A DNA stretch of 64,000 nucleotides from Rhizobium sp. NLR16a (GTDB lineage: Bacteria > Pseudomonadota > Alphaproteobacteria > Rhizobiales > Rhizobiaceae). The translations under genes were made by a program, and so were the position numbers. A model generated the notes under the pieces. The model was not told the DNA's origin. It made no database searches and saw nothing but the letters and a program-made list of their open reading frames with translations. Location of the stretch: positions 62,001 through 126,000 of the forward strand of contig NZ_CP072871.1 in assembly GCF_017948245.1 (NCBI RefSeq), written 5' to 3'. Shown here one piece after another: positions 1 through 64,000 of this stretch; within the stretch, counting starts at the first letter, position 1; each line of letters starts with the position of its first letter.

Positions 1-246
1 GTGCCGGTGCGAACGGCTGTGGCCTACCGACCTTTGCCGAAGGATGATCCTCAACGCCGCCGGCCCGATATTTCCCGCGCGACAGAACTTCTCGATTGGC
101 AGCCGACGGTGCCCCTTGCCGAGGGGCTCAGATATACGATCGACTGGTTTGCCGCCAATTTGGACGATCGTCCCCGTAAACGCGTCGCTGCGCCTCGCCG
201 TCATCGCGCCGCGGCTGCCTCGCAGGCCGCCCCCTTGGACAACTGA
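1..246 (+). CDS. NAD-dependent sugar-nucleotide epimerase/decarboxylase, C-terminal end (partial)
   Basis: Only the last ~80 codons are in the window; the protein begins upstream of base 1, so the GTG at base 1 is not a real start. The stretch with [11 protein letters not shown] followed by [21 protein letters not shown] is the typical C-terminal end of extended short-chain dehydrogenases of the UDP-glucuronate decarboxylase/UDP-glucose epimerase group. The last ~25 residues are Arg/Ala-rich and look like a non-conserved tail. It is followed five bases later by a methyltransferase gene, which suggests a surface-polysaccharide or glycosylation operon that begins outside the window. The exact substrate cannot be told from this fragment. 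Confidence 0.7.
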
Positions 247-251
247 CGCGG

Positions 252-989
252 ATGCACACGATGGTGAACCTGCAACAGCGTATCAATGAACTGGGCCCCT
301 GGTTTCAGAATATGCGGTTCGGAGAGATCGAAACCGCGCCGGACCATTTTCTCGGCGACTATCCGGCGTTCAAATGGGAAGGCTTCAAACATGTCGTGCC
401 CAAGGATCTGGAAGGACGCAGCGTTCTCGATATCGGCTGCAATGCAGGCTTTTATGCGCTCGAAATGAAGCGCCGCAACGCCGGGCGGGTGTTAGGCATC
501 GACAGCGATCCACGTTATCTCGAGCAGGCCCGCTTCGCCGCCGATCATTTCGGCCTCGATATCGAGTTCAGGCAGATGTCGGTTTACGAGGTGTCGAAAC
601 TTGGCGAGAGGTTCGATCTTGTGATCTTCATGGGCGTGCTTTACCACCTGCGCCATCCGTTGCTGGCACTGGATCTGCTCCACGAACATGTGGCTGCAGA
701 CCTCATGCTGTTCCAATGCCTGCAGCGTGGTGAAGAGCGGATTGCCACGCTGGAAGAGGATTACGACTTTTCGGAATGGAAGGTTTTTGACCGGCCGGAT
801 TTTCCGAAGCTGTTCTTTGTCGAAGAGCGTTATGCTGCCGATCCCACCAATTGGTTCATTCCCAACAAGGCGGCGGTCGAAGCGATGCTGCGCAGCTCGG
901 GTTTTGTCATCGAGGCCAATCCCGAGCGAGAAGTTTATCTCTGCCGCCTGGGGCGGCGGCCATATATGGTCGAGCCGCCGCCCGGTTGA
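252..989 (+). CDS. SAM-dependent methyltransferase, TIGR04290/CmoB-like (DUF1698) family
   Basis: This 245-residue protein has a class I methyltransferase fold with the SAM-binding motif VLDIGCNAGFYA at about residues 58-69, an acidic strand end (GIDSD) about 20 residues later, and the LVIFMGVLYHLRHPL segment characteristic of the CmoB/DUF1698 group. It lacks the longer N-terminal part of true CmoB. Members of this shorter family usually sit in glycosyltransferase/epimerase operons, which agrees with the upstream epimerase fragment. The probable role is methylation of a sugar or glycan intermediate (inference from context). ATG at 252 is used; an in-frame ATG at 261 is an alternative. Confidence 0.75.
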   Translation: MHTMVNLQQRINELGPWFQNMRFGEIETAPDHFLGDYPAFKWEGFKHVVPKDLEGRSVLDIGCNAGFYALEMKRRNAGRVLGIDSDPRYLEQARFAADHFGLDIEFRQMSVYEVSKLGERFDLVIFMGVLYHLRHPLLALDLLHEHVAADLMLFQCLQRGEERIATLEEDYDFSEWKVFDRPDFPKLFFVEERYAADPTNWFIPNKAAVEAMLRSSGFVIEANPEREVYLCRLGRRPYMVEPPPG

Positions 990-1000
990 GGTGTTCATCC

Positions 1001-1098
1001 AGAGCGATTGAGCTTTTCACGGAAATGCGAAACCGCTCTAAGTTGTCGTTCGCAACTCCGGACGGAAAACTGTTTCATAGTTTTCCCGGAATTGCTCT
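1001..1098. repeat. Palindromic intergenic repeat of rhizobial RIME/ABC type
   Basis: The gap between the methyltransferase and cytochrome genes starts with AGAGCG, has CGCTCT at 1034-1039, and ends with an ATTGCTCT block. A second half reads GACGGAAAACTGTTTC...TTTTCCCGGAATTGCTCT. The inverted arms and the GGAAAAC/TTTTCC-GGAATTGCTCT wording resemble the short mosaic repeats scattered in Rhizobium and Agrobacterium genomes. The family assignment is from memory; a genome-wide search would show the copy number. Confidence 0.5.
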
Positions 1099-1110
1099 AG
1101 CGGGTCCAGA

Positions 1111-2025
1111 ATGGTGAAAGGTGCCCGATTGTTTTCGACCGCTGTCGCCGCGGTCCTCCTTGTCTGCCTCGCAACCTGGCTGCTGACGAGGCCGCATCCA
1201 CGCTTCGCTGCCGGCGATCCCACGCTGACGCCGGGGGATGCCGAGCGCGGCAGAGTGGTCTTTGCTGCAGGCGGCTGCTCCTCCTGTCATGCTTCCCCCG
1301 GTCAGCCGGACCGCTTAAGGCTCGGAGGAGATCTTGCCCTGGCCTCACCCTATGGAACCTTCAGAGTTCCCAATATCTCGTCCGACCCAGAGGCCGGTAT
1401 CGGATCGTGGTCGGTTGCCGATCTCGCCAACGCGCTGATTTCAGGGGTCTCTCCCTCAGGACAGCATTATTACCCGGTATTCCCCTATCCCAGCTACACG
1501 GGGATGACTCTCGGCGACGTCAGAGATCTATACGCCTTTCTGCATACGCTTTCGCCCGTGCCGGAGCGCCCGCAGCCACACGATATTTCCCCCTTGTTTC
1601 GCATCCGCCGCTTCGTCGGCTTCTGGAAGCTTCTGTTCTTCCACGAAGGCAGATCGGAAGCAGCGCTGAGCGGCGATCCCGTGCATGATCGCGGTGCCTA
1701 TCTCGTGGAGACGCTCGGTCATTGCGCCGAGTGCCACTCATCCCGCAACATATTCGGCGCGTTAAAGCCAAAAACCAGGTTCGCCGGCGGAGTGAGTTCT
1801 GAAGGTGTCGGCTTCAACCCTAACATCACGCCGACAGGTATCAGCTCGTGGTCGGAGCAGGATGTCGCCGAAATGCTTCACAGCGGCAGGACGCCGGGTC
1901 ACGGCTATGTCGGCTGGTCCATGGCGGATGTGGTCGAGAATACGGCGGAGCTCCCGGAGGCCGACCGGATGGCTATCGCCCGATACCTGAAGTCGCTGCC
2001 GCCGCGCCCGACGTCCCATCCTTGA
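1111..2025 (+). CDS. Membrane-anchored diheme cytochrome c
   Basis: This 304-residue protein starts with a hydrophobic signal anchor (residues ~8-26) and carries two haem c-binding motifs, CSSCH at residues 56-60 and CAECH near residue 205. Each is followed by a cytochrome c domain with candidate Met ligands. The two-domain layout resembles the cytochrome subunits of periplasmic alcohol, aldehyde or gluconate dehydrogenases, although no dehydrogenase lies next to it here. It probably passes electrons in the periplasm towards a terminal oxidase; the oxidase operon at 3.7-11.7 kb is a possible partner (inference). It stands alone on the plus strand, behind a palindromic repeat. Confidence 0.8.
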   Translation: MVKGARLFSTAVAAVLLVCLATWLLTRPHPRFAAGDPTLTPGDAERGRVVFAAGGCSSCHASPGQPDRLRLGGDLALASPYGTFRVPNISSDPEAGIGSWSVADLANALISGVSPSGQHYYPVFPYPSYTGMTLGDVRDLYAFLHTLSPVPERPQPHDISPLFRIRRFVGFWKLLFFHEGRSEAALSGDPVHDRGAYLVETLGHCAECHSSRNIFGALKPKTRFAGGVSSEGVGFNPNITPTGISSWSEQDVAEMLHSGRTPGHGYVGWSMADVVENTAELPEADRMAIARYLKSLPPRPTSHP

Positions 2026-2111
2026 TGCGTATCGCCGATCGAGTGATATTGAAGAACGCGAGAACGGGGGGATTAAGCTATTATTGATGCAACGTCATCA
2101 GGTTGGGCGAC

Positions 2112-2136
2112 GGAACAGTGCAATGGCCGCAACGTT
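2112..2136 (+). promoter_or_regulatory. EcfG (RpoE2)-type general-stress promoter
   Basis: GGAAC at 2112-2116 and CGTT at 2133-2136 are separated by exactly 16 bases, matching the alphaproteobacterial EcfG consensus GGAAC-N16-CGTT. The element ends 36 bases before the ATG of the receiver-Crp regulator. No transcript data support it. Confidence 0.55.
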
Positions 2137-2172
2137 TTGAGTGAACAGGTATGATGTGAGAGGCAGATCGTC

Positions 2173-3345
2173 ATGAATACGGCTTTTGACGAACTCGCGC
2201 AAAAGGCTGTCCTGGTCGTCGAGGACGATTACGCTCTCGCCAGCGAACTCGCATCGAAGCTGACAGCAACCGGAATCAAGATAGTCGGGCCTGCACCGAG
2301 CGTCGAACGAGCGTTGCAATATATCGAAGATTCCCAAATTGAAGTGGCCATTCTGGACATCAATCTCGGTGGAACGATGGTGTTCCCTGTCGCCGATGCG
2401 CTGGCTAAGCGCAATATCCCGTTCTTCTTCGCAACCGGCTACAGCCGTGATGTCGTGCCTCCCCGCTTTGCGGATCGGATTTTCGTGGAAAAACCGCTGG
2501 ACACGAGCGCGATTTATACTGCCCTTTCCGAGTGCCGAGGTTCGACGGCGAGGTCATCAGGCGGTCAGAAGAATCTCGTTCTTTCCGCTCTTTCTCCGCG
2601 AGAAGATGATCTTATCCGGCCGCTTCTCAAGCAGGTTCAGCTGGTTCAAGGCGAGGTTCTTGAAAGGCAGTTTGGAGAGATCACGACGGTTTCCTTCATT
2701 GAAAGCGGGACGGTCTCGCTGGTCGCCTCGTCGCTGGATGACTCACAGGTAGAGGTTGGCCTTATCGGGCGTGAAGGGGTAACCGGCACGGGGTTGTTGG
2801 AGGGCGATTGGCGCACTCCCTACAAGCTTGTGGTGCAGACCGAAGGAACCGCGCAGCGCACCGACGTCGACAGCTTCCTTCGTCTGACGCAGAGGGCACC
2901 GCAGTTGCGATCGCTTTCATCAACGTTTTCAAGGACGCTCGCAATTCAAATTGGTTATACGGCCCTCGCCAACAGCCGATATTCCATCGAACAGAGACTG
3001 GCCCGTTTGCTGCTTATGCTCGATGATCGATCGGAAGGCCAGGTGCTGCTTCTGACCCACGAGCATATATCTTCGATGCTCGGCGTCCGGCGTTCAGGAG
3101 TTACGGGCGTACTTCCAATTCTAGAAGGCGAAAAACTCATCCGGTCGGTACGAGGAAAGGTAATCGTCCTCGATCGCGAGGGCCTCATTCTCAAGGCCAG
3201 TGGTTCTTATGGCATTCCGGAGGCGGAATACGAGCGGTTGATGGGGTTTTCATTGCGGGGTGGCGAGAATGTTAGAAGGGCGCATGACCAATCACGTCCT
3301 CACTTCTACAACCCCCAAATACCGGGTAGGAATAGCCGCTCCTAA
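2173..3345 (+). CDS. Receiver domain-Crp/Fnr fusion transcriptional regulator
   Basis: The first ~120 residues form a response-regulator receiver: acidic pocket VVEDD at 15-19, probable phospho-acceptor Asp62 in AILDINLGG, Thr88 and Lys107 in VEKPLD. Residues ~145-260 look like a cyclic-nucleotide-binding-type sensor barrel. Residues ~300-350 hold a Crp-type winged helix (THEHISSMLGVRRSGVTGVL). The ligand pocket does not show a clear cAMP signature and no Fnr-type Cys cluster is present. No histidine kinase lies next to it. An EcfG-like promoter lies just upstream, suggesting a stress-induced regulator that integrates a phosphorelay with a second input. The start has a short spacing from GAGAGGCAG. 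Confidence 0.8.
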   Translation: MNTAFDELAQKAVLVVEDDYALASELASKLTATGIKIVGPAPSVERALQYIEDSQIEVAILDINLGGTMVFPVADALAKRNIPFFFATGYSRDVVPPRFADRIFVEKPLDTSAIYTALSECRGSTARSSGGQKNLVLSALSPREDDLIRPLLKQVQLVQGEVLERQFGEITTVSFIESGTVSLVASSLDDSQVEVGLIGREGVTGTGLLEGDWRTPYKLVVQTEGTAQRTDVDSFLRLTQRAPQLRSLSSTFSRTLAIQIGYTALANSRYSIEQRLARLLLMLDDRSEGQVLLLTHEHISSMLGVRRSGVTGVLPILEGEKLIRSVRGKVIVLDREGLILKASGSYGIPEAEYERLMGFSLRGGENVRRAHDQSRPHFYNPQIPGRNSRS

Positions 3346-3478
3346 ATCACAGTGGCGAAAATTGCTGAATTTCGTCACAGACGGGGATCCCATTGGAGGG
3401 CAAGTTTTGCACGCCGCAATCGTTCGACCCCAACCCCGTTTTTGGGACGCGCAAAGACTTTTGCAGCGGATGCTGTCG

Positions 3479-3708
3479 CTAAGAGATCGACGTAAAGTTC
3501 TCGCCCCGTCGCAGCGCGGATCCGCCGGCCTGTTGCTTCTCGTCACATTCTAGCAACTCTGCCTTAAGCCTCTCAAGGTGCGCCACATGCATGTCCTGCG
3601 ACTCCTCGAAATTGGTCAAAAGCCGTATCGCCTTCACGTCGGCGCCGCGGTTGGTCAGCTCAGCGACAATCTCGCGCTGTCGAGCGCCGTGATGATCCGA
3701 GCAACTTT
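3479..3708 (-). pseudogene. Truncated remnant of a rhizobial small coiled-coil protein gene
   Basis: In the 390-bp gap after the regulator gene, one minus-strand frame reads REIVAELTNRGADVKAIRLL followed by a FEESQDMHVAHLERLKAELL-type segment, then an unrelated tail up to a stop at 3479. This matches the ending of small rhizobial proteins with an ARQ-x-IVAEL...LL-x-FEESQ-x-H pattern. The beginning is missing: an in-frame stop comes just before the conserved part and no start codon or ribosome site is present. The rest of the gap (3346-3478) holds nothing recognisable. The family link is by memory of pattern. Confidence 0.45.
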
Positions 3709-3737
3709 AAAGGCGGGTTGATCGGAAACCCAGATTT

Positions 3738-4160
3738 CTAACGAGCATAGAGATAGGCTGCCAGATCGCGGGCCTCCTGTTCGGATATCCCGGTGGCCGG
3801 CATCGCCGTCTTTGGCGAATGGGCCTGCGGCGCGACAATCCAGCTGATGAGGTTGTCGGCGGAATTGTTGAGCACGCCGGCAATGTAGACCCGCTCGCGC
3901 AGACCGGAGAGATCGCCGCCGACCTTGCCGTCGGCGCCCTCGATGCCGGGAATGGTGTGACATCCGGCGCAGCCATATCGGCGAAAAATCGCCGGCGCCC
4001 GCGCCGGATCGCCTTTCGTCATGGCGACGGCAACAGCCTGCCTTTCGGATCGCTGCCGGTAGATGTCGGTCAAGGTCAATGCCGCCGTCAGGCTCACCAC
4101 GCAGGCGGCGATCACCAAGGCGGGGCGAAGGGAATTATGGGGCGACGATGCGTGTTCCAT
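3738..4160 (-). CDS. Membrane-anchored monohaem cytochrome c
   Basis: This is the last gene of the minus-strand oxidase operon. The ATG at 4160 is preferred because GGGAGG lies 8 bases upstream; it overlaps the end of the ctaG-like gene by 26 bases. The ~140-residue product has an N-terminal transmembrane anchor (ALVIAACVVSLTAALTL), a haem motif CAGCHTIPG, and a distal Met in TAMPATGIS. It probably faces the periplasm and feeds electrons to the CoxB haem/CuA domain. Confidence 0.8.
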   Translation of the reverse strand: MEHASSPHNSLRPALVIAACVVSLTAALTLTDIYRQRSERQAVAVAMTKGDPARAPAIFRRYGCAGCHTIPGIEGADGKVGGDLSGLRERVYIAGVLNNSADNLISWIVAPQAHSPKTAMPATGISEQEARDLAAYLYAR

Positions 4161-5028
4161 CTGCGCCTCCCTTTCCGGAAGCCCTGATCCACAAAGCCGC
4201 CAGCGCCAGCGCAACAGCGGCGTAGACGATGGCGGCAGGAACCCACATTACCAGGCCTGCCATCTGCTGGTCTTCGAGCGGCGACAGCCCCCAAACCCCG
4301 GATGAGCGTGTCTGCACGACGTAGAGCACGTTGGGTGACAGGGCGATGAGGGCCCCGAGAATGCTCATATGCAGCATCGTCAGGAAAAGGTGCCAGGCCG
4401 CCAGCCCCCTGTTCGTCTTCCAGATGACGGACCACCAGAACAGGACGGCACTTACAAAAAAGGAAAGATGCTGCAGCCGGTGGAGCGGCGTGCTTTCAAT
4501 CGCGGCGTCGAACAGGACAGGCGCATGCCATGCCCAGATTGCCGCCCCGTGCAGCAGCGTCGCGACAGTGCCGTTGCTGAGCAACCTCCAGGTCTTGCGA
4601 ACCATGCGCGAGGCGAGCACCTGTCCTGTCCGGCGCCTGACGATCCTTGGCAGCCCCCAGAGCAGCACGGCCGACGGCCGTGCCGATACGATGAGCGGCG
4701 CGGCAACCGCCATGACCAGTTCATGTTCGATCATATGGAAGGTGAAAAGTTGTTCTCCAAGCCAATGGAGGGGAGAGACAAGCGCGCCGGCAAGCACCAG
4801 CCAGCCGGCCCAATAGGCCAAAAGCCGGTGCGCGAAGACGCGCCGGCCAGCGGATGATCGCGACATCAAGCGAAGGCTTCCACTTGCATAGAGGGCTGCG
4901 CAAACTGCGAGCGGCGCGATTATCCAGGGATCGGCCGTCCATGTGAAGGAATTCGAATGGGCATGGCCTTCATGTGCCAGTCCCGGTGTCGCCATGAAAA
5001 GAAAAGCGATTGTCGTTGCTGTTCTCAT
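4135..5028 (-). CDS. ctaG: CtaG-type cytochrome c oxidase assembly protein (caa3_CtaG family)
   Basis: This polytopic protein of ~297 residues has a cleavable signal-like start (FLFMATPGLAHEGHAHS), an early His-rich segment, about seven membrane segments and the HMIEHELVMAVAAPLIV and SPLHWLGEQLFTFH motifs of the caa3_CtaG family. That family assists copper insertion into caa3-type oxidases and is distinct from the Cox11 family also called CtaG. The ATG at 5028 overlaps the stop of the upstream coxC gene as ATGA, so translation is probably coupled. Confidence 0.8.
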   Translation of the reverse strand: MRTATTIAFLFMATPGLAHEGHAHSNSFTWTADPWIIAPLAVCAALYASGSLRLMSRSSAGRRVFAHRLLAYWAGWLVLAGALVSPLHWLGEQLFTFHMIEHELVMAVAAPLIVSARPSAVLLWGLPRIVRRRTGQVLASRMVRKTWRLLSNGTVATLLHGAAIWAWHAPVLFDAAIESTPLHRLQHLSFFVSAVLFWWSVIWKTNRGLAAWHLFLTMLHMSILGALIALSPNVLYVVQTRSSGVWGLSPLEDQQMAGLVMWVPAAIVYAAVALALAALWIRASGKGGADGTRIVAP

Positions 5029-5627
5029 AGCCGCGGCACCCAATAGATGCATCCGTAGAGCGGAAGCCAGGCGAGCACGACAAAGTTCCAGTAGAGCGCG
5101 TTATCTTCGACATCGCCGTAGCGCCGCGCATTGTCACCATGCTTCGAAAACATCAGGCAGGCGAGGACGACGGTATCGACGAGATCGGTGATGATGTGGG
5201 TCGCGTGCAGGCCGAGCATTGTCCAGACGATCGATCCGTAGGCGTCGTCGTCCCAGCCTATGTGGAGGGCAGGAAATTCGTAGGCGCGGGGTATGAGGGG
5301 TGCCGCTCCGAGAAGCGCCATGATGATCAGTCCCGCGCGCACCTTGCGGAGATCCCTCTGCTTCGCCCACCGCGCGACGAGCATATTCGGCACGATGCTG
5401 ACGAGAAGCAGCAGGGTCAGGATCGTGCCGGGAAGGAGATCCGGGGCAGGGGCTTCGATCGGCCAATGCGGCGCCAGGCTCATGAGATAGAAGTAGACGA
5501 CGATCGCCAGAGCGAATCCCATGCCTTCAATCAGCATGAAGGCGCTGGTGCCCCAGAAGGTCAGGCTGGCGGTGCCCAGGCCGTGCAAGGGAAGCTTCGA
5601 GAGATCGGTGACCACGCGCTCCTTCAT
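5025..5627 (-). CDS. coxC: Cytochrome c oxidase subunit III family protein
   Basis: The ~200-residue protein has about five membrane segments and subunit III signatures such as LTFWGTSAFMLIEG near the N terminus and GLHATHIITDLVDT, where the His pair precedes the fourth helix. It ends with WNFVVLAWLPLYGCIYW. It is shorter than the ~290-residue mitochondrial-type CoxC, as usual for caa3/cbaA-type clusters. The ATG at 5627 overlaps the coxA stop as ATGA. Confidence 0.8.
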   Translation of the reverse strand: MKERVVTDLSKLPLHGLGTASLTFWGTSAFMLIEGMGFALAIVVYFYLMSLAPHWPIEAPAPDLLPGTILTLLLLVSIVPNMLVARWAKQRDLRKVRAGLIIMALLGAAPLIPRAYEFPALHIGWDDDAYGSIVWTMLGLHATHIITDLVDTVVLACLMFSKHGDNARRYGDVEDNALYWNFVVLAWLPLYGCIYWVPRL

Positions 5628-7537
5628 GTCTCGTCCTCCGGTGTTTGCTTGGGCCAGAACCATCCTGTCAGAGTGATCGCCACCGGAACGGCTCCCCAGA
5701 CGACGGCCCACGGGCTGAAGATCGAGCCGATCAGCATGATGCTGGTGGCAATGGCGGCCAGAAACGGCCAGATGGAATCGGCTGGCGAGGCCTCCCGCGC
5801 CTCCGGCTCGCCTGATGTGACGCTGCTGACGATCAGTTCCCGCCGATCGAGCCGAAGTCCCGTCGCCACCGCCAATGTCTCGCCCGACATCCAGAGCGGC
5901 TCGCGCGATTCGACCACCGGAATATGCCGAAAATTATAGGGGGGAGGGGGCGAAGGCACGGCCCATTCCAATGTTGACGCATTCCAGGGATTGCGGCCGG
6001 CCGGCGGGCCATGGCGGAAGCTGCGCAGGGCATCGATGAAGAAGACCAGGAAGCCGGCGGCCAGGATAAAGGCGCTGAGGCTGACGAACAGGTTCAAACC
6101 GGCCCAGGGCAGCTCGGGCGGATAGGTGTAGACGCGCCGCGGCATGCCCTGGAGCCCCAGGATGTGCATTGGGAAGAAAGTCAGGTGGAAGCCTGTGAAG
6201 ATCAGGCCGAAGGCCCACCGTCCGAGCCTTTCGCTCATCATCCGCCCGGTCATCTTTGGAAACCAGTAGTAGATCGCGCCGATCAGCGGGAAGACGGAGC
6301 CGCCGATCAGGACATAGTGGAAATGGGCGACGACGAAATAGGTGTCGTGGACCTGAGTATCGAGGGGCACCGACGCCACCATCACGCCGGTCAGGCCGCC
6401 GATGACGAAGGTGATGAGGAAGCCGATGATGAAAAGCAGCGGTGTCTTGAACACCGGACGGCCATCCCACAGCGTTGCCAGCCAGCAGAAGATCTGGGTT
6501 CCGGCGGGAATGGCGATCGCCATGCTCGAGGCGGTGAAAAAGCTGCTCCCCAGCCGCGGCAGGCCGGCCACGAACATGTGGTGCACCCATAGGCCGAAGG
6601 AGAGAATTCCGGTGGCGATCATCGCCAGCACCAGCGGCATATAGCCGAAGACCGGACGCTGTGTGAAGGTGGAGATCATGGCGGAGACGATGCCGACGGC
6701 CGGCAGGAAGATGATGTAGACTTCGGGATGGCCGAAGAACCAGAACAGGTGCTGCCAGAGGAGGACGTCGCCCCCTTCCGCAGGATTATAGAACTGGGTG
6801 CCGACCAGCCGGTCGAGAATGAGCGATGAACTGGCGAACATGATCGCCGGCATGGCCAGGATGACCAGAAAGGCGGTGACCAGCATCGACCAGACGAAGA
6901 CGGGTATCCGATCGAGCGACATGCCGGGCGCGCGCAGCTTGAAGACCGTCACGACGATCTCGACGGCAACGGCAAGGGCGGACACCTCGGTGAAGGTGAT
7001 CATCTGTGCCCAGAGGTCCGCCCGTTTCCCCGCGCCATATTGCGGGCCGGACAGAGGCACGTAGGAGAACCAGCCGACATCGGGGGCGGTATCGAGGGCA
7101 AGCGAGATCCACAGCAGCAGCCCTCCGGCGAGATAGATCCAGTAGGAGAAGGCGTTCAGCCTGGGAAAGGCGATGTTGCGGGTTCCGACCATCAGAGGAA
7201 CGAGATAGACCGCCATTGCCTCCATGACCGGCACCGCAAACAGGAACATCATGTTGCTGCCGTGCACGGTGAAGATCTGATTGTACCGGTCCGCGCTGAC
7301 GAAGCGGGCCTCGGGGAAGGCGAGCTGGATACGCATCACAAGCGCCAGCACGCCGCCGAGAATGAGAAAGACAAAGGCTGTCGCGATATAGCGCCGACCG
7401 ATGATCTTGTGATCGACCGTGGAGAGCGCTGCCAGCAATCCGGAAGGAGTCGACCATGTGCGCCTGAGGAAGGCTTCCGCCTCTTCATTGCCGGCAGCCA
7501 GATCGGCTGGGGAAGGGGTTCTGCCGGTGCCGGTCAT
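5624..7537 (-). CDS. coxA: Cytochrome c oxidase subunit I
   Basis: The 637-residue catalytic subunit carries the haem-copper oxidase core: HGSNMMFLFAVPVM for low-spin haem binding, FFGHPEVYI with the Cu-ligand His of the His-Tyr pair, HHMFVAGLP with the CuB His pair, and VVAHFHYVL with the haem ligands. The PEVYI and YSFV-related residues suggest an A-type oxidase. After the twelve core helices there is an extra ~100-residue C-terminal part with two more helices. The ATG at 7537 overlaps the coxB stop as ATGA; the longer frame upstream is not needed. Confidence 0.93.
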   Translation of the reverse strand: MTGTGRTPSPADLAAGNEEAEAFLRRTWSTPSGLLAALSTVDHKIIGRRYIATAFVFLILGGVLALVMRIQLAFPEARFVSADRYNQIFTVHGSNMMFLFAVPVMEAMAVYLVPLMVGTRNIAFPRLNAFSYWIYLAGGLLLWISLALDTAPDVGWFSYVPLSGPQYGAGKRADLWAQMITFTEVSALAVAVEIVVTVFKLRAPGMSLDRIPVFVWSMLVTAFLVILAMPAIMFASSSLILDRLVGTQFYNPAEGGDVLLWQHLFWFFGHPEVYIIFLPAVGIVSAMISTFTQRPVFGYMPLVLAMIATGILSFGLWVHHMFVAGLPRLGSSFFTASSMAIAIPAGTQIFCWLATLWDGRPVFKTPLLFIIGFLITFVIGGLTGVMVASVPLDTQVHDTYFVVAHFHYVLIGGSVFPLIGAIYYWFPKMTGRMMSERLGRWAFGLIFTGFHLTFFPMHILGLQGMPRRVYTYPPELPWAGLNLFVSLSAFILAAGFLVFFIDALRSFRHGPPAGRNPWNASTLEWAVPSPPPPYNFRHIPVVESREPLWMSGETLAVATGLRLDRRELIVSSVTSGEPEAREASPADSIWPFLAAIATSIMLIGSIFSPWAVVWGAVPVAITLTGWFWPKQTPEDET

Positions 7538-8517
7538 CGCAGACCACTCATGTAGGCGCTCAACTGTCTCAGCTCTTCGCCGGTGAGGGGGACCAACGGC
7601 ATGTTGTTGCCCGGCTTCAGCGTTTGCGGGTCGGCAATCCATGCCGCAACCGATCCCCGCGTATTCTCCAGCCGCCCCGCCGCAATCATGCTGCGGCTGC
7701 CGACATGGGTGAGGTCAGGTCCGGAGGTGCCCGACGCCTCGGTGCCGCGGATGGTGTGGCAGGCGGCGCAAGGCTTGCTCATGAAGACGAGCTCTCCCGC
7801 CGCGGCATCACCATCGGTCGGTGCGGCTGCCGTTTCTCTCTGCGACTCCAGCCATCTGGCATAGTCCTCCGGCTCCTCGGCGATCACCAACAGTGCCATG
7901 TGGCTGTGCTGCAGGCCGCAGAATTCGGCGCATTGGCCGCGATAGATGCCGGCTTTGGTGGCATGCAGCGTCAGACGGTTATCGCGGCCGGGGACCAGAT
8001 CCTGCTTTCCCGTCAGGTTCGGCACCCAGAACGAATGAATGACATCAGTCGCGTCCAGGCGCAGCCGGACATCGGTTCCCACCGGGATATGCAGCTCGTT
8101 GGCGGTCTGGAATGTCTTGGCGGGATCCGCATCGAGATAGGTAAACTGCCACCACCACTGCTGCCCGCGAACGGCGATGGTCGGCTGATTGTCCCGGCCG
8201 CGGTCGACGCCATTGGTTGCGTAAAAACTGGTGATTGTCAGGAAGCTTATGACCAGGAAAGTCATCACGATCGCGCCGTTAACGACCCTGCCCATGGAAC
8301 GCTCGGACTGCGGTTCACCGGGGGCCTGGTTTTTCCTGCGAACCAGCGCCCATGCCATGACGCTCATGACTAGCACGAAGACAACGCCGCAGACGGCGAC
8401 AAACAGGAGTATCAAGCTTCTGAGTTCCGAAGCGGCAGGTCCGTCCGCATTCAGCGCCGATTGCGTCCCGGCAGCGCAGCCGGACAGAAACAAGGTGCAT
8501 GCCGCGGCGATCTTCAA
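7534..8517 (-). CDS. coxB: Cytochrome c oxidase subunit II with fused cytochrome c domain (TTG start)
   Basis: The protein has a lipoprotein-like signal (TLFLSGCAAG), two transmembrane helices, and the CuA cupredoxin domain with the ligand cluster GQCAEFCGLQHSHM. A C-terminal cytochrome c domain follows, with CAACHTIRG and a Met ligand in GNNMPLVPL, so this is a caa3-type subunit II. There is no nearby ATG. A TTG at 8517 is the likely start: GAGGTG lies upstream with about 7 bases of spacing, and TTGA overlaps the stop of the previous gene, continuing the overlap pattern of this operon. The ~327-residue length fits the family. Confidence 0.9.
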   Translation of the reverse strand: MKIAAACTLFLSGCAAGTQSALNADGPAASELRSLILLFVAVCGVVFVLVMSVMAWALVRRKNQAPGEPQSERSMGRVVNGAIVMTFLVISFLTITSFYATNGVDRGRDNQPTIAVRGQQWWWQFTYLDADPAKTFQTANELHIPVGTDVRLRLDATDVIHSFWVPNLTGKQDLVPGRDNRLTLHATKAGIYRGQCAEFCGLQHSHMALLVIAEEPEDYARWLESQRETAAAPTDGDAAAGELVFMSKPCAACHTIRGTEASGTSGPDLTHVGSRSMIAAGRLENTRGSVAAWIADPQTLKPGNNMPLVPLTGEELRQLSAYMSGLR

Positions 8518-9260
8518 GGCCGGACACCTCGATCGGAGCGGACGCCTACCGGGCCTTCCTCGAAAAGAGTTGCGGCCGGCGCCCGGTTCTCGGCCGGTCT
8601 CGTATGCTTGTCGTCGTTGCGGCTCGGCGCGGTATAGAGGGCGGAATAGGCGCCGATCGTCCTGACATAGCCGGCGAGCTGCCAGATCTGGTCGCTCGTC
8701 ATTTTGTTCGCGAAGGCAGGCATGCCGTGAGGCCGTCCGTCGCGTATGGATGCCACGACCGATACCATTTCCGAGCCATAAAACCACCAGCCGTCAAGAA
8801 ACGAAGGGCCGGTCCCGCCTCGTCCGTCTCCATGGCAACTAGCGCAGCCGAACCAGGAATAAAGGCGCTTGCCCTGGCTCAGATCATAGGCGGTCACCTC
8901 ATAAGGCTTGCCAAGCGCGAAATACACGTGGGGTGGTGTGCCGCCGATCCCGCCCGGCATCAGCAGGAACTGATCGAGAGATGATGTGACCGGCGGATCG
9001 GCGCGATATTGCCTTGGATGTCTAGCCCAGCCCATCGCGGCTCCGATCACGAACACAAAGAGCAGCAACATCAAGACCAACCAGATGCCCTCCTTCTTGA
9101 CTGTGCTATCGGCAAGCAAAGGGAACCGATCGGGACCGGACGCGACGGCGGTATCGGCGCGACGCAAGCGTGGACGGGTTGCCCAAGCAACGGCGGCCAA
9201 GACGCCGGCCATTGTGAGAAACGATACTGCCGCCGACCAGGCATGCTTGCTTTCGCGCAT
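8514..9260 (-). CDS. Cytochrome c with two N-terminal membrane helices
   Basis: The 248-residue protein begins with a membrane segment (residues ~8-26) and has a second at ~58-78, which would return the chain to the periplasm. A cytochrome c domain with CASCHGDGRGGTGPSF and a distal Met in HGMPAF follows. The PHVYFALGKPYEVTAYDLSQG segment before the haem resembles cytochromes that accompany FdhF-like or Cox modules. It lies 14 bases after the FdhF-like gene and overlaps the coxB start, so it may be the electron link between the two. Confidence 0.8.
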   Translation of the reverse strand: MRESKHAWSAAVSFLTMAGVLAAVAWATRPRLRRADTAVASGPDRFPLLADSTVKKEGIWLVLMLLLFVFVIGAAMGWARHPRQYRADPPVTSSLDQFLLMPGGIGGTPPHVYFALGKPYEVTAYDLSQGKRLYSWFGCASCHGDGRGGTGPSFLDGWWFYGSEMVSVVASIRDGRPHGMPAFANKMTSDQIWQLAGYVRTIGAYSALYTAPSRNDDKHTRPAENRAPAATLFEEGPVGVRSDRGVRP

Positions 9261-9274
9261 CGCCGGGACCTGGG

Positions 9275-11677
9275 TTAGGGTCGCGACGACAGAGCCGAGA
9301 GACTGAGCCGCACCGGCAACATCTTGTAGGACGGGGTCTTGGCTTTGGCGTCGTGATGCGCCAGCGGAAAGAGCGGGTTCGCCTCAGGGTAATAGGCCGC
9401 ACAGCACCCGGTTGGAATCGCGTGCCTGGCAATCTTGAAGCCGGCGACTCGGCGCAATGTGGCGACGTCGATGGCAGTCGTCAGATCGACGAAATCGCCT
9501 TCTTTGAAGCCCAGTCTGTCAATATCCTCATCGTTCATGAAGACCACCTTTCGCGATCCCTTCACGCCGCGGTAGCGATCGCTGTAACCGTAGATGGTCG
9601 TGTTGAACTGGTCGTTGGAGCGTAATGTGGCGAGGTTGAGAACCTCAGTGTCGCCCGGACCGATGTCGAGTTCGGGGAAGAGCCGCGGCGGCGTGATGAA
9701 ATTGGCTTTCTGGTTGGGCGTCGTCCATTTGCGCTCCCTGGCCGGCACCGGTCTCGGAATGCCGCCCGGCTGAAACATGCGTTTGTTGAAATCCCTGAAC
9801 GTCTCGGGATAGGTCGCTTCGATCGCATCGCGGATCTTCGAATAATCGCCGACCCATTCGTCCCACGGGACTCGGCCCTTCGCCAGCGTCGCCTTGGCGA
9901 TTCCGGCGATGATGGCGGGCTCCGACAGAAGCTCCTGACTTGCTGGCTTCGCCTTTCCGCGCGAACCATGGAAATGCGCCACGGAACTTTCGATGGAGAC
10001 GGCTTGCGGACCGCTCGCCTGTTCATCGATCTCAATGCGGCCGAGACAGGGAAGGAGATAGGCGATTTCCCCATGGATGACGTGGCTGCGATTGAGCTTC
10101 GTCGCAATCTGTACCGTCAGGCGGAGTTTGCGCCAGGCCTCCTCCATCGCTTCCGTTTCCGGGACAGCGCGCAGGAAATTGCCACCGAGGCTGACGAAGG
10201 CCTTGGCTTCGCCATCCATGATCGCCTTGCAGGTGTCAACGGTCGCGCGACCTTCCCACTGTGGCGGCTCGAACTGGTAGAGCTCCTTCAGCTTGTCGAG
10301 CGGCACGAGGTCCGGCTTTTCCGTTATCCCGACCGTGCGCTGGCCCTGCACGTTCGAGTGGCCGCGCACGGCGCAGATATTGGCGCCCGGCTTGCCGATA
10401 TTGCCGCGCAGTAGCGCGAGATTGGCGACCATATGAACGTTCTCGACACCCATCACATGCTGCGTGAGACCCATGCCGTAGATCATCAGCACCGCCTCCG
10501 AATGGGCGTAGGTGCGGGCTGCCTGAATCATCTGCTCGCGGGTCAAGCCGGAAACACTCTCCAGCTCGGCCCAGTCATATCGGCGGGCCGCTTCGGCGAA
10601 TTCCTCGAAACCCGACGTATGCGTGCTGATGAAATCGTGGTCGAGAACATGCTTTTTGTCGGCGGCGGCAATCGAAGCGGCGAAGGCGACCGCCGCAGCA
10701 TTATCCGGTTTATGGGGCAGGGCATCGGAGCCTGAAACCTTGCTCATGCCCAGTGCCTTCATCGCATCGTCGGCTTCGATCAAGGCTTTGCAGACCCCGA
10801 AGAGGGCCGCGATGTCGCCTCCGTTCTTCACCTGGTAATATTCCGACGAAATCGGCGTCGACCGGCCGGTCAGCATCTGGCTCGGCATTTGCGGGTTGAT
10901 GAAACGTTCGAGACCCGGTTCGCGCAAGAGATTGAAGGTGACGATTTTCACGCCCCGGTCGACGGCGTCCTGAAGGTCATGCAGCATCCGCGGAGAAGAG
11001 GTGGCGACGTTCTGTGCCATGTAGAAAATGCAATCGCAGTTCTGGAAATCGGACAGGATTGCCGTGCCGACGGAGGCTCCGATGCTTTCCGGCAGACCGA
11101 CCGAGGAGCTTTCGTGACACATGTTGGAAGAGTCGGGCAGGTTGTTGCTGCCGAAGATGCGGGCAAAAAGCTGATACATGTAGGAGGTCTCGAGGGATGC
11201 GCGCCCAGAGGTGTAGAAATCGACCTCACGCGGAGGAATTGACCGCAGCTCCTCGCCGATCTCCGCGAATGCATCGCTCCAGTCCACCGGTTCGTATTTG
11301 TCGGTCGAGCGGTTCCACCGCATCGGATGGGTCAGGCGACCTTGCTCTTCGAGATCGTGATCGCTCCACTGCTCCAGCTCATGCAATGTATGGGCGGCGA
11401 AGAAGGCGCGGTCGGCGCGGCGGGAAGTGACCTCCCAGGCGGTCGCCTTTGCGCCGCTTTCGCAAAATTCCATCGCATGCGGTTTTGCAGGCTTGGCCCA
11501 GGCGCAACTGACACACATGTAGCCGTCTGGTTTGTTGTGATGGGAAAGCAGCGACGGCCCCGATCGGGGGACGTGTTCGCGCAGAAGAATTTCTCCAAGA
11601 GATCTCGCCGCCGCCCATCCGCCAGCCGCAGGCGTGTTCTCACCAATTGTTGGCGGATGTTTCGATCGCGCTGACAT
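9275..11677 (-). CDS. FdhF/YdeP family molybdopterin oxidoreductase
   Basis: The ~800-residue protein belongs to the DMSO-reductase superfamily, YdeP/TIGR01701 branch. The N terminus has CVSCAW plus FCESG, a partial Cys cluster that may hold an Fe-S centre. Pterin-binding segments follow (YTSGRASLETSYMYQLFARI, NMCHESSSVG, GIAKATL), with a C-terminal molydopterin dinucleotide-binding domain containing TLRSNDQFNTTIYGYSDR. The substrate is unknown; formate is only suggested by the family name. The ATG at 11677 is chosen for its GGGAGG ribosome site; longer upstream reading lacks conserved sequence. It is the first gene of the oxidase operon and may donate electrons to it (inference). Confidence 0.85.
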   Translation of the reverse strand: MSARSKHPPTIGENTPAAGGWAAARSLGEILLREHVPRSGPSLLSHHNKPDGYMCVSCAWAKPAKPHAMEFCESGAKATAWEVTSRRADRAFFAAHTLHELEQWSDHDLEEQGRLTHPMRWNRSTDKYEPVDWSDAFAEIGEELRSIPPREVDFYTSGRASLETSYMYQLFARIFGSNNLPDSSNMCHESSSVGLPESIGASVGTAILSDFQNCDCIFYMAQNVATSSPRMLHDLQDAVDRGVKIVTFNLLREPGLERFINPQMPSQMLTGRSTPISSEYYQVKNGGDIAALFGVCKALIEADDAMKALGMSKVSGSDALPHKPDNAAAVAFAASIAAADKKHVLDHDFISTHTSGFEEFAEAARRYDWAELESVSGLTREQMIQAARTYAHSEAVLMIYGMGLTQHVMGVENVHMVANLALLRGNIGKPGANICAVRGHSNVQGQRTVGITEKPDLVPLDKLKELYQFEPPQWEGRATVDTCKAIMDGEAKAFVSLGGNFLRAVPETEAMEEAWRKLRLTVQIATKLNRSHVIHGEIAYLLPCLGRIEIDEQASGPQAVSIESSVAHFHGSRGKAKPASQELLSEPAIIAGIAKATLAKGRVPWDEWVGDYSKIRDAIEATYPETFRDFNKRMFQPGGIPRPVPARERKWTTPNQKANFITPPRLFPELDIGPGDTEVLNLATLRSNDQFNTTIYGYSDRYRGVKGSRKVVFMNDEDIDRLGFKEGDFVDLTTAIDVATLRRVAGFKIARHAIPTGCCAAYYPEANPLFPLAHHDAKAKTPSYKMLPVRLSLSALSSRP

Positions 11678-11730
11678 TTTTGCCTCCCGACATTGTCGAA
11701 GGAAATCCCTGGCAGATATTTTGCGACCCG

Positions 11731-11755
11731 AACTCTTGGAGAAACAAACTGTTCC
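11731..11755 (-). promoter_or_regulatory. EcfG-like promoter of the FdhF-oxidase operon
   Basis: Read on the minus strand, GGAAC (11755-11751) is followed after 17 bases by GTT (11733-11731), close to the general-stress sigma-factor consensus (the base before GTT is A rather than C). It would place transcription initiation roughly 45 bases before the FdhF-like ATG. Confidence 0.4.
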
Positions 11756-11841
11756 AGACGACATGGCAAAGTGACCTGTCGACAGCCGGTGACGGGAGAG
11801 GAGTGGCAATAATCTGGTCTTCTCGGCTGCGTCGCATGTCC

Positions 11842-12093
11842 TCAGAGGTGCGTCGGAGCATCGGCCTCCACCTCGGCATAGAGCTGACCGCACATTGTCA
11901 GCGACCGCCGCATCGCGGCGACGCGATCCTCGGCGTCCTTGCATGAATAGGCCCAGATGTCGGTCGCCCAGCTCTTGCCATCCATCTCGTACTGCAGGGC
12001 AAACTTATAGAGCCGTCGCTCATCCGCGTCGGTGCTCACCAAAGCGCGATCGGGATCATCGCGGCGCTGCCGTGGAAAACATACAACATTCAC
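11842..12093 (-). CDS. Hypothetical small protein (GTG start)
   Basis: The product of 83 residues is not recognised by name. GTG at 12093 is preferred because GAGGAG stands 6 bases upstream; a longer frame exists but would overlap the VapB gene and its control region. Residues ~29-75 (RRLYKFALQYEMDGKSWATD then IWAYSCKDAEDRVAAMRRSL) look like a folded alpha/beta domain with an aromatic core. There is no membrane segment or signal. It lies 165 bases upstream of the FdhF-like gene on the same strand but the EcfG-like promoter lies in between, so it may be separately transcribed. Confidence 0.55.
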   Translation of the reverse strand: MNVVCFPRQRRDDPDRALVSTDADERRLYKFALQYEMDGKSWATDIWAYSCKDAEDRVAAMRRSLTMCGQLYAEVEADAPTHL

Positions 12094-12253
12094 AACGTGC
12101 TCCTCGGGTTCACCTTGCCAGGGTACGAAATGCCGCTTTGCTTGGACTAACCTGAACGCGCGGATTTCGTTCCCTGCGCTCCGGGCCTGAGCAGGCCTAC
12201 TCGCGGTCCGGCCTTTTCCTTCCCGCAACTTGCATCGCCGCGACAAATCCATT

Positions 12254-12276
12254 ATGTACACACGGATGATGTACAC
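12254..12276. promoter_or_regulatory. Candidate VapBC operator (two TGTACA palindromes)
   Basis: ATGTACAC occurs at 12254-12261 and again at 12269-12276, each containing the palindrome TGTACA, 15 bases apart. The pair lies 32-54 bases before the vapB ATG. VapB antitoxins of the AbrB type bind paired palindromes like this to repress their own operon. Confidence 0.45.
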
Positions 12277-12307
12277 GGGCGAGTTCGACTTCGGAAAGCA
12301 GGATGTC

Positions 12308-12544
12308 ATGCATACGACAAAAGTATTCAAGAACGGCAACTCTCAAGCCGTGAGAATTCCCGCCGATTTGGCTTACAGCCAGACCGAGATGGAGCTTGAA
12401 ATCGAGCGCATTGGTGACGAGCTCCGCATCCGCCCGCTAAAACCGTCCCTGGAGGGCGTACTGGCGCGTTTCGCAAGATTTGACGACTCGTTCATGGCGG
12501 AGGGGCGCGGTGATCAGGAGCAGGCCGAACGGGATAGGCTGTAA
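12308..12544 (+). CDS. vapB: VapB-type antitoxin (AbrB/SpoVT fold)
   Basis: The 78-residue protein begins TTKVFKNGNSQAVRIPADL, the swapped-hairpin AbrB DNA-binding motif of VapB antitoxins. Its C-terminal half (LARFARFDDSFMAEGRGDQE) would wrap around the toxin. ATG at 12308 is preferred over the upstream in-frame start because the conserved domain begins right there and an AGGA site precedes it. The stop overlaps the vapC start as TAATG. Confidence 0.85.
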   Translation: MHTTKVFKNGNSQAVRIPADLAYSQTEMELEIERIGDELRIRPLKPSLEGVLARFARFDDSFMAEGRGDQEQAERDRL

Positions 12545-12945
12545 TGCCGCTCTACATGCTTGACACAAACATGTGCATCTATCTGATGAAGGAGCAGCCG
12601 CCGCAAGTCGCACGACGTTTTGCTCAATGCCGCGTTGGCGATGTCGTCATGTCTGCCATTACGTTCGCGGAACTCGAATATGGCGTTTCTGCCTCGAAGG
12701 ATGCAGAAAGGGAACGGTCGAACCTAGAGTATCTGATCGAGGCAATCCCTGTCGCCCCGTTCGATAGTGATGCGGCACGGGCCTACGGACCTCTCAGGTT
12801 CGCGACACGTGACCGGAAAAAGGATCACTTGGACAAACTGATAGCCGCTCATGCGGTTTCGCTCAAGGCTGTCCTCGTGACGAATAATGTGCGGGACTTT
12901 ACGGTTTACCAGGACTTGCGCGTCGAAAACTGGCTGTTCCCATGA
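12544..12945 (+). CDS. vapC: VapC toxin, PIN-domain ribonuclease
   Basis: The 133-residue PIN-domain protein has the acidic catalytic set expected of VapC: Asp7 in MLDTN, Glu45 in FAELEYG, Asp98-type residue in KDHLDKLIAAHA and a late Asp in NNVRDF. VapC toxins cleave tRNA-fMet or rRNA when the antitoxin is degraded. It is translationally coupled to vapB. The active site appears intact, so the pair is probably functional and could stabilise the replicon. Confidence 0.88.
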   Translation: MPLYMLDTNMCIYLMKEQPPQVARRFAQCRVGDVVMSAITFAELEYGVSASKDAERERSNLEYLIEAIPVAPFDSDAARAYGPLRFATRDRKKDHLDKLIAAHAVSLKAVLVTNNVRDFTVYQDLRVENWLFP

Positions 12946-13395
12946 GTGCTGGTGATGGGATGGTTGCGCGTATAGTTCAATGCAACCTCAGGTGGCGAGT
13001 CTGGCGTAAGCTGAATTATGGAACAGCCGTCCAGGGTCAGCGGGCCGGCATGGCATTTTGCGTTGATGCGCACGGACGACATCCACCCCGCACCCAAAAG
13101 GCCATGCATATGGCTGCGTGAGCAAGCGTGCGAACCGCTTGACCGCGCGGGATACACAGCACGCCAAGTCGTAAGAGGTCCCCCAGGGGATGCGCGATGG
13201 TGAGGTCAACGAAGCGGGCAGCGCCTTCTCAGGTTCTTTACTCCCGCAATCGCGGCGATAGCGGCAGCGATGAGTAGGGAAGCCGATCGACCGGGTAACA
13301 GTTCCAGGCCGCTTGATGAGCAGGCAGCAGGGCTTTCAAGTTGATCGCGTTCGGTTCATATAAGTTGGCCGGTGGCGTTTGGTGGGACGGGGAAG
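12946..13395. other. 450-bp gap without a recognised gene
   Basis: Both strands have only short open frames (for example 13018-13203 plus and 12906-13157 minus) with no recognisable domain or good ribosome site. The composition and repeated stop codons suggest decayed DNA between the toxin-antitoxin pair and the DUF3422 gene. No insertion-sequence ends were identified. Confidence 0.4.
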
Positions 13396-14682
13396 ATGGA
13401 TTTGAGTTCGAATCGCGCAGAGGAAGCAGTTTCAACCACGACGTCTGCTTCTGCGCAGCACGTCGCCAGCCCAGCGACTGTCGGACTGCAAACAGCAGAT
13501 TTCAACTCCGAGCTTCACGCTCGTCCGTCCATTTATTTTACCGGCCCGGCGATCGTCGAGCACATTGCGTTTATGCCCTTGGATGGGGCGATCAAAGAGT
13601 TCCACGATAGCCTGGAAGTCGATGGTGAGATTTCAGTCAGGGTCGAACGGCATACTGAATTCGTCACGGTCACACGCCTGCGGAAATTGCACTCGGAGCC
13701 CGGGCGTTGGCCGGAATCTGATCTTGCGGAAGGTGATTTTGCGCGGCTGGCAGGGTTGACCGCTCCTCGCCTTGTTTGCCACGTTGCTATCCTTGTGCTG
13801 GGCAACCCTCCTGACGAGCTGGGACCGGTTTTAAAATCCTTCGATTTCGGGGATACAGCGGCGTCCTCGATTGGTGGTGGGTCGGCGCAAGTCTGCTCCG
13901 ATTTTAGGGTCAGACCGGACAATTCAAGCAGGATCATCCTGTTCAACAGGGACCTGAACGCACATCGCCTGGGGCGCATGGTGCGCCGCATCTGCGAGAT
14001 AGAAACCTACAGATCAATGGCGCTGCTCGGATTGCCGGAGGCGCGACGTCTGGCACCGCTTCTCGGTCAGTATGATGCGGAGCTCGTTCAACTGACCAAT
14101 CGCAACTTGAGTACTCCTGCACATCAGCACAAGCAGCTGCTGGACGAGATCACGGTTCTTTCGTCCCATATCATCTCGGCCACCGCGGAAACCAGAAACA
14201 GGTTCGGAGCGACCGCCGCCTACGCGAAAATCGTTGAAGAGAGAATCGCGCTTCTACGGGAAACCCATGTCCCCGGCTTCCAGCGCTTTGGCACTTTCGT
14301 CGAGCGGCGGTTCAAGCCGGCGGTTCGTACTTGCGAGGCAAGTGCATTGAGGCTTGAGCAGCTGTCGAGAGCGACGATGCACCTGCTCGATCTGCTACAG
14401 ACTCGAATTCAGGTCGAGATTGAGTTCCAGAATGCTACGCAGATTCAAGCAATGGCGGATCGAGCTGCGACGCAGGTCAAGATCCAGCGCGCGGTCGAAG
14501 GCTTTTCGATCATTGCGATTAGCTATTATTTGCTGAGCTTGGTGAAGTTCATATATGAGACGGCAGACCACGCTGGGTTCCATTTCGATCCGGTGATCAT
14601 GCTTGTTGCCGTTCCGGTGGTTGTGGGAACCGTTGCGATCACTATCCTCCGCGTCAAGCATGCTCTGCGAGAAGGGTCCTGA
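13396..14682 (+). CDS. DUF3422 family membrane-associated protein
   Basis: The ~428-residue protein matches the DUF3422 pattern: LHARPSIYFTGPAIVEHIAF near the start, the central HRLGRMVRRICEIETYRSMALLGLP block, and a long helical region. Two C-terminal transmembrane helices (IIAISYYLLSLVKFIYETA and VIMLVAVPVVVGTVAITIL) follow. The family is widespread in Proteobacteria and has no established function; a large soluble part plus a terminal hairpin in the membrane is typical. ATG at 13396 lies next to GGGACGGGG; a GTG at 13372 is possible. Confidence 0.8.
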   Translation: MDLSSNRAEEAVSTTTSASAQHVASPATVGLQTADFNSELHARPSIYFTGPAIVEHIAFMPLDGAIKEFHDSLEVDGEISVRVERHTEFVTVTRLRKLHSEPGRWPESDLAEGDFARLAGLTAPRLVCHVAILVLGNPPDELGPVLKSFDFGDTAASSIGGGSAQVCSDFRVRPDNSSRIILFNRDLNAHRLGRMVRRICEIETYRSMALLGLPEARRLAPLLGQYDAELVQLTNRNLSTPAHQHKQLLDEITVLSSHIISATAETRNRFGATAAYAKIVEERIALLRETHVPGFQRFGTFVERRFKPAVRTCEASALRLEQLSRATMHLLDLLQTRIQVEIEFQNATQIQAMADRAATQVKIQRAVEGFSIIAISYYLLSLVKFIYETADHAGFHFDPVIMLVAVPVVVGTVAITILRVKHALREGS

Positions 14683-14808
14683 AGCTGGAAATCGCGCGTC
14701 AGAACACTTTGCACTCTTCTTGATCCACCCCTCAAAGAGTTGCCGGCGGCGAGAGCAAGGCTGTTGGTTCTTCTACCCGGTGACCTCAGGACAAGTACCT
14801 GATCGTCA

Positions 14809-16644
14809 TCACGCCGCCATGGTGCGGACGCTATGTCTAGGCTTAGCGGCCTGAGCGGGGTCACGGTCGAGGGTGAACTGATTGACCAGTTCGCGCAGCC
14901 TGCTCGCCTCAGCCGACAATGACGCGGCCGCTGCGGTGGATTGCTCGACCATCGCCGCATTCTGCTGAGTCGACTGGTCCATCTGATTGACGGCCGTATT
15001 GATTTCGGCAAGTCCGGTGGACTGTTCACGCGCAGAGGTCGCGATCGCTTCCATCAACCGGTTGATCTGAGACACTTGCTCGCTGATTTCGTTCAACGAC
15101 TGGCCAGTCTCGAGAACCAGTCTTACGCCGGTGCCGACTTCGGTGGAGGACTTTTGGATAAGGCCCTTGATTTCCTTCGCCGCCGTCGCTGCCCGCTGGG
15201 CAAGCTCGCGAACCTCCTGAGCGACAACGGCAAAACCTTTGCCGGCTTCGCCGGCCCGTGCTGCCTCGACGCCGGCATTCAGGGCAAGAAGATTGGTCTG
15301 GAAAGCGATGTCGTCGATGACGCCGATAATGCTCGATATTCGTTCGGAGCTTTCCTCTATCCGCCGCATCGCCTGTTCGGCATGAGATACAACGGAAGCA
15401 GAACGTTCTGCACTGACGTTAGCCGCCTGGGCGACTTTGCGAGCCTCCTCGGTTCGCTTCGAGGCGGTCGTCACATTGGCAGTAATCTCATCGAGGGCTG
15501 CCGCAGTCTCCTCCAGGGAGGCTGCCTGCTGTTCGGTCCGCTTGGACAGATCTTGCGCACCGGAGGCGATTTCGCATGTTCCGGTGTCGATGCTGTGCAC
15601 CGTCTGCAGTACAGCGCCAATGGTTGTGCCGAGTTGCCTAAGCGAAGCATTGAAATCCCCACGCAACCTCTCGTATTCCGGAGCGAACGGCTCCGCCAAC
15701 TGGAAAGAAACGTCACCGCCCGCAAGGCGTCTCAATCCATCGCCAAGCGTCGTTGTCGCAAAGCGCAACTGCTGCGCTTCCCGTTCGGCGCGCTCCTGTG
15801 CGGCAGCGCGCTCCGCCTCCGACTGGCTTCGCGATATCGCTGCTTCCTGCTCCAATCGAAGAACGTTGATCGCGTTCTGTCGAAACACTTCCACTGCTCC
15901 TGCCATCGCCCCGATTTCGTCGGCGCGGCCAGCATAGGGGATTTCGCTCTGCAGATCGCCGTCGGAAAGGGTCTTCATGGCGGAGGCGATCCATCGGATC
16001 GGATTGGCGATGCCGAAAACGGCAAACAGTGCTCCAGCCGAAGTGACCAGAATCGAAAGGGCGGCAATTAATGCCGTGGTCGTGAACGCGTAGCTCGCCG
16101 TCGCGTTGCTTGTGGTCACATATGTTTCGGTCTGTCCGAGAATGAACGCCACCAAGTCAGCAATCTCCTGGTTCACCAGATCAGATTGTGCCTCCATACT
16201 CTCCCGAAAGAGGCCGACCGCCTCGGCGGCCTTGCCGTTGTCGTGCAGTTGGACCATTTGCTGCGCAAACTCGCTATATTTCTTGAGCCCTGTCTCGACG
16301 TCTTTGATCAGCTCGCGGCCTTTCTCCGTGCGGACGCCCGCCACATATTCTCGGATTGCTCGCTCGACCGCGGCGTTCGCCTCGTCGATCAGCTTCGCCT
16401 CGGCGGCTTGCTTCTCAGGCGAGGCCTCCAGCAAGTACCGCGCATAGGCCAGCTTCAGATCAGAGAAGTTTCCCTTGATATCCCGGGCGGTGATCATCCG
16501 CTTCATCCAGAAGCCGCCAATCTGCTGAGCACTGTCGTTCAGTGTCGAAATTGTACTGAGAGAATTGTACGACAAGGCAATCAGGAAGGCACAGATGACA
16601 GACAAAACGGCAATCAGGGTCTGCTTGACGGTCGGGCGTTTCAT
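14809..16644 (-). CDS. Methyl-accepting chemotaxis protein
   Basis: The 611-residue receptor has an N-terminal membrane helix (residues ~8-28), a periplasmic four-helix-bundle sensor domain (~30-185), a second helix (~190-215), HAMP segments (~215-320) and a cytoplasmic signalling domain. The conserved hairpin tip is present as [32 protein letters not shown] sequence around residue 460. The ligand is unknown. A second HAMP-like stretch ([17 protein letters not shown]) precedes the signalling part. There are no chemotaxis genes nearby, so it is probably an accessory receptor feeding the chromosomal Che system. The ~295 bp upstream (16645-16940) hold its leader and no gene. Confidence 0.92.
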
Positions 16645-16940
16645 ACAATTCTCCAGTCCTCTAGGGCGGGCTGTACAGCTCAGATAACCGCAAGAATTCG
16701 CGCGACTGGCTAATTTAGGATTAACTTCAATTGGTTTCGCCGTCGCTCTCTGAATAATTTATGTCGCTTACAAACGAGGCGTAGCAAAGTTCTCATCCCT
16801 GCTATCATCGGTATGTTATTGACGACTTAGGATGAGATCGAAAGTCTCGGCCGCCAAGCGGCATCATGCCTGGCCGTCGAGCCCGCCTCCGTCGCCGCGC
16901 AGTTTTACGGCTTCGGTATCAAGAGGTCACCGGTGATACC

Positions 16941-17555
16941 TCACTTTGCGGATCGCCATGGCGCGGTCGCGGCCAGCCACTGCCGCGTGCGGGCCTCGGG
17001 ATCCGGGTTGCGGGTGATATCGGTGACCACGGCGGCACTATCAGCGCCTCTTTCCAGCACCACCGGCGCCCGTTCGGCGGTGATCCCGCCGATGGCGACG
17101 AGCGGTATCGCGCCGACACGCTGGCGCCAGTCGGAAAGACGTTCAACGCCTTGCGGCGCCCATTTCAGCTGTTTGAGGATCGTCGGCCAGACCGGCCCGA
17201 GCGCAACATAATCCGGCTCGGCCGCCAGCGCCGTCTCCAGCTCCGCTGTGTCGTGGGTGGAAAGGCCGAGCTTCAGGCCGGCGCGACGAATGGCATTCCT
17301 GTCGGCGGCCATCAGGTCTTCCTGGCCGAGATGAACGAAATCGCATCCTTCATCGATCGCCAGTTTCCAGTAGTCGTTGACGACCAATTGGCAACCCGCG
17401 GCCGCGCAGGCAGCCCTCGATCGCCGGATCTGCTCGCGAAGCACGGAGTCCGGGCAATCCTTGATGCGCAGCTGGACGAGTTTGACGCCGAGTGGCGCGA
17501 GACGCTCGACCCATTCGGCGTTGTCGACGATGAGATAGAAGGGGTCTAGCTTCAT
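16941..17555 (-). CDS. thiE: Second copy of thiamine phosphate synthase (ThiE-like)
   Basis: The 204-residue TIM-barrel protein is about 92% identical (roughly 17 differences by eye) to the ThiE encoded in the thi operon at 28.2 kb. The frame is intact and the phosphate-binding GGITAERAP and the LVVND and HLGQED active-site segments are kept. It couples HMP-pyrophosphate and thiazole phosphate into thiamine phosphate. Unlike the other copy it has no complete thi genes upstream, only a stub of thiG, and no riboswitch. The start at 17555 equals that of the operon copy. Whether it is transcribed is unclear. Confidence 0.8.
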
Positions 17556-17672
17556 GAAAAGACTGCCTTGCCGATGACGGGAGTGGATGGGACGGCGACG
17601 TCGCGTGGCTCCAGCGGTATGGCCCCATGCGCCAGGCGGCCGGCATCGATGGCAAGCGCGAAGCCGCACGGC
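17552..17672 (-). pseudogene. thiG: 3' stub of thiG fused upstream of the extra thiE
   Basis: The ~120 bases before the extra thiE repeat, with few changes, the end of the operon thiG (equivalent of 28841-28960), including the ATGA overlap with thiE. They encode only the last ~38 residues ([20 protein letters not shown] and on to IGKAVFS). Similarity stops abruptly near 17672 after GGCAAGCGCGAA. This marks the breakpoint of a partial thiG-thiE duplication or import. Confidence 0.75.
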
Positions 17673-17990
17673 ATCTTTTGCCGCCAGCATTCCTACCCGG
17701 GCTCGAATATTTTGTTGCCACGCAAGACCGCGCTCCGATGCTTCGTTGTAGACGAGCGCCAAGTCGGCAGATCGCCTTGTCTGCTGCAGGGCTTCAAAGA
17801 GCAGCGCAGGTTGACGAACGTCCTTCTCGCGCTCGCCACCCCTGCCCGTCAGTGTGTCGGCGGCTGGCGACTATGAGCTTGTGGACCGCATGCCGGAGTG
17901 GATCAGGGACGACGACTGGGACACCGCTCCGGTGGAGCAGCATTGTCCCCTGACGGTTTCTGCTGTCGCGGGCGCTGCAACTGACCGGAT
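17673..17990. other. Rearranged segment with a coding-like fragment
   Basis: On the minus strand from about 17870 to 17675 one frame reads like protein (PALLFEALQQTRRSADLALV then [20 protein letters not shown]) and runs into the thiG stub at the breakpoint. It begins after an in-frame stop and has no clear start. It is not recognised. It looks like a piece of another gene brought next to the thiG/thiE block. The remainder shows nothing further. Confidence 0.3.
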
Positions 17991-18320
17991 TTATTTATGC
18001 TTCAGCAGCCACATCTTTCCGGCCATCGTGATGCCGTGCGGCGAGATGGCTGGGTCGGCGTCGGGATCGAGGGTCTTGAGAAGACCGCTGATTCTCAATT
18101 CGCCTACCGTCGCCGTTGTTGCGAACTTGATTGCGATCGGCCGCTCCTGAAAGCGATCGGCTTTGGCGAAGGTAATCGTCGCATTGAGATGCGTCCACTT
18201 CTTGCTCTCCTGAAGGTACAGGTCCCCATCCCTTGCAAGTTTCAAGCCTCTGATCTGGGGAGGCGTCAAAGTGACCATCAAAGCGGCCGTATTGGGACTT
18301 GTTTTGGCGGTCGTACTCAT
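17991..18320 (-). CDS. Hypothetical protein, ~109 residues
   Basis: ATG at 18320 has AGGATCC just upstream. The product has a central segment VTLTPPQIRGLKLARDGDLY, then NATITFAKADRF, and ends ISPHGITMAGKMWLLKHK. It has no signal or membrane segment and no domain is recognised; the order of helix then strands could be a small nucleic-acid- or ligand-binding fold. It starts 20 bases after the fatty-acid desaturase gene on the same strand and may be its operon partner. Confidence 0.55.
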   Translation of the reverse strand: MSTTAKTSPNTAALMVTLTPPQIRGLKLARDGDLYLQESKKWTHLNATITFAKADRFQERPIAIKFATTATVGELRISGLLKTLDPDADPAISPHGITMAGKMWLLKHK

Positions 18321-18340
18321 CTTGGATCCTAACATGCTAT

Positions 18341-19405
18341 TCAAACGATCCGCATAAAGCGGTCAGATATCGATGGGCCGAGGCTCTCGGCCTCTCGGAA
18401 GGAGATGAGCCTGCCGCTCTCTTCATCCCACAAAGCAAGCCGGACACATTCGAGGCTTTGCCGAAGGGTGACGCGGCCGATAGCCACCAACTCGGGGTGA
18501 TTGCGCAGGACTTCCGGAAGCCGGTAATACGGAATGCGGCTTGAAAGGTGGTGGATGTGGTGGATACCGATATTCCCGGTCAGCCATCGAAGCACGAGCG
18601 GAAGATCATAATGTGACGCGCCGTGAAGAGCGGCCCGCGGAAATTTCCATTCTCCGGTCTTCGACCAGTGCGTTTCCTCGAACTGATGTTGGACATAAAA
18701 TAGCCAGACGCCGGCTGCCCCTGCCAGCAAAACGACCGGCAGATGCACCAGCAGGAAGGGGATAGGCCCAATCGTCCACATTAACAGGCCGCCTATGATC
18801 GCGATCGCTGCATTCGTGGCCATCGTGGAAACCCAAGGCAAGGCTCCCGCCTGCATCATCCCGATCGGCAGGCGTTGCTTGAAGATAAAGAGCCAGGCGG
18901 GTCCAATGCCGAACATGACGATCGGATGCCTGTAAAGTCGATAGGCGAGTCGCCCTGCTCGAGAGCGGGTGCGATATTCCTCGAGCGTCAAGGTCGTGAT
19001 GTCGCCGATGCCACGTTCATCAAGATTGCCGGCAGATGCATGATGTTCGGCATGTGTTTGCCGCCAGTAATCGTAAGGCGTCAGAGTTAGAACGCCGAGT
19101 GCGCGTCCTGTCCACGTGTCCAGCTTTCGCCGGGCGAAGAATGAACCATGCCCGCAATCGTGCTGGATCATGAATAACCGGAGCAGGAAGGCGGCGGCTG
19201 GCAGGATCAGTATGTAACCGGGCCAGAAGTCTTGCAGCAAAGAGGCATACGCGCCGACCCAGAGCAGCGCGAACGGGGCAGCTGTCACAGACAACTCGAA
19301 CGCGCTGCGCCAAAAGCTCGGTTGCCGGTATTTCGCGAGGATCTTCAGCCACGCACCGGCGGAGTCTTCAAACGGCTCGTGCAACTGGCCGGCTTGGCTT
19401 CTCAT
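18341..19405 (-). CDS. Fatty acid desaturase, membrane-bound di-iron type
   Basis: The 354-residue integral membrane protein has the three His boxes of acyl-lipid or acyl-CoA desaturases: HDCGHGSFF (~118), HAEHHASAG (~155) and HHIHHLS (~290). Four or more membrane segments surround them. These enzymes introduce a double bond using O2 and two electrons and are often used to adjust membrane fluidity, for instance in the cold; a cold-shock gene lies 0.6 kb further on. The substrate and position of the double bond cannot be read from sequence. Confidence 0.85.
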   Translation of the reverse strand: MRSQAGQLHEPFEDSAGAWLKILAKYRQPSFWRSAFELSVTAAPFALLWVGAYASLLQDFWPGYILILPAAAFLLRLFMIQHDCGHGSFFARRKLDTWTGRALGVLTLTPYDYWRQTHAEHHASAGNLDERGIGDITTLTLEEYRTRSRAGRLAYRLYRHPIVMFGIGPAWLFIFKQRLPIGMMQAGALPWVSTMATNAAIAIIGGLLMWTIGPIPFLLVHLPVVLLAGAAGVWLFYVQHQFEETHWSKTGEWKFPRAALHGASHYDLPLVLRWLTGNIGIHHIHHLSSRIPYYRLPEVLRNHPELVAIGRVTLRQSLECVRLALWDEESGRLISFREAESLGPSISDRFMRIV

Positions 19406-19470
19406 CGATTTTCTGATCCCCTTCGGACGCGACGCAAATTGGCGGGAGCCACGGTCAGATGTTCAGGCCG

Positions 19471-19851
19471 TCAAGCGCGACGAGCCTTACGTGCGGCATA
19501 GCGCCGGTCGCGCTCGGCCTTGCGTGCCGCTTCATCGGCGACGACACGTGCGATTCGGTTATTGGCTTCCAATTGGCGAGCCTCCGCCTCTGCTCTTTGA
19601 TGAGCCTCGGCAACATCGGCTAATGCGGCAGCTTCCTGAAGGAGGCGGTCATTTTCCGCCGCCTTCATTGCGTCGCGCTCGGCGCGACGCGCGGTCCTGG
19701 CCGAAGCAATTGCTTCGCGCGCCGCCAACCGTTCTTGCATTACAGGGTCGGTCGGCTTCGGAGCCGACTCAAATTTTGCAATCAGCTGACGTCTGGCGCT
19801 TTCGGCGGACTTACGACGTTCTGAAAAGCTGTTGTCGCTTGGGTGTTTCAA
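19471..19851 (-). CDS. DUF6481 family small basic/coiled-coil protein (TTG start)
   Basis: The ~126-residue protein is an almost uninterrupted charged helix rich in Ala, Arg and Glu, with the family opening KHPSDNSFSERRKSAESARR. TTG at 19851 is preferred because it begins right before this opening and AAGGA precedes it by 7 bases; another TTG at 19896 would add 15 unconserved residues. The family has no known function and often neighbours cold-shock genes in rhizobia, as here. Confidence 0.65.
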   Translation of the reverse strand: MKHPSDNSFSERRKSAESARRQLIAKFESAPKPTDPVMQERLAAREAIASARTARRAERDAMKAAENDRLLQEAAALADVAEAHQRAEAEARQLEANNRIARVVADEAARKAERDRRYAARKARRA

Positions 19852-19934
19852 TCGATGTCCTTGCCCAACAGGATAGCCTAGGCCGCTACGCTTCAAGTCG
19901 TACGAGCGGTCGGGCGCTGTTCACTTGTTGAATG

Positions 19935-19961
19935 AAAAAGGCCAGACATCTGCCTGGCCTT
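19935..19961 (-). terminator. Terminator downstream of cspA
   Basis: AAGGCCAG (19938-19945) and CTGGCCTT (19954-19961) form a perfect 8-bp stem with an 8-base loop. On the minus strand it is followed by a run of T, so it ends the cspA transcript. Confidence 0.7.
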
Positions 19962-20019
19962 CAACTATCCTTGCCAGCCACGCCAGTACATCCGTGGTCG
20001 CAGCGACTATAGGAGCTTT

Positions 20020-20229
20020 TTAGGCCGGTTGGAGCTGGCCTGCAGACATTTTGCCGGACTTGCGGTCATGCTCCAATTGAAAGCCGAGCTTCTGGCCTTC
20101 AGCGATTGAACTCATTCCCGCGCGTTCAACGGCAGAGATGTGAACGAAGACGTCGGCGCTCCCGTCGTCAGGCTGGATGAAGCCAAAGCCTTTGGTGGCG
20201 TTGAACCATTTTACTGTGCCAGTGGTCAT
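20020..20229 (-). CDS. cspA: Cold-shock protein, CspA family
   Basis: The 69-residue OB-fold protein has both RNA-binding motifs, [10 protein letters not shown] (RNP1) and [13 protein letters not shown] (RNP2), with the opening [12 protein letters not shown]. It probably acts as an RNA chaperone. ATG at 20229 has AAGGGT upstream. The long 5' region (20230 up to ~20430) is GC-rich and could hold a temperature-responsive leader, though none was modelled. A decayed relative lies at 27962-28172. Confidence 0.92.
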
Positions 20230-20429
20230 GATTAACCCTTTCATCGGCATAAATTTGACGGCCCGCCGAGCGACGCGCGGCGGTGTTTTCGACTTTTGAA
20301 GGGAGAGTTGATCAAGAGGCGCAGAGCGCAGCCAAACAAATATCGGCAAACAAAGTATCGATATGTGCAGGGATAGACTGGAGATCCTTCCCAGTCAACC
20401 TTTTGTTTTCAGCTTCTCGCCATTTCCAC

Positions 20430-20702
20430 TTAGGCGGGCAATTCCGCGTGATACGTTTCAGGTCGACGGCGCGTCAGCGGATAAGCCTCGGCTTCATAGA
20501 GTTTGCGCATCTGCAAACCATCGAAGCGCGCCTCCTCGACTTCGAGCACGGATCCACCGAGGAGAGAGGGCGGCATGTCCTCGATCGCAAAGCGAAGAGC
20601 CTCGGCGACGGAATCGAACCTCTTGTAGCCGAGGCGGCCTCTTCTGTTGATTGTCTTGCACGGGTAAAGCCCCGCGCCGGCACTATAGTCGAAAACGGTC
20701 AT
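20430..20702 (-). CDS. Hypothetical protein, 90 residues
   Basis: The product (start MTVFDYSAGAGLYP) contains YKRFDSVAEALRFAIEDMPP and GSVLEVEEARFDGLQMRKLY, a pattern seen in small rhizobial proteins of unknown function that pair an FDSVAEALRFAIE helix with a short beta strand. There is no membrane segment. Its ATG overlaps the stop of the preceding gene as ATGA, so the two form a coupled pair. Confidence 0.65.
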   Translation of the reverse strand: MTVFDYSAGAGLYPCKTINRRGRLGYKRFDSVAEALRFAIEDMPPSLLGGSVLEVEEARFDGLQMRKLYEAEAYPLTRRRPETYHAELPA

Positions 20703-20965
20703 AACCTAATCCTTGCGGCTTGAGCGATCGCCGAGAACAGTCGTTCTTTGCCGTCCCATGTTGCGGTATTAACGGAAGAAGAAGTCAGTCCAACCGGTCC
20801 AGCACTCCGTTTTTCGAGACGCTGCTGCATCTCGGCAAGCTTCGTCGCGCGCCTCCGGAGAGCTTGCCTGCTGAGGAAATCCTGCAGCTTTGCTGCATCC
20901 GATCCTTGTTCTGGCTTGGAGCGCTTGAACATGCTTTCGGCGGCATGGCGGGTGGTGTTGGTCAT
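20699..20965 (-). CDS. Hypothetical small basic protein, ~88 residues
   Basis: ATG at 20965 has GAGGAT upstream. The product opens TNTTRHAAESMFKRSKPEQG and continues with a basic helix DFLSRQALRRRATKLAEMQQ. It is not recognised. It lies first in a two-gene unit with the 20430-20702 gene. A helix rich in Arg/Lys suggests a nucleic-acid or membrane-surface contact (inference). Confidence 0.55.
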   Translation of the reverse strand: MTNTTRHAAESMFKRSKPEQGSDAAKLQDFLSRQALRRRATKLAEMQQRLEKRSAGPVGLTSSSVNTATWDGKERLFSAIAQAARIRL

Positions 20966-21228
20966 TATGGCATCCTCAGTGCGGCTGCGGGACGAATACA
21001 TCCGGAACAAACCGCTCCAGCCAGTATGGCGGAGTTCGCAACGTTCGCAAAATCAGGGTTTGCCAAGCAACCGACGCAGCCGGGAGGATCAGGTAGCCGA
21101 AAGGCTGAAAACGTGCCCTGTATGTAAGGTTTCAATCAGCCTCATTCAAGGCACCACATGAATAGCAAAAGCTTGCTTGCCAAAGGCGGAAATGAAGTCC
21201 AGGGTGCGATGTCGGCTGCAACTGGTCA

Positions 21229-21285
21229 GGGCGCTGCCGCCTGAGGGACAAGAGCGCGCCCTAGCCCCGACAAGAGGAGGACGCG
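21229..21285 (+). ncRNA. Structured leader, copy A of a four-member family
   Basis: The segment has GGGCGCTGCC near its start, a GC-rich interior, and GCCCC followed by AAGAGGAGG directly before an ATG. The same plan recurs at 24566, 25992 and 26847. This is the most divergent copy: the closing stem GGGC/GCCC is kept but the inner hairpin differs. Confidence 0.4.
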
Positions 21286-21516
21286 ATGACGTCCCGATCC
21301 TCGCATGCCTGCTTCCTGCTCTACTTCCAGAAAATGCTCCTGAACGCCAACGGCGAAAGCAAGCGCAAACCAGGCAATCGGAAAGTGCATAGGACCTTTC
21401 CCATGGTCCGCAACAGAGGACAGCTTCATGGCTCGTCACCTGTCGGTCGCGGGATGTGGGCCGGCGCGCCCATTTTTCCTGAGAAAGCTCCCGAGAAAGA
21501 GCCAAGGCTCTGGTAG
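21286..21516 (+). CDS. Possible small protein behind leader A
   Basis: ATG at 21286 has AGAGGAGG with good spacing, and the start MTSRSSHACFLLYFQKMLL resembles the MSS-type starts behind the other leaders. The remaining ~55 residues are basic and not recognised. The gene may be decayed after the first 20 codons. The ribosome site and leader support translation more than the protein sequence does. Confidence 0.35.
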   Translation: MTSRSSHACFLLYFQKMLLNANGESKRKPGNRKVHRTFPMVRNRGQLHGSSPVGRGMWAGAPIFPEKAPEKEPRLW

Positions 21517-21615
21517 CGTCGCACGGTATCTGTCCTTCCCTCTTTACTGCCCTTCAGCGTTATATCTTGGAATTACGACCAGGAGATCGCAGATGCAGGC
21601 CTTTGGAGACAACTT

Positions 21616-22389
21616 ATGCGCCAATCATATTACAGGGCGCTGGCCCTGATGATGACCATCCCCCTGCATTCTGCATCGGGACTCAGCTCCTCGGCGCTCG
21701 GCCAGACCTCAAGGTCGGTGCCTGAAAATGCCCAGGCAAGCCGCTATGGCCTCGGCTGGGAATGCAATCGTGGTTTTCGAAGGCAGGATGACGCCTGCTT
21801 TAAGGTGAAGCTTCCCGACAACGCGTTTCTGACGAACTCCTCCTTTGGCAAGGGCTGGGATTGCCATTACGGCTTTCTGGAGAAGGGGAACCAGTGCCTC
21901 ACCGTCCAAATTCCGGACAATGCATATCTCGACCCATATTTCGGCGATCGCTGGAGATGCCTGCGTGGATACCGTCAAACCAATGTGGGTTGCGACCCTA
22001 TCAAAGTCCCGGAGAAAGCATTCCTGTCCGATAATACCACAGGATCCGGCTGGGAATGCGAAAGAGGTTATCGCGCGCTACAACAAGCATGTCTCAAGCT
22101 CGAACTCCCCGCCCACTCATATCTGACATCCGCCGGAAATGAGTGGAGGTGTGATAGAGGCTTTGAAAACAAGGATCAGACGTGTGTCGCTGTCGAGGTT
22201 CCGGAGAATGCCATCTTCGTCGACGCGCCCCACGGACTGAAATGGAAGTGCGACCGCGGCTTCGAGCCGAGGGGCAATCAATGCCTGCAGCTCAAGCTTC
22301 CCGAAAACGCACATCTTAACTCGACGGGCAACGGATGGGACTGTAATCGTCCGTACCAGCTTCGCGGTGGTGCCTGCATGATCGAATGA
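21616..22389 (+). CDS. Secreted protein of seven ~35-residue two-Cys repeats
   Basis: After a probable signal peptide (RALALMMTIPLHSASG) the 257-residue protein consists of seven tandem units. Each has the pattern G-x-x-W-[DERK]-C-x-[RYP]-G-[FY]-x7-8-C-x4-5-[LIV]-P-[DEA]-x-A-[FYH]-[LI]; the last stops after its second Cys. The two Cys of each unit are about 10-11 residues apart and probably form one disulphide per unit in the periplasm or outside. Adjacent units differ by about half their residues, so the array is old and under selection for the frame. The function is unknown; the design suggests a repeat-built binding stalk. ATG at 21616 follows TGGAGAC. Confidence 0.7.
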   Translation: MRQSYYRALALMMTIPLHSASGLSSSALGQTSRSVPENAQASRYGLGWECNRGFRRQDDACFKVKLPDNAFLTNSSFGKGWDCHYGFLEKGNQCLTVQIPDNAYLDPYFGDRWRCLRGYRQTNVGCDPIKVPEKAFLSDNTTGSGWECERGYRALQQACLKLELPAHSYLTSAGNEWRCDRGFENKDQTCVAVEVPENAIFVDAPHGLKWKCDRGFEPRGNQCLQLKLPENAHLNSTGNGWDCNRPYQLRGGACMIE

Positions 22390-23015
22390 CAATCAGCTGA
22401 AGTCTACCTCGGTGCCTCCCTCGCCGTCTAAATAGCTGATGATTTTTCACTCTGCTTGTTTTTTCTATCGGAAAGCAAACGGCTGGGCGCCTAAGACGGA
22501 AACTCCAGAAGAGCGACGAGATTACTGTCAGCGCGTAAATGAAAACTTCCAATTCCGACACTATATCGTCATCATAACAGCGGGTATCACGATGAACCGT
22601 CTGCAGGAGTTTTCGATCAGACCAAATGGGGATCGATGGTGCGAAACGCGGACGCCGTAGAAAGGTTTCATAACCTGCCCCGTTCGGCCCGAACGCGATG
22701 CTCTCGTCGCAGCCCTCCTCAAGCGCAGACGACAGATTCCAGCCAGCCACGAACTCTCCTCTGACCCTACATTGCAATTCGAGGGCCGCGCCCCATATTT
22801 CCTAGGACCGGAGCTGCGAAGGAGCAGCCGTCGTTCCGGGATTCCGGCACCCCGACAGCAGGAAGCCGGACAGGAGGAAGGTCTCCTGCATCTGTAGCAC
22901 AGCGGCAACCTGACCAGCCCTGCCGCGCCTCAGCGAGCCCGGCGGAAGTTCAATGGCATACTTTGCGACAGTCCAGTTTGACTTGGCATGACCAACCCCT
23001 CCGGGAGAGAAATGC
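22390..23015. other. 626-bp gap, probable gene remnants only
   Basis: A short frame at 22592-22660 reads NRLQEFSIRPNGDRW and then stops. Its EF-x3-PNGD-[KR]-W pattern resembles the start of the 27514-27825 protein, so it may be a broken relative. The rest, including a lipoprotein-like minus-strand frame near 22800-22960, has no ribosome site and no recognised domain. Confidence 0.35.
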
Positions 23016-23282
23016 GTGACACTGACCTTTCCCAATAGAAGCCGCAGTTTCGACGAGAGCCGCAATGCCGTTCGCTTCTCCGGATATGACGGCATGTTCG
23101 AGGTGCGGTTTTTGATTGAAGCCAATGCCTTGCGGACCGCAAGCCAGGCCGCCCGCTCCGAAGACGAGTGCTTGAGAGCCTTTGATATGGCGCGCGAGGC
23201 CATTCTGGATGCGGCCACCCATGCCTACGGCCGCGGCTGCAAGGACCGACATACCCTGACGGCGCGGGATATCCGCCGATAG
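23016..23282 (+). CDS. DUF1488 family protein (GTG start)
   Basis: The 88-residue product begins TLTFPNRSRSFDESRNAVRF and contains GYDGMFEVRFLIEANAL, the hallmark of DUF1488, a small proteobacterial family without an assigned function. A helix (ARSEDECLRAFDMAREAIL) and a basic end follow. GTG at 23016 is preceded by GGGAGAGA. A BON-domain gene follows 39 bases later on the same strand. Confidence 0.8.
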   Translation: MTLTFPNRSRSFDESRNAVRFSGYDGMFEVRFLIEANALRTASQAARSEDECLRAFDMAREAILDAATHAYGRGCKDRHTLTARDIRR

Positions 23283-23321
23283 CCTATTACACCCGAAAAG
23301 GGCCGCGCAGGAGGCGAAACG

Positions 23322-23588
23322 ATGTCAGTCGACAGAAAACATCTCAGCGTCGCGAGCCGCGTAGCAACCCGCCATCCCGACCAGGACGATCTTGAATCGG
23401 CGGTCTACAGCGCGCTTGCCGATTCCAGCGATCTCGACTCCAGCTATATCTTCGTCACCGCACGCGGCAGCGATATCACGCTGGCCGGGTGGGTGCATGT
23501 GCAAGCGGAGGTGTTGTGGGCGGAGGAGATTACGCTGAGAACGAAGGGTGTGCACAAGGTTCATAATGAGCTGTCGCCGGATTTGTGA
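23322..23588 (+). CDS. BON-domain protein
   Basis: The 88-residue product carries a single BON domain (residues ~20-85): DDLESAVYSALADSSDLDSS, the glycine-containing DITLAGWVHVQAEV, and the closing GVHKVHNELSPDL. BON domains bind phospholipid or serve as envelope-stress modules. There is no signal peptide, so a cytoplasmic or associated location is likely. AGGAGG precedes the ATG by 8 bases. It probably shares a transcript with the DUF1488 gene. Confidence 0.8.
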   Translation: MSVDRKHLSVASRVATRHPDQDDLESAVYSALADSSDLDSSYIFVTARGSDITLAGWVHVQAEVLWAEEITLRTKGVHKVHNELSPDL

Positions 23589-23656
23589 GGCGAACCCATG
23601 GCACTATTTCCATCGGCGCGCATCCGCGCCGTGTTCCCGCCCTGACTGGGAGCAAG

Positions 23657-23677
23657 CCCGGCACGCTGCCGGGTTTC
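23657..23677 (+). terminator. Terminator after the BON-domain gene
   Basis: CCCGGCA (23657-23663) pairs with TGCCGGG (23667-23673) around a 3-base loop, followed by TTT. A second hairpin GGCGCG/CGCGCC stands just before at 23615-23630. Confidence 0.55.
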
Positions 23678-23926
23678 CGTTAACCGCAGATGGATCTCCC
23701 GATCACAGAGGCGGTTGGCGGACGAGGTCCTGCATGGCGGCGACGCTCAAAGCCTCCATGCGTTCCCGCAAGGCTCGCTCATCGAGATTCTTGCCCGCCG
23801 AGCGTAAATCTGCCAGGATCTTGCCGCGGCGAACGCGATACCGCAGGAATTACAGTTGGCTGCTTCGAAAAGTGGGCTCGCTTCAGTTTCTCAAAGCGAG
23901 CCTTCCGAGTTGCTACTATCAGACGT

Positions 23927-24091
23927 CTATTTGCGTCCACCACTAGGACGGGATTTGGCACCTGTTCCGCCTGCGGTCTTGGCGTCGGGAGCTTGCCCGA
24001 AGTTTGTTCCCCCCAGGTGCCCGCCACCGCTCGTGTTCGCGGCCTGGCGTTGGGTTCTGCGCTGGATCTCAGCGGCATTGGTTTTGCTCAT
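23927..24091 (-). CDS. Gly-rich small protein, 54 residues
   Basis: A frame below the usual length cut-off starts with ATG at 24091, with GGAAT just upstream, and ends with TAG at 23927. The product reads SKTNAAEIQRRTQRQAANTS, then a Gly/Thr/Asn-rich middle (GGGHLGGTNFGQAPDAKTAG), and a basic end GAKSRPSGGRK. The composition is coherent across the full frame and resembles small hydrophilic, disordered stress proteins. It is not recognised by name. The plus-strand stretch just before (23678-23926) holds nothing clear. Confidence 0.5.
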   Translation of the reverse strand: MSKTNAAEIQRRTQRQAANTSGGGHLGGTNFGQAPDAKTAGGTGAKSRPSGGRK

Positions 24092-24565
24092 TTAAATTCC
24101 TATTCGTCGCATGAGTGATCGCTGCCGGACGGCGCCCGGAAGACAAAGATCGATTTTGAGAGGAAAGGTCTGCTTGACGCCAAGTGGCGCGAAACGAAGC
24201 TCGACTAGCAAACTCGATGTGGCAACCTGAGCCGCCATTGTGTTTAAACGAAGTTCTCGGCCAGCGAGCCGGCCAACAAAAAAGGCCGGGGCGAAACCGC
24301 ACCGACCTTCCTCACATCGCTACCCATACCAATGCCAGTACATCCGTGGTCAAAAGCAGAAAGCGACTGCGGCAATTGCGAGCGACAGATGCTTTCCAGC
24401 GCTCATCAGCAATGCCGATGAGAGGCATATAGGCACTCGCTGCATGAAACGCAACCGCAATTTTCGGTTTTGTTAAAGATATCTTATAAAAATTCAAATT
24501 GCGTGATTCACATTGCATCCGGAGCTGCGCTCAGGCATGGTCACCTCGTCAGCAGCCAATGTTAC
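24092..24565. other. 474-bp gap with a terminator and a shared 18-mer
   Basis: No convincing gene is present. The gap contains a minus-strand terminator (24277-24309) and, at 24334-24351, the sequence GCCAGTACATCCGTGGTC, also found after cspA at 19982-19999. A minus-strand frame ending at 24312 (final residues TTDVLALVWVAM) overlaps this 18-mer but has no ribosome site. Confidence 0.4.
24277..24309 (-). terminator. Probable minus-strand terminator
   Basis: AAGGCCGG (24282-24289) and CCGACCTT (24302-24309) can pair with one mismatch around a 12-base loop; on the minus strand a run of six T follows. It resembles the cspA terminator and likewise stands just after the shared 18-mer. Confidence 0.5.
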
Positions 24566-24621
24566 GGGCGCTGCTGCATCAGGGCTTTCAGCCCTCGCCC
24601 CAAATGGAAGGAGGACCGGAA
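24566..24621 (+). ncRNA. Structured leader, copy B
   Basis: GGGCG (24566-24570) can pair with CGCCC at the end, enclosing the perfect hairpin AGGGCTTTCAGCCCT. AAGGAGG follows and the ATG is 7 bases later. The 13 bases before it (CAGCCAATG-x2-ACG) match copy C. Confidence 0.55.
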
Positions 24622-24900
24622 ATGTCTTCCGAACACGTCCATATCTTAAATTCCAGAGACCTCATAATGCTGCAAGGCGTCTTGGATGCGGCTGGATACA
24701 ATTCAACCAGAAGCGTCGCCCATCCTGAGCGATACAACGCGGCAGCTAAGTTGCTTATCCAACGTTTCCAATATGGGATGACCTCTGCCGACGACCTTTC
24801 CAGGGAGCTGGAAAGGTGTTTTGGCGAGCCAATATCGTCGAAGTCTCCGCCAAGCTTTGAGCGGACACGCGCCTCCATTCAGGGACGGCCTGCCCGATAA
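24622..24900 (+). CDS. Small protein of the 'LQGVLD' pair, copy 1
   Basis: The 92-residue product (start MSSEHVHILNSRDLIM) contains LQGVLDAAGYNS, the middle AAKLLIQRFQYGMTS and the end FERTRASIQG. It is clearly related to the product of 26904-27212, which shares LQGVLDxAGY, LL-x-[RK]-[FL]-x2-GMTS and F-E-[RK]-x-R. The fold appears all-helical and soluble; no function is known. A strong AAGGAGG and a structured leader precede it. Confidence 0.65.
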   Translation: MSSEHVHILNSRDLIMLQGVLDAAGYNSTRSVAHPERYNAAAKLLIQRFQYGMTSADDLSRELERCFGEPISSKSPPSFERTRASIQGRPAR

Positions 24901-24953
24901 ACCTCCGACAACCGTAGGACTCCCCGGCCCTCCCAATGTATAGGGCGATAGCA

Positions 24954-24978
24954 TGGAACAATGCGTCAAGGCGGGGGT
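24954..24978 (+). promoter_or_regulatory. EcfG-like promoter upstream of the DUF982 gene
   Basis: GGAAC at 24954-24958 is followed after 16 bases by GGTT, one base from the CGTT consensus. It lies about 100 bases before the DUF982 start. Confidence 0.35.
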
Positions 24979-25078
24979 TGGGGGTGTGGATTGCACGGGT
25001 GAGGAACTTTTCTCCCTCATGCCGTACTCCGGCTAACTGTGAGATCCACTATTTCTCAAATGTGGAATCGGAGACTGT

Positions 25079-25321
25079 GTGTCGACGTCGGCGTGGCTGC
25101 TCTTAGTGGTTGAACGCAATCAGGTGCGGCATATTATTGCGTCCGCAGATGAAGCCCTTGACATGCTTTTTAAGAATTGGCCGGTGACGAGCGGTAGCGC
25201 TTTCTTTATGGCAATGGAGGCCTGTGCGGGCACGGTAGAGGGCATAGTAACCGAAGGGGAAGCCCAGTCCGCATTCCTTGCGGCAGCTTTTGACGCGCGA
25301 GTCGTGGTTCGGATCGCCTAG
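25079..25321 (+). CDS. DUF982 family protein (GTG start)
   Basis: The 80-residue product matches the rhizobial DUF982 pattern: an opening strand, IASADEALDMLFKNWP, then GSAFFMAMEACAGTVEGI and AFLAAAFDARVVVRIA. The family is expanded in Rhizobiaceae and has no assigned function. GTG at 25079 has GGAG 6 bases upstream. An EcfG-like promoter stands ahead. Confidence 0.75.
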   Translation: MSTSAWLLLVVERNQVRHIIASADEALDMLFKNWPVTSGSAFFMAMEACAGTVEGIVTEGEAQSAFLAAAFDARVVVRIA

Positions 25322-25537
25322 CTCTTGACTTAAAAGGACTGCCAATTTGCTCGTCTTCGGGTCAGAACCACCTGGAGGTGGCGTCCGAGGCAGGTCAGGA
25401 AGGCCGCAATGGTAAGTGCAAAGCCCGGCCACTGCGTGGCTTGGGCGGCGTCGAAAAGAGGCGTGCCGAGGAACCTGACGAAAAGACTGCGGAGTGGAAA
25501 AGGGGGGAAACCCGTCGACCGCCCCGAGCGCGCCGGC

Positions 25538-25754
25538 TCAGCGCTCCAATTGGATCGACGCCTGAATCAGATCCTGATGGAAGCAATGCGTGCGTAGATC
25601 CTCTGTCAACTTGACCAGCCTTTCGCGGGCCAGCCCCGGCGGGCTCGCCTCGCGTCAGCATTCCGTCGATCAGACTCTGCTGAGCGCAAATCATCTGCCG
25701 GTCGATGATCACTTGCCGTCGCGCGAGTTCCAGGTCCTTCGGGGAATAGGTCAT
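25538..25754 (-). pseudogene. Frameshifted small rhizobial protein gene
   Basis: From ATG at 25754 the frame reads TYSPKDLELARRQVIIDRQM, then AQQSLIDGMLTRGEPAG. At a run of four G it leaves the conserved pattern. Removing one G restores LARERLVKLTEDLRTHC and QDLIQASIQLER with a stop at 25538, giving a ~72-residue protein of the same general kind as the remnant at 3479-3708. The unrepaired frame runs on to 25395 without conserved sequence. It is either a true one-base insertion or a sequencing error. Confidence 0.5.
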
Positions 25755-25991
25755 GAGGGACTATATCATACAGGCGGGCGAGAGTAGGATTCAATTCCGG
25801 ACCGCCTCGGGACTATCGCGGCCAGGTGAGTTGTCATCACTGAACGAGCCGAGGAGAGCCCGCGCCTCTCGCCCCGTGACCGAGTAGCCCGCACGAAAAA
25901 TAATATTGTCGCCTGGCGCTGCGTTCGTCGCATTTGCCTTGGATAAAGCGCAATAGAGGCGCATTATTTGCATATCGACAGCCAATGAAAC

Positions 25992-26044
25992 GGGCGCTGC
26001 CGATCAAGGGGTGGCTCCCTTCGCCCCAATCAAGGGAGGACAAG
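25992..26044 (+). ncRNA. Structured leader, copy C
   Basis: GGGCG (25992-25996) pairs with a late CGCCC, enclosing the hairpin AAGGGGTGGCTCCCTT. AAGGGAGG follows, then ATG after 6 bases. The upstream CAGCCAATG and the order of elements match copy B, although the hairpin sequence differs with compensating changes. Confidence 0.55.
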
Positions 26045-26167
26045 ATGTCTTCCACCTTCAATCGCTCTTCATATATGGCGGCTTACGGCGACTTCTTATT
26101 CAGGGCTTCCATCCTGGCGAGCTTCGCCGTCATCATCAGTTTAATTTTGAGAGGCTGGTTATGGTAG
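26045..26167 (+). CDS. 40-residue single-pass membrane protein
   Basis: The product starts MSSTFNRSSYMAAYGDFLF and has one hydrophobic helix (ASILASFAVIISLIL), ending RGWLW. The GGGAGG site and leader C support translation. Its end overlaps the next ATG within ATGGTAG, so both are probably made together. No function is known. Confidence 0.55.
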   Translation: MSSTFNRSSYMAAYGDFLFRASILASFAVIISLILRGWLW

Positions 26168-26454
26168 TAATCATCACAACCGGAACTCCGACGAAACGCG
26201 ACGAGAATTGGCGGCTCCGGTCCATCCTCAAGCGCGCGGACTACGCGACGATAGATCTCGTTGCTTCAGAACATGGCGACCATCACGAAGAGGTGATGGT
26301 GATAAGGCGCATCAAGGCGGCGACGATTCCCGCGCCCGCCTACCCCTCTTCGAGACGGCGGAAGCTGCATGCCGATCCTGAGGCTTTGGCATCATGGGAA
26401 AACGAAGGGGGCGCCACGCGAGATGTGGACGCGCCTGCGGACAAGAAGAATTGA
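26161..26454 (+). CDS. Hypothetical protein, 97 residues, coupled to the small membrane protein
   Basis: ATG at 26161 lies inside the end of the 40-residue gene, with GAGAGG upstream. The product begins VVIITTGTPTKRDENWRLRS, continues with ILKRADYATIDLVASEHGDH and VMVIRRIKAA, and ends in a Pro- and charge-rich tail. No domain is recognised. Confidence 0.5.
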   Translation: MVVIITTGTPTKRDENWRLRSILKRADYATIDLVASEHGDHHEEVMVIRRIKAATIPAPAYPSSRRRKLHADPEALASWENEGGATRDVDAPADKKN

Positions 26455-26846
26455 TGACCCGCGAGGCAATTGAGCAAGGAATGCCGGATTGGCGATCAGG
26501 CTCGGTGGTCGAAAGCCCAGCCCCTCTTAGTCTTTGGTGATGCTGAAATTCTGCCCAGTGGTATGTTGCAAAGACCTGCAGCGATCATGCCGTCGCAGGC
26601 GTGATGTCGCATTGCTCCAGCTCGGAAAGAGGTGATCAAGCGATTTCCGGTTCACCGACTTCATTCGGAGTTCGGACGGTCCTTTTACGTCCTTTTGGCC
26701 CTGATGATTGAACCTGGAAAGAGATGATTGCGAAAAATCACCACATTGGGACGCACAGGTCTGACCGCTTTCTGCCCATCCCACAATATTCAGTTTGCCA
26801 GCCGTATCGATTAGGCGCATGGTAGGTCTTCAGTAGCTGTTTCTCA
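26455..26846. other. 392-bp gap without a recognised gene
   Basis: A minus-strand open frame (26527-26820) has no ribosome site and no recognisable sequence. No repeat or strong hairpin was found apart from leader D that starts at its right edge. Confidence 0.35.
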
Positions 26847-26903
26847 GGGCGCTACTGCGTGGAGGTCGGTTTCTGCCTTCGCCCCAAATTGAAGGAGGAC
26901 AGC
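26847..26903 (+). ncRNA. Structured leader, copy D
   Basis: GGGCG (26847-26851), CTACTGC, an inner weak hairpin AGG-TCGGTTTCTG-CCT, then CGCCCC, AAATTGAAGGAGG and ATG. The outer stem and the distance from CGCCCC to the ribosome site equal those of copies B and C. Confidence 0.5.
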
Positions 26904-27212
26904 ATGTCTTCCAATCTCAACATGTCTGTGCGGACCTCTGACCTGGCTGTATTGCAGGGCGTCCTTGACGACGCCGGATATGATTGCACAAGTAGCCTTG
27001 CAGACCCGAAATATTACAACGTTGCCGTCAGACTGCTGTTCAAGCTTTATCACGACGGAATGACCTCGCCCGCCGCCCTCTCTATCGAACTCAGCCGGCA
27101 CTTCGGAAAAACACCACTGCCCTCGAAATCATCCGCCGAGTTCGAAAAAAATCGCAAGCGGATGCAGGGTATCCGTTCAGCCATTGAAGTTAGGTCGCCT
27201 ACCGGCGCCTGA
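26904..27212 (+). CDS. Small protein of the 'LQGVLD' pair, copy 2
   Basis: The 102-residue product (start MSSNLNMSVRTSDLAV) shares LQGVLDDAGYDC, LLFKLYHDGMTS, LSIELSRHFG and FEKNRKRMQGIR with the protein at 24622-24900. Both also share the leader and the MSS start, so the whole unit of leader plus gene was duplicated and then diverged to roughly half identity. No function is known. Confidence 0.65.
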   Translation: MSSNLNMSVRTSDLAVLQGVLDDAGYDCTSSLADPKYYNVAVRLLFKLYHDGMTSPAALSIELSRHFGKTPLPSKSSAEFEKNRKRMQGIRSAIEVRSPTGA

Positions 27213-27513
27213 ACAGAACGTTCTCGCAAAGCTCATTCGACGAAGCCCTTACCAACGGGATGGACGGTTGCATGCCGGAGCCGTTCGAACAGCTAGAGAG
27301 CTTCTCATCGCCCTCGGCGCAAGCGTCGGAGGCGCAGGAAGTCGTTGACTCTCCGTGCCATGAACTACCTGCAGCGAAAGTGCACACGGCGCGGGATTGC
27401 GCCGGCGGTCCAAGCCGTTCACTCAAGACCTTGCTGCTGCGCTTGCGAAACCATAATGCGCAACAGCCCGCCGGGAAGCGGCACAATAATGGGCACCGTC
27501 AGAGGAGGCTAGA
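27213..27513. other. 301-bp gap, nothing recognised
   Basis: Open frames on both strands (for example 27260-27640 plus) lack ribosome sites and conserved sequence. GAACAGAACGTTC near 27212-27224 is a small palindrome of uncertain meaning. Confidence 0.3.
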
Positions 27514-27825
27514 ATGCCAGAAGCACCAAACGAATTTGCGGCCAGTCCAAACGGAGACAAATGGTATCTCGAACATAACGAAACAGCGGACCAGCATACT
27601 GTCATCCATCGCGCCAACGATGCCTCCGGCGGCACTGTGACGAGATGGCCGATTTCGAGCTTTCTGGAGCACTTCGGCGATCATCCGCAAGGTCAGGCTC
27701 TTCGCGAGGCATTGCACGATGCTGGATCAGCTGAGCAGGAAGTACCGAGTGAACATACGCCCGTTGTGCAGAAACTGGTGACTTCTTTCCCTTGGTCCCG
27801 CAAAACGCAACACGTTGAGGATTGA
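27514..27825 (+). CDS. Hypothetical rhizobial protein, 103 residues
   Basis: GAGGAGG precedes the ATG. The product has NEFAASPNGDKWYLEHNETA, then VIHRANDASGGTVTRWPISS and FLEHFGDHPQGQALREAL. This NGD-[KR]-W...H-x-AN-x-SGG-x-[VM]-T pattern occurs in small rhizobial proteins that also sit near stress genes (from memory). It has no signal or membrane segment. A broken relative may lie at 22592. Confidence 0.6.
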   Translation: MPEAPNEFAASPNGDKWYLEHNETADQHTVIHRANDASGGTVTRWPISSFLEHFGDHPQGQALREALHDAGSAEQEVPSEHTPVVQKLVTSFPWSRKTQHVED

Positions 27826-27961
27826 GTACGCTCTCACTTACCTGAAAGGGTAGCCCCACGGGCGGTCTCAGGCTCGGCATATGCAAACGATGTCAGCTGG
27901 GTCGTCGAAAAAATTCCTGGCGCGGTCCTTGACGGACCTCCGTCCACTCGTCTGTACCCCT

Positions 27962-28172
27962 TCAAGCAGACTGAAGATTGCCAGACCGACATCTTGCCGG
28001 ACTTGTCGTCATGCTCCAAGTCGTAGCCGTTCTTCTGGCCTTTGAACGATTTCGCGCATGCCAGCGCGTTCCACGGCAGAAATATGGACGAACGCGTCCC
28101 CGCCGCCGTTGTCAGGCTGAATGAAACCAAGGTCCTTAGTGGAATTGAACAGATCCGAACCGGCGTTGATTA
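27962..28172 (-). pseudogene. Decayed cold-shock (csp) gene
   Basis: Minus-strand frames hold STKDLGFIQPDNGGGDAFVH and [12 protein letters not shown] of a CspA-type protein. After AGM the reading frame shifts, and the next frame continues with GQKNGYDLEHDDKSGKMS. A further shift gives NLQSA and a stop at 27962. The start codon and the KWFN motif are lost. It lies just downstream of thiE and is about as long as the intact cspA at 20020-20229. Confidence 0.75.
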
Positions 28173-28177
28173 TATGA

Positions 28178-28222
28178 CAACACCCCCGCGCCGGCAGGAT
28201 CCCGCGTTCCGGCGGGAATAAC
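28178..28222 (-). terminator. Possible terminator of the thi operon
   Basis: On the minus strand after the thiE stop, CCCGCCGG and CCGGCGCGGG can form a stem with one bulge around a GC-rich loop, but no clear run of T follows. Weakly supported. Confidence 0.3.
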
Positions 28223-28232
28223 CCTTCATCCC

Positions 28233-28844
28233 TCATGCGCGCCGCCATGGCGCGGTCGCGGCCAGCCACTGCAGCGTGCGGGCCTCGGGATCCGGGTTGC
28301 GGGTAATATCGGTGACCACGGCGGCACTGTGGGCGCCCTTTTCCAATACCAGCGGCGCCCGTTCGGCGGTGATCCCGCCAATCGCGACAAGCGGAATCAT
28401 CCCGACGCGCTGTCGCCAGTCAGCAAGGCGTTCGACGCCTTGCGGCGCCCATTTCATCGCCTTGAGGATCGTGGGCCAGACCGGCCCGAGCGCAACATAA
28501 TCCGGCTCGGCCGCCAGCGCCGTCTCCAGCTCCGATATGTCGTGGGTGGAAAGGCCGAGCTTCATGCCGGCGCGACGAATGGCATTTCTATCAGCGGCCA
28601 TCAGATCTTCCTGCCCGAGATGAATGAAATCGCATCCTTCATCGATCGCCAGCTTCCAGTGGTCATTGACGACCAACTGGCAACCCGCGGCCGCGCAGGC
28701 AGCCTTCGAACGCCGGATCTGCTCGCGAAGCACGGAGTCCGGGCAATCCTTGATGCGCAGCTGGACGAGTTTGACGCCGAGTGGCACGAGACGCTCGACC
28801 CATTCGGCGCTGTCGACGATGAGATAGAAGGGATCGAGCTTCAT
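28233..28844 (-). CDS. thiE: Thiamine phosphate synthase
   Basis: The 203-residue TIM-barrel enzyme joins HMP-pyrophosphate and thiazole phosphate. Signature parts are [38 protein letters not shown] and the phosphate loop [12 protein letters not shown]. It is the last gene of the riboswitch-led thi operon; its ATG overlaps the thiG stop as ATGA. A second, ~92% identical copy lies 11.3 kb away at 16941-17555. Confidence 0.93.
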
Positions 28845-29614
28845 GAGAAGACGGCCTTGCCGATGACGGGCGTGGATGGGAAGGCGACGTCGCGTGGCTC
28901 CAGCGGTATGGCTCCATGCGCCAGGCGGCCGGCATCGATGGCAAGCGCGAAGGCCTCGGCAATGCTGGCGGGATCGCCTGCGCCGGCAACGGCGGTGTTG
29001 AGAAGGACGGCATCATAACCATATTCCATGACGGTGGCGGCATGAGACGGGCGGCCGATGCCGGCATCGATGATCAGCGGCACATCCGGAAAGTGCGCCC
29101 GGAACGATCGCAGCGCCATCGGGTTCAGCGGCCCCTGAGCGGACCCGATCGGCGCGCACCAGGGCATCAGCACGCGGCAGCCGGCTTCCAGCAGCCTTTC
29201 CGCGACGACAAGGTCGTCGGTCGTGTAGGGGAAGACCTGAAAGCCCTCGCCAGTGAGGATGCGGGCCGCCTCGACAAGGCCGAAGACGTCAGGCTGCAGC
29301 GTATCGTGATGTCCGATGACTTCGAGCTTGATCCAGTCGGTGCGGAAGACGTCGCGCGCCATTTTCGCCGTCAGCACGGCCTCCTGCACGCTGTGGCATC
29401 CGGCCGTATTCGGCAGCACGCGCACGCCAAGTTCGCGGATCAGATCGAAGAAGGCGCCGCCCGCTTTGCCGCCGACGGCTTCGCGGCGAAGCGAAACGGT
29501 GACGATCTCGGTCTTCGAGCGCTTGACCGCTTCTGCAAGGACAGCTGGAGACGGATAGCGGGCGGTCCCGAGTAGCAGTCGGGAGCGGACTTCAACATCA
29601 TAAAGTTTCAGCAT
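28841..29614 (-). CDS. thiG: Thiazole synthase
   Basis: The 257-residue enzyme forms the thiazole ring from deoxyxylulose phosphate, a glycine-derived imine and ThiS thiocarboxylate. It shows the family blocks [10 protein letters not shown], the Lys of DWIKLEVIG (Schiff base with the sugar), [12 protein letters not shown] and [11 protein letters not shown]. The start at 29614 has AGGAGG upstream; longer reading upstream overlaps thiS and is not conserved. Confidence 0.95.
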
Positions 29615-29615
29615 C

Positions 29616-29809
29616 TCAGCCTCCTTGCATGGGTGAGAGAATTTCGATGCGGTCGCGTTCGCCGAGCCTGAAATCGGCGCGGTCCTCGCGGTGCACCAGC
29701 TCGCCGTTGACTGCGGTTGCCAGCCATTCGCCTTCGTAGTCGAGAGCGAGGAGAAGATCTGCGAGCGTCGCGGCCGCGACCTCCTGTTCCTCACCATTGA
29801 TGATGAAGG

Positions 29810-29813
<4 letters not shown>
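29616..29813 (-). CDS. thiS: Sulphur carrier protein ThiS
   Basis: The 65-residue ubiquitin-fold protein ends with the Gly-Gly needed for thiocarboxylation (SPMQGG). The body [20 protein letters not shown] fits the family. It lies between thiO and thiG, overlapping the thiO stop by four bases. No thiF-type adenylating gene is in the window. Confidence 0.93.
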
Positions 29814-32850
<3,037 letters not shown>

Positions 32851-33504
32851 GAATGCTCGGCATCAAAGACCGGAGTGGCCCTGATGTCAAGCCGACCCTC
32901 ACGCGTTCTCATCCGCCGGCTTTGAGTCCGCGGCAGACATCATTCCGCGTCCTCACGCGAGCTACGGCTCTCGCCAAAGGACTACCGTCAGCCGATCTCG
33001 GAAACTTGCGGCTTAGATAAGCGGGGATCGGTGTATCGACCCGACTGTACAAGAAATGCGCCACACCAACAGCAGACAAGACGTGGATAGCGAGCGTGCC
33101 TGACCTTGCAGAGGGCCTGCCAACGCAATTTTCCAGACCCCGGCTCAACGGCCCGGTATGTAAGTCAAGCGGCAATATTTATTCAGCTGAATTGAATGTT
33201 CGAAATAGCAAAATCACTGGAAGTACTTATCCGATTTCAGCATTGAACATCTTTACACCGATAGCTGTTGTCCTTACTTCCTCTATCGTTATGTCTAGCA
33301 AGGCAACACCGATGTGAGACCACTCACGACGCGCCGTCCCCCAGCGGGACTCGCGGTCATTCTCCCTGACAATCAGCAGCCTTAAGCGTTCGACAGGTTC
33401 TTAGCGCGTCGCGCAAAAAGGCGCGCCATTTCCCCGTCATATCAACCAACGCCAACCGGGCGGTCATCGGGTGGACGAACCCGTGCGCCTATGCGAGAGA
33501 AAAG
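32851..33504. other. 654-bp gap between the thi and flotillin genes
   Basis: It holds the thiC promoter region and the flotillin promoter region. A minus-strand frame at 32909-33100 (LAIHVLSAVGVAHFLYSRVD then TPIPAYLSRKF) resembles the last membrane helix of an acyltransferase-3 protein and may be a decayed end of one. AT-rich DNA at 33170-33310 shows no gene. Confidence 0.35.
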
Positions 33505-35544
33505 ATGGAAACCCTCCAATACCTTAGCCCGATGGGATGGAAGGCGATCGAAATCGCTGTCACCCTCATCATACTGGCCATGCTGTTCCGGTGGAGCGGA
33601 GTAATCCGCTATATCCCCAACGACAGGCTCGGCATCCTCGAAAAGCTGTGGAGCTTTCGCGGCTCCGTCGACAATGGCTTCATCGCGCTCTATGGCGAGG
33701 CCGGCTTTCAGCCGGATGTCGTGCGCGGCGGTCTGCATTTCTTCATGCCGTTCCAGTATTCGATGCATCGCGCCAACCTCGTGACCATTCCGCAGGGCCA
33801 GATCGGCTATGTCTTCGCCCGTGACGGCGAGCCGTTGCCGCCGACCCAGACGCTGGCCTCGAATATCGATGCCGATGATTTTCAGGATGTGCGCAGCTTT
33901 CTCACCAAGGGCGGCCAGAAGGGGCCGCAACGCAAGATCCTGCGCGAAGGCACATATGCCATCAATCTCGCGCAGTTCATCGTGTTGACCGCGCAATCAA
34001 CTTATGCAGTCAACCTGAACGCGTCGGAACAAAGACTGTTTTCCGACATGTCCACTTTGATCACTGAGCGGAATGGCTTCGAGCCCGTCCTCATCCACGA
34101 CGCCGAGGACCTGATCGGGATCGTCACCATCCATGACGGTCCGGCGCTGCCGGATGGCGAGATCATCGCGCCGACCGTTGCCAACAACCCGAAGGATCCG
34201 AACTTCCACAATAATTTCCAGGATCCGGAGAAGTTTCTCAATGCCGGCGGTTATCGCGGCCGGCAATTGCAGGTGCTTGCCGACGGCAGCTATTTCCTCA
34301 ACCGCATCTTCGCGACCGTCGAACTGGTGGAAAAGACGATCATCGACGTCGGCACGGTGGGTGTCGTCGTCTCCTATACCGGCCGGCGAAGCGCGGATAT
34401 TTCAGGTCAGTCTTATCGCCACGGCGAACTGGTCGAGACGGGCGCACGCGGTGTCTGGTCGACGCCGCTTCTGCCGGGCAAATATGCGTTCAACACCTAT
34501 GCCGGCAATATCATCATCGTGCCGACCACAAACTTCGTGCTCAAATGGACGAAGGAACAGTTCGGCGAGCACCGGCTGGACGAAAACCTTTCAGAAGTGT
34601 CGCTGATCACCAGGGATGCGTTCGAACCGGTGCTGCCACTCTCGGTCGTCGTGCATATCGACTATATGAAGGCGCCGCTCGTCGTGCAGCGTTTCGGGGA
34701 CATCAAACGGCTGGTCGAACAGACACTCGATCCGATGGTCTCGGCCTACTTCAAGAATATCGCTCAGACCAAGACCTTGATCGAACTGCTGCAGGAACGC
34801 AGCGAAATCCAGCGCAGATCCGGTGACGAAATGCGGGAGAAGTTTTCGTCGTATAGCCTCGAGCTGCAGGAGGTGCTGATCGGTACGCCTCGCGCCAGTA
34901 ATGGCCAGAACAGCATCGAGCAGATCCTCATCCAGCTGCGCGAACGCCAGATCGCCGTCGAGAAGGTCGAGACTTATAAGTTGCAGGAAGCGGCGGCGAT
35001 CCAGGAGCGCACATTGCGCGAGAAAGAAGCACTGGCCGAACAGCAGGCCAAGATCACGACGTCGGCGCTCACCATCGAGATCAGCGAGAACGAAGGCAAG
35101 GCGCAGCTCGCCCGCACCCGCCAGCAGGCCGAAACCATTCAGGTCACCGCCAAGGCAGAGGCCGAGAAGGTGCGCCTGGCCGGCCTCGGCGAAGCCGACC
35201 GGATCAAGGCGATCGCACTTGCAGATGCCGAGCGTATCAAGGCGACCGGCCTTGCCGATGCCCAGAAGGTACGCGCCGTCGGTCTGGCGGAAGCCGAGGC
35301 GACCGAGAAGAAGGTCGCGGCCTTCGGCGGTCCGGACTATCAGCTCCACTCGCAGGTGCTGATGCGCTTTGCCGAAGCGATCGAAAACGGCAAGCTGCCG
35401 CTCGTGCCGCAGATCCAGGTCGCCGGTGCCGGCGGCGACAAGGGCGGCGCCAACGGCCTGGTGGAAATGATGCTGTCGATGCTGGTCGCCGATCGGCTTG
35501 GACGACAGGGTGCCCCGGCTGTGGTGCCAGCGCCGGCCGAATAA
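33505..35544 (+). CDS. Flotillin/SPFH-domain membrane protein
   Basis: The 679-residue protein has an N-terminal membrane helix (residues ~13-30), an SPFH/band-7 domain to about residue 430, and a long Ala/Glu-rich coiled coil (~480-620). A Gly-rich end follows (FGGPDYQLHSQVLMRFAEAI, then LVPQIQV). Such proteins form oligomeric rings that organise membrane microdomains. Compared with bacterial FloT/YuaG (~510 residues) it has an insertion within the SPFH part. GAGAG precedes the ATG. A strong terminator follows. The 3' end is repeated as a frameshifted copy at 43249-43532. Confidence 0.88.
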   Translation: METLQYLSPMGWKAIEIAVTLIILAMLFRWSGVIRYIPNDRLGILEKLWSFRGSVDNGFIALYGEAGFQPDVVRGGLHFFMPFQYSMHRANLVTIPQGQIGYVFARDGEPLPPTQTLASNIDADDFQDVRSFLTKGGQKGPQRKILREGTYAINLAQFIVLTAQSTYAVNLNASEQRLFSDMSTLITERNGFEPVLIHDAEDLIGIVTIHDGPALPDGEIIAPTVANNPKDPNFHNNFQDPEKFLNAGGYRGRQLQVLADGSYFLNRIFATVELVEKTIIDVGTVGVVVSYTGRRSADISGQSYRHGELVETGARGVWSTPLLPGKYAFNTYAGNIIIVPTTNFVLKWTKEQFGEHRLDENLSEVSLITRDAFEPVLPLSVVVHIDYMKAPLVVQRFGDIKRLVEQTLDPMVSAYFKNIAQTKTLIELLQERSEIQRRSGDEMREKFSSYSLELQEVLIGTPRASNGQNSIEQILIQLRERQIAVEKVETYKLQEAAAIQERTLREKEALAEQQAKITTSALTIEISENEGKAQLARTRQQAETIQVTAKAEAEKVRLAGLGEADRIKAIALADAERIKATGLADAQKVRAVGLAEAEATEKKVAAFGGPDYQLHSQVLMRFAEAIENGKLPLVPQIQVAGAGGDKGGANGLVEMMLSMLVADRLGRQGAPAVVPAPAE

Positions 35545-35556
35545 CATTGATTGTGG

Positions 35557-35583
35557 ATGGGCCGGTCATGCCGGCCCATTTTT
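35557..35583. terminator. Terminator after the flotillin gene
   Basis: ATGGGCCGG (35557-35565) and CCGGCCCAT (35571-35579) form a perfect 9-bp stem with a 5-base loop followed by TTTT. It lies between convergent genes and may act both ways. Confidence 0.8.
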
Positions 35584-35591
35584 CTTCCTGC

Positions 35592-35900
35592 CTAAAACGC
35601 CGGTCGGAAACTCTCGCGCAGAATTCCGAAAGTGGGCCGCCATTCGAATAGATCGACGCTCGTGTAGACGCCGGAGCCAACGAAGGGATCTCCCGCGCTG
35701 AACGCCTCGAACTCGGCCAGCGTTTCGACTTCCGCAATTACGACGGCGGTAGAAGCCCTGCCCTCGGCCGGCGGTGCAGACGGGCCGGAAAGCATGATGC
35801 GGATCGTCGCGCCGCGCAGATAGGCCTTGTGTTCCTCGATCAATCGGGAACGTTCGGCCGCCTTGCCGGGGTCGCATACGGCATAGCGGACAACGATCAT
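35592..35900 (-). CDS. YciI-like protein at the end of the gra operon
   Basis: The 102-residue alpha/beta protein of YciI type has the conserved His in EEHKAYLRGA and the FVGSGVYTSVDLFEW segment with an Asp in AGDPF. It resembles small muconolactone-isomerase-like ferredoxin folds. Its ATG overlaps the graB stop as ATGA, so it belongs to the resorcylate operon, where it could correspond to the gene called graE in Rhizobium sp. MTP-10005; its role in the pathway is unknown. Confidence 0.75.
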   Translation of the reverse strand: MIVVRYAVCDPGKAAERSRLIEEHKAYLRGATIRIMLSGPSAPPAEGRASTAVVIAEVETLAEFEAFSAGDPFVGSGVYTSVDLFEWRPTFGILRESFRPAF

Positions 35901-36745
35901 TGTTTATTCCAGATCGGCGTCAGCACGAAATCGAAATCGGAGCGCCAGACCGTCGGACGATCGATACGCTCGAAAGGCGCGACCAGGCTGTTTTTGACAC
36001 CAAACACCGTATCGGATTCCAGATAGGGATCGTTGCCGACAAAAGTGTGGGTTACGAGCTTCTGATAACCTGGAGCCGTGATCAGGTAATGGGTATGGGC
36101 GGGACGGTAGGGATGGCGACCGAGCGAGGCCAGCATCTGGCCGACCGGACCGTCATCCGGGATCGGATAGGAGACCGGCTTGATGCCGACGAAGCTATAG
36201 GCGCCATCTGCACCGGTGATGAAAATGCCCCGGTTGTTCCATTTCGGCTGGATATCCGGCTGCTGGACGTCGTAGAAGCCATCGGCATTATCCGACCATA
36301 CGTCGATCCGGGCTCCCTCGATCGGATGACCATCGAGATCCAGCACTCGCCCGATGAAGAGGCAAGTCTCACCCTTGCCGTCGAGCGAGATGTTTTCGCC
36401 CATCTGGCGGACGGGCGCCCCTTCGATGTGAAACGGTCCAAACACGGTATTTTCCGTGGCGCCCGGCGGACGCCGGTTGTTGATCGCATCCACCAGCATC
36501 GAGAAACCCAGCGTATCGCTGAGCAGGATGAATTCCTGTCGCTGGTCATGACAGCGATGACCGGTGCGGGTCAGGAAGCCTATGGCCAGCTCCCATTCCT
36601 CCTGGGTCAGGCTTATATCCTTGGCAAAGGCATGCAAATGCTTGACAAGCGACGCCATGACTTCGGCCAGACGTGGATTGATGTCCGGCCCCATCCGCGA
36701 ATTGACGGCTTCCGCGGATCTCTCTTCGCTGAAATATTCAGGCAC
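35897..36745 (-). CDS. graB: Hydroxyquinol 1,2-dioxygenase (GTG start)
   Basis: The ~282-residue intradiol dioxygenase opens hydroxyquinol to maleylacetate. The N-terminal dimerisation helices are followed by the catalytic barrel with FGPFHIEGAP, LDGHPIEGARIDVWSDNADG and the iron site residues in YPIPDDG and HPYRPAHTHYLITAPGYQKL. This set of two Tyr and two His is typical of the hydroxyquinol subfamily. GTG at 36745 has AGGAGG upstream; the longer frame overlaps the graC end. It lies between graC and the YciI-like gene. Confidence 0.9.
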   Translation of the reverse strand: MPEYFSEERSAEAVNSRMGPDINPRLAEVMASLVKHLHAFAKDISLTQEEWELAIGFLTRTGHRCHDQRQEFILLSDTLGFSMLVDAINNRRPPGATENTVFGPFHIEGAPVRQMGENISLDGKGETCLFIGRVLDLDGHPIEGARIDVWSDNADGFYDVQQPDIQPKWNNRGIFITGADGAYSFVGIKPVSYPIPDDGPVGQMLASLGRHPYRPAHTHYLITAPGYQKLVTHTFVGNDPYLESDTVFGVKNSLVAPFERIDRPTVWRSDFDFVLTPIWNKQ

Positions 36746-36764
36746 CTGGCCTCCTCCTAATGCG

Positions 36765-37823
36765 TTAACGCGGCCGTGCGCCCTCCCAGGCGCTCTGCAG
36801 CAAAGCCCGGATCGCTTTTCCTTCGATCGGGCGCGGGTTCCAGTAGGGATTCCCAGCGGCAAGTTCTGCCGCATGATCCAGATCGGCTTCCTTCATACCC
36901 AGATCCCGCAGCGCCATCGGGGCACCGATCGAAGCGGCAAAATCATAAAGACCGCTGCCCAGCGAGCCGCCGAAAAGATCGGCAGCGGGCTTGAGCGCAT
37001 CCGTTGCGGCTGCGGCGTTGTAGGCAGCGGAATGGGGCAGAATGACCGCATGGGTTTCTGCATGCGGCAGATCGAAGCTGCCGCCCAGCGTATGGCAAAG
37101 CTTGTGATGCAGGGCCATTCCAACGGCTCCGAGCACCGTGCCGCACAGCCAGGAGCCGTAAAGCGCTTCGCTTCGGGGTTCGATGTCCCTCGGGGCATTG
37201 ACGATTTGCGGCAAAGCCTGCTTCAGCGCGCGCAAGCCCTCGACCGCCATCATCGACGAAATGGGATTGCGATCCTGCGCATAGAGCCCTTCGACCGCAT
37301 GCGCCATGGCATTGAGCCCGCTGCTGACGCTGATGTTGACCGGCAATCCCAATGTCAATTCAGGATCGTAGATCACCACCTCAGGCAGGATGCCGGGGCC
37401 GCGGACCGTGGTCTTCTGTCCGTTCTCCGTCTGGCCGAGGATCGGTGTAACCTCCGATCCAGCATAGGTCGTCGCCACCACGATCTGTGGTGCGTCGTTG
37501 CGATAGGCGATGGCCTTGCCGAGACCGATCGTCGATCCACCGCCGATCGCGACCACGCAATCGGCACCGGCCTTCTCGTATGCCGCGATCGCGCGCTCGG
37601 TCACATCGACCGGCGTGTGCATGACAGCACCGTCGAATAGTCCCGCCGCAAGCGGGCCGAGGGAAGCAGCGATGCGCTGAGCGTCGGCTTTCTGGTGCGG
37701 GGTCGAAAGGATCAGGGCGCGCTTGCCGCCCTGCCCTGTAATCGCCTCGGCGAGGCGACTCACCGAGCCGCTCCCGAAGATGACCTGGGCTGCGCTGACC
37801 GTGTATCTGAAAGGTGCGACCAT
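36765..37823 (-). CDS. graC: Maleylacetate reductase
   Basis: The ~352-residue iron-type alcohol-dehydrogenase-fold enzyme reduces maleylacetate to 3-oxoadipate with NAD(P)H. It shows the nucleotide motif VAIGGGSTIGLGKAIA, TTYAGSEVTPILGQTE, and the His set GMALHHKLCHTLGG and DLPHAETHA. ATG at 37823 begins one base after the graF stop, so they are co-translated. Confidence 0.92.
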   Translation of the reverse strand: MVAPFRYTVSAAQVIFGSGSVSRLAEAITGQGGKRALILSTPHQKADAQRIAASLGPLAAGLFDGAVMHTPVDVTERAIAAYEKAGADCVVAIGGGSTIGLGKAIAYRNDAPQIVVATTYAGSEVTPILGQTENGQKTTVRGPGILPEVVIYDPELTLGLPVNISVSSGLNAMAHAVEGLYAQDRNPISSMMAVEGLRALKQALPQIVNAPRDIEPRSEALYGSWLCGTVLGAVGMALHHKLCHTLGGSFDLPHAETHAVILPHSAAYNAAAATDALKPAADLFGGSLGSGLYDFAASIGAPMALRDLGMKEADLDHAAELAAGNPYWNPRPIEGKAIRALLQSAWEGARPR

Positions 37824-37824
37824 G

Positions 37825-38805
37825 TTATCGATCGAGCTTGAACAGTGAAACTGCATTGGTGCGACCGATTTTCAGACGGTCGGCTTCGGAGATGGTGGCG
37901 CTGTCGAACCAGTTTGCAGCGTGGTCGACGTTTTCGAATGGCCAGTCTGTCGAAAACAGAATTCTGTCCGCGCCGATTTCCAGCATAGCATCGATCAGCG
38001 ATTGCGTGCGGAAATTCCCCGACGTCGTAATGTAGAAATTCTCGTTGAAATAATCGGCAATCCGGCGTTTGGCCGGATAGTTCTTTTCCACCCTGACCCA
38101 CGCATTCCGGTGGTCGATGCGCCACATCATGTACGGCAGTCCCTCGCCCATATGACCGACGATGATCCGCAAAGCCGGGTGCTCGTCAAACAGGCCGGAT
38201 CCCATCAGGCGCAGCGCATGCACAGCGGTCTCCTGCGCGAACGCCCATGTCGGACCCATCAGCCAGGAATGGCCGGCATAGATCCGGCTGTCCTGCGGCA
38301 GCGGGTTGCGCGGGTGCAGATAGAAAGGAATGTTGAGTTTTTCGACTTCGGCCCAGAACGGACGGTATTGCGGCAGATCGTAGTAGAGCGGCGTTGTTCC
38401 GTCGCCTTCCTGCGAGAAGCCGTTGACCAATGCGCCGACGAAACCCATCGTCGTCACGCAGCGCTGCAATTCCTGCGCAGCGGCATCCGGATCCTGCAGC
38501 GGCAAAGCTGCAAATCCCAGGAAACGGTTCGGGTTTTTAGCGCATTGCTCGGCCAGAAAGTCGTTGGCGCGTCGGGAAATCTCCAGGGCCTTGGCCTTGT
38601 CCGGGATCGCTTGCACGGCTGGTGCGTTCAGCGACAGGATCATTTTCTCGATGCCGTGAGCATCCATCAGCCGCAGACGCTTGTCCTGGATATCCAGAAG
38701 ACGGGCGGACAGTTCCGTCCAGTAGTCGCCCGGCACGAATCCGGCCGAATCCTGCAGCGTCTCGGGAATGGCGAAATGTTCTTCAAGCGCGATCTTGCCT
38801 TGCAC
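37825..38805 (-). CDS. graF: Gamma-resorcylate (2,6-dihydroxybenzoate) decarboxylase
   Basis: The 326-residue amidohydrolase-fold enzyme removes CO2 from 2,6-dihydroxybenzoate to give resorcinol. By count it keeps all residues known to act in the Rhizobium sp. MTP-10005 enzyme: Glu8 and His10 in LEEHF, His164 in FYLHPRN, His218 in VGHMGEG, and Asp287 in FSTDWPF. The overall sequence also closely follows that enzyme from memory. This gene identifies the pathway. Confidence 0.95.
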   Translation of the reverse strand: MQGKIALEEHFAIPETLQDSAGFVPGDYWTELSARLLDIQDKRLRLMDAHGIEKMILSLNAPAVQAIPDKAKALEISRRANDFLAEQCAKNPNRFLGFAALPLQDPDAAAQELQRCVTTMGFVGALVNGFSQEGDGTTPLYYDLPQYRPFWAEVEKLNIPFYLHPRNPLPQDSRIYAGHSWLMGPTWAFAQETAVHALRLMGSGLFDEHPALRIIVGHMGEGLPYMMWRIDHRNAWVRVEKNYPAKRRIADYFNENFYITTSGNFRTQSLIDAMLEIGADRILFSTDWPFENVDHAANWFDSATISEADRLKIGRTNAVSLFKLDR

Positions 38806-38852
38806 GATATGCTCTCTTTCCTGTCTTCAATCGAAATAATGAGGATGGCGGA

Positions 38853-40085
38853 TCAGAATTGTCCCTTGGGCGGAAGACCGAGCAGTTGCTGGCCGACCAT
38901 GGTTCCGACGGCATCCCAGTTCATGGAAATGTGGCGCCCGACGGCATTTGCATCGCGCCATGCCCGCTGCACGGGATTGGACATCTGGAGGCCGAGGCCG
39001 CCGGTCGATGCATTGAGTGCTTCGACGGCCCGAAGCGCCAGGCTGACCGCAAAAGACTGGCTGCGGCGGGCAAGAATCCGATCTTCCTCGGTGATCTCGC
39101 CGGTGCCATCCGCGCGGGCCTGGGCCAGTTGCTGCGCCCTGGCAATATCGCGCAGAATGATTTCGCGGGCAGCATCCACGGATGCGGAGGCTTCCGCCAC
39201 GCGGAGCTGGATCGTCGGAAATTCGGCGATCTTGTTGTTGCCGCCGGCAACCGCACCCCGTGTCACCCTGGTGCCGATGTGGTCGATATAGCTATCCAAT
39301 GCGCCCTTCGCCGCACCGACGGCCGCGCTGCCGAGGCAGAACGGAATTCCCATAAGGAGCGGCATGTTGAAAAGGCCGACACCCTTATAGAAGCGCCCGC
39401 CCGGCGTTCTGCCTGAGGTCGCGTCCGGAAAGCTCAGTATGCGATATTGTGGAACGAAGACATCCTTGAGGATCAGGCTTTTTGAGCCGGTACCCGCAAG
39501 GCCGACCACATCCCAGGTCTCGGCAATGGTATAATCGCTGGCGGGAACCAGAAGGAACGCCGGCATAGGACGCTCCTCCTCGCCGTTTGGTGGAATGATC
39601 GCCGCACAGAGGGCCCACTGGGCATTTTCGCATCCGCTCGCAAAGGCCCAATCGCCGGATATACGGAAACCGCCCTCGACGCGTTCAGCCATTCGGACCG
39701 GCGCGTAGGAACCGCAGAGCAGCGCATCCGGATTGCTGCCCCACACGTCCTGCTGGACCCTTTCCTCGAACATGGCGAGGAGCCATTGATGTGCGGAAAG
39801 GAGGCCGGCGACCCAGCCGGTGGAGGCACAGGCCGCCGACAGTACGATATTTGCATCGACAAGCTCGGCAAACGATCCTTCGTTGCCGCCGAAACGGGCG
39901 GGCTTGACGATATCGAAATAGCCGGCGGAGCGCAGCAGATCGATATTGCGCGCCGGCACGCGACCGGATTTTTCGGTGTCGCGGGCGCCGGCACGGATTT
40001 CGTCCAGCACCGAGGCGATGCGATCTGCAAGACATGCGTTCTCGACCCGCGTTGCGGCGGGAAACAGGGCAGCTGTATTGTTCAT
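38853..40085 (-). CDS. graD: Resorcinol hydroxylase, oxygenase component
   Basis: The 410-residue protein belongs to the acyl-CoA-dehydrogenase-fold group of two-component flavin monooxygenases (HpaB/HsaA type). Segments include DWAFASGCENAQW, VVGLAGTGSKSLILKDVFVP and the C-terminal STGGLGLQMSNPVQRAWRD. It would hydroxylate resorcinol to hydroxyquinol with reduced flavin supplied by graA, encoded 10 bases upstream. Confidence 0.9.
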   Translation of the reverse strand: MNNTAALFPAATRVENACLADRIASVLDEIRAGARDTEKSGRVPARNIDLLRSAGYFDIVKPARFGGNEGSFAELVDANIVLSAACASTGWVAGLLSAHQWLLAMFEERVQQDVWGSNPDALLCGSYAPVRMAERVEGGFRISGDWAFASGCENAQWALCAAIIPPNGEEERPMPAFLLVPASDYTIAETWDVVGLAGTGSKSLILKDVFVPQYRILSFPDATSGRTPGGRFYKGVGLFNMPLLMGIPFCLGSAAVGAAKGALDSYIDHIGTRVTRGAVAGGNNKIAEFPTIQLRVAEASASVDAAREIILRDIARAQQLAQARADGTGEITEEDRILARRSQSFAVSLALRAVEALNASTGGLGLQMSNPVQRAWRDANAVGRHISMNWDAVGTMVGQQLLGLPPKGQF

Positions 40086-40095
40086 GGAACGACCT

Positions 40096-40635
40096 TCAGT
40101 TCTGGGATGTGGGAAGCGCGTGCTGTGGTGCGCAATATTTCGAGTTTTCGTACATCAGCGGGATCGTGTCTTGGGAAAGGCGTGTATCCACCACCTGCCC
40201 GATGAAGATCGTGTGCGTCCCGTAGGGAACCGCACCCATGCGGCGGCAGACAACCGAGGCATGAGCGGAATCAAGCACCATCATGCCGCGCTCATGGCGA
40301 ACCCAATCGGCAGCCTCGAACCGACGTTCAGGCGCAATCTTGCCGCTGAAACCTTCCGACAGGGCGACCTGCCTGTCGGTCAGAATGCTGACTGCAAATT
40401 CCGGCACCTCAAGCAGCATGCCATGCAGGTAGGTACGATTGTTCAGGCAGATGAGGAGAGATGGCGGATCCATCGAAAGTGATGTGACGGCAGTTGCCGT
40501 CATTCCATGGTCCGTACCGTTGCGGCAGGCGGAAATGATCGTCACTGTCGCCGGGAAACGGCGCATGGTCGATCGAAACGCATCGCTGATCGGTGCAGGG
40601 GCCGGCACTATGCCGAGAGCAGCAGTGGCAGACAT
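40096..40635 (-). CDS. graA: Resorcinol hydroxylase, flavin reductase component
   Basis: The ~179-residue protein is a flavin-reductase-like domain of the split-barrel type: FPATVTIISACRNGTDHGMT, ATAVTSLSMDPPSLLICLNN and the final GTHTIFIGQV are typical. ATG at 40635 has GGGAGG; the upstream extension is not conserved. It is the first gene of the operon, whose order here is graA-graD-graF-graC-graB-yciI. Confidence 0.9.
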   Translation of the reverse strand: MSATAALGIVPAPAPISDAFRSTMRRFPATVTIISACRNGTDHGMTATAVTSLSMDPPSLLICLNNRTYLHGMLLEVPEFAVSILTDRQVALSEGFSGKIAPERRFEAADWVRHERGMMVLDSAHASVVCRRMGAVPYGTHTIFIGQVVDTRLSQDTIPLMYENSKYCAPQHALPTSQN

Positions 40636-40667
40636 GATTTCCTCCCGTGTTTCCCGCTGCCAAATTA

Positions 40668-40679
40668 TTGCATCTGCAA
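40668..40679. promoter_or_regulatory. Candidate GraR operator ahead of graA
   Basis: TTGCATCTGCAA is a perfect TTGCA-N2-TGCAA palindrome, 33 bases before the graA ATG and in the divergent graA-graR control region. The same motif occurs ahead of graK at 41298-41309. Confidence 0.6.
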
Positions 40680-40839
40680 CTGTTGTCAACGCAAATCTAT
40701 AAATCAGGCGGGAAAAATGTTTGATCTACCCCGCCATTGTCGGCGGCTGAAAGCCAATCATGTTGTCATCCCGGTCATTTAGGTGCATGTCGGAGAGAAC
40801 GTTCAGCAAGCGCCCCGAATCCCGCCAGCAGACAGAGAT

Positions 40840-41292
40840 ATGTACAAACTTACCGATTCCGTTCCGTATCTTCTCAATCGCGCCGGCGTGCGGATAGCCG
40901 AGGTGTTCGCGCAGAGAATTGCCGAAGATGATCTCAGCGTGGCGATGTACAGGGTTCTGGCGATGCTCAAGGAGCGCCGGGAAAGCACCCTGGGGGATCT
41001 CGCCGACGTCGTATCTGTCGAGATTTCGACGCTTTCGCGCCTGGTCGGCACGCTGGCCAAGCGCAAGCTGGTGTCGAGAACACGTCCGGAAGACAATGGC
41101 CGGATCGTCATCGTCAGGCTGACCCCGCAGGGCGAGGCGCTGACGGAAAGGCTCATGCCGCTTGCCGTGGAGCTTGAAAGCACCGCGGTTCAGGGCATGT
41201 CGGCCGAGGAAGTCGCAGCCCTGAAGAATGCGCTGCGCCGCATGCACAGCAACCTGCCGGCAATATCCGCAAAGGGAAAAGTTGCCGGCTGA
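40840..41292 (+). CDS. graR: MarR-family regulator of the gra genes
   Basis: The ~150-residue protein has a winged helix: STLGDLADVVSVEISTLSRL as the helix-turn-helix and RTRPEDNGRIVIVRLTPQG as the wing. Flanking helices would form the dimer. It is divergent from the graA operon and upstream of graK, and probably represses both until an aromatic inducer binds. ATG at 40840 begins at the conserved part (MYKLTDSVPYLLNRAG); a GTG at 40783 would add 19 residues. Confidence 0.85.
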   Translation: MYKLTDSVPYLLNRAGVRIAEVFAQRIAEDDLSVAMYRVLAMLKERRESTLGDLADVVSVEISTLSRLVGTLAKRKLVSRTRPEDNGRIVIVRLTPQGEALTERLMPLAVELESTAVQGMSAEEVAALKNALRRMHSNLPAISAKGKVAG

Positions 41293-41296
41293 GAAG

Positions 41297-41310
41297 TTTG
41301 CAGTTGCAAA
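41297..41310. promoter_or_regulatory. Candidate GraR operator ahead of graK
   Basis: TTTGCAGTTGCAAA contains TTGCA-GT-TGCAA, equal in plan to the site ahead of graA. It starts five bases after the graR stop, in the 199-bp graR-graK gap. Confidence 0.6.
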
Positions 41311-41423
41311 TATTTTATTCGCAAGTATTTAATGGCGTGTCATCGTTGTCTTGACATCGCCCGCTCGCGGGTGAGTCTGGCGCTGGGAGGAACCTCGCCG
41401 GCAATGATCCAGGAGGATTTGTA

Positions 41424-41579
41424 CATGGATCGGTGCGGGCCTGCCGCTGGCAGGAGCGTGCTTCCTGTACTCAATGTATGGGGAGGGAAAATTGGCCATA
41501 CAAGATCTCGCTATTATCAACGAACGTGTTCGCAGCCCGAATATCATCATCGCCCTTTGCGGTCTGCTGATCCTGTTTG
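41424..41579 (+). CDS. Possible leader ORF overlapping the graK start
   Basis: ATG at 41424 has AGGAGG with 8 bases of spacing, the best ribosome site in the region. It would encode ~51 residues (start MDRCGPAAGRSVLPVLNVWG) in another frame and run about 90 bases into graK. It may be a short coupling ORF or a chance match. Confidence 0.25.
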
Positions 41580-42775
41580 ACGGTTATGATCTGATCGTTT
41601 ACGGGGCAGTCGCGCCGGCGCTGCTCGGTGAAGCAAGCTGGGGCCTGACGCCCGGCATGGTCGGACGAGCTGCTTCCATCACCCTGTTCGGCATGCTGCT
41701 CGGCGCGCTCGTTGCAGGAACACTCGCCGACAGGATAGGCCGTCGCAAGGTCATCATCGGCAGCCTGCTGAGTTTCTCCGTTATGATGATCGGCAGCGGT
41801 CTGGCGCCCAACTTTCTCGTTTTCGAGGCAACCCGCTTTCTCGCCGGTCTGGGCCTTGGCGCTCTTTTTCCGACAGTAACCGCATTGATCATCGAGTTTT
41901 CCGCGCCGAGACGGAAGGCGATCGCCTATTCGATTGCTCTTCTCGGTTATCTCGCCGGCGGCATCATCTCGGGTATGCTCGGAATGTTGCTGATACAGAA
42001 ATACGGATGGCGTCCATTGATGATCATCGGCGGCGCACCGATCCTGCTTCTGCCTTTCTTTATCCACCTCATCCCGGAGTCCCCCGAATGGCTGGCAACG
42101 AAAAACCGCCAGGCCGAAGCCAACCATTTCGCAAACCAGTACAGACTGCCCAATCCCCTAGCCAGGCCCGTTGGACAACGCCAGGTCGGCATCCGGTCAC
42201 TGTTTTCCGAAGGTCGCCTGCTGCCGACCTTGAACGCATGGGGCATCCACTTTTGTTCGCTTCTGCTGACATTCGGAATGGTCAACTGGCTCCCGACCAT
42301 TATGAACAAGTTGGGCTACGACCTCGGTTCTGCCCTGCTCTTCTCCGTGACGCTCAATCTCGGAGCCGCAGTCGGCCTGCTGATTGGCGCAAGGATTGCC
42401 GACCGTGGAAATGTCAAAATCGTCGTGGCAGGTCTGTTTCTTCTTGGAGCCTGCTCGATCTGGTTGCTGACGCAGGTGGATCAGGGACTCCAGGTTTACG
42501 CTCTCGTCGCACTTGCCGGGACGGGAACGATCGGCACGCAGATCCTCGCCAATATTCTCGTTGGAAACCTCTATCCGGTCGAGATCCGCGGAACCGGCCT
42601 TGGCTTCTCGCTCGGCATCGGCCGTATCGGAGGCATGATAGGACCGGCCATCGGCGGTGCGGTTCTGGGTGCGGGCCTTGCTCCGCAGTGGAACTTCTAC
42701 ATCTTCGCTTCGGTCGGTGCCCTGGGATGCGTCCTCGCACTCATGACATTGCTGTATCGCAAAAAGGCTGAGTGA
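41492..42775 (+). CDS. graK: MFS transporter, aromatic acid:H+ symporter type
   Basis: The ~427-residue protein has twelve membrane helices, the inter-helix motif GTLADRIGRRKVIIG, and the early DGYDLIVYGAVAPALL typical of the AAHS family (PcaK, BenK), where the Asp is needed for uptake. It probably imports gamma-resorcylate or a related acid. A TTG at 41492 has GGGGAGGG 4 bases upstream and is the preferred start; ATG at 41474 would place this site inside the gene. Confidence 0.87.
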   Translation: MAIQDLAIINERVRSPNIIIALCGLLILFDGYDLIVYGAVAPALLGEASWGLTPGMVGRAASITLFGMLLGALVAGTLADRIGRRKVIIGSLLSFSVMMIGSGLAPNFLVFEATRFLAGLGLGALFPTVTALIIEFSAPRRKAIAYSIALLGYLAGGIISGMLGMLLIQKYGWRPLMIIGGAPILLLPFFIHLIPESPEWLATKNRQAEANHFANQYRLPNPLARPVGQRQVGIRSLFSEGRLLPTLNAWGIHFCSLLLTFGMVNWLPTIMNKLGYDLGSALLFSVTLNLGAAVGLLIGARIADRGNVKIVVAGLFLLGACSIWLLTQVDQGLQVYALVALAGTGTIGTQILANILVGNLYPVEIRGTGLGFSLGIGRIGGMIGPAIGGAVLGAGLAPQWNFYIFASVGALGCVLALMTLLYRKKAE

Positions 42776-42781
42776 TGCCGG

Positions 42782-42819
42782 ATTGTCGGCAGGTTCCCCA
42801 TCCGGAACCTGCCGACAAT
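42782..42819. terminator. Bidirectional hairpin after graK
   Basis: ATTGTCGGCAGGTTCC and GGAACCTGCCGACAAT form a perfect 16-bp stem with a 6-base loop. It fills the gap between the graK stop and the convergent gene's stop. There is no strong T run. Confidence 0.7.
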
Positions 42820-42820
42820 A

Positions 42821-43099
42821 CTAATGAACCATTCCAGGTTTCGCCCTGTTGGCGAACTGGTGGACGAGCATGATGCCCTGCTCAAGCAGCAGTTCGGCCG
42901 CCCGCAGATTGTGTGGCGCAAGCTCCCCCGAAAGTCCGCGGATCGTATTGGCGATGCAGACGGAGTTGACGACGAAACGGGCGTCGCCCTCCTCTTCGGC
43001 CTCCTCGGCGGTCGCCTCCAAGGCGTCGGCGACAGTGTCGAGCAGGCTCGACCGTTCAACAAGCGTCATGTCGTTCAGAGTCTTCGAAATACCGTTCAT
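42821..43099 (-). CDS. Hypothetical acidic protein, 92 residues
   Basis: The product opens NGISKTLNDMTLVERSSLLD and has a very acidic patch (EATAEEAEEEGDARF), then VCIANTIRGLSGELAPHNLR and a His-containing end. It is predicted helical. GAGGAGAC precedes the ATG. No function is recognised. It is convergent with graK. Confidence 0.55.
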   Translation of the reverse strand: MNGISKTLNDMTLVERSSLLDTVADALEATAEEAEEEGDARFVVNSVCIANTIRGLSGELAPHNLRAAELLLEQGIMLVHQFANRAKPGMVH

Positions 43100-43248
43100 G
43101 ATTGTCTCCTCGCGCGAGCCCGAGGCGGGCCACAGCGCCGATTTTCTCGATGTGCGTCAGATGGCTGTGACTGTCAGATGGAGATCCATGTCTTCAGAAG
43201 CAACGCATGGCTGCCGCGCGCTTCACGCATGCGTGCAGCGCGGCTCAA

Positions 43249-43497
43249 GGCCCCCGAGAAGAAGGTGGCGGCCTTTGGCGGGCCGGACTATCAGCTCGAT
43301 TCGCAGATCCTCATGCGCTTTGCCGAAGCGATCGAAAACGGCCGGCTGCCGCTCGTGCCGCAAATCCAGGTCGGCGGCGCCGGCGCCGAAAAAGGCGTCA
43401 CCATGGTCTTGTGGAAATGATGCTGTCGATGCTGGTCGCCGATCGGCCTGGTCAGCAGCGGGCGCCGGCTGCAGTGCCGGCGCCGATCGAGCAGCAT
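43249..43497 (+). pseudogene. 3'-end copy of the flotillin gene, frameshifted
   Basis: The segment repeats the last ~240 bases of the flotillin gene (35307-35544): EKKVAAFGGPDYQLDSQILM, FAEAIENGRLPLVPQIQVGG, then, after a one-base loss near 43407, VEMMLSMLVADR in another frame. The downstream terminator is copied too. There is no start of its own. It is about 85-90% identical at the DNA level by eye. Confidence 0.8.
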
Positions 43498-43506
43498 TGA
43501 TTGTGG

Positions 43507-43532
43507 ATGGGCCGGTTCCGCCGGCCCATTTT
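43507..43532. terminator. Copied flotillin terminator
   Basis: ATGGGCCGG/CCGGCCCAT with loop TTCCG and TTTT following. It is preceded by TTGATTGTGG exactly as at 35548. Confidence 0.65.
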
Positions 43533-43654
43533 ACTCGCCAGGACGCTGCCGCCATGCTCTGAATATTTCATGTTTCGCTGACGGGCGATAACGTCCGTTT
43601 ATTTGTCAGACGGCGCCTGCTGGATCACTCTATCGCAACACCATTCTTGCATTC

Positions 43655-44923
43655 ATGGCCTATCGTTTCGTCCACACTGCCGATCTCCATCTCGACTCTC
43701 CCCTGCGCTCTCTCGCGCTTCGCAACGCAGAGCTGGCCGACCTCGTGAGTGACGCCAGCCGGCAGGCGCTGGTCGCGATCGTCGATCTTTGCCTTGAGGA
43801 ACAGGTCGACGCGCTTGTCATCGCCGGCGATCTCTACGACGGCGAGCAGACGTCGATGAAGACGGCGCGCTTCCTGGCAGGAGAGCTCGAACGGCTGCAC
43901 CGAGCGGGCATCTCAGTCTTCAAGATCCGGGGAAATCATGATGCGATGTCGAAGATCGCCAGGGAACTGGTGATGCCCCATACGGTGAAGATCTTCGGCG
44001 GCCATGCCGAGATTGTGGAGGCCACGAAGGGCAGCTTGTCGGTCGCGATCCACGGCCTGAGCTTTGCGAAACCGCAGGCCCCGGACCCGCTGCTGCCGAA
44101 GTTCAAGCCGCCGGTAACGGATGCCGTCAATATCGGCATCATGCATACGAGCCTGGCCGGATCGGTCGGACATGATGTCTATGCGCCCTGCAACGTGCTC
44201 GACCTGCATGCCTCGGGTTTCGATTATTGGGCACTCGGGCATCTCCACCAGCGCAGCCAGTATCCCGGCACGGCGACGGTCGTCATGCCCGGCATGCCTC
44301 AGGGCCGCGACATCAATGAAGCGGGCGTCAAGACCGTGTCGCTTGTGACCGTGGCGGACGACCGGACCGTGACGGTTGAGGAGCGGCGCACCAGCATCGC
44401 GCAGTTCGAGCGCGTCAATGTCGACCTCACTGGTGTCGATGATTGGCGTGAGGCGGCCATGCTGGTCGAGACGGCGCTGATGGCGCAGCGCGACCGCACG
44501 GCTTCGCCCCATCTTGTCGCACGCCTCAGGCTTTCCGGCCGCACGCCGCTCTCCTGGCAGCTCCGGCGCGATGTTGACCTCATGCAGGCGGAAGCCGAGC
44601 GGCGCAGCGACCTGATCGGCTGTACCTGGATCGAGAAGCTGGAACTCGCCTTCGAAGCGCCCTCGATGCCCGCAGACGCGTCCGCCGCCGATCCCGTCAT
44701 CGAACTCGGCACGCTGATGCGGGACGAGGTCATCGCGCGTAGCGGATTTCGCGACGATGTCAGGGAGATGATCCGGGACCTGCTCGCCGACCTGCCGCCC
44801 GAGAGCCGGGCATTTGCCGGTGATAACGAGGCGGGTTTTGAACGCTTCATCGACAGCCTTCTCGCCGATGGCGCCGAGGACATCGCCGCCCGGATGAAGG
44901 CGGTGGATCGGGGAGACAGCTGA
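43655..44923 (+). CDS. SbcD/YhaO-like DNA repair exonuclease
   Basis: The 422-residue protein has the metallophosphatase motifs of Mre11/SbcD nucleases in order: HTADLHLDSPL, VIAGDLYDG, KIRGNHDAMS, IGIMHTS and WALGHLHQ. A capping and partner-binding C-terminal part follows. It overlaps the AAA gene by one base (TGATG), so the two products are probably made in balance and act as a complex on DNA ends. Confidence 0.85.
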   Translation: MAYRFVHTADLHLDSPLRSLALRNAELADLVSDASRQALVAIVDLCLEEQVDALVIAGDLYDGEQTSMKTARFLAGELERLHRAGISVFKIRGNHDAMSKIARELVMPHTVKIFGGHAEIVEATKGSLSVAIHGLSFAKPQAPDPLLPKFKPPVTDAVNIGIMHTSLAGSVGHDVYAPCNVLDLHASGFDYWALGHLHQRSQYPGTATVVMPGMPQGRDINEAGVKTVSLVTVADDRTVTVEERRTSIAQFERVNVDLTGVDDWREAAMLVETALMAQRDRTASPHLVARLRLSGRTPLSWQLRRDVDLMQAEAERRSDLIGCTWIEKLELAFEAPSMPADASAADPVIELGTLMRDEVIARSGFRDDVREMIRDLLADLPPESRAFAGDNEAGFERFIDSLLADGAEDIAARMKAVDRGDS

Positions 44924-47900
44924 TGCGTCTGCGCCGCCTCGATCTCACCCGTTATGGCAAGTTCACCGATCAATCCATCGATTTCGGCGCGGCCCGTCAA
45001 GGTTCGCCGGACTTGCACATTGTTTATGGCCTGAACGAAGCGGGCAAGTCGACCACCTTCGCCGCCTACCTTGATCTGCTCTACGGCATTGGTGAGCGCA
45101 GCACCTATAATTTCCTGCATCCCTACAATACGATGAAGGTCGGTGCGCGATTGGAATTTGGTGGCTCGGAATACGAGCTCGCGCGGCTCAAGCTGCGGAC
45201 CGGCAGCCTTGTCGATGATCGGGGACAAGCTGTGAACGAGGCGCTCCTGGCCGGCGCCCTTGGAGGCGTCGGTCGCGAGGCCTATCGCACCATGTTCTCG
45301 CTCGACGATCAATCGCTCAAGGAAGGCGGCAACGCCATCATACAAAGCAAGGGCGAACTCGGCGAATTGCTGTTCTCGGCCAGCTCGGGTCTGGCAGGCC
45401 TGAGCCGTTCGCTGGTGACCGCGGCCGACGAAGCCAACGCAATCTACAAGAAGCGGTCGTCGAGCACCAAGCTCGCGGAACTCAAGCGTTCGCTCGAAGC
45501 GCTCAAGGCCGAGCGCAATGCCATCGACACGCTTGCTTCGGCCTATGCGGGCCTGAAATCGACCCATGAGCAGGCCGAGCGCGCCTATGGCACGACCACA
45601 CGGGAATTGGCCGAGGCCAAGTCGCGGTATCAGGAGCTGACCCGCCTTCTCGGCGCCTTGCCTGCAGCGCTGGAGCTCCGGCGGCTGGATGCAGATGCAG
45701 CCGCCATGAGCGATCTGCCGCGGCCGCCGTCCGAATGGTTCGCGCTCCTGCCCCAGCTTTCGCGCGACGAGACGCGGCTGCAGGCGCTTGTCGAGACCGC
45801 CGACCGCACGCTGCGCCAGCTTGCGGACCAGATCGAGGCGATCGCGATCGACGACAAGGCTCTGGCAGTCGCCGCGCATATGGACCTGCTGGATCAGGGT
45901 CGGGCGCGCTATCTTGCGGCTGAGAGCGATCTGCCGAAGCGCCGGCTGGCGCTGGCCGAACAGGAGGGTGAGTTGGTCCGACTGCTGGCCGATCTCGAAC
46001 AGCCCGGCCATGCGAAACCCGAGGCCCTGCTGCTGCCCGCTTCGCTGATCGGCATCATCCGCGATCTTATCGAACGGCGTTCCGGCGTCGAGGCGAAACT
46101 GGCAGCCGCTGATCGGGAACTGTTGCGAGCGCGGGAGAATCTCGAAAGGCTGGACAGGGAAGGCGGCTCGCGAGATGGAGCTGGGGTCCTGGATCCCGAG
46201 CTTTTCGGCCGCATCGAGATCGCCCTGAGCCGGCTGGCGGGATCTGATCTCCCCGTGCGGCTTACCATGGAAGAACGGACACTTGTCCAGGCGAAGCGAA
46301 CGCAGGAGAACCGGTTTGAACAGCTCGCACCCTGGAGCGGCAACGCCGCCGCTCTGCAGCAAATGGCCGTGGCAGAGCCTCGACAGATCGAAGCCTGGCG
46401 TGGCCAAGCGGCCGCTATCGACAAGCGGATTGGCGATCACGAGGGAAGGCTGCGCGATCTCGGCACCGAACAGGCGCTGACCAAAGCCCGGATCGCGGCC
46501 TTCGTCGCCGGCGGTTCGATCGACGATACCGAGGCCGCGCGGCTGCGCGATGAACGCGATGCCGCCTGGCAGGCGCATCTTACCAGCCTGAATGCCGCCA
46601 CGGCTCGGATTTTCGAGGAGCGGATGCGGCAGGACGACGTGGTATCCGCCGGCCGGCTGTCGCGGGCGCAGGAACTGGCCGAGCTGCGTCAACTCCGCCA
46701 GGCGGAAGCGGCAACGGCAGCAATGATCGAGCGGCAAAGGGAACTGCTTGGCGAAGCGCGCGCCGAACATGATGCGCTTGCCGAGCGCATCGGTGATCTG
46801 CTGCCTGAAAGCATCGAACATGACGCCGAAGCCGCGGCGCGCGTGGCCGCACTCGAGACTTGGAGCACCAAGCGAGCCGCGGCGCTCGCCGCCTGGGACG
46901 ATCTGCAACACGCAGAAGACACGGTGCACGCACTTCGCCTCGAACTGGATAGGCATGTCGCAACGCTTGCGGAGAGCCTTGCAGAAGCCGGTCTTGATGA
47001 CGCAGGCCAGCGACCGGTCGCCGAGCTGATGCAGGCTGCAAATAATATAATCGTCGCCGGCAGAGCCGAGCGGGCGACGCGGCAGGCGCACGAGAAGGCG
47101 GTCGGTGACCTCAGCCACGATCTCAGGGAACGCGAGCGCGACCGGCAGGAGGCGGAAGCCGCCATGGCGGCTTGGGAGCGGGAATGGGCAGAGGCGCTGT
47201 CGCGAACCTGGTTTGCCGATAAGGCCGGTTCGATGGCCGCTGTCCGCGCGATGCTGAATGCGCTCGCTACACTGCCCTCCATCCTGAAGGAGAGGGATGA
47301 CCTCGCAAGTCGTGTTGCCGCGATGGAGCGCGACCAGCAGCAATTCCGCGAGCAAATTGCCGGTCTCCTCAGAGACTGCGGTCTCAGCCAGTCGGCGGTG
47401 GATACGCTCGCCTCCGCAAACGCGCTTGTGGAACGTCATGAGGCGGCGCGGCATGCGGCTCAGCTTCGGGCAGACCGGCAGGCGGATCTCGAAAGACAAT
47501 TGGAAAAACGGCGTGCGCTGGAGGAGGAACTGGCCGTTCACAATGCCCGCAAGGACGAATTGACCGGCTATTTCGCTGCGGACTCGCTTGCTTCGGTCGA
47601 AGCATTCCTGAACCAGTCCCGAGAGCGGGACCGGCTGGAGGAGCGAGCCGCCGCGTTACGCCACCAGATCACCGAGGCATTGCGTGCTGCGAGTTTTTCC
47701 GAAGCCGAACGGCGCCTCGACGCTGTCGACGCCGCTGCGGTCGAGCGCGACGCCATGGAGCTTGGCGCCCGGATCGAGGATCTCACCGAGCGTGCGAAAC
47801 TTCTCTATTCCGACGTGTCGCTGGCGCGGCAGAAGCTCGAGGCCGTCGGCGGAGACGACTCCGTGGCCCGGATCGAGGCCAAGCGCAGAACCATTTTCCT

Positions 47901-48396
47901 TGAAATCGAGGAACTGGCCGTGCGGCATCTGACGCTGCGCGCGGGCACGCTCGCGGCTGAACAGGCGCTGCATATCTATCGGGAAAAACATCGTAGTTCG
48001 ATGATGAACCGCGCATCGGAGGCCTTTCGCCTGATCACCGGCGGCAATTATTCCGGCCTGACGACCCAGCCCGACCGGGACAAGGAGATATTGATCGGCG
48101 TGTCGCGCGACGGTGGTTCGAAGCTTGCGGACGCGATGTCGACCGGCACCCAGTTCCAACTCTACCTCGCGCTGCGGCTGGCGGGCTACGAGGAATTCGC
48201 AGCGTTTCGCCGGCCCGTACCCTTCGTCGCCGATGACATCATGGAGAGCTTCGACAATCCTCGCTCCGAAGAGGTCTTCCGCTTGCTCGGCGAAATGGCA
48301 AAGGTCGGACAGGTTATCTACCTTACCCACCATTGGCATCTCTGCGAGATCGCGCGAGACGTTGTTCCGAACGTGACCATACATCAACTGCCGTGA
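44923..48396 (+). CDS. SbcC/YhaN-like AAA ATPase with long coiled coils
   Basis: The 1157-residue protein has a Walker A GLNEAGKS at residues 36-43, ~800 residues of Ala/Arg/Glu-rich coiled coil, and C-terminal ATPase parts: the signature-like DAMSTGTQFQLYLALRLAGY and Walker B in PFVADDIMESFDNPRSEEV. It lacks an obvious CXXC zinc hook. This is the Rad50/SbcC partner of the preceding nuclease; the YhaO/YhaN subtype is named from overall layout. Confidence 0.85.
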   Translation: MRLRRLDLTRYGKFTDQSIDFGAARQGSPDLHIVYGLNEAGKSTTFAAYLDLLYGIGERSTYNFLHPYNTMKVGARLEFGGSEYELARLKLRTGSLVDDRGQAVNEALLAGALGGVGREAYRTMFSLDDQSLKEGGNAIIQSKGELGELLFSASSGLAGLSRSLVTAADEANAIYKKRSSSTKLAELKRSLEALKAERNAIDTLASAYAGLKSTHEQAERAYGTTTRELAEAKSRYQELTRLLGALPAALELRRLDADAAAMSDLPRPPSEWFALLPQLSRDETRLQALVETADRTLRQLADQIEAIAIDDKALAVAAHMDLLDQGRARYLAAESDLPKRRLALAEQEGELVRLLADLEQPGHAKPEALLLPASLIGIIRDLIERRSGVEAKLAAADRELLRARENLERLDREGGSRDGAGVLDPELFGRIEIALSRLAGSDLPVRLTMEERTLVQAKRTQENRFEQLAPWSGNAAALQQMAVAEPRQIEAWRGQAAAIDKRIGDHEGRLRDLGTEQALTKARIAAFVAGGSIDDTEAARLRDERDAAWQAHLTSLNAATARIFEERMRQDDVVSAGRLSRAQELAELRQLRQAEAATAAMIERQRELLGEARAEHDALAERIGDLLPESIEHDAEAAARVAALETWSTKRAAALAAWDDLQHAEDTVHALRLELDRHVATLAESLAEAGLDDAGQRPVAELMQAANNIIVAGRAERATRQAHEKAVGDLSHDLRERERDRQEAEAAMAAWEREWAEALSRTWFADKAGSMAAVRAMLNALATLPSILKERDDLASRVAAMERDQQQFREQIAGLLRDCGLSQSAVDTLASANALVERHEAARHAAQLRADRQADLERQLEKRRALEEELAVHNARKDELTGYFAADSLASVEAFLNQSRERDRLEERAAALRHQITEALRAASFSEAERRLDAVDAAAVERDAMELGARIEDLTERAKLLYSDVSLARQKLEAVGGDDSVARIEAKRRTIFLEIEELAVRHLTLRAGTLAAEQALHIYREKHRSSMMNRASEAFRLITGGNYSGLTTQPDRDKEILIGVSRDGGSKLADAMSTGTQFQLYLALRLAGYEEFAAFRRPVPFVADDIMESFDNPRSEEVFRLLGEMAKVGQVIYLTHHWHLCEIARDVVPNVTIHQLP

Positions 48397-48443
48397 CAAC
48401 GCGCAAAGAAACGCCGCGCCACCACTGCGTTTCGGCAGGGAAA

Positions 48444-48866
48444 TCAATCTTGCCACGGGTCCAGCACGACAATGCCCGCGCCTTCGAAATCCCGGGCATT
48501 GCGGGTGACGACGGTGAGGCCGTGAACCAGGGCCGTCGCGGCAATCAAGACATCGGCTTCATTGCGCCGGTCTGGAACATGCAGATGCGCGCAGCACGTC
48601 GCGACCGCATCGTCGATCGACAGGATACGGTCGGCGAATGCTGGCCGAACCTGATTTTCCAGCCATGCACGCAGACGAGCGCCCTGCGCTACATCGCGGC
48701 GCTGCACGCCGAGTATTCCACGTTCCAATTCCAGGATCGTCATGGCGGAGATGCATAGGCCTGTTGCATCTTGCGCTCCAGCCCATGCGACCACATTAGC
48801 ATTGGCCTTGCCGTCTCCGACCTTCCGCAGCTCGGAAACAACATTGGTGTCCAGCAGATATTTCAA
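48444..48866 (-). CDS. PIN-domain toxin (VapC/FitB type)
   Basis: The 140-residue protein starts KYLLDTNVVSELRK and has ISAMTILELERGIL, EADVLIAATALVHGLTVVTR and RNARDFEGAGIVVLDPW, the acidic set of PIN ribonucleases. Its ATG overlaps the antitoxin stop as ATGA. It is paired with a Phd-type rather than an AbrB-type antitoxin, unlike the pair at 12.3 kb. Confidence 0.88.
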   Translation of the reverse strand: MKYLLDTNVVSELRKVGDGKANANVVAWAGAQDATGLCISAMTILELERGILGVQRRDVAQGARLRAWLENQVRPAFADRILSIDDAVATCCAHLHVPDRRNEADVLIAATALVHGLTVVTRNARDFEGAGIVVLDPWQD

Positions 48867-49117
48867 GATAGATCGACTCCGCGGGGGGCGATCTCAACTC
48901 GAGGCAGATCGAAGTCGATATCCGACAGGCCTGGCATGGAGAGAGCATCGACGAGACTGCGGGGCTTGCCGGTTAGCCGCTCGAATTCGTCATAGGTCAT
49001 CAACACGTGGGATGGCTTTCCACGATCCGTGATGATGACCGGACCATTTTGCGCCGCCTTCTTTGCCCTGCTCACGTCGTGATTTAGTTCGCGGCTGGAA
49101 AGATGTGTCACGCTCAT
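48863..49117 (-). CDS. Phd/YefM-type antitoxin
   Basis: The ~84-residue protein opens SVTHLSSRELNHDVSRAKKA and has GPVIITDRGKPSHVLMTYDE, the DNA-binding fold of Phd/YefM antitoxins, with a flexible acidic end (LSDIDFDLPRVEIAPRGVDL) to wrap the toxin. ATG at 49117 has CGGAGGTGG upstream. A palindrome next to the ribosome site is a likely autoregulatory operator. Confidence 0.85.
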   Translation of the reverse strand: MSVTHLSSRELNHDVSRAKKAAQNGPVIITDRGKPSHVLMTYDEFERLTGKPRSLVDALSMPGLSDIDFDLPRVEIAPRGVDLS

Positions 49118-49130
49118 AATCCACCTCCGA

Positions 49131-49148
49131 TGTAGGCACTTACCTACA
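49131..49148. promoter_or_regulatory. Palindromic operator of the Phd/PIN pair
   Basis: TGTAGG-CACTTA-CCTACA is a perfect inverted repeat with 6-bp arms, directly upstream of the ribosome site of the antitoxin gene. It fits Phd-type autoregulation. Confidence 0.5.
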
Positions 49149-49352
49149 TATAACATTCGGAGAATGAAAGGCAAGATCAGCCGGCCGTTTCGCGGCAGGA
49201 GACGTCGGGTCACGATCGCGAAATCGATGCGGGGCTACACGAGCGATGTCGGGATATTGGCTTCCCAGATCATCTCTGATCTAGTCTCGATTCTCAGCCG
49301 GCAACGCAGCCTGGGCTGACGGTATTTGAAAAAAAGCGAGAGCCGTATTCTC

Positions 49353-50267
49353 ATGACCACTCACCGCTTCATTCCGACGACCTTCCACAATGTCATCGGC
49401 TCTCTTCCGCCCGCCTTGCACATCGCTGACGGCGACACCGTCGTCACGGAGACACTCGACGCCATCGGCTATGACAAGGACGGCATCCGGCGGACATCTG
49501 GTCCCAACCCGATGAACGGCCCGATCTTCGTGGAAGGCGCGGAACCCGGAGATGCGCTGAAGGTCGAGATCATCAGCATGATCCCGACGAGGGACACTGG
49601 TTTTACGCGCAGCATCGTCGCGGCCAATGTCATCGATCCTGAAACGGTTCGCGACCTGCCGCCGCGCGACATGGCGATCTGGGCGATCGACCGCGAAGCA
49701 TTGACGGTCCGATTGTCCGAGCCGGTCTCCGGCCTCGACAGTTTCGTTCTGCCTCTTGCGCCGATGATCGGCTGTTTCGGGGTTGCGCCCAGCCTTGGCC
49801 AGGCAATCTCGACGGCGACCAGCGGCGAATATGGCGGCAACATGGATTATCGCCTGTTCGGTCCGGGCACGACCGTTCGCTTGCCCGTATCGGCGCCGGG
49901 CGCCCTTTTCTTTTTGGGCGACTGCCATGCGGTGCAAGGAGATGGCGAGATCGTCGGTACCGGCGTCGAGACCACTTTCGACGTCACGGTGCGGCTGACG
50001 GTGGAAAAGAAGGCCGGGCTGATCTGGCCACGCGGAGAAACCGCTGAAGACATATTCACCGTCGGCAATGCGAGACCCCTCGACCAGGCGCTCCAGCATG
50101 CGACGAGCGAAATGCTGACCTGGCTGGCGTCGGATTACGGCCTGGACCGGACAGCGGCCAGCCATCTGCTCGGCCAGGTCGTGCGTTACGACGTCGGCAA
50201 CGTCTTTGACCCGGCCTATACGATGGCCTGCCGGGTCGCCAAGAAATGGCTGGTTCGCCAGTCATGA
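49353..50267 (+). CDS. Acetamidase/formamidase family amidase
   Basis: The ~304-residue protein has the FmdA/AmdA beta-rich fold: GPNPMNGPIFVEGAEPGDAL, the central PMIGCFGVAP, SGEYGGNMDYRLFGPGTTVR and FFLGDCHAVQGDGEI, whose Asp, Cys and His belong to the conserved core. These enzymes release ammonia from small amides. It is convergent with the first hydrolase gene of the LuxR locus and could act on the same imported amide (inference). ATG at 49353 is preferred over the TTG at 49326. Confidence 0.8.
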   Translation: MTTHRFIPTTFHNVIGSLPPALHIADGDTVVTETLDAIGYDKDGIRRTSGPNPMNGPIFVEGAEPGDALKVEIISMIPTRDTGFTRSIVAANVIDPETVRDLPPRDMAIWAIDREALTVRLSEPVSGLDSFVLPLAPMIGCFGVAPSLGQAISTATSGEYGGNMDYRLFGPGTTVRLPVSAPGALFFLGDCHAVQGDGEIVGTGVETTFDVTVRLTVEKKAGLIWPRGETAEDIFTVGNARPLDQALQHATSEMLTWLASDYGLDRTAASHLLGQVVRYDVGNVFDPAYTMACRVAKKWLVRQS

Positions 50268-50283
50268 CGGACCAGCATATGCG

Positions 50284-51192
50284 TCAGTCGTGCCGCGACA
50301 GGAAGCGGGAAACGGTCGCCAGGCAAAGCTGCTTTTCCTCGACATGCGGCATATGGCTGGAATTTTCGAAGAGCACCCATTCGCAGCCCGGGACGCGTTC
50401 GAGATAGGGCCTTACGACGAGGGGCGTCGCCTCGTCATGTTTGCCCGAGATCAGCAGCGTCGGTGCTTCGATGCGGTCGAGCCTGTCTTCGATCGTCCAA
50501 TCCTTCATCGTTCCGATGACGTGGAATTCCGTCGGGCCGTTCATGTTGCGATAGACGGTGTTGTCTTCGTCCATGATGGCGAATGTCCGCGCCACATCGG
50601 GCGGCCATGGCGCGACGCGGCAGACATGGCGATCATAGAAGACGCGGGAGGCGGCGATATAGTCCGGATCGGTAAGGCTTCCCGCCCGTTCGTGCTTCAG
50701 CAGCGTGTCCTGCACCTCCTTCGGCAATTCCTGCCGCAGCCGATTGGCTTCGGCAACCCAGGTGTGCATGTTGGCCGGCGAGTTGGCGATGACAAGGGCC
50801 TTCAGGCCTTGCGGCCGGCGCACCGCATGTTCGGCGCCGAGCATGCCGCCCCAGGACTGGCCGAGGAAGGCGTAACGATGCTGGATGCCGAGATGGGCAA
50901 GCAGTGCGTCGAGCTCTTCGAGGAACAGGCCGACCGTCCAGAAATCCGGGCCCTTGTCCGGAAGGCGGGTGGAATTGCCGTTGCCGAGCTGGTCGTAGTG
51001 GATGACCGGGCGGCCGTCGAGGGCGGCGATTTCCTTGAAGGAATCGACGTAGTCATGCGTGCAGCCGGGCCCACCGTGGGCAACGACGAGAGGCAGCTTG
51101 TCGCTTTTCAGCGAACCGGTGACGCGGTACCAGGTGCGATAATCGCGAAAGGGCAGATAGGCTTCACTTGTTGCGACTTCGGCCACCGACAT
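50284..51192 (-). CDS. Proline iminopeptidase-type alpha/beta hydrolase 1
   Basis: The 302-residue hydrolase has the oxyanion/HGGPG motif in [13 protein letters not shown], nucleophile Ser in [11 protein letters not shown], Asp in SGKHDEATP and His in [10 protein letters not shown]: the full triad of the pip (peptidase S33) group. ATG at 51192 has GAGGA with 6 bases of spacing. It is divergent from nothing directly, reading away from luxR; the dyad at 51246 lies ~54 bases upstream. It is a distant paralogue of the hydrolase at 52173-53063. Confidence 0.85.
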
Positions 51193-51245
51193 CTCCATTC
51201 CTCGGAAGTTTGGCAACCATAACGCGGCAACCGCGGCGAAGGCAG

Positions 51246-51261
51246 CTATCACAAGTTATAG
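51246..51261. promoter_or_regulatory. Candidate lux-type box ahead of hydrolase 1
   Basis: CTATCACAAGTTATAG: CTAT and ATAG arms around 8 bases, 54 bases before the hydrolase 1 ATG. It matches the site at 52077 in 13 of 16 positions, differing only in the three central-right bases (AAG for TTC). Confidence 0.65.
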
Positions 51262-51284
51262 GATGGCAATGATCGGCCGCGCTC

Positions 51285-52043
51285 TTAGAGCAGGCGGTAA
51301 TGAGTGGCGCGTACGACGGCCTGCGTACGGTTGCGGGCGCCGAGTTTCTTGGCCGCGGCGTTGAGATGCATGACCACGGTCGGGACGGAACGGCCGATGA
51401 TGCGCGAGATTTCCTTGGCGGAATAGCCTTCCGCCGAATGGCGGAGGCATTCGCGCTCCCGCTCGGTCAGGCGAATGGTGCCGACGCTTCGAGCCTTCGT
51501 GTCGAAAAGCGAATAGGCGGTCTCATGGAAGACGTGGGCAAGCAGGTTGAAGTCAGCGATAGCGCGCAACGCATGCCGTTCGAAATCGCGGTCGCCGCGG
51601 AAACGGATGCCGGTGACCGTCGCATAATCGCCTCCCGGCATATGCACCGGCACGGTGACACCGGTCGACATGTCGCGTTCGAGGAGATAGCGCGTCACCG
51701 GTGCGGTGTCGTCACTCATGAAGCGGTTGATCAGCGTGTCCGCATTCGTGTCGTAATTCCAGAAGAACGGCGCGGTGCTGCGCAGCGCCACCTGCTGGAC
51801 CGGGTCGATGCGGAAATAACCGCGATCGAACCAATAGTCGTGCATATCGTCGGCGATGTTCCGGAGCTTCAGCAGCGACGGGATCATGATCGCGCCGTCG
51901 AGGTCGTAGGGCACCGGCGTATAGTCGTAGATGAGAGCCTCGAAGCCCAGCTGCTTCATCGCCTCGAAGGCCTGGTCGATCCGGCCGTCCAGCGTCTCAT
52001 GCGCCGTAAACTGCCGTCTGATCGTTCCGATGTCGTCAAGCAT
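51285..52043 (-). CDS. LuxR solo of the plant-signal-responsive (OryR/PsoR/PipR) type
   Basis: The 252-residue regulator has an autoinducer-binding domain (residues ~15-165) and a LuxR helix-turn-helix (LTERERECLRHSAEGYSAKE and on). Counting from the conserved Asp70-Pro71 in FRIDPVQQ, the residue at TraR position 57 is Met rather than Trp and at 61 is Trp rather than Tyr; Trp85 is kept (APFFW). W57M/Y61W marks LuxR solos that answer plant compounds instead of acyl-homoserine lactones. No luxI gene is present. It is flanked by two pip-type hydrolases, the usual context. Confidence 0.88.
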   Translation of the reverse strand: MLDDIGTIRRQFTAHETLDGRIDQAFEAMKQLGFEALIYDYTPVPYDLDGAIMIPSLLKLRNIADDMHDYWFDRGYFRIDPVQQVALRSTAPFFWNYDTNADTLINRFMSDDTAPVTRYLLERDMSTGVTVPVHMPGGDYATVTGIRFRGDRDFERHALRAIADFNLLAHVFHETAYSLFDTKARSVGTIRLTERERECLRHSAEGYSAKEISRIIGRSVPTVVMHLNAAAKKLGARNRTQAVVRATHYRLL

Positions 52044-52076
52044 GGGCTGCTCCCGGTTTCGGCGTGGCGCCCTACC

Positions 52077-52092
52077 CTATCACTTCTTATAG
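52077..52092. promoter_or_regulatory. Candidate lux-type box between luxR and hydrolase 2
   Basis: CTATCACTTCTTATAG, the sister of the site at 51246. It lies 34 bases before the luxR ATG on one side and 81 bases before the hydrolase 2 ATG on the other, so it could serve both genes. Confidence 0.65.
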
Positions 52093-52172
52093 CTGGCACG
52101 GAACGCGATTTACGGTAAAAAATTAACCACGCCCAAATATTGAGCAAGGGGTATTTTCTGCTGGAGCAATCA

Positions 52173-53063
52173 ATGTGGCGTGAAATACAGCCGGACGCGC
52201 GATTTGAGATCGATGCCGGTGGCTATCGCGTCGTCGCCTATAGCTTCGGGACCGGCAACGAGACGGTGTTCTGCCTGAACGGCGGTCCCGGTCTGCCCTG
52301 CGATTACCTGCGCGAGGCGCACTCCTGCCTGATCGACAAGGGCTACCGCGTCGTCGCCTTCGACCAGCTCGGCACCGGCGCCTCCGATCGGCCGGACGAT
52401 CTCTCGCTCTGGACGATCGGCCGCTATGTCGAGGAGACCGAAACGGTGCGCAAGACGCTCGGACTCGGAAAGGTCCACATGCTCGGCCATTCCTGGGGCG
52501 GGTGGCTGGCGATCGATTATGCCTTGACCTACCCCGAAAACCTCAAGACGCTGATCCTCGAGGATACCGTCGCCGACATGCCGCATCTGATCTCGGAACT
52601 GGAACGGCTGCGGGCAGCGCTTGGTCCGGAAACAGTCTCGATGATGCAGAAGCATGAGGCGCAGGGGACCTACGATCATCCGGAATATATCGCCGCCGTC
52701 ACCATCCTCAACTACCGCCATGTCTGCCGCCTGGCCGAATGGCCGGCGCCGATACGCCGTTCGCTCGACGACTGGAACATGGCGCCTTACGCGACGATGC
52801 AGGGCCCGAACGAGTTTCTTTACATCGGCAACCTCAAGGACTGGAACCGCATCCCGGATCTGCCGCGGCTGACGCTGCCCGTGCTGATCACCACGGGAGA
52901 GCATGACGAGCTGACGCCCGCCTGCGCGCTCAGGATGAAGCTGGCGCTGCCGAATGCCGAGCTCCGGGTGTTCGCCAATGCCAGCCACATGCCCTTCTAT
53001 GAGAACCCGCAGGACTATTATCCGGCGCTTCTCGATTTCCTCGACCGGCACAAGGCAGCCTGA
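52173..53063 (+). CDS. Proline iminopeptidase-type alpha/beta hydrolase 2
   Basis: The 296-residue hydrolase has CLNGGPGLPCDYL, nucleophile Ser in MLGHSWGGWLAIDYA, Asp in TTGEHDELTP and His in NASHMPFYEN, a complete S33 triad. It corresponds in position to pip/pipA beside OryR, XccR or PipR. ATG at 52173 has CTGGAG with good spacing. The peptide ABC genes follow after 45 bases, so it is likely the first gene of a five-gene operon. Confidence 0.87.
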   Translation: MWREIQPDARFEIDAGGYRVVAYSFGTGNETVFCLNGGPGLPCDYLREAHSCLIDKGYRVVAFDQLGTGASDRPDDLSLWTIGRYVEETETVRKTLGLGKVHMLGHSWGGWLAIDYALTYPENLKTLILEDTVADMPHLISELERLRAALGPETVSMMQKHEAQGTYDHPEYIAAVTILNYRHVCRLAEWPAPIRRSLDDWNMAPYATMQGPNEFLYIGNLKDWNRIPDLPRLTLPVLITTGEHDELTPACALRMKLALPNAELRVFANASHMPFYENPQDYYPALLDFLDRHKAA

Positions 53064-53108
53064 TGCAAGTGAAAGCGGCTCAAACCGGACGAGGACAGAG
53101 GGGCGGCC

Positions 53109-54053
53109 GTGCTCATGTATCGCTATAAATTCGTTCTGACCCGACCGCTTCAGTTCCTGCCCGTCATCTTCGGCATCAGCGTCATCACCTTCATTCTGGT
53201 TCGGCTGATCCCCGGCGATCCGGCGCGCAACATCCTCGGTACGCGCGCCACACCGGCTGCCCTTGCCAGCATCCGTGCCCAATACGGTCTCGATCAGCCG
53301 ATGTGGCTGCAATATGTCTATTTCCTCAAAAATCTCGCCAATGGCGAGATGGGCAAATCGATCCTCTACAAGATCGACGTGCTGAAGCTGATCGTCACCC
53401 GCATCGAGCCGACGCTTGCCCTCGTCGCCGCAAGCGTCGTGCTGTCGGTGCTGATCGCTGTGCCGATGGCGGCGATCGCCGCACGCAATGCCGGCCGGGC
53501 GCCGGACCATGCGGTGCGCATCGTCTCGACCTTCGGCATCGGCTTTCCGCCCTTCTGGTTGGGGCTGATGCTGATCATCCTCTTCAGCGTCGAACTCGGG
53601 CTGCTGCCGGTTTCCGGCTACGGCGCGACGCTCGGCGACAAACTTGCGCATCTCGTGCTGCCGAGCCTGACGGTGGCGCTGTCGCTCTCGACCGTTTTGA
53701 CGCGCAGCCTGCGCGCCGCGATGATCGAGTCGCTGAAATCAGATGTCGCGACGGCGGCGCGCGCCCGCGGCATGCCCGAAGGCATCGTCTTCTGGCGGCA
53801 CGTGCTGCCGAATTCGCTGGTGCCGACGATCAACCTGCTTGCCGTCAACATCGGCTGGCTGATCGGCGGCACGGTTGTGGTCGAGAGCGTCTTCGCGCTG
53901 CCCGGCATGGGCCAGCTCCTCGTCAGGGCGATCTTCTCGCGTGACTATATGGTGGTGCAGGGCGTCGCGATGGTCTTTGCCTGCGCCACCGTGCTGATCA
54001 ACTTCATCGCCGATATCGTCACCGTTGCCGTCGATCCGAGGGTGAAGCTATGA
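53109..54053 (+). CDS. Peptide ABC transporter permease (DppB type)
   Basis: The 314-residue permease has six helices, the early VIFGISVITFILVRLIPGDP and the EAA-type loop ATAARARGMPEGIVFWRHVLPNSLVP. It forms the channel with the next protein for dipeptide/oligopeptide uptake. GTG at 53109 has GAGGGG; ATG at 53115 is an alternative. Confidence 0.9.
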   Translation: MLMYRYKFVLTRPLQFLPVIFGISVITFILVRLIPGDPARNILGTRATPAALASIRAQYGLDQPMWLQYVYFLKNLANGEMGKSILYKIDVLKLIVTRIEPTLALVAASVVLSVLIAVPMAAIAARNAGRAPDHAVRIVSTFGIGFPPFWLGLMLIILFSVELGLLPVSGYGATLGDKLAHLVLPSLTVALSLSTVLTRSLRAAMIESLKSDVATAARARGMPEGIVFWRHVLPNSLVPTINLLAVNIGWLIGGTVVVESVFALPGMGQLLVRAIFSRDYMVVQGVAMVFACATVLINFIADIVTVAVDPRVKL

Positions 54054-54898
54054 GCGTCGAGGTGACAACACCCGCGTCCCCTGGCCGCCTCCTCCTCGGC
54101 CGGCGGCCGATGTTTGCCGTCGGCGCCGGCGTGCTGTTGTTCTTCATCCTGCTGGCGCTTGGCGCGCCTCTTCTCGCGCCCTATGACCCGATCATGCAGA
54201 ATGCCGAGGTGCGCCTGCAGGCGCCTTCGCTGCTTCACCCCTTCGGCACCGACAATTTCGGCCGTGACATCCTCTCCCGCGTCATCTGGGGTGCGCGCAT
54301 CGATCTGCAGATGGCGCTGATCGGCGTCGTCTTCCCGTTCCTGATCGGCACGACGGTCGGCACCATCTCCGGCTTCTTCGGTGGAATCGTCGATGCACTG
54401 TTCATGCGTCTGGTCGATATCATTCTTGCCTTTCCCTTTCTCGTGCTGATGCTGTCGATTATCGCGATCCTCGGCCCAGGACTCGGCAGCTTCTACATCG
54501 CCATGGCGCTGGTCGGCTGGGTCTCCTATGCGCGGCTGATCCGGGCGCAGATGCTGGTGCTGAAGAGCAGCGATTACGCAGTGGCCGCCGTCAGCCTCGG
54601 CTTCAGCCGCAGGCGTATCATGTTCCGGCACCTGCTGCCGAACGCGATTGCCGGCTCGATCGTCTTTTCCATGTCCGATGCGACTCTGGTGCTGCTGAGC
54701 GGTGCGGCCGTCAGCTATCTCGGCCTCGGCGTCCAGCCGCCGATCGCCGAATGGGGCGTCATGGTCGCGGAGGGGCAGAGCTTCATCACCACCGCCTGGT
54801 GGATCACGCTGTTTCCCGGCCTCTCCATCGTCTGCCTTGCCTTCGGCTTCAGCATGCTGGGCGATGCGCTCGGCGAATTGCTGGGAGTGCATGAATGA
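54050..54898 (+). CDS. Peptide ABC transporter permease (DppC type)
   Basis: The 282-residue partner permease has the family opening helix, HPFGTDNFGRDILSRVIWGA, and the loop AVAAVSLGFSRRRIMFRHLLPNAI. Its start overlaps the previous stop as ATGA and its own stop overlaps the ATPase start likewise. Confidence 0.9.
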   Translation: MSVEVTTPASPGRLLLGRRPMFAVGAGVLLFFILLALGAPLLAPYDPIMQNAEVRLQAPSLLHPFGTDNFGRDILSRVIWGARIDLQMALIGVVFPFLIGTTVGTISGFFGGIVDALFMRLVDIILAFPFLVLMLSIIAILGPGLGSFYIAMALVGWVSYARLIRAQMLVLKSSDYAVAAVSLGFSRRRIMFRHLLPNAIAGSIVFSMSDATLVLLSGAAVSYLGLGVQPPIAEWGVMVAEGQSFITTAWWITLFPGLSIVCLAFGFSMLGDALGELLGVHE

Positions 54899-56616
54899 GC
54901 GGTCCTGTGCTCTCCGTTCGCGATCTCACCGTCAGAGCGCATCTCGATTCCGGCCCGCGCACGCTGCTTGATGCAGTCTCGCTCGATCTCGGTCGCGGCG
55001 AAATTCTCGGTCTCGTCGGCGAGAGCGGCTCGGGCAAGAGCCTGTTCTGCCGCTCGCTGGTGCGCCTCTTGCCCTCCTCGCTGCTGAAGATCGAGAGCGG
55101 TTCCATGCTGCTGGAAGGACGCGACCTGACGCGGATCCATGACGTTGAGATGCTGAAGGTGCGCGGCGGTGAGATCGGCATGATCTTCCAGAACCCGACC
55201 AGCCATCTCGATCCGGTCATGCGGATCGGCAATCAGATCGCCGAGGGCATCCGCTATCATCAGGGCCTTGGTGCCCACGAAGCTCGCGCCGCGGCGTTGG
55301 AAATTCTCGCGCAGGTCGGCTTTCCCGACCCCGGCCGGCAGTACGACAGCTATCCGCATGAATTTTCCGGCGGCATGCGCCAGCGGGCGATGATCGGTGT
55401 TGCCCTGTCCTGCAATCCGAAAATCCTGATCGCCGACGAACCGACGACGGCGCTCGACGTCACCATTCAGGCGCAGATCCTGCGGCTGCTGATCGATATT
55501 CGCGACCGCCGCGGCCTGTCGATCATTCTCATCACTCACGATCTCGGCATCGTCGCCCAGACCTGCGACCGCATCGCCGTAATGCGTGGCGGCAAGCTCA
55601 TCGAAGAGGGGCCGAAGCGGACGATCCTCGCACAGCCGCAACATCCCTATACGATCAACCTGATCGACAGCCACCCGTCGATATCAGGCGGGATGCCGGC
55701 GCCGGCGCTCGAGATCGCCGAGGCACGCGCGCCGGCGAGACCCTTGCTCGAAATCGATGATCTGCACGTGCGTTTCAGAGCCGGTGGCAGCCTGGTCAAG
55801 GGTGGCGCCAAGACGGTCAGCGCCGTTGCCGGCGTCAGCCTGCAGATCATGCCGGGCGAGACGGTCGGCATCGTCGGCGAATCCGGCAGCGGCAAAAGCA
55901 CGCTTGCCCGCGCCGTGCTCGGTCTCACGCCACTTTCCTCGGGTCATGTCACCTTCGACGGTGTCGATCTCACGCTGCAGAAAAGCGCTGGCCTGGCAAA
56001 GCTCAGGCGCGAAACGGCGATGGTGTTCCAGGACCCCTATAATGCCCTCAATCCCCGGCTGACGATCGGGCAGATGCTGGCCGAGGTGCTGAAGGTGCAG
56101 GGCAAGGTCGCCAAGGTCGATATTCCGGCGCGCATCGGCGAACTGCTCGATCTCGTCGGCCTCGAGCGCGAATTCGCTGAGCGCAAGCCGCGCAGCATGA
56201 GCGGCGGTCAGTGCCAGCGCGCCGGCATCGCCCGCGCGCTTGCCGTCGAACCGAAGCTGATTATCGCCGACGAATGCGTGGCGGCCCTCGACGTCACCAT
56301 CCAGGCGCAGATCATCGAGCTTTTCCGCCAGCTCACCGCGAAGATGAACCTGACGCTGGTCTTCATCGCCCATGATCTGGCGATCGTGCGCAATCTCTGC
56401 GAACGCGTCGTCGTGATGTATCGCGGAGAGATCGTCGAGGAGGGCCGCTCCGACGAGGTCTTCGCGCGGCCGAAGCATGCCTATACCGCGGCGCTGATCG
56501 CTGCCATTCCCGACATCGATCCTGACAAGCCGCTGCTGCAAGGGCACCGGCCGCAGGGACGAGGCGCAATCCATATCCATCAGACGCATGCCATAACAAA
56601 GAAGGGAACGAACTGA
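54895..56616 (+). CDS. Peptide ABC transporter, fused double ATPase (DppD-DppF)
   Basis: The 573-residue protein holds two complete ATPase modules. The first (residues 1-~275) has [20 protein letters not shown] and [11 protein letters not shown]. The second (~285-560) has [31 protein letters not shown] and [11 protein letters not shown]. Both keep Walker A, signature and Walker B, although Cys replaces Pro in the second Walker B neighbour. Separate dppD and dppF genes are fused here, as in GsiA-like proteins. Confidence 0.92.
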
Positions 56617-58130
56617 TGCCAAACAGGTGGAAATCAATCGGGCTTGCCGCCATGCTCGCTGGCCTGACATTGAGTGCAAGCTATGCCGAAGCCGCCGGTG
56701 TGCTCACCATCGGCCGCCGCGAGGATTCGACGACATTCGATCCGATCAAGACGGCGCAGAACATCGACAACTGGGTGTTCTCGAACGTCTACGATGTGCT
56801 GATCCGCGTCGACAAGACAGGCACCAAGCTGGAGCCGGGCCTTGCCGAAAGCTGGACCGCCTCCAATGACGGGCTGACCTACACCTTCAAGATCCGCGAT
56901 GCGAAATTCTCGGACGGTTCGCCGCTGACGGCGGAAGACGCGGCCTACAGCCTGCTGCGCATCCGCGACGACCCGGCCTCGCTCTGGAGCGATTCCTACA
57001 AGGTGATCGACACGGCGGCTGCGACCGACGCGCATACGCTGACGATCAAGCTCAAGAATCCGTCGGCGCCGTTCCTGTCGACGCTGGCGCTGCCGAACGC
57101 TTCCGTCATTTCGAAGGCGGGCATGGAAGCGCTGGGCGCCGATACCTATGCCGAAAAGCCGGTCGCATCCGGCGCCTTCACCGTCGAGGAATGGCGGCGT
57201 GGCGACCGCATTATCCTTAAGAAGAACCCAAACTTCTGGCAGGCCGACCGAGTCAAGCTCGACGGCGTCGAATGGATCTCCGTGCCCGACGACAATACCC
57301 GGATGCTCAACGTCCAGGCCGGCGAGCTGGATGCGGCGATCTTTGTACCGTTTTCCCGGGTCGAGGAGCTGAAGAAGGATACAAGCCTCAACGTCGACGT
57401 CGATTCCTCTACTCGCGAGGATCATCTTCTGATCAACCATGCGCACGGCGCGCTCGCCAAGAAAGAAGTCCGCCAGGCGCTCGACTTGGCGATCGACAAG
57501 AAGGCGATCGTCGACGCCGTCACCTTCCGCCAGGGCACGGTTGCCAACTCTTACATTCCGAAAGGCGCGCTTTATTATTTCGCCGATAATTTGCAGCGGC
57601 CCTACGATCCTGAAAAAGCAAAGGAGATGCTGCTTGCTGCTGGCGCTTCCGACCTGACGCTCAATTATCTGATCCGCGCCGGTGACGAGGTCGACGAACA
57701 GACGGCCGTGCTGGTCCAGCAGCAGTTGCAGAAGGCCGGCATTACCGCCAACCTGCAAAAGGTCGACCCGAGCCAGGAATGGGACATGACGGTTGCGGGC
57801 GACTACGACATCTCCGTCAACTATTGGACGAACGACATCCTCGATCCGGACCAGAAGACAACCTTTGTTCTCGGCCACGATTCGAACAATAATTACATGA
57901 CCAACTACAAGAATGAGGCGGTGAAGGAGCTGGTCGCCAAGGCGCGTCTCGAACTCGACCCGAAGAAACGCGAAGAGATGTATGTCGATCTGCAGAAGAT
58001 GGCCAAGGACGACGTCAACTGGATCGACCTCTATTACAGCCCCTACATCAACGTCTCGCGCAAGAATATCGAGAACTTCCACCAGAACCCGCTCGGCCGC
58101 TTCTTCCTGGAAGACACGGTCAAGAACTGA
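56616..58130 (+). CDS. Peptide ABC transporter substrate-binding protein (SBP family 5)
   Basis: The 504-residue protein starts with a signal peptide ending SYAEA and has the family 5 opening IGRREDSTTFDPIKTAQNID plus LAESWTASNDGLTYTFKIRD. This DppA/OppA fold binds peptides, nickel or opine-like compounds. In PipR-type loci a protein of this kind is needed for response to the plant signal, so this one may set the ligand range. A strong terminator follows. Confidence 0.92.
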   Translation: MPNRWKSIGLAAMLAGLTLSASYAEAAGVLTIGRREDSTTFDPIKTAQNIDNWVFSNVYDVLIRVDKTGTKLEPGLAESWTASNDGLTYTFKIRDAKFSDGSPLTAEDAAYSLLRIRDDPASLWSDSYKVIDTAAATDAHTLTIKLKNPSAPFLSTLALPNASVISKAGMEALGADTYAEKPVASGAFTVEEWRRGDRIILKKNPNFWQADRVKLDGVEWISVPDDNTRMLNVQAGELDAAIFVPFSRVEELKKDTSLNVDVDSSTREDHLLINHAHGALAKKEVRQALDLAIDKKAIVDAVTFRQGTVANSYIPKGALYYFADNLQRPYDPEKAKEMLLAAGASDLTLNYLIRAGDEVDEQTAVLVQQQLQKAGITANLQKVDPSQEWDMTVAGDYDISVNYWTNDILDPDQKTTFVLGHDSNNNYMTNYKNEAVKELVAKARLELDPKKREEMYVDLQKMAKDDVNWIDLYYSPYINVSRKNIENFHQNPLGRFFLEDTVKN

Positions 58131-58149
58131 GTTCGGGCAGCTCGCAAAT

Positions 58150-58176
58150 GCTCCGCCGCCGTAGGGGCGGCGGAGC
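58150..58176 (+). terminator. Terminator of the hydrolase/peptide ABC operon
   Basis: GCTCCGCCGCC (58150-58160) and GGCGGCGGAGC (58166-58176) form a perfect 11-bp stem around a 5-base loop, 20 bases after the last stop. Confidence 0.8.
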
Positions 58177-58214
58177 CTGATTTATTGCTGAAACAACCAG
58201 CTGGCACGGCTTGC

Positions 58215-59090
58215 TTATTCGGCAGCCGCCAGCTTGTCCTGCGTTTTGGTCTCGAAATCGCTGGCGTCGTGGCGCTCGTGCAACTGGCTCGACGGGTCGC
58301 CGGAGAGGCGGTTGACCATCCGGCCGCGCTGCACCGCGGGCCGGCTATAGATATTGTCGGCCCAGCGCAACACGTTTTTATAGTCCCCGACTTGCAGGAA
58401 TTCCGCGGCCTCGTAGCTCCAGCCCTTCACCAGGCCGCCGTACCACGGCCAGATGGCAATATCGGCGATCGTGTATTGACTGCCTGCCACATATTCGCTT
58501 TCGGCAAGACGGTGATCGAGCACGTCGAGCTGACGCTTCACCTCCATCGCGAAGCGGTCGATCGCATATTCGATCTTGGTTGGTGCATAGGCGTAGAAAT
58601 GGCCGAAGCCGCCGCCGAGATAGGGCGCGCTTCCCATTTGCCAGAACAGCCATGACAGGCATTCGGCACGCTCACTCGGCTCGGTCGGCAGGAAGGCGCC
58701 GAACTTCTCGGCGAGATAGGTGAGGATGGCGCCGGATTCGAAGACGCGGACCGGCTTCGGGCCGCTGCGGTCCATCAGCGCCGGGATCTTGGAGTTGGGA
58801 TTGACGGCGACGAAGCCGCTGCCGAACTGGTCGCCCTCGCCGATCCTGATCAGCCAGGCGTCATACTCCGCACCGCCATGACCGAGCGCCAGCAGTTCCT
58901 CGAGCATGATCGTGACCTTCTGGCCGTTCGGCGTTCCGAGCGAATAGAGCTGCAGCGGGTGGCGGCCGATCGGAAGCTCCTTCTCATGTGTCGGTCCCGC
59001 TATCGGGCGATTGATGTTGGCGAATTGGCCGCCATTCGCCTTGTTCCAGGTCCAGACCTTCGGGGGGATATAGTCGGAGGTACCGCTCAT
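58215..59090 (-). CDS. yghU: YghU-like glutathione transferase/disulphide-bond oxidoreductase
   Basis: The 291-residue protein begins with the YghU extension SDYIPPKVWTWNKANGGQFA, then NRPIAGPTHEKELPIGRHPL, a thioredoxin-fold N domain with VNPNSKIPALMD, and a helical C domain (GHFYAYAPTKIEYAIDRFAM). YghU binds two glutathiones and reduces disulphides or peroxides. It stands alone, convergent with the peptide operon. Confidence 0.9.
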   Translation of the reverse strand: MSGTSDYIPPKVWTWNKANGGQFANINRPIAGPTHEKELPIGRHPLQLYSLGTPNGQKVTIMLEELLALGHGGAEYDAWLIRIGEGDQFGSGFVAVNPNSKIPALMDRSGPKPVRVFESGAILTYLAEKFGAFLPTEPSERAECLSWLFWQMGSAPYLGGGFGHFYAYAPTKIEYAIDRFAMEVKRQLDVLDHRLAESEYVAGSQYTIADIAIWPWYGGLVKGWSYEAAEFLQVGDYKNVLRWADNIYSRPAVQRGRMVNRLSGDPSSQLHERHDASDFETKTQDKLAAAE

Positions 59091-59246
59091 CTTTTAAACT
59101 CCTGGCATTGATCAGACAGAGTGCGACGCTGGTTGGGTCGTCGCATTTTTCCTGACATAGCAGAGGCGATGAGGTTTTGTCACAGCTATCGGAGCGGCTT
59201 CACGCAATCGTCAGAGCCTTGGCAAGGTTGATGAAAATCTGCCGAT

Positions 59247-59627
59247 TCAGGCCGCACCCTCGCCTTCATGATTGACCGCCGTCCGGGTACCGGAGGAGAA
59301 CATGATCAGCGCGAAGAGCGGTTCGGTGCCGAGCGCGCGCGCCCAGTGACGGATATTGCGGGGAATGCGGATCGCATCGCCAGGTTCGAGCCGATAAAGC
59401 GCATCGCCGAGCTTGTGTTCGCAACTGCCGGAAACGACGTAGAGGATCTCCTCGCAGTCGGGGTGCGAATGCAGCTGGTTGCGTTCGCCGGGATTGATGC
59501 GACAGGTACCGAAGGTCATCTCGGCGCCGGGCGTGCCGTCGCCGGTGATCTTCCAGTTGAGTTCGCCCCAACTGGTCGGCATGAATTCACCGCCAGCTTT
59601 CCTGAAAATCACATCGGTATCGCTCAA
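59247..59627 (-). CDS. Cupin-domain protein
   Basis: The 126-residue protein has the cupin metal motif in HSHPDCEEILYVVSGSCE and RLEPGDAIRIPRNIRHWARA, a single conserved barrel. It would bind a metal and a small sugar-like or acidic ligand. It starts 15 bases after the oxidoreductase gene and is the last gene of the sugar ABC operon. Confidence 0.85.
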   Translation of the reverse strand: MSDTDVIFRKAGGEFMPTSWGELNWKITGDGTPGAEMTFGTCRINPGERNQLHSHPDCEEILYVVSGSCEHKLGDALYRLEPGDAIRIPRNIRHWARALGTEPLFALIMFSSGTRTAVNHEGEGAA

Positions 59628-59642
59628 GGCTGTCCCTCCCTG

Positions 59643-60734
59643 TCAGAGATTGGTGGTGACGCCGGCATTCGTGCGTCTGTAGAATTCGAAGAGCTTCATG
59701 ATCTCGCGGGCGATTTCGAGCGTGCCCCTTGATATCTGGGTGCCGGCAAGGATCGCATCCGTCAGATGCAGGATCTCGGGCACATAGCCGAGATAAAAGA
59801 GATTGTTGTTATAGAGCTGGCCGAGCGAATGCTCAGGCTCATAGAGCAAAGCGGCATTCTCGTCCGGCTGGATGAAGCTTGCGGCGCGGCCATAGGACGG
59901 CAGGTCCGCCTTGCGGAAATACGTCAGACGGCTGCCGTTTTCGATGATGGCGTTGGCGCCTTCGCCGATGATCTCCACGCGCTCGAAGATGCTGCCGCCC
60001 GACTGGCCGGCGGCGAGGTGCAGCGTTCCGATCGCGCCGGAGCGGAAGCGCAGGCTGGTGACGCTTGCCCCGGCCAACGGCTCCCACTCATAACTGGCAC
60101 GCTCTATCTCGCCGCCGAGGAAATTGAGGATCGCGCCTGGATGGTAGATATGGTCGAGAAAGCTCTGCATCTTGACGAGATCGGCGCGGTCTTCCGGCCT
60201 CGGCAGGCTCTGGGGATAACGGACATTGATCGAGGTCAGCCTGCCGAAACCCGGCGAGCCGATCAGATCCTTGAGTTTCTCGATCGTCGGAAAGAAGGTC
60301 TTCTTGAGACCGGTCATCACCATGCGGCCGGCCGCCGCACTTGCCGCCTGCAGCATTTCGATATCGTCGATGCTTGCCGCTGTCGGTTTTTCCATCCAGA
60401 CGTGCGCGCCCGCTGCAAGGGCGTCGAGCGCCAGATCGGCCGCCTGGACCCGGCCGTCGGGATGATAGGCGGTGACGAGAAAGACCAGCTCCGGCTTTTC
60501 TCGCTCCAGCATCTCGCGATGATCGGTATAGGCCTTGCCGGCGCCGAAGAGTTTTGCGAATTTCTCGGCGCGGCCGAGATCGAGATCGCAGATGCCGGCA
60601 AGTTCCACCGGCGCATACCGCAGCGCCGGATAGACATTGCGATAGGCATGGCCGCCGGCGCCGATGAAGCAGGCCTTGATGCGATGGTCGAATTCGAAAT
60701 TGTAGCGGATTTCCCGCTGGATCTGATGCGACAT
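59643..60734 (-). CDS. Gfo/Idh/MocA family oxidoreductase
   Basis: The 363-residue protein has an N-terminal NAD(P) fold (ACFIGAGGHAYRNVYPALRY), the hallmark HVWMEKPTAAS (EKP), and a C-terminal barrel with HIYHPGAILN. It probably oxidises or epimerises the imported sugar or inositol-like compound. ATG at 60734 starts two bases after the upstream permease stop; the longer frame in the permease region is not real. Confidence 0.9.
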   Translation of the reverse strand: MSHQIQREIRYNFEFDHRIKACFIGAGGHAYRNVYPALRYAPVELAGICDLDLGRAEKFAKLFGAGKAYTDHREMLEREKPELVFLVTAYHPDGRVQAADLALDALAAGAHVWMEKPTAASIDDIEMLQAASAAAGRMVMTGLKKTFFPTIEKLKDLIGSPGFGRLTSINVRYPQSLPRPEDRADLVKMQSFLDHIYHPGAILNFLGGEIERASYEWEPLAGASVTSLRFRSGAIGTLHLAAGQSGGSIFERVEIIGEGANAIIENGSRLTYFRKADLPSYGRAASFIQPDENAALLYEPEHSLGQLYNNNLFYLGYVPEILHLTDAILAGTQISRGTLEIAREIMKLFEFYRRTNAGVTTNL

Positions 60735-60736
60735 GG

Positions 60737-61564
60737 TCAGCCCTTGATTGCCCCCTGCGTCAGCCCCTCGGTGAAGCGGCGCTGCATCAGGATGTAGAGA
60801 AGAATGATCGGCAGGAACGAAATGACGGTGCCCGAGAAGACCAGGCGATAATCGGAGGCATAGGTGCTGGCGAAACGGACCAGCCCGAGCGGCAGCGTCT
60901 GTACCTCGGGGCTGATCAGCACGATCAGCGGCAGGAAGAAATCGTTCCAGGTGGAAAGCGCGCTGATGATGACGAGCGCTTGCACCGCGGGTGTCGAGAT
61001 CGGCAGAAAGACCTTGGTGAGGATCTGGAAATGCGAAGCGCCGTCGATCTTGGCGGCCTCGATCAGATCGTCCGGCACGCCGATGAAGAAGCTCCGCATC
61101 AGGAAGATGCCGAAGGGAATGCCGTTGCTGACCTGCACCAGCACGATACCAGCAAGCGTGTTGACGAGATTCAGTCCGAAGAGCACCTGGTAGAGCGGGA
61201 TGACGATCGCCTGGACCGGCACGGTGAGCCCGAGGATGAAGGCGTAGAACAGCCATTCCCGGCCGGGGAATCGGATCTTGGCAAGCGCATAGCCGGCCGG
61301 CGCGCAGGTGATGAGCGACAAGGCGACGACGCCGACGAGGTTGATGAGGCTGTTGCCGACGAGGTCCCCGAAGCCGCCGGTCTGCCAGGCGTCGAGATAA
61401 TTCCGCCACATCAGGTCGGCGGGCCAGGTGAAGGGATCGGCCTGGCCAATCTCGGCCTCTGTCTTGAAGCTCGAGATCACCAGCCAGACGAAGGGAGCGA
61501 GGATCAGAATCAGGACCGGGGTTAGCGCCAGCGCCACCGGCCATTCGCGATTGCGCACACTCAT
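60737..61564 (-). CDS. Sugar ABC transporter permease (MalG type)
   Basis: The 275-residue permease has six helices and the EAA loop DLIEAAKIDGASHFQILTKV. It closes with MQRRFTEGLTQGAIKG, the typical end of carbohydrate uptake (CUT1) permeases. Its ATG overlaps the previous stop as ATGA. Confidence 0.9.
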   Translation of the reverse strand: MSVRNREWPVALALTPVLILILAPFVWLVISSFKTEAEIGQADPFTWPADLMWRNYLDAWQTGGFGDLVGNSLINLVGVVALSLITCAPAGYALAKIRFPGREWLFYAFILGLTVPVQAIVIPLYQVLFGLNLVNTLAGIVLVQVSNGIPFGIFLMRSFFIGVPDDLIEAAKIDGASHFQILTKVFLPISTPAVQALVIISALSTWNDFFLPLIVLISPEVQTLPLGLVRFASTYASDYRLVFSGTVISFLPIILLYILMQRRFTEGLTQGAIKG

Positions 61565-62556
61565 TGGGAAAGCCTCGCGCGCCAGCGGTTGAAGACGATG
61601 GTGATGGCGAGCGCAAGCAGGCTGAGCAGGATGCAGAGCACCGCCGCAAGCCCGTGATCCTGGGACTGGAAGGCAAGCCGGTAGATGTAGGTGGTGATCA
61701 GTTCGCTCTGATAGAACGGGCCGCCATTGGTCATGACGAAGACCGTGGCGAAGCCTTTCAGGCCATTGATCATCGCCAGCGAGACGACGAAAGTGGTCAC
61801 CTCGCGAAGCCCCGGCAGCGTGACATAGATCAGCTTCTGGAAGGCGTTGGCGCCGTCCACTTCCGCCGCGTCGTAAAGCGAGTGGTCGATATTCTGCAGG
61901 CCGGCGATGAAGAGCAGCATGTAGAGGCCGAAGCCCTGCCACGAGCTTGCGACATTGACGGAGAACAGCACCAAAGCGGGATCGGAAAGCCATCCTCGCG
62001 TGAAGGCGCCGAGCCCGATCCGCGTCAGGGCCGTGTTCAGCAGGCCGAAAAACGGGTCGTAGATATTGGCCCAGATGACGCCGACGACGGCGAGCGACAC
62101 CAGATGCGGCAGGAAGAAAGCGGTGCGGAAGAAGACTTGTGTCACTCTCAGTCTGCTGACGGCAAGCGCCAGCAGCAGACCGAGGCCGCCGGCCATCACC
62201 ACATGATAGGCCAGCCAGAGGAAGGTATGGACGAGGCTCTTCCAGACGATCGGATCCTGCGCCGCCTTGGCGTAATTGTCGAGGCCGACGAAGCGCGCGG
62301 AGGTATTGAAGCCGGCGGAACTGTTGAAGCTCAGCCAGAAGGTGGCGGCGATCGGCAGCAGCGTGAAGACGGCATAAAGGGTGAGCGCCGGCGCCATCAG
62401 CCAGAATGCGGTGCCGGCATCGCCATCGGCTGAGCCGGACCCGGCTACCCGGCGTTTGGACATACGGGCGGATGTGCCACCCGTATGTCCCGCCATGGCG
62501 GGGACGGTGCTGAGAGGAGCCACGACCTTGCCGCCGGGCGTTTCTGGGATGACCAC
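61561..62556 (-). CDS. Sugar ABC transporter permease (MalF type)
   Basis: The permease core (about 290 residues) begins FWLMAPALTLYAVFTLLPIA and has SLYDAAEVDGANAFQKLIYV as the EAA loop. The start is uncertain: GTG at 62556 overlaps the binding-protein stop (TAGTG), while ATG at 62463 lies in an arm of a perfect inverted repeat. The first ~35 residues from the GTG are low-complexity and may be untranslated repeat DNA. Confidence 0.85.
   Translation of the reverse strand: MVIPETPGGKVVAPLSTVPAMAGHTGGTSARMSKRRVAGSGSADGDAGTAFWLMAPALTLYAVFTLLPIAATFWLSFNSSAGFNTSARFVGLDNYAKAAQDPIVWKSLVHTFLWLAYHVVMAGGLGLLLALAVSRLRVTQVFFRTAFFLPHLVSLAVVGVIWANIYDPFFGLLNTALTRIGLGAFTRGWLSDPALVLFSVNVASSWQGFGLYMLLFIAGLQNIDHSLYDAAEVDGANAFQKLIYVTLPGLREVTTFVVSLAMINGLKGFATVFVMTNGGPFYQSELITTYIYRLAFQSQDHGLAAVLCILLSLLALAITIVFNRWRARLSQ
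62458..62490. repeat. Perfect inverted repeat between binding-protein and permease genes
   Basis: GGACATACGGG and CCCGTATGTCC are perfect 11-bp arms around an 11-base loop. It lies 66-98 bases after the binding-protein stop and one arm contains a candidate permease ATG. It may protect the upstream message or hold back permease translation. Confidence 0.6.
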
Positions 62557-63809
62557 TATTTCGCCTCTGCCATCTTCGCCTGGATCTGCTTCATGCCGTC
62601 CTCGCCGCCGATCTGGCCGGAGATCAGGCCCTGAATGACCTGGAAGTAGGTGTCGAGCACGGGGCCTGGCAGATAGACGCTCGGATTGTAGCCGACGCCG
62701 CCTGCGGCAGCCGCGAAGATGTCCTTCAGCACGGGGGTCGGCGGCTCGACACCGGGAATTTCGCGCGGATAGATCATCGTGCTTGCCGGATCCTGCGCGC
62801 GCTTCTTCATCACGGCATCCGAAAGCATGAAGTCGATCCACTTCATCGCAAGCTCCGGCTGCTTTGAGTTGACCGGAACGAGCCAGCTCCAGCCGACGCC
62901 GCCGGTGGGGATATCAGCACCCTTGATGTCAGAAGGCATGGGCGCATAACCGGCGTTGGCGAGGTCGTAGCCGGCCTTGCGGGCATTGGCGGTGAACCAG
63001 GGACCGGCAACGAACATGGCCGCACGCTTGTTGAACCAGAGGCGCGAGGCGCCGTCGAGATCGAGGCCTGCCATTTCCTTCTTGATATAGCCCGCCTCGA
63101 TCAGCTTCTGCAGCCGGACGGCGCCGGCGGCGACCGATGGGTCGTCGAAAGCGATCTCGCGGCGCAGCGCCTTGCCGATCACTTCCTTGCCGCTCGCCGA
63201 TTGCAGTAGGTTGCCGAAGAGGTGGCCGGCGCTGCCCGGTGTGCGCGGACCGATGGCGATCGGCTGCAGCCCGGTTTCTTCGATCGCCTTCATCAGCGTT
63301 TCGAACTCGGCCCACGTCGCCGGCATTTTCCAGCCCGCCTGCGCGAAGAGATCTTTGTGATACCAGATGCCGAGAGCATCGAGCCCATCCGGAACCTCGT
63401 AGATTTCCCCGCCGAACTGGCCCTTCAGCTCGGTGTAGAGCCAGGGATAGATCTCATCCTTCCAGCCGCGCTTTTCATATTGTTCGGTGAGCGGCACGAC
63501 CTGCTTGGCGTTTTTGACGACGCTGATGCGGCCGATACCGGAATTGGTGAGGATTACGTCAGGCCCGGCATCCGACTGGATCGCCGCCTGCACCGCGCCG
63601 TTGCTGATCGTGCCGGTCGGCGGCATGAATTCAACCGTTACACCGGGATTGGCCTTCTCGAAATCGACCTTGATGCCGTTCCAGAGCTGCGCGACCAGCG
63701 GTTCGGTGATCTGCTCCGGACCCCACATTTTCAGGGTCTCGGCATGCGCCGGCAAGCTTACGGCGATCATCGCCGCCAGTGCCGTTGTCCGGGCCAGAAA
63801 TTTCAGCAT
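62556..63809 (-). CDS. Sugar ABC transporter substrate-binding protein
   Basis: The 417-residue protein starts with a signal peptide ending LPAHAE and has the family 1 sugar-binding fold: LWNGIKVDFEKANPGVTVEF, then GIWYHKDLFAQAGWKMPATW. No ATPase gene lies in the operon, so a shared MsmK/UgpC-type ATPase from elsewhere is likely used. AGGAGG precedes the ATG. Confidence 0.92.
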   Translation of the reverse strand: MLKFLARTTALAAMIAVSLPAHAETLKMWGPEQITEPLVAQLWNGIKVDFEKANPGVTVEFMPPTGTISNGAVQAAIQSDAGPDVILTNSGIGRISVVKNAKQVVPLTEQYEKRGWKDEIYPWLYTELKGQFGGEIYEVPDGLDALGIWYHKDLFAQAGWKMPATWAEFETLMKAIEETGLQPIAIGPRTPGSAGHLFGNLLQSASGKEVIGKALRREIAFDDPSVAAGAVRLQKLIEAGYIKKEMAGLDLDGASRLWFNKRAAMFVAGPWFTANARKAGYDLANAGYAPMPSDIKGADIPTGGVGWSWLVPVNSKQPELAMKWIDFMLSDAVMKKRAQDPASTMIYPREIPGVEPPTPVLKDIFAAAAGGVGYNPSVYLPGPVLDTYFQVIQGLISGQIGGEDGMKQIQAKMAEAK

Positions 63810-63887
63810 TGTTCCCTCCTCCGGGCCGCTCCTTGGCCACGTTTTCCGCTCGTTGAAAGGAGACCTCCCTCTCCTTCATTCACCCGG

Positions 63888-64000
63888 CTAACGCGCCGGA
63901 TTTTCTTTCTGAAAGCGCGCCATGACGGCCTGCTGGACGTCGCTGATATGCGCGTGCATCAGCACCTTGGCGCCGGCGATGTCGCGCGCCCGGAAAGCCT
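63888..64000 (-). CDS. GntR-type (FCD domain) regulator, C-terminal end (partial)
   Basis: The last ~37 residues read AFRARDIAGAKVLMHAHISD and on to RFQKENPAR before the stop at 63888. The ARD...A-x2-LM-x-AH-x4-V pattern fits the final helices of FCD-domain GntR regulators. Most of the gene lies beyond the window. It reads in the same direction as the sugar ABC operon, 78 bases ahead of it. Confidence 0.5.
   Translation of the reverse strand, partial: AFRARDIAGAKVLMHAHISDVQQAVMARFQKENPAR

Follow-up and report, generated by a model that had tools for sequence, protein, structure and literature searches.

LuxR solos of the OryR/NesR/PipR subfamily from plant-associated bacteria (PAB) have been described together with neighboring pip genes. 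A review table gives NesR, OryR, XccR, and PsoR the common layout "pip/peptide transporter - luxR - pip/hp," and S. meliloti NesR (SMc04032) is entered there with pip and peptide-transporter neighbors, a likeness taken from the table. In Pseudomonas sp. GM79, the PipR gene is reported to sit between aapA and pipA, which encode two S33-type peptidases; a transporter mutant was unresponsive, peptidase mutants over-responded, and PipR influenced aapA no more than slightly (PMC4981722). The binding protein AapF is described as part of this HEHEAA-responsive Pip system. For PsrR, which carries M57, PMC7301841 reports no pip induction by HEHEAA, ethanolamine, or root macerate, and PsaR2 is reported to have regulated neither pip nor itself in vitro. 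PMC3821632 and PMC5977203 describe a plant response of S. meliloti NesR as still to be tried, and nesR mutants of Ensifer aridi are reported to have salt and nodulation phenotypes.

The window analyzed here, a stretch of 64,000 nucleotides from Rhizobium sp. NLR16a, very probably carries a plasmid-borne Pip locus of the NesR/PipR type, serving the import, sensing, and hydrolysis of a small, probably plant-derived solute. All eight genes were found at the positions first assigned to them, with Pfam matches exceeding the curated cut-offs (Table 1). The first pip gene follows luxR and shares its strand, and a second S33 gene, divergent from luxR, opens the transporter operon, being followed by two permease genes, a double ATPase gene, and a binding protein gene. 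The locus is a standard, well-conserved example of a known receptor circuit and no new kind of system.

Table 1. Features of the Pip-type locus, numbered by position in the window
Feature	Position	Strand	Basis or remark
Acetamidase/formamidase-family protein, convergent neighbor	49353..50267	+	PF03069; PDB 5ubu, E 3e-48
pip, proline iminopeptidase-family hydrolase (S33)	50284..51192	-	likely start ATG 51192; open frame reaches GTG 51252
Pip-box-like palindrome CTATAACTTGTGATAG	51246..51261	-	between luxR and pip; center -61.5 from likely pip ATG
NesR/PipR-type LuxR solo	51285..52043	-	Autoind_bind + GerE (Pfam), TraR alignment, tree
Pip-box-like palindrome CTATCACTTCTTATAG	52077..52092	+	divergent promoter region; center -88.5 from likely aapA-type ATG, -41.5 from luxR ATG
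AapA-type S33 hydrolase, heads transporter operon	52173..53063	+	open frame from TTG 52140
Importer permease (AapB type)	53109..54053	+	PF00528, PF19300
Importer permease (AapC type)	54050..54898	+	PF00528, PF12911
Importer ATPase, two ABC domains per chain (AapD + AapE fused)	54895..56616	+	PF00005, two stretches; PF08352, two stretches
Substrate-binding protein (SBP_bac_5), AapF orthologue	56616..58130	+	PDB 7kz8/7kz9 AapF, E 3e-235

The preliminary description had placed S33-type hydrolases on both flanks of luxR, and both proteins, alpha/beta hydrolases by Pfam, indeed passed the NCBIfam cut-off for TIGR01250, proline iminopeptidase-family hydrolase (168 bits), with scores of 261 for pip and 267 for the AapA-type hydrolase. 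The best PDB match of pip was 7a6g, "Putative Proline iminopeptidase" (E 5e-139), which may be an L-proline amide hydrolase, a point on which no weight is placed; the AapA-type hydrolase matched the proline iminopeptidase 3wmr (E 3e-50). The triad motifs GQSWGG, HDEATP, and SSHMPH were recognized by eye in the pip translation. Judging by the starts of homologues, pip likely begins at the ATG and not at GTG 51252, and the AapA-type gene likely at ATG 52173 and not at TTG 52140. A peptide-type importer coupled to the luxR locus had likewise been proposed, and its permeases, double ATPase, and SBP_bac_5 protein were all matched by Pfam, the binding protein being identical to AapF at 341 of 482 aligned residues (71%).

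The receptor residues were established by alignment with two solved TraR proteins. In TraR numbering, the LuxR solo has M57, W61, and Q73 together with D70, P71, W85, and G113; these last four and E178, L182, and G188 make up the seven other conserved PAB residues, all of which are present. Met57, Trp61, and the retained Trp85, which had previously been obtained by counting, were thus borne out, and Trp/Tyr was not the outcome at positions 57/61. TraR position 105 aligned with D, as against the leucine reported for the subfamily, but the alignment is unsure in that loop because other PAB rows also differ among themselves there. The aligned rows included relatives from Pseudomonas, Kosakonia, Dickeya, Rahnella, and Gibbsiella, with PipR, OryR, XccR, PsoR, and PsrR themselves outside the set. 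In the tree, 20 PAB-type rows separated from six AHL-type rows with support of 100/99, a split for which the tree program issued a long-branch warning. Residues, tree, and gene order agree with the assignment to the OryR/NesR/PipR subfamily of PAB LuxR solos with pip genes.

These data also bear on the possibility that the protein is an AHL receptor tuned to the cell's own luxI systems. C7, the window's replicon, yielded no luxI, in keeping with the description of a LuxR without luxI, and the four luxI genes that the genome does have, on C1, C2, and C5 (two), could in principle supply such a receptor, whose fold the LuxR solo shares. The four AHL-type LuxR proteins of the genome have Trp57, Tyr61, and Val73 in the pocket, however, against Met, Trp, and Gln in the LuxR solo, which lies on the separate side of the tree; PipR is reported as unresponsive to six AHLs (PMC4981722) and OryR to 15 (PMC4471428). 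In S. meliloti, binding of the ExpR/AHL complex to the nesR promoter is reported (PMC5977203); AHLs would then govern the expression of nesR but not the choice of its ligand. Taken together, an AHL ligand for this receptor appears extremely unlikely.

Among the closest described systems is NesR of E. aridi LMR001, to which the LuxR solo was 85% identical; published primers flank the matching gene, fixing its identity as nesR. That locus has the same order, with pip and luxR on one side and the S33 gene and ABC importer diverging on the other, as well as both boxes and a binding protein 80% identical, but it is without the acetamidase and the gst-like neighbor. The layout was also common to PipR/AapA-F of GM79, with two S33-type hydrolases and a divergent operon of S33 peptidase, two permeases, ATPases, and an AapF-type binding protein (71%). 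Two differences were noted: GM79 has two separate ATPase genes where the Rhizobium locus has a single fused one, and GM79 PipR has W57 in place of M57, for which reason the locus was filed with NesR and not as a GM79-type PipR. OryR, XccR, PsoR, and PsrR are reported to have W57M/Y61W in common with the Rhizobium protein (PMC4338825; OryR and PsrR, PMC7301841) and, likewise, a pip gene adjoining luxR with a CT(N12)AG pip box (PMC4471428). The set of W57M/Y61W solos named in the preliminary description accordingly holds for OryR, XccR, and PsoR (PMC4338825, PMC7301841) but not for PipR, which is reported to depart from the AHL receptors at only one of the two positions and to keep Trp57 (PMC4981722, PMC7301841).

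The survey of gene order that had been suggested covered 40 fetched genomes of the 41 non-own genomes matched, the one left out being G255 (LuxR 40% identical). The order was kept in all 24 survey loci with a LuxR identity of at least 56%, save two cut by contig ends. Apart from the ATPase fusion, it matches the published PipR/aapA-F layout, so two flanking hydrolases are the usual arrangement. The doubled hydrolases, which had been taken for a rhizobial peculiarity, therefore are none, the published layouts of PipR, NesR, OryR, XccR, and PsoR having both flanks too.

What the present analysis adds is a matched pair of putative boxes, inverted repeats of 16 bp that fall into the described CT(N12)AG class of pip boxes (PMC4471428), one of them before pip and the other in the divergent promoter region between luxR and the S33 gene. 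Their spacings of -61.5 and -88.5 compare with -71.5 and -91.5 reported for pipA and aapA of GM79 (PMC4981722). Exact matches to CTATMANNNNTKATAG occurred only twice in the 6.6-Mb genome, both at the boxes of the locus, while within one mismatch there were 8 sites versus 31 for the control, the pattern read backwards; the looser CTATNANNNNTNATAG gave 3 sites, the third on C1, versus 2 for the control. In the window, two boxes were found where 0.01 were expected; with two mismatches allowed, the 2 sites in the window did not exceed chance appreciably (expectation 1.6). On at least one side, 39 of the 40 related loci had a box within one mismatch in the survey set, against a shuffled mean of 0.04, the consensus having been derived from the own locus and relatives and then counted in the same relatives. 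Ten relatives, picked among the better-scoring of the 41 non-own hits, had 20 exact sites between them, 17 belonging to the luxR locus and three lying outside it, and the one-mismatch count fell below the control in all 10. On the own-genome counts of the stricter and the looser motif, control of further genes there was considered and rejected. The picture of two boxes at a single locus sets a testable limit on the direct control exerted by NesR.

Gene content and order, along with the boxes and the residues of the receptor, were read directly at the locus, and the following scheme is proposed on this basis, its import-then-sense and feedback steps being carried over from the published GM79 orthologues. 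The AapF-type binding protein would capture a small solute that probably comes from the plant and resembles a peptide or an amide, for import by the ABC transporter. Inside the cell, the solute would bind the LuxR solo, which would then bind the two matched CT(N12)AG boxes and activate both flanks, pip from one box and the aapA-type operon, possibly with luxR too, from the other. Degradation of the ligand by the pair of S33 hydrolases would close a negative feedback loop. For this Rhizobium, both the ligand and its plant origin are inferred. A HEHEAA-type ligand is a candidate at most, since PipR, whose ligand is known, has W57, and PsrR, of the M57 type, stayed silent with HEHEAA in the published test.

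The same machinery could serve a substrate-inducible catabolic operon, in which LuxR senses an imported amide or peptide as food, "plant signal" is an overstatement, and the nesR mutant phenotypes are indirect. This would suit the confinement of the exact box to the locus in the own genome, with a one-mismatch count under the backward control, as well as the box-adjacent genes, which concern import, hydrolysis, and the regulator only, and the reported induction of PipR by peptone and a tripeptide as well (PMC4981722). A role beyond catabolism is suggested by the salt and nodulation phenotypes of the E. aridi mutants and by the reported control of motility genes by OryR, probably via a pip-box-like site (PMC4399327); OryR is also reported to have switched on the promoter of lasI, and LasR that of pip (PMC4471428), and since LuxR-type proteins bind degenerate boxes, targets can escape a motif scan. 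We regard the catabolic reading as plausible, though short of probable; it differs from the sensing of a plant-derived solute in role and not in machinery, so the two overlap in likelihood.

Under the preferred reading, a NesR/PipR-type circuit, the locus is a good starting point for finding what the rhizobial branch senses, as an M57-type receptor and an AapF orthologue occur together. Should the AapF-type protein bind HEHEAA while the receptor stays silent, the receptor and not the importer would set the signal. The remainder of the locus agrees with what is already described. A further conjecture, which we consider quite unlikely, is that in the R. etli/leguminosarum lineage an M57-type Pip circuit was re-tuned from a HEHEAA-type signal to another legume plant amide, the acetamidase acting as a constitutive third hydrolase that completes the breakdown and the regulon comprising one locus; if so, NesR would be devoted to a single nutrient-signal, as opposed to regulating stress responses globally.

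The convergent acetamidase/formamidase gene was found where it had been described, its product scoring 43 bits, far short of the NCBIfam formamidase cut-off of 500. Its distribution was followed in the survey set and in a named set, the best 80 of 102 loci, which overlaps the survey set, so the two are not independent. Close relatives carried the gene in 24 of 27 named loci (of the best 80 of 102) and in 3/3 survey loci, and others in 0/53 and 0/37, respectively. When the count was restricted to loci whose pip side extended for at least 4.5 kb, it was present in 21/22 close named loci (same best 80) and in 0/50 and 0/34 distant ones; five distant loci had less than 2.5 kb there (L046, L050, L068, L126, and L133) and one 2.6 kb (L153). 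The three close named loci lacking it, L084, L096, and L097, had 10,000, 2,864, and 1,669 bases on that side, respectively. In 6 of the 24 close loci having the gene, it lay about 2 kb further away, and the motif scan of the window gave no box before it.

That the acetamidase serves the circuit as a third hydrolase, removing an amide product of the plant compound, would be in keeping with its near-constant presence in close relatives and with the frequency of whole-locus matches including it on Rhizobium plasmids, where 131 of 302 matching records carried at least 80% of the 8.9-kb query. Such a role is nevertheless unlikely given the absence of the gene from the distant relatives, its displacement, the missing box, and the like lineage pattern of a gst-like gene on the other side. 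Membership in the circuit was rejected on distribution, displacement, and missing box, and the earlier view of the amidase as an extension of the circuit was given up with it. Most likely, the acetamidase is a lineage-bound neighbor outside the conserved unit.

The gst-like gene, on the other side of the locus, was present in 27/27 close and 0/53 other loci of the named set (best 80 of 102), and in 3/3 and 0/37 loci of the survey set.

Domain and family profile matches confirmed all eight genes between 49353 and 58130, which the preliminary description had read as a plant-signal locus of a LuxR solo, two hydrolases, a peptide importer and an amidase, and their families were unambiguous. The window's contig, C7, comprises 197,677 bases and carries one of the eight repC matches in the genome, and was therefore taken for a repABC-type plasmid.

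Features of the luxR locus and its flanks, in window order
Feature	Position	Strand	Remark
Two overlapping small genes	48444-49213	-	Beyond acetamidase; VapC/antitoxin-like by eye
Acetamidase/formamidase			Convergent with pip, on its far side
Proline iminopeptidase-family hydrolase (pip)	Next after luxR	-	TIGR01250, above curated cut-off
Candidate box, pip side	Between luxR and pip		CTATAACTTGTGATAG
luxR	51285-52043	-	
Candidate box, divergent side	Between luxR and aapA-type gene		CTATCACTTCTTATAG
Second hydrolase (aapA-type)	Heads transporter genes	Divergent from luxR	Also TIGR01250 subfamily, above curated cut-off
Two permeases, then a double-domain ABC ATPase	Behind second hydrolase		
Family-5 solute-binding protein	Ends at 58130		Last of the divergent genes
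Glutathione-S-transferase-like gene	58215-59090	-	Named by eye; convergent with binding-protein gene

When aligned with two TraR proteins of solved structure, LuxR showed M57, W61, D70, P71, Q73, W85, G113, E178, L182 and G188 (TraR numbering). W57, Y61 and V73 stand instead in four AHL-type LuxRs from this genome, of which three adjoin a luxI and the fourth lies ∼10 kb from one. W61 and Q73 were present in all 19 other rows of the plant-associated-bacteria (PAB) type, with position 57 being Met in 14 and Trp in five, all from Pseudomonas. A maximum-likelihood tree separated six AHL-type from 20 PAB-type rows with split support of 100/99, subject to a long-branch warning. Because of this alignment and tree, the key observation of M57, W61 and a retained Trp85 proved right; the W57M also ascribed to PipR was wrong, as PipR is W57/W61 (PMC4981722, PMC7301841). 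The genome has four luxI genes (C1:924447, C2:247345, C5:186385 and C5:281862). The proteins of the second and third are closely similar, as are the adjoining luxR genes, which may reflect duplication.

Among the best 80 of 102 named relatives was Ensifer aridi LMR001 (locus L124), with an 85% identical LuxR. In the two outer primers reported for nesR deletion in E. aridi (PMC8877191), the gene-specific portions matched L124 exactly at 9854-9871 and 10930-10948, flanking its luxR (10001-10756). The locus is thus a NesR locus. E. aridi nesR mutants are described as lowering plant weight and nodule number and as growing more poorly at 0.4 M salt (PMC8877191). The layout is also that reported for the Pip locus of Pseudomonas sp. 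GM79, pipR then pipA, divergent from aapA-F (PMC4981722), and a review table gives "pip/peptide transporter - luxR - pip/hp" for NesR, OryR, XccR and PsoR (PMC10134790). Two flanking hydrolases were therefore expected, and their doubling, first taken for a special feature, is the usual arrangement. The W57M/Y61W group with pip and transporter, Rhizobium included, was likewise already published (PMC4338825, PMC10134790); LuxR solos were left for a later paper in a survey of quorum sensing in Rhizobium from 2026 (PMC13133039). What is new here is small, being limited to the defined box pair, the fusion of two ATPase domains in one protein and the evidence placing the amidase outside the circuit.

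The best solved relative of the binding protein was AapF (7kz8/7kz9; E = 3e-235), with 341/482 aligned residues identical. Because of this identity, which does not settle the matter, a similar ligand class is likely. According to the review, import of HEHEAA, the ethanolamine-derived signal of GM79, needs the transporter, and HEHEAA is not bound by a closely related homologue from a different species (PMC10134790). For PsrR of Kosakonia, which has the same M57 and W61 as the present LuxR, the reported tests with HEHEAA, ethanolamine and root macerate brought no induction of pip (PMC7301841), which counts against a HEHEAA response here. PsaR2 of P. syringae pv. actinidiae is likewise reported not to regulate pip in vitro (PMC3909224). 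In GM79, a transporter mutant was unresponsive, peptidase mutants over-responded, and the PipR effect was strong on pipA and slight on aapA (PMC4981722). By transfer from the orthologues, the transporter would import a solute, LuxR would sense the imported ligand and activate the two hydrolase promoters, and the ligand would then be broken down; the parts seen here fit this mechanism. Overall, what the preliminary description observed stands, and its interpretation is partly supported.

A LuxR match was found in 42/394 Rhizobiaceae genomes at E ≤ 1e-40, own genome counted, and in 12/398 genomes sampled from the phylum at E ≤ 1e-30. The Rhizobiaceae gene-order survey suggested earlier (40 loci) showed pip<luxR|aapA>B>C>DE to be kept in all 24 loci with 56 to 98% LuxR identity (L042-L065; a contig end cuts pip in L046), with the binding-protein gene next in 23 (the contig of L060 stops before it). 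At 46 to 51% identity (12 loci), the divergent aapA-type operon was kept in 11 (L066-L070, L072-L077); each of these encodes the ATPases by separate genes, two in number, and has a box with at most two mismatches. The contig of L071 stops before the operon. A pip gene behind luxR was not found in these 12, with just 366 bases available on that side in L068. Two tandem aapA-like hydrolases are present in each of L066, L070 and L074. In the four loci at 41 to 46% identity (L078-L081), the divergent gene was pip-like, a transporter lay behind luxR, and a one-mismatch box was on the transporter side. Their binding protein was 24 to 26% identical to the AapF type (SBP_bac_5 in L081), and the two LuxRs aligned (L078, L081) had M57, W61 and Q73; possibly, these are PAB receptors with another ligand.

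Both candidate boxes match the CT(N12)AG motif shared by las and pip boxes (PMC4471428). Relative to the likely start codons, their centers lie at −61.5 (pip) and −88.5 (aapA-type); the published GM79 positions are close, at −71.5 and −91.5 (PMC4981722). The divergent-side box is also at −41.5 from luxR. The pattern CTATNANNNNTNATAG matched the window twice, at the two boxes, against 0.01 expected, and 0/100 shuffles had two matches; a stricter pattern with up to two mismatches gave no excess in the window (2 versus 1.6 expected). Of the 40 survey relatives, 28 had a box with at most one mismatch on the pip side and 35 had one opposite, with 39 having one on either side and 24 on both (shuffled means, 0.04, 0, 0.04 and 0); the box of the one exception, L068, has two mismatches. 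Farther away, both boxes were exact in one locus of the same order, and one was exact in a locus of the same class. Four loci of one genus (L163-L165, L167) had one- or two-mismatch and three-mismatch versions, the LuxR of L165 sharing 97% identity with a P. fluorescens protein, and the three-mismatch matches that were all L166 and L168 had can be chance. In the own genome, the only exact sites of the stricter motif were the two at the locus; one mismatch gave 8 sites versus 31 for the backward-read pattern, and the looser pattern had a third site, on C1, versus two in the control. The genome scan thus gave no sign of further targets with the motif, but LuxR-type proteins can use degenerate boxes. 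Exact matches away from the luxR locus occurred in two relatives, one in G305 and two in G341 (L186, L191, L201), as possible extra targets or chance.

The acetamidase (≥60% identity over >150 residues) was present where LuxR was at least 89% identical, in 3/3 survey and 24/27 named loci (best 80 of 102), and in 0/37 and 0/53 of the rest. Restricted to loci whose pip side spans ≥4.5 kb, the figures were 3/3, 21/22, 0/34 and 0/50. The glutathione-S-transferase-like gene on the far side followed the same lineage pattern (3/3, 27/27, 0/37 and 0/53). No box precedes the amidase gene, which is displaced by ∼2 kb of extra sequence after pip in 6/24 loci (L085, L090, L092, L093, L099, L106); in some similar plasmid records, the matched region is annotated with an NAD(P)H-binding protein. 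These results argue against the amidase as the circuit part it had been taken for; the preferred reading is of a neighbor traveling with this lineage's plasmid region. Among the 20 papers listed of 71 matching a literature search, no report linking an acetamidase with a locus of this kind was seen; one of the 20, PMC7919373, contains the word once. At least 80% of the 8.9-kb stretch was present in one place in 131/302 matching records, commonly on plasmids. The VapC/antitoxin-like pair was matched in some close relatives only.
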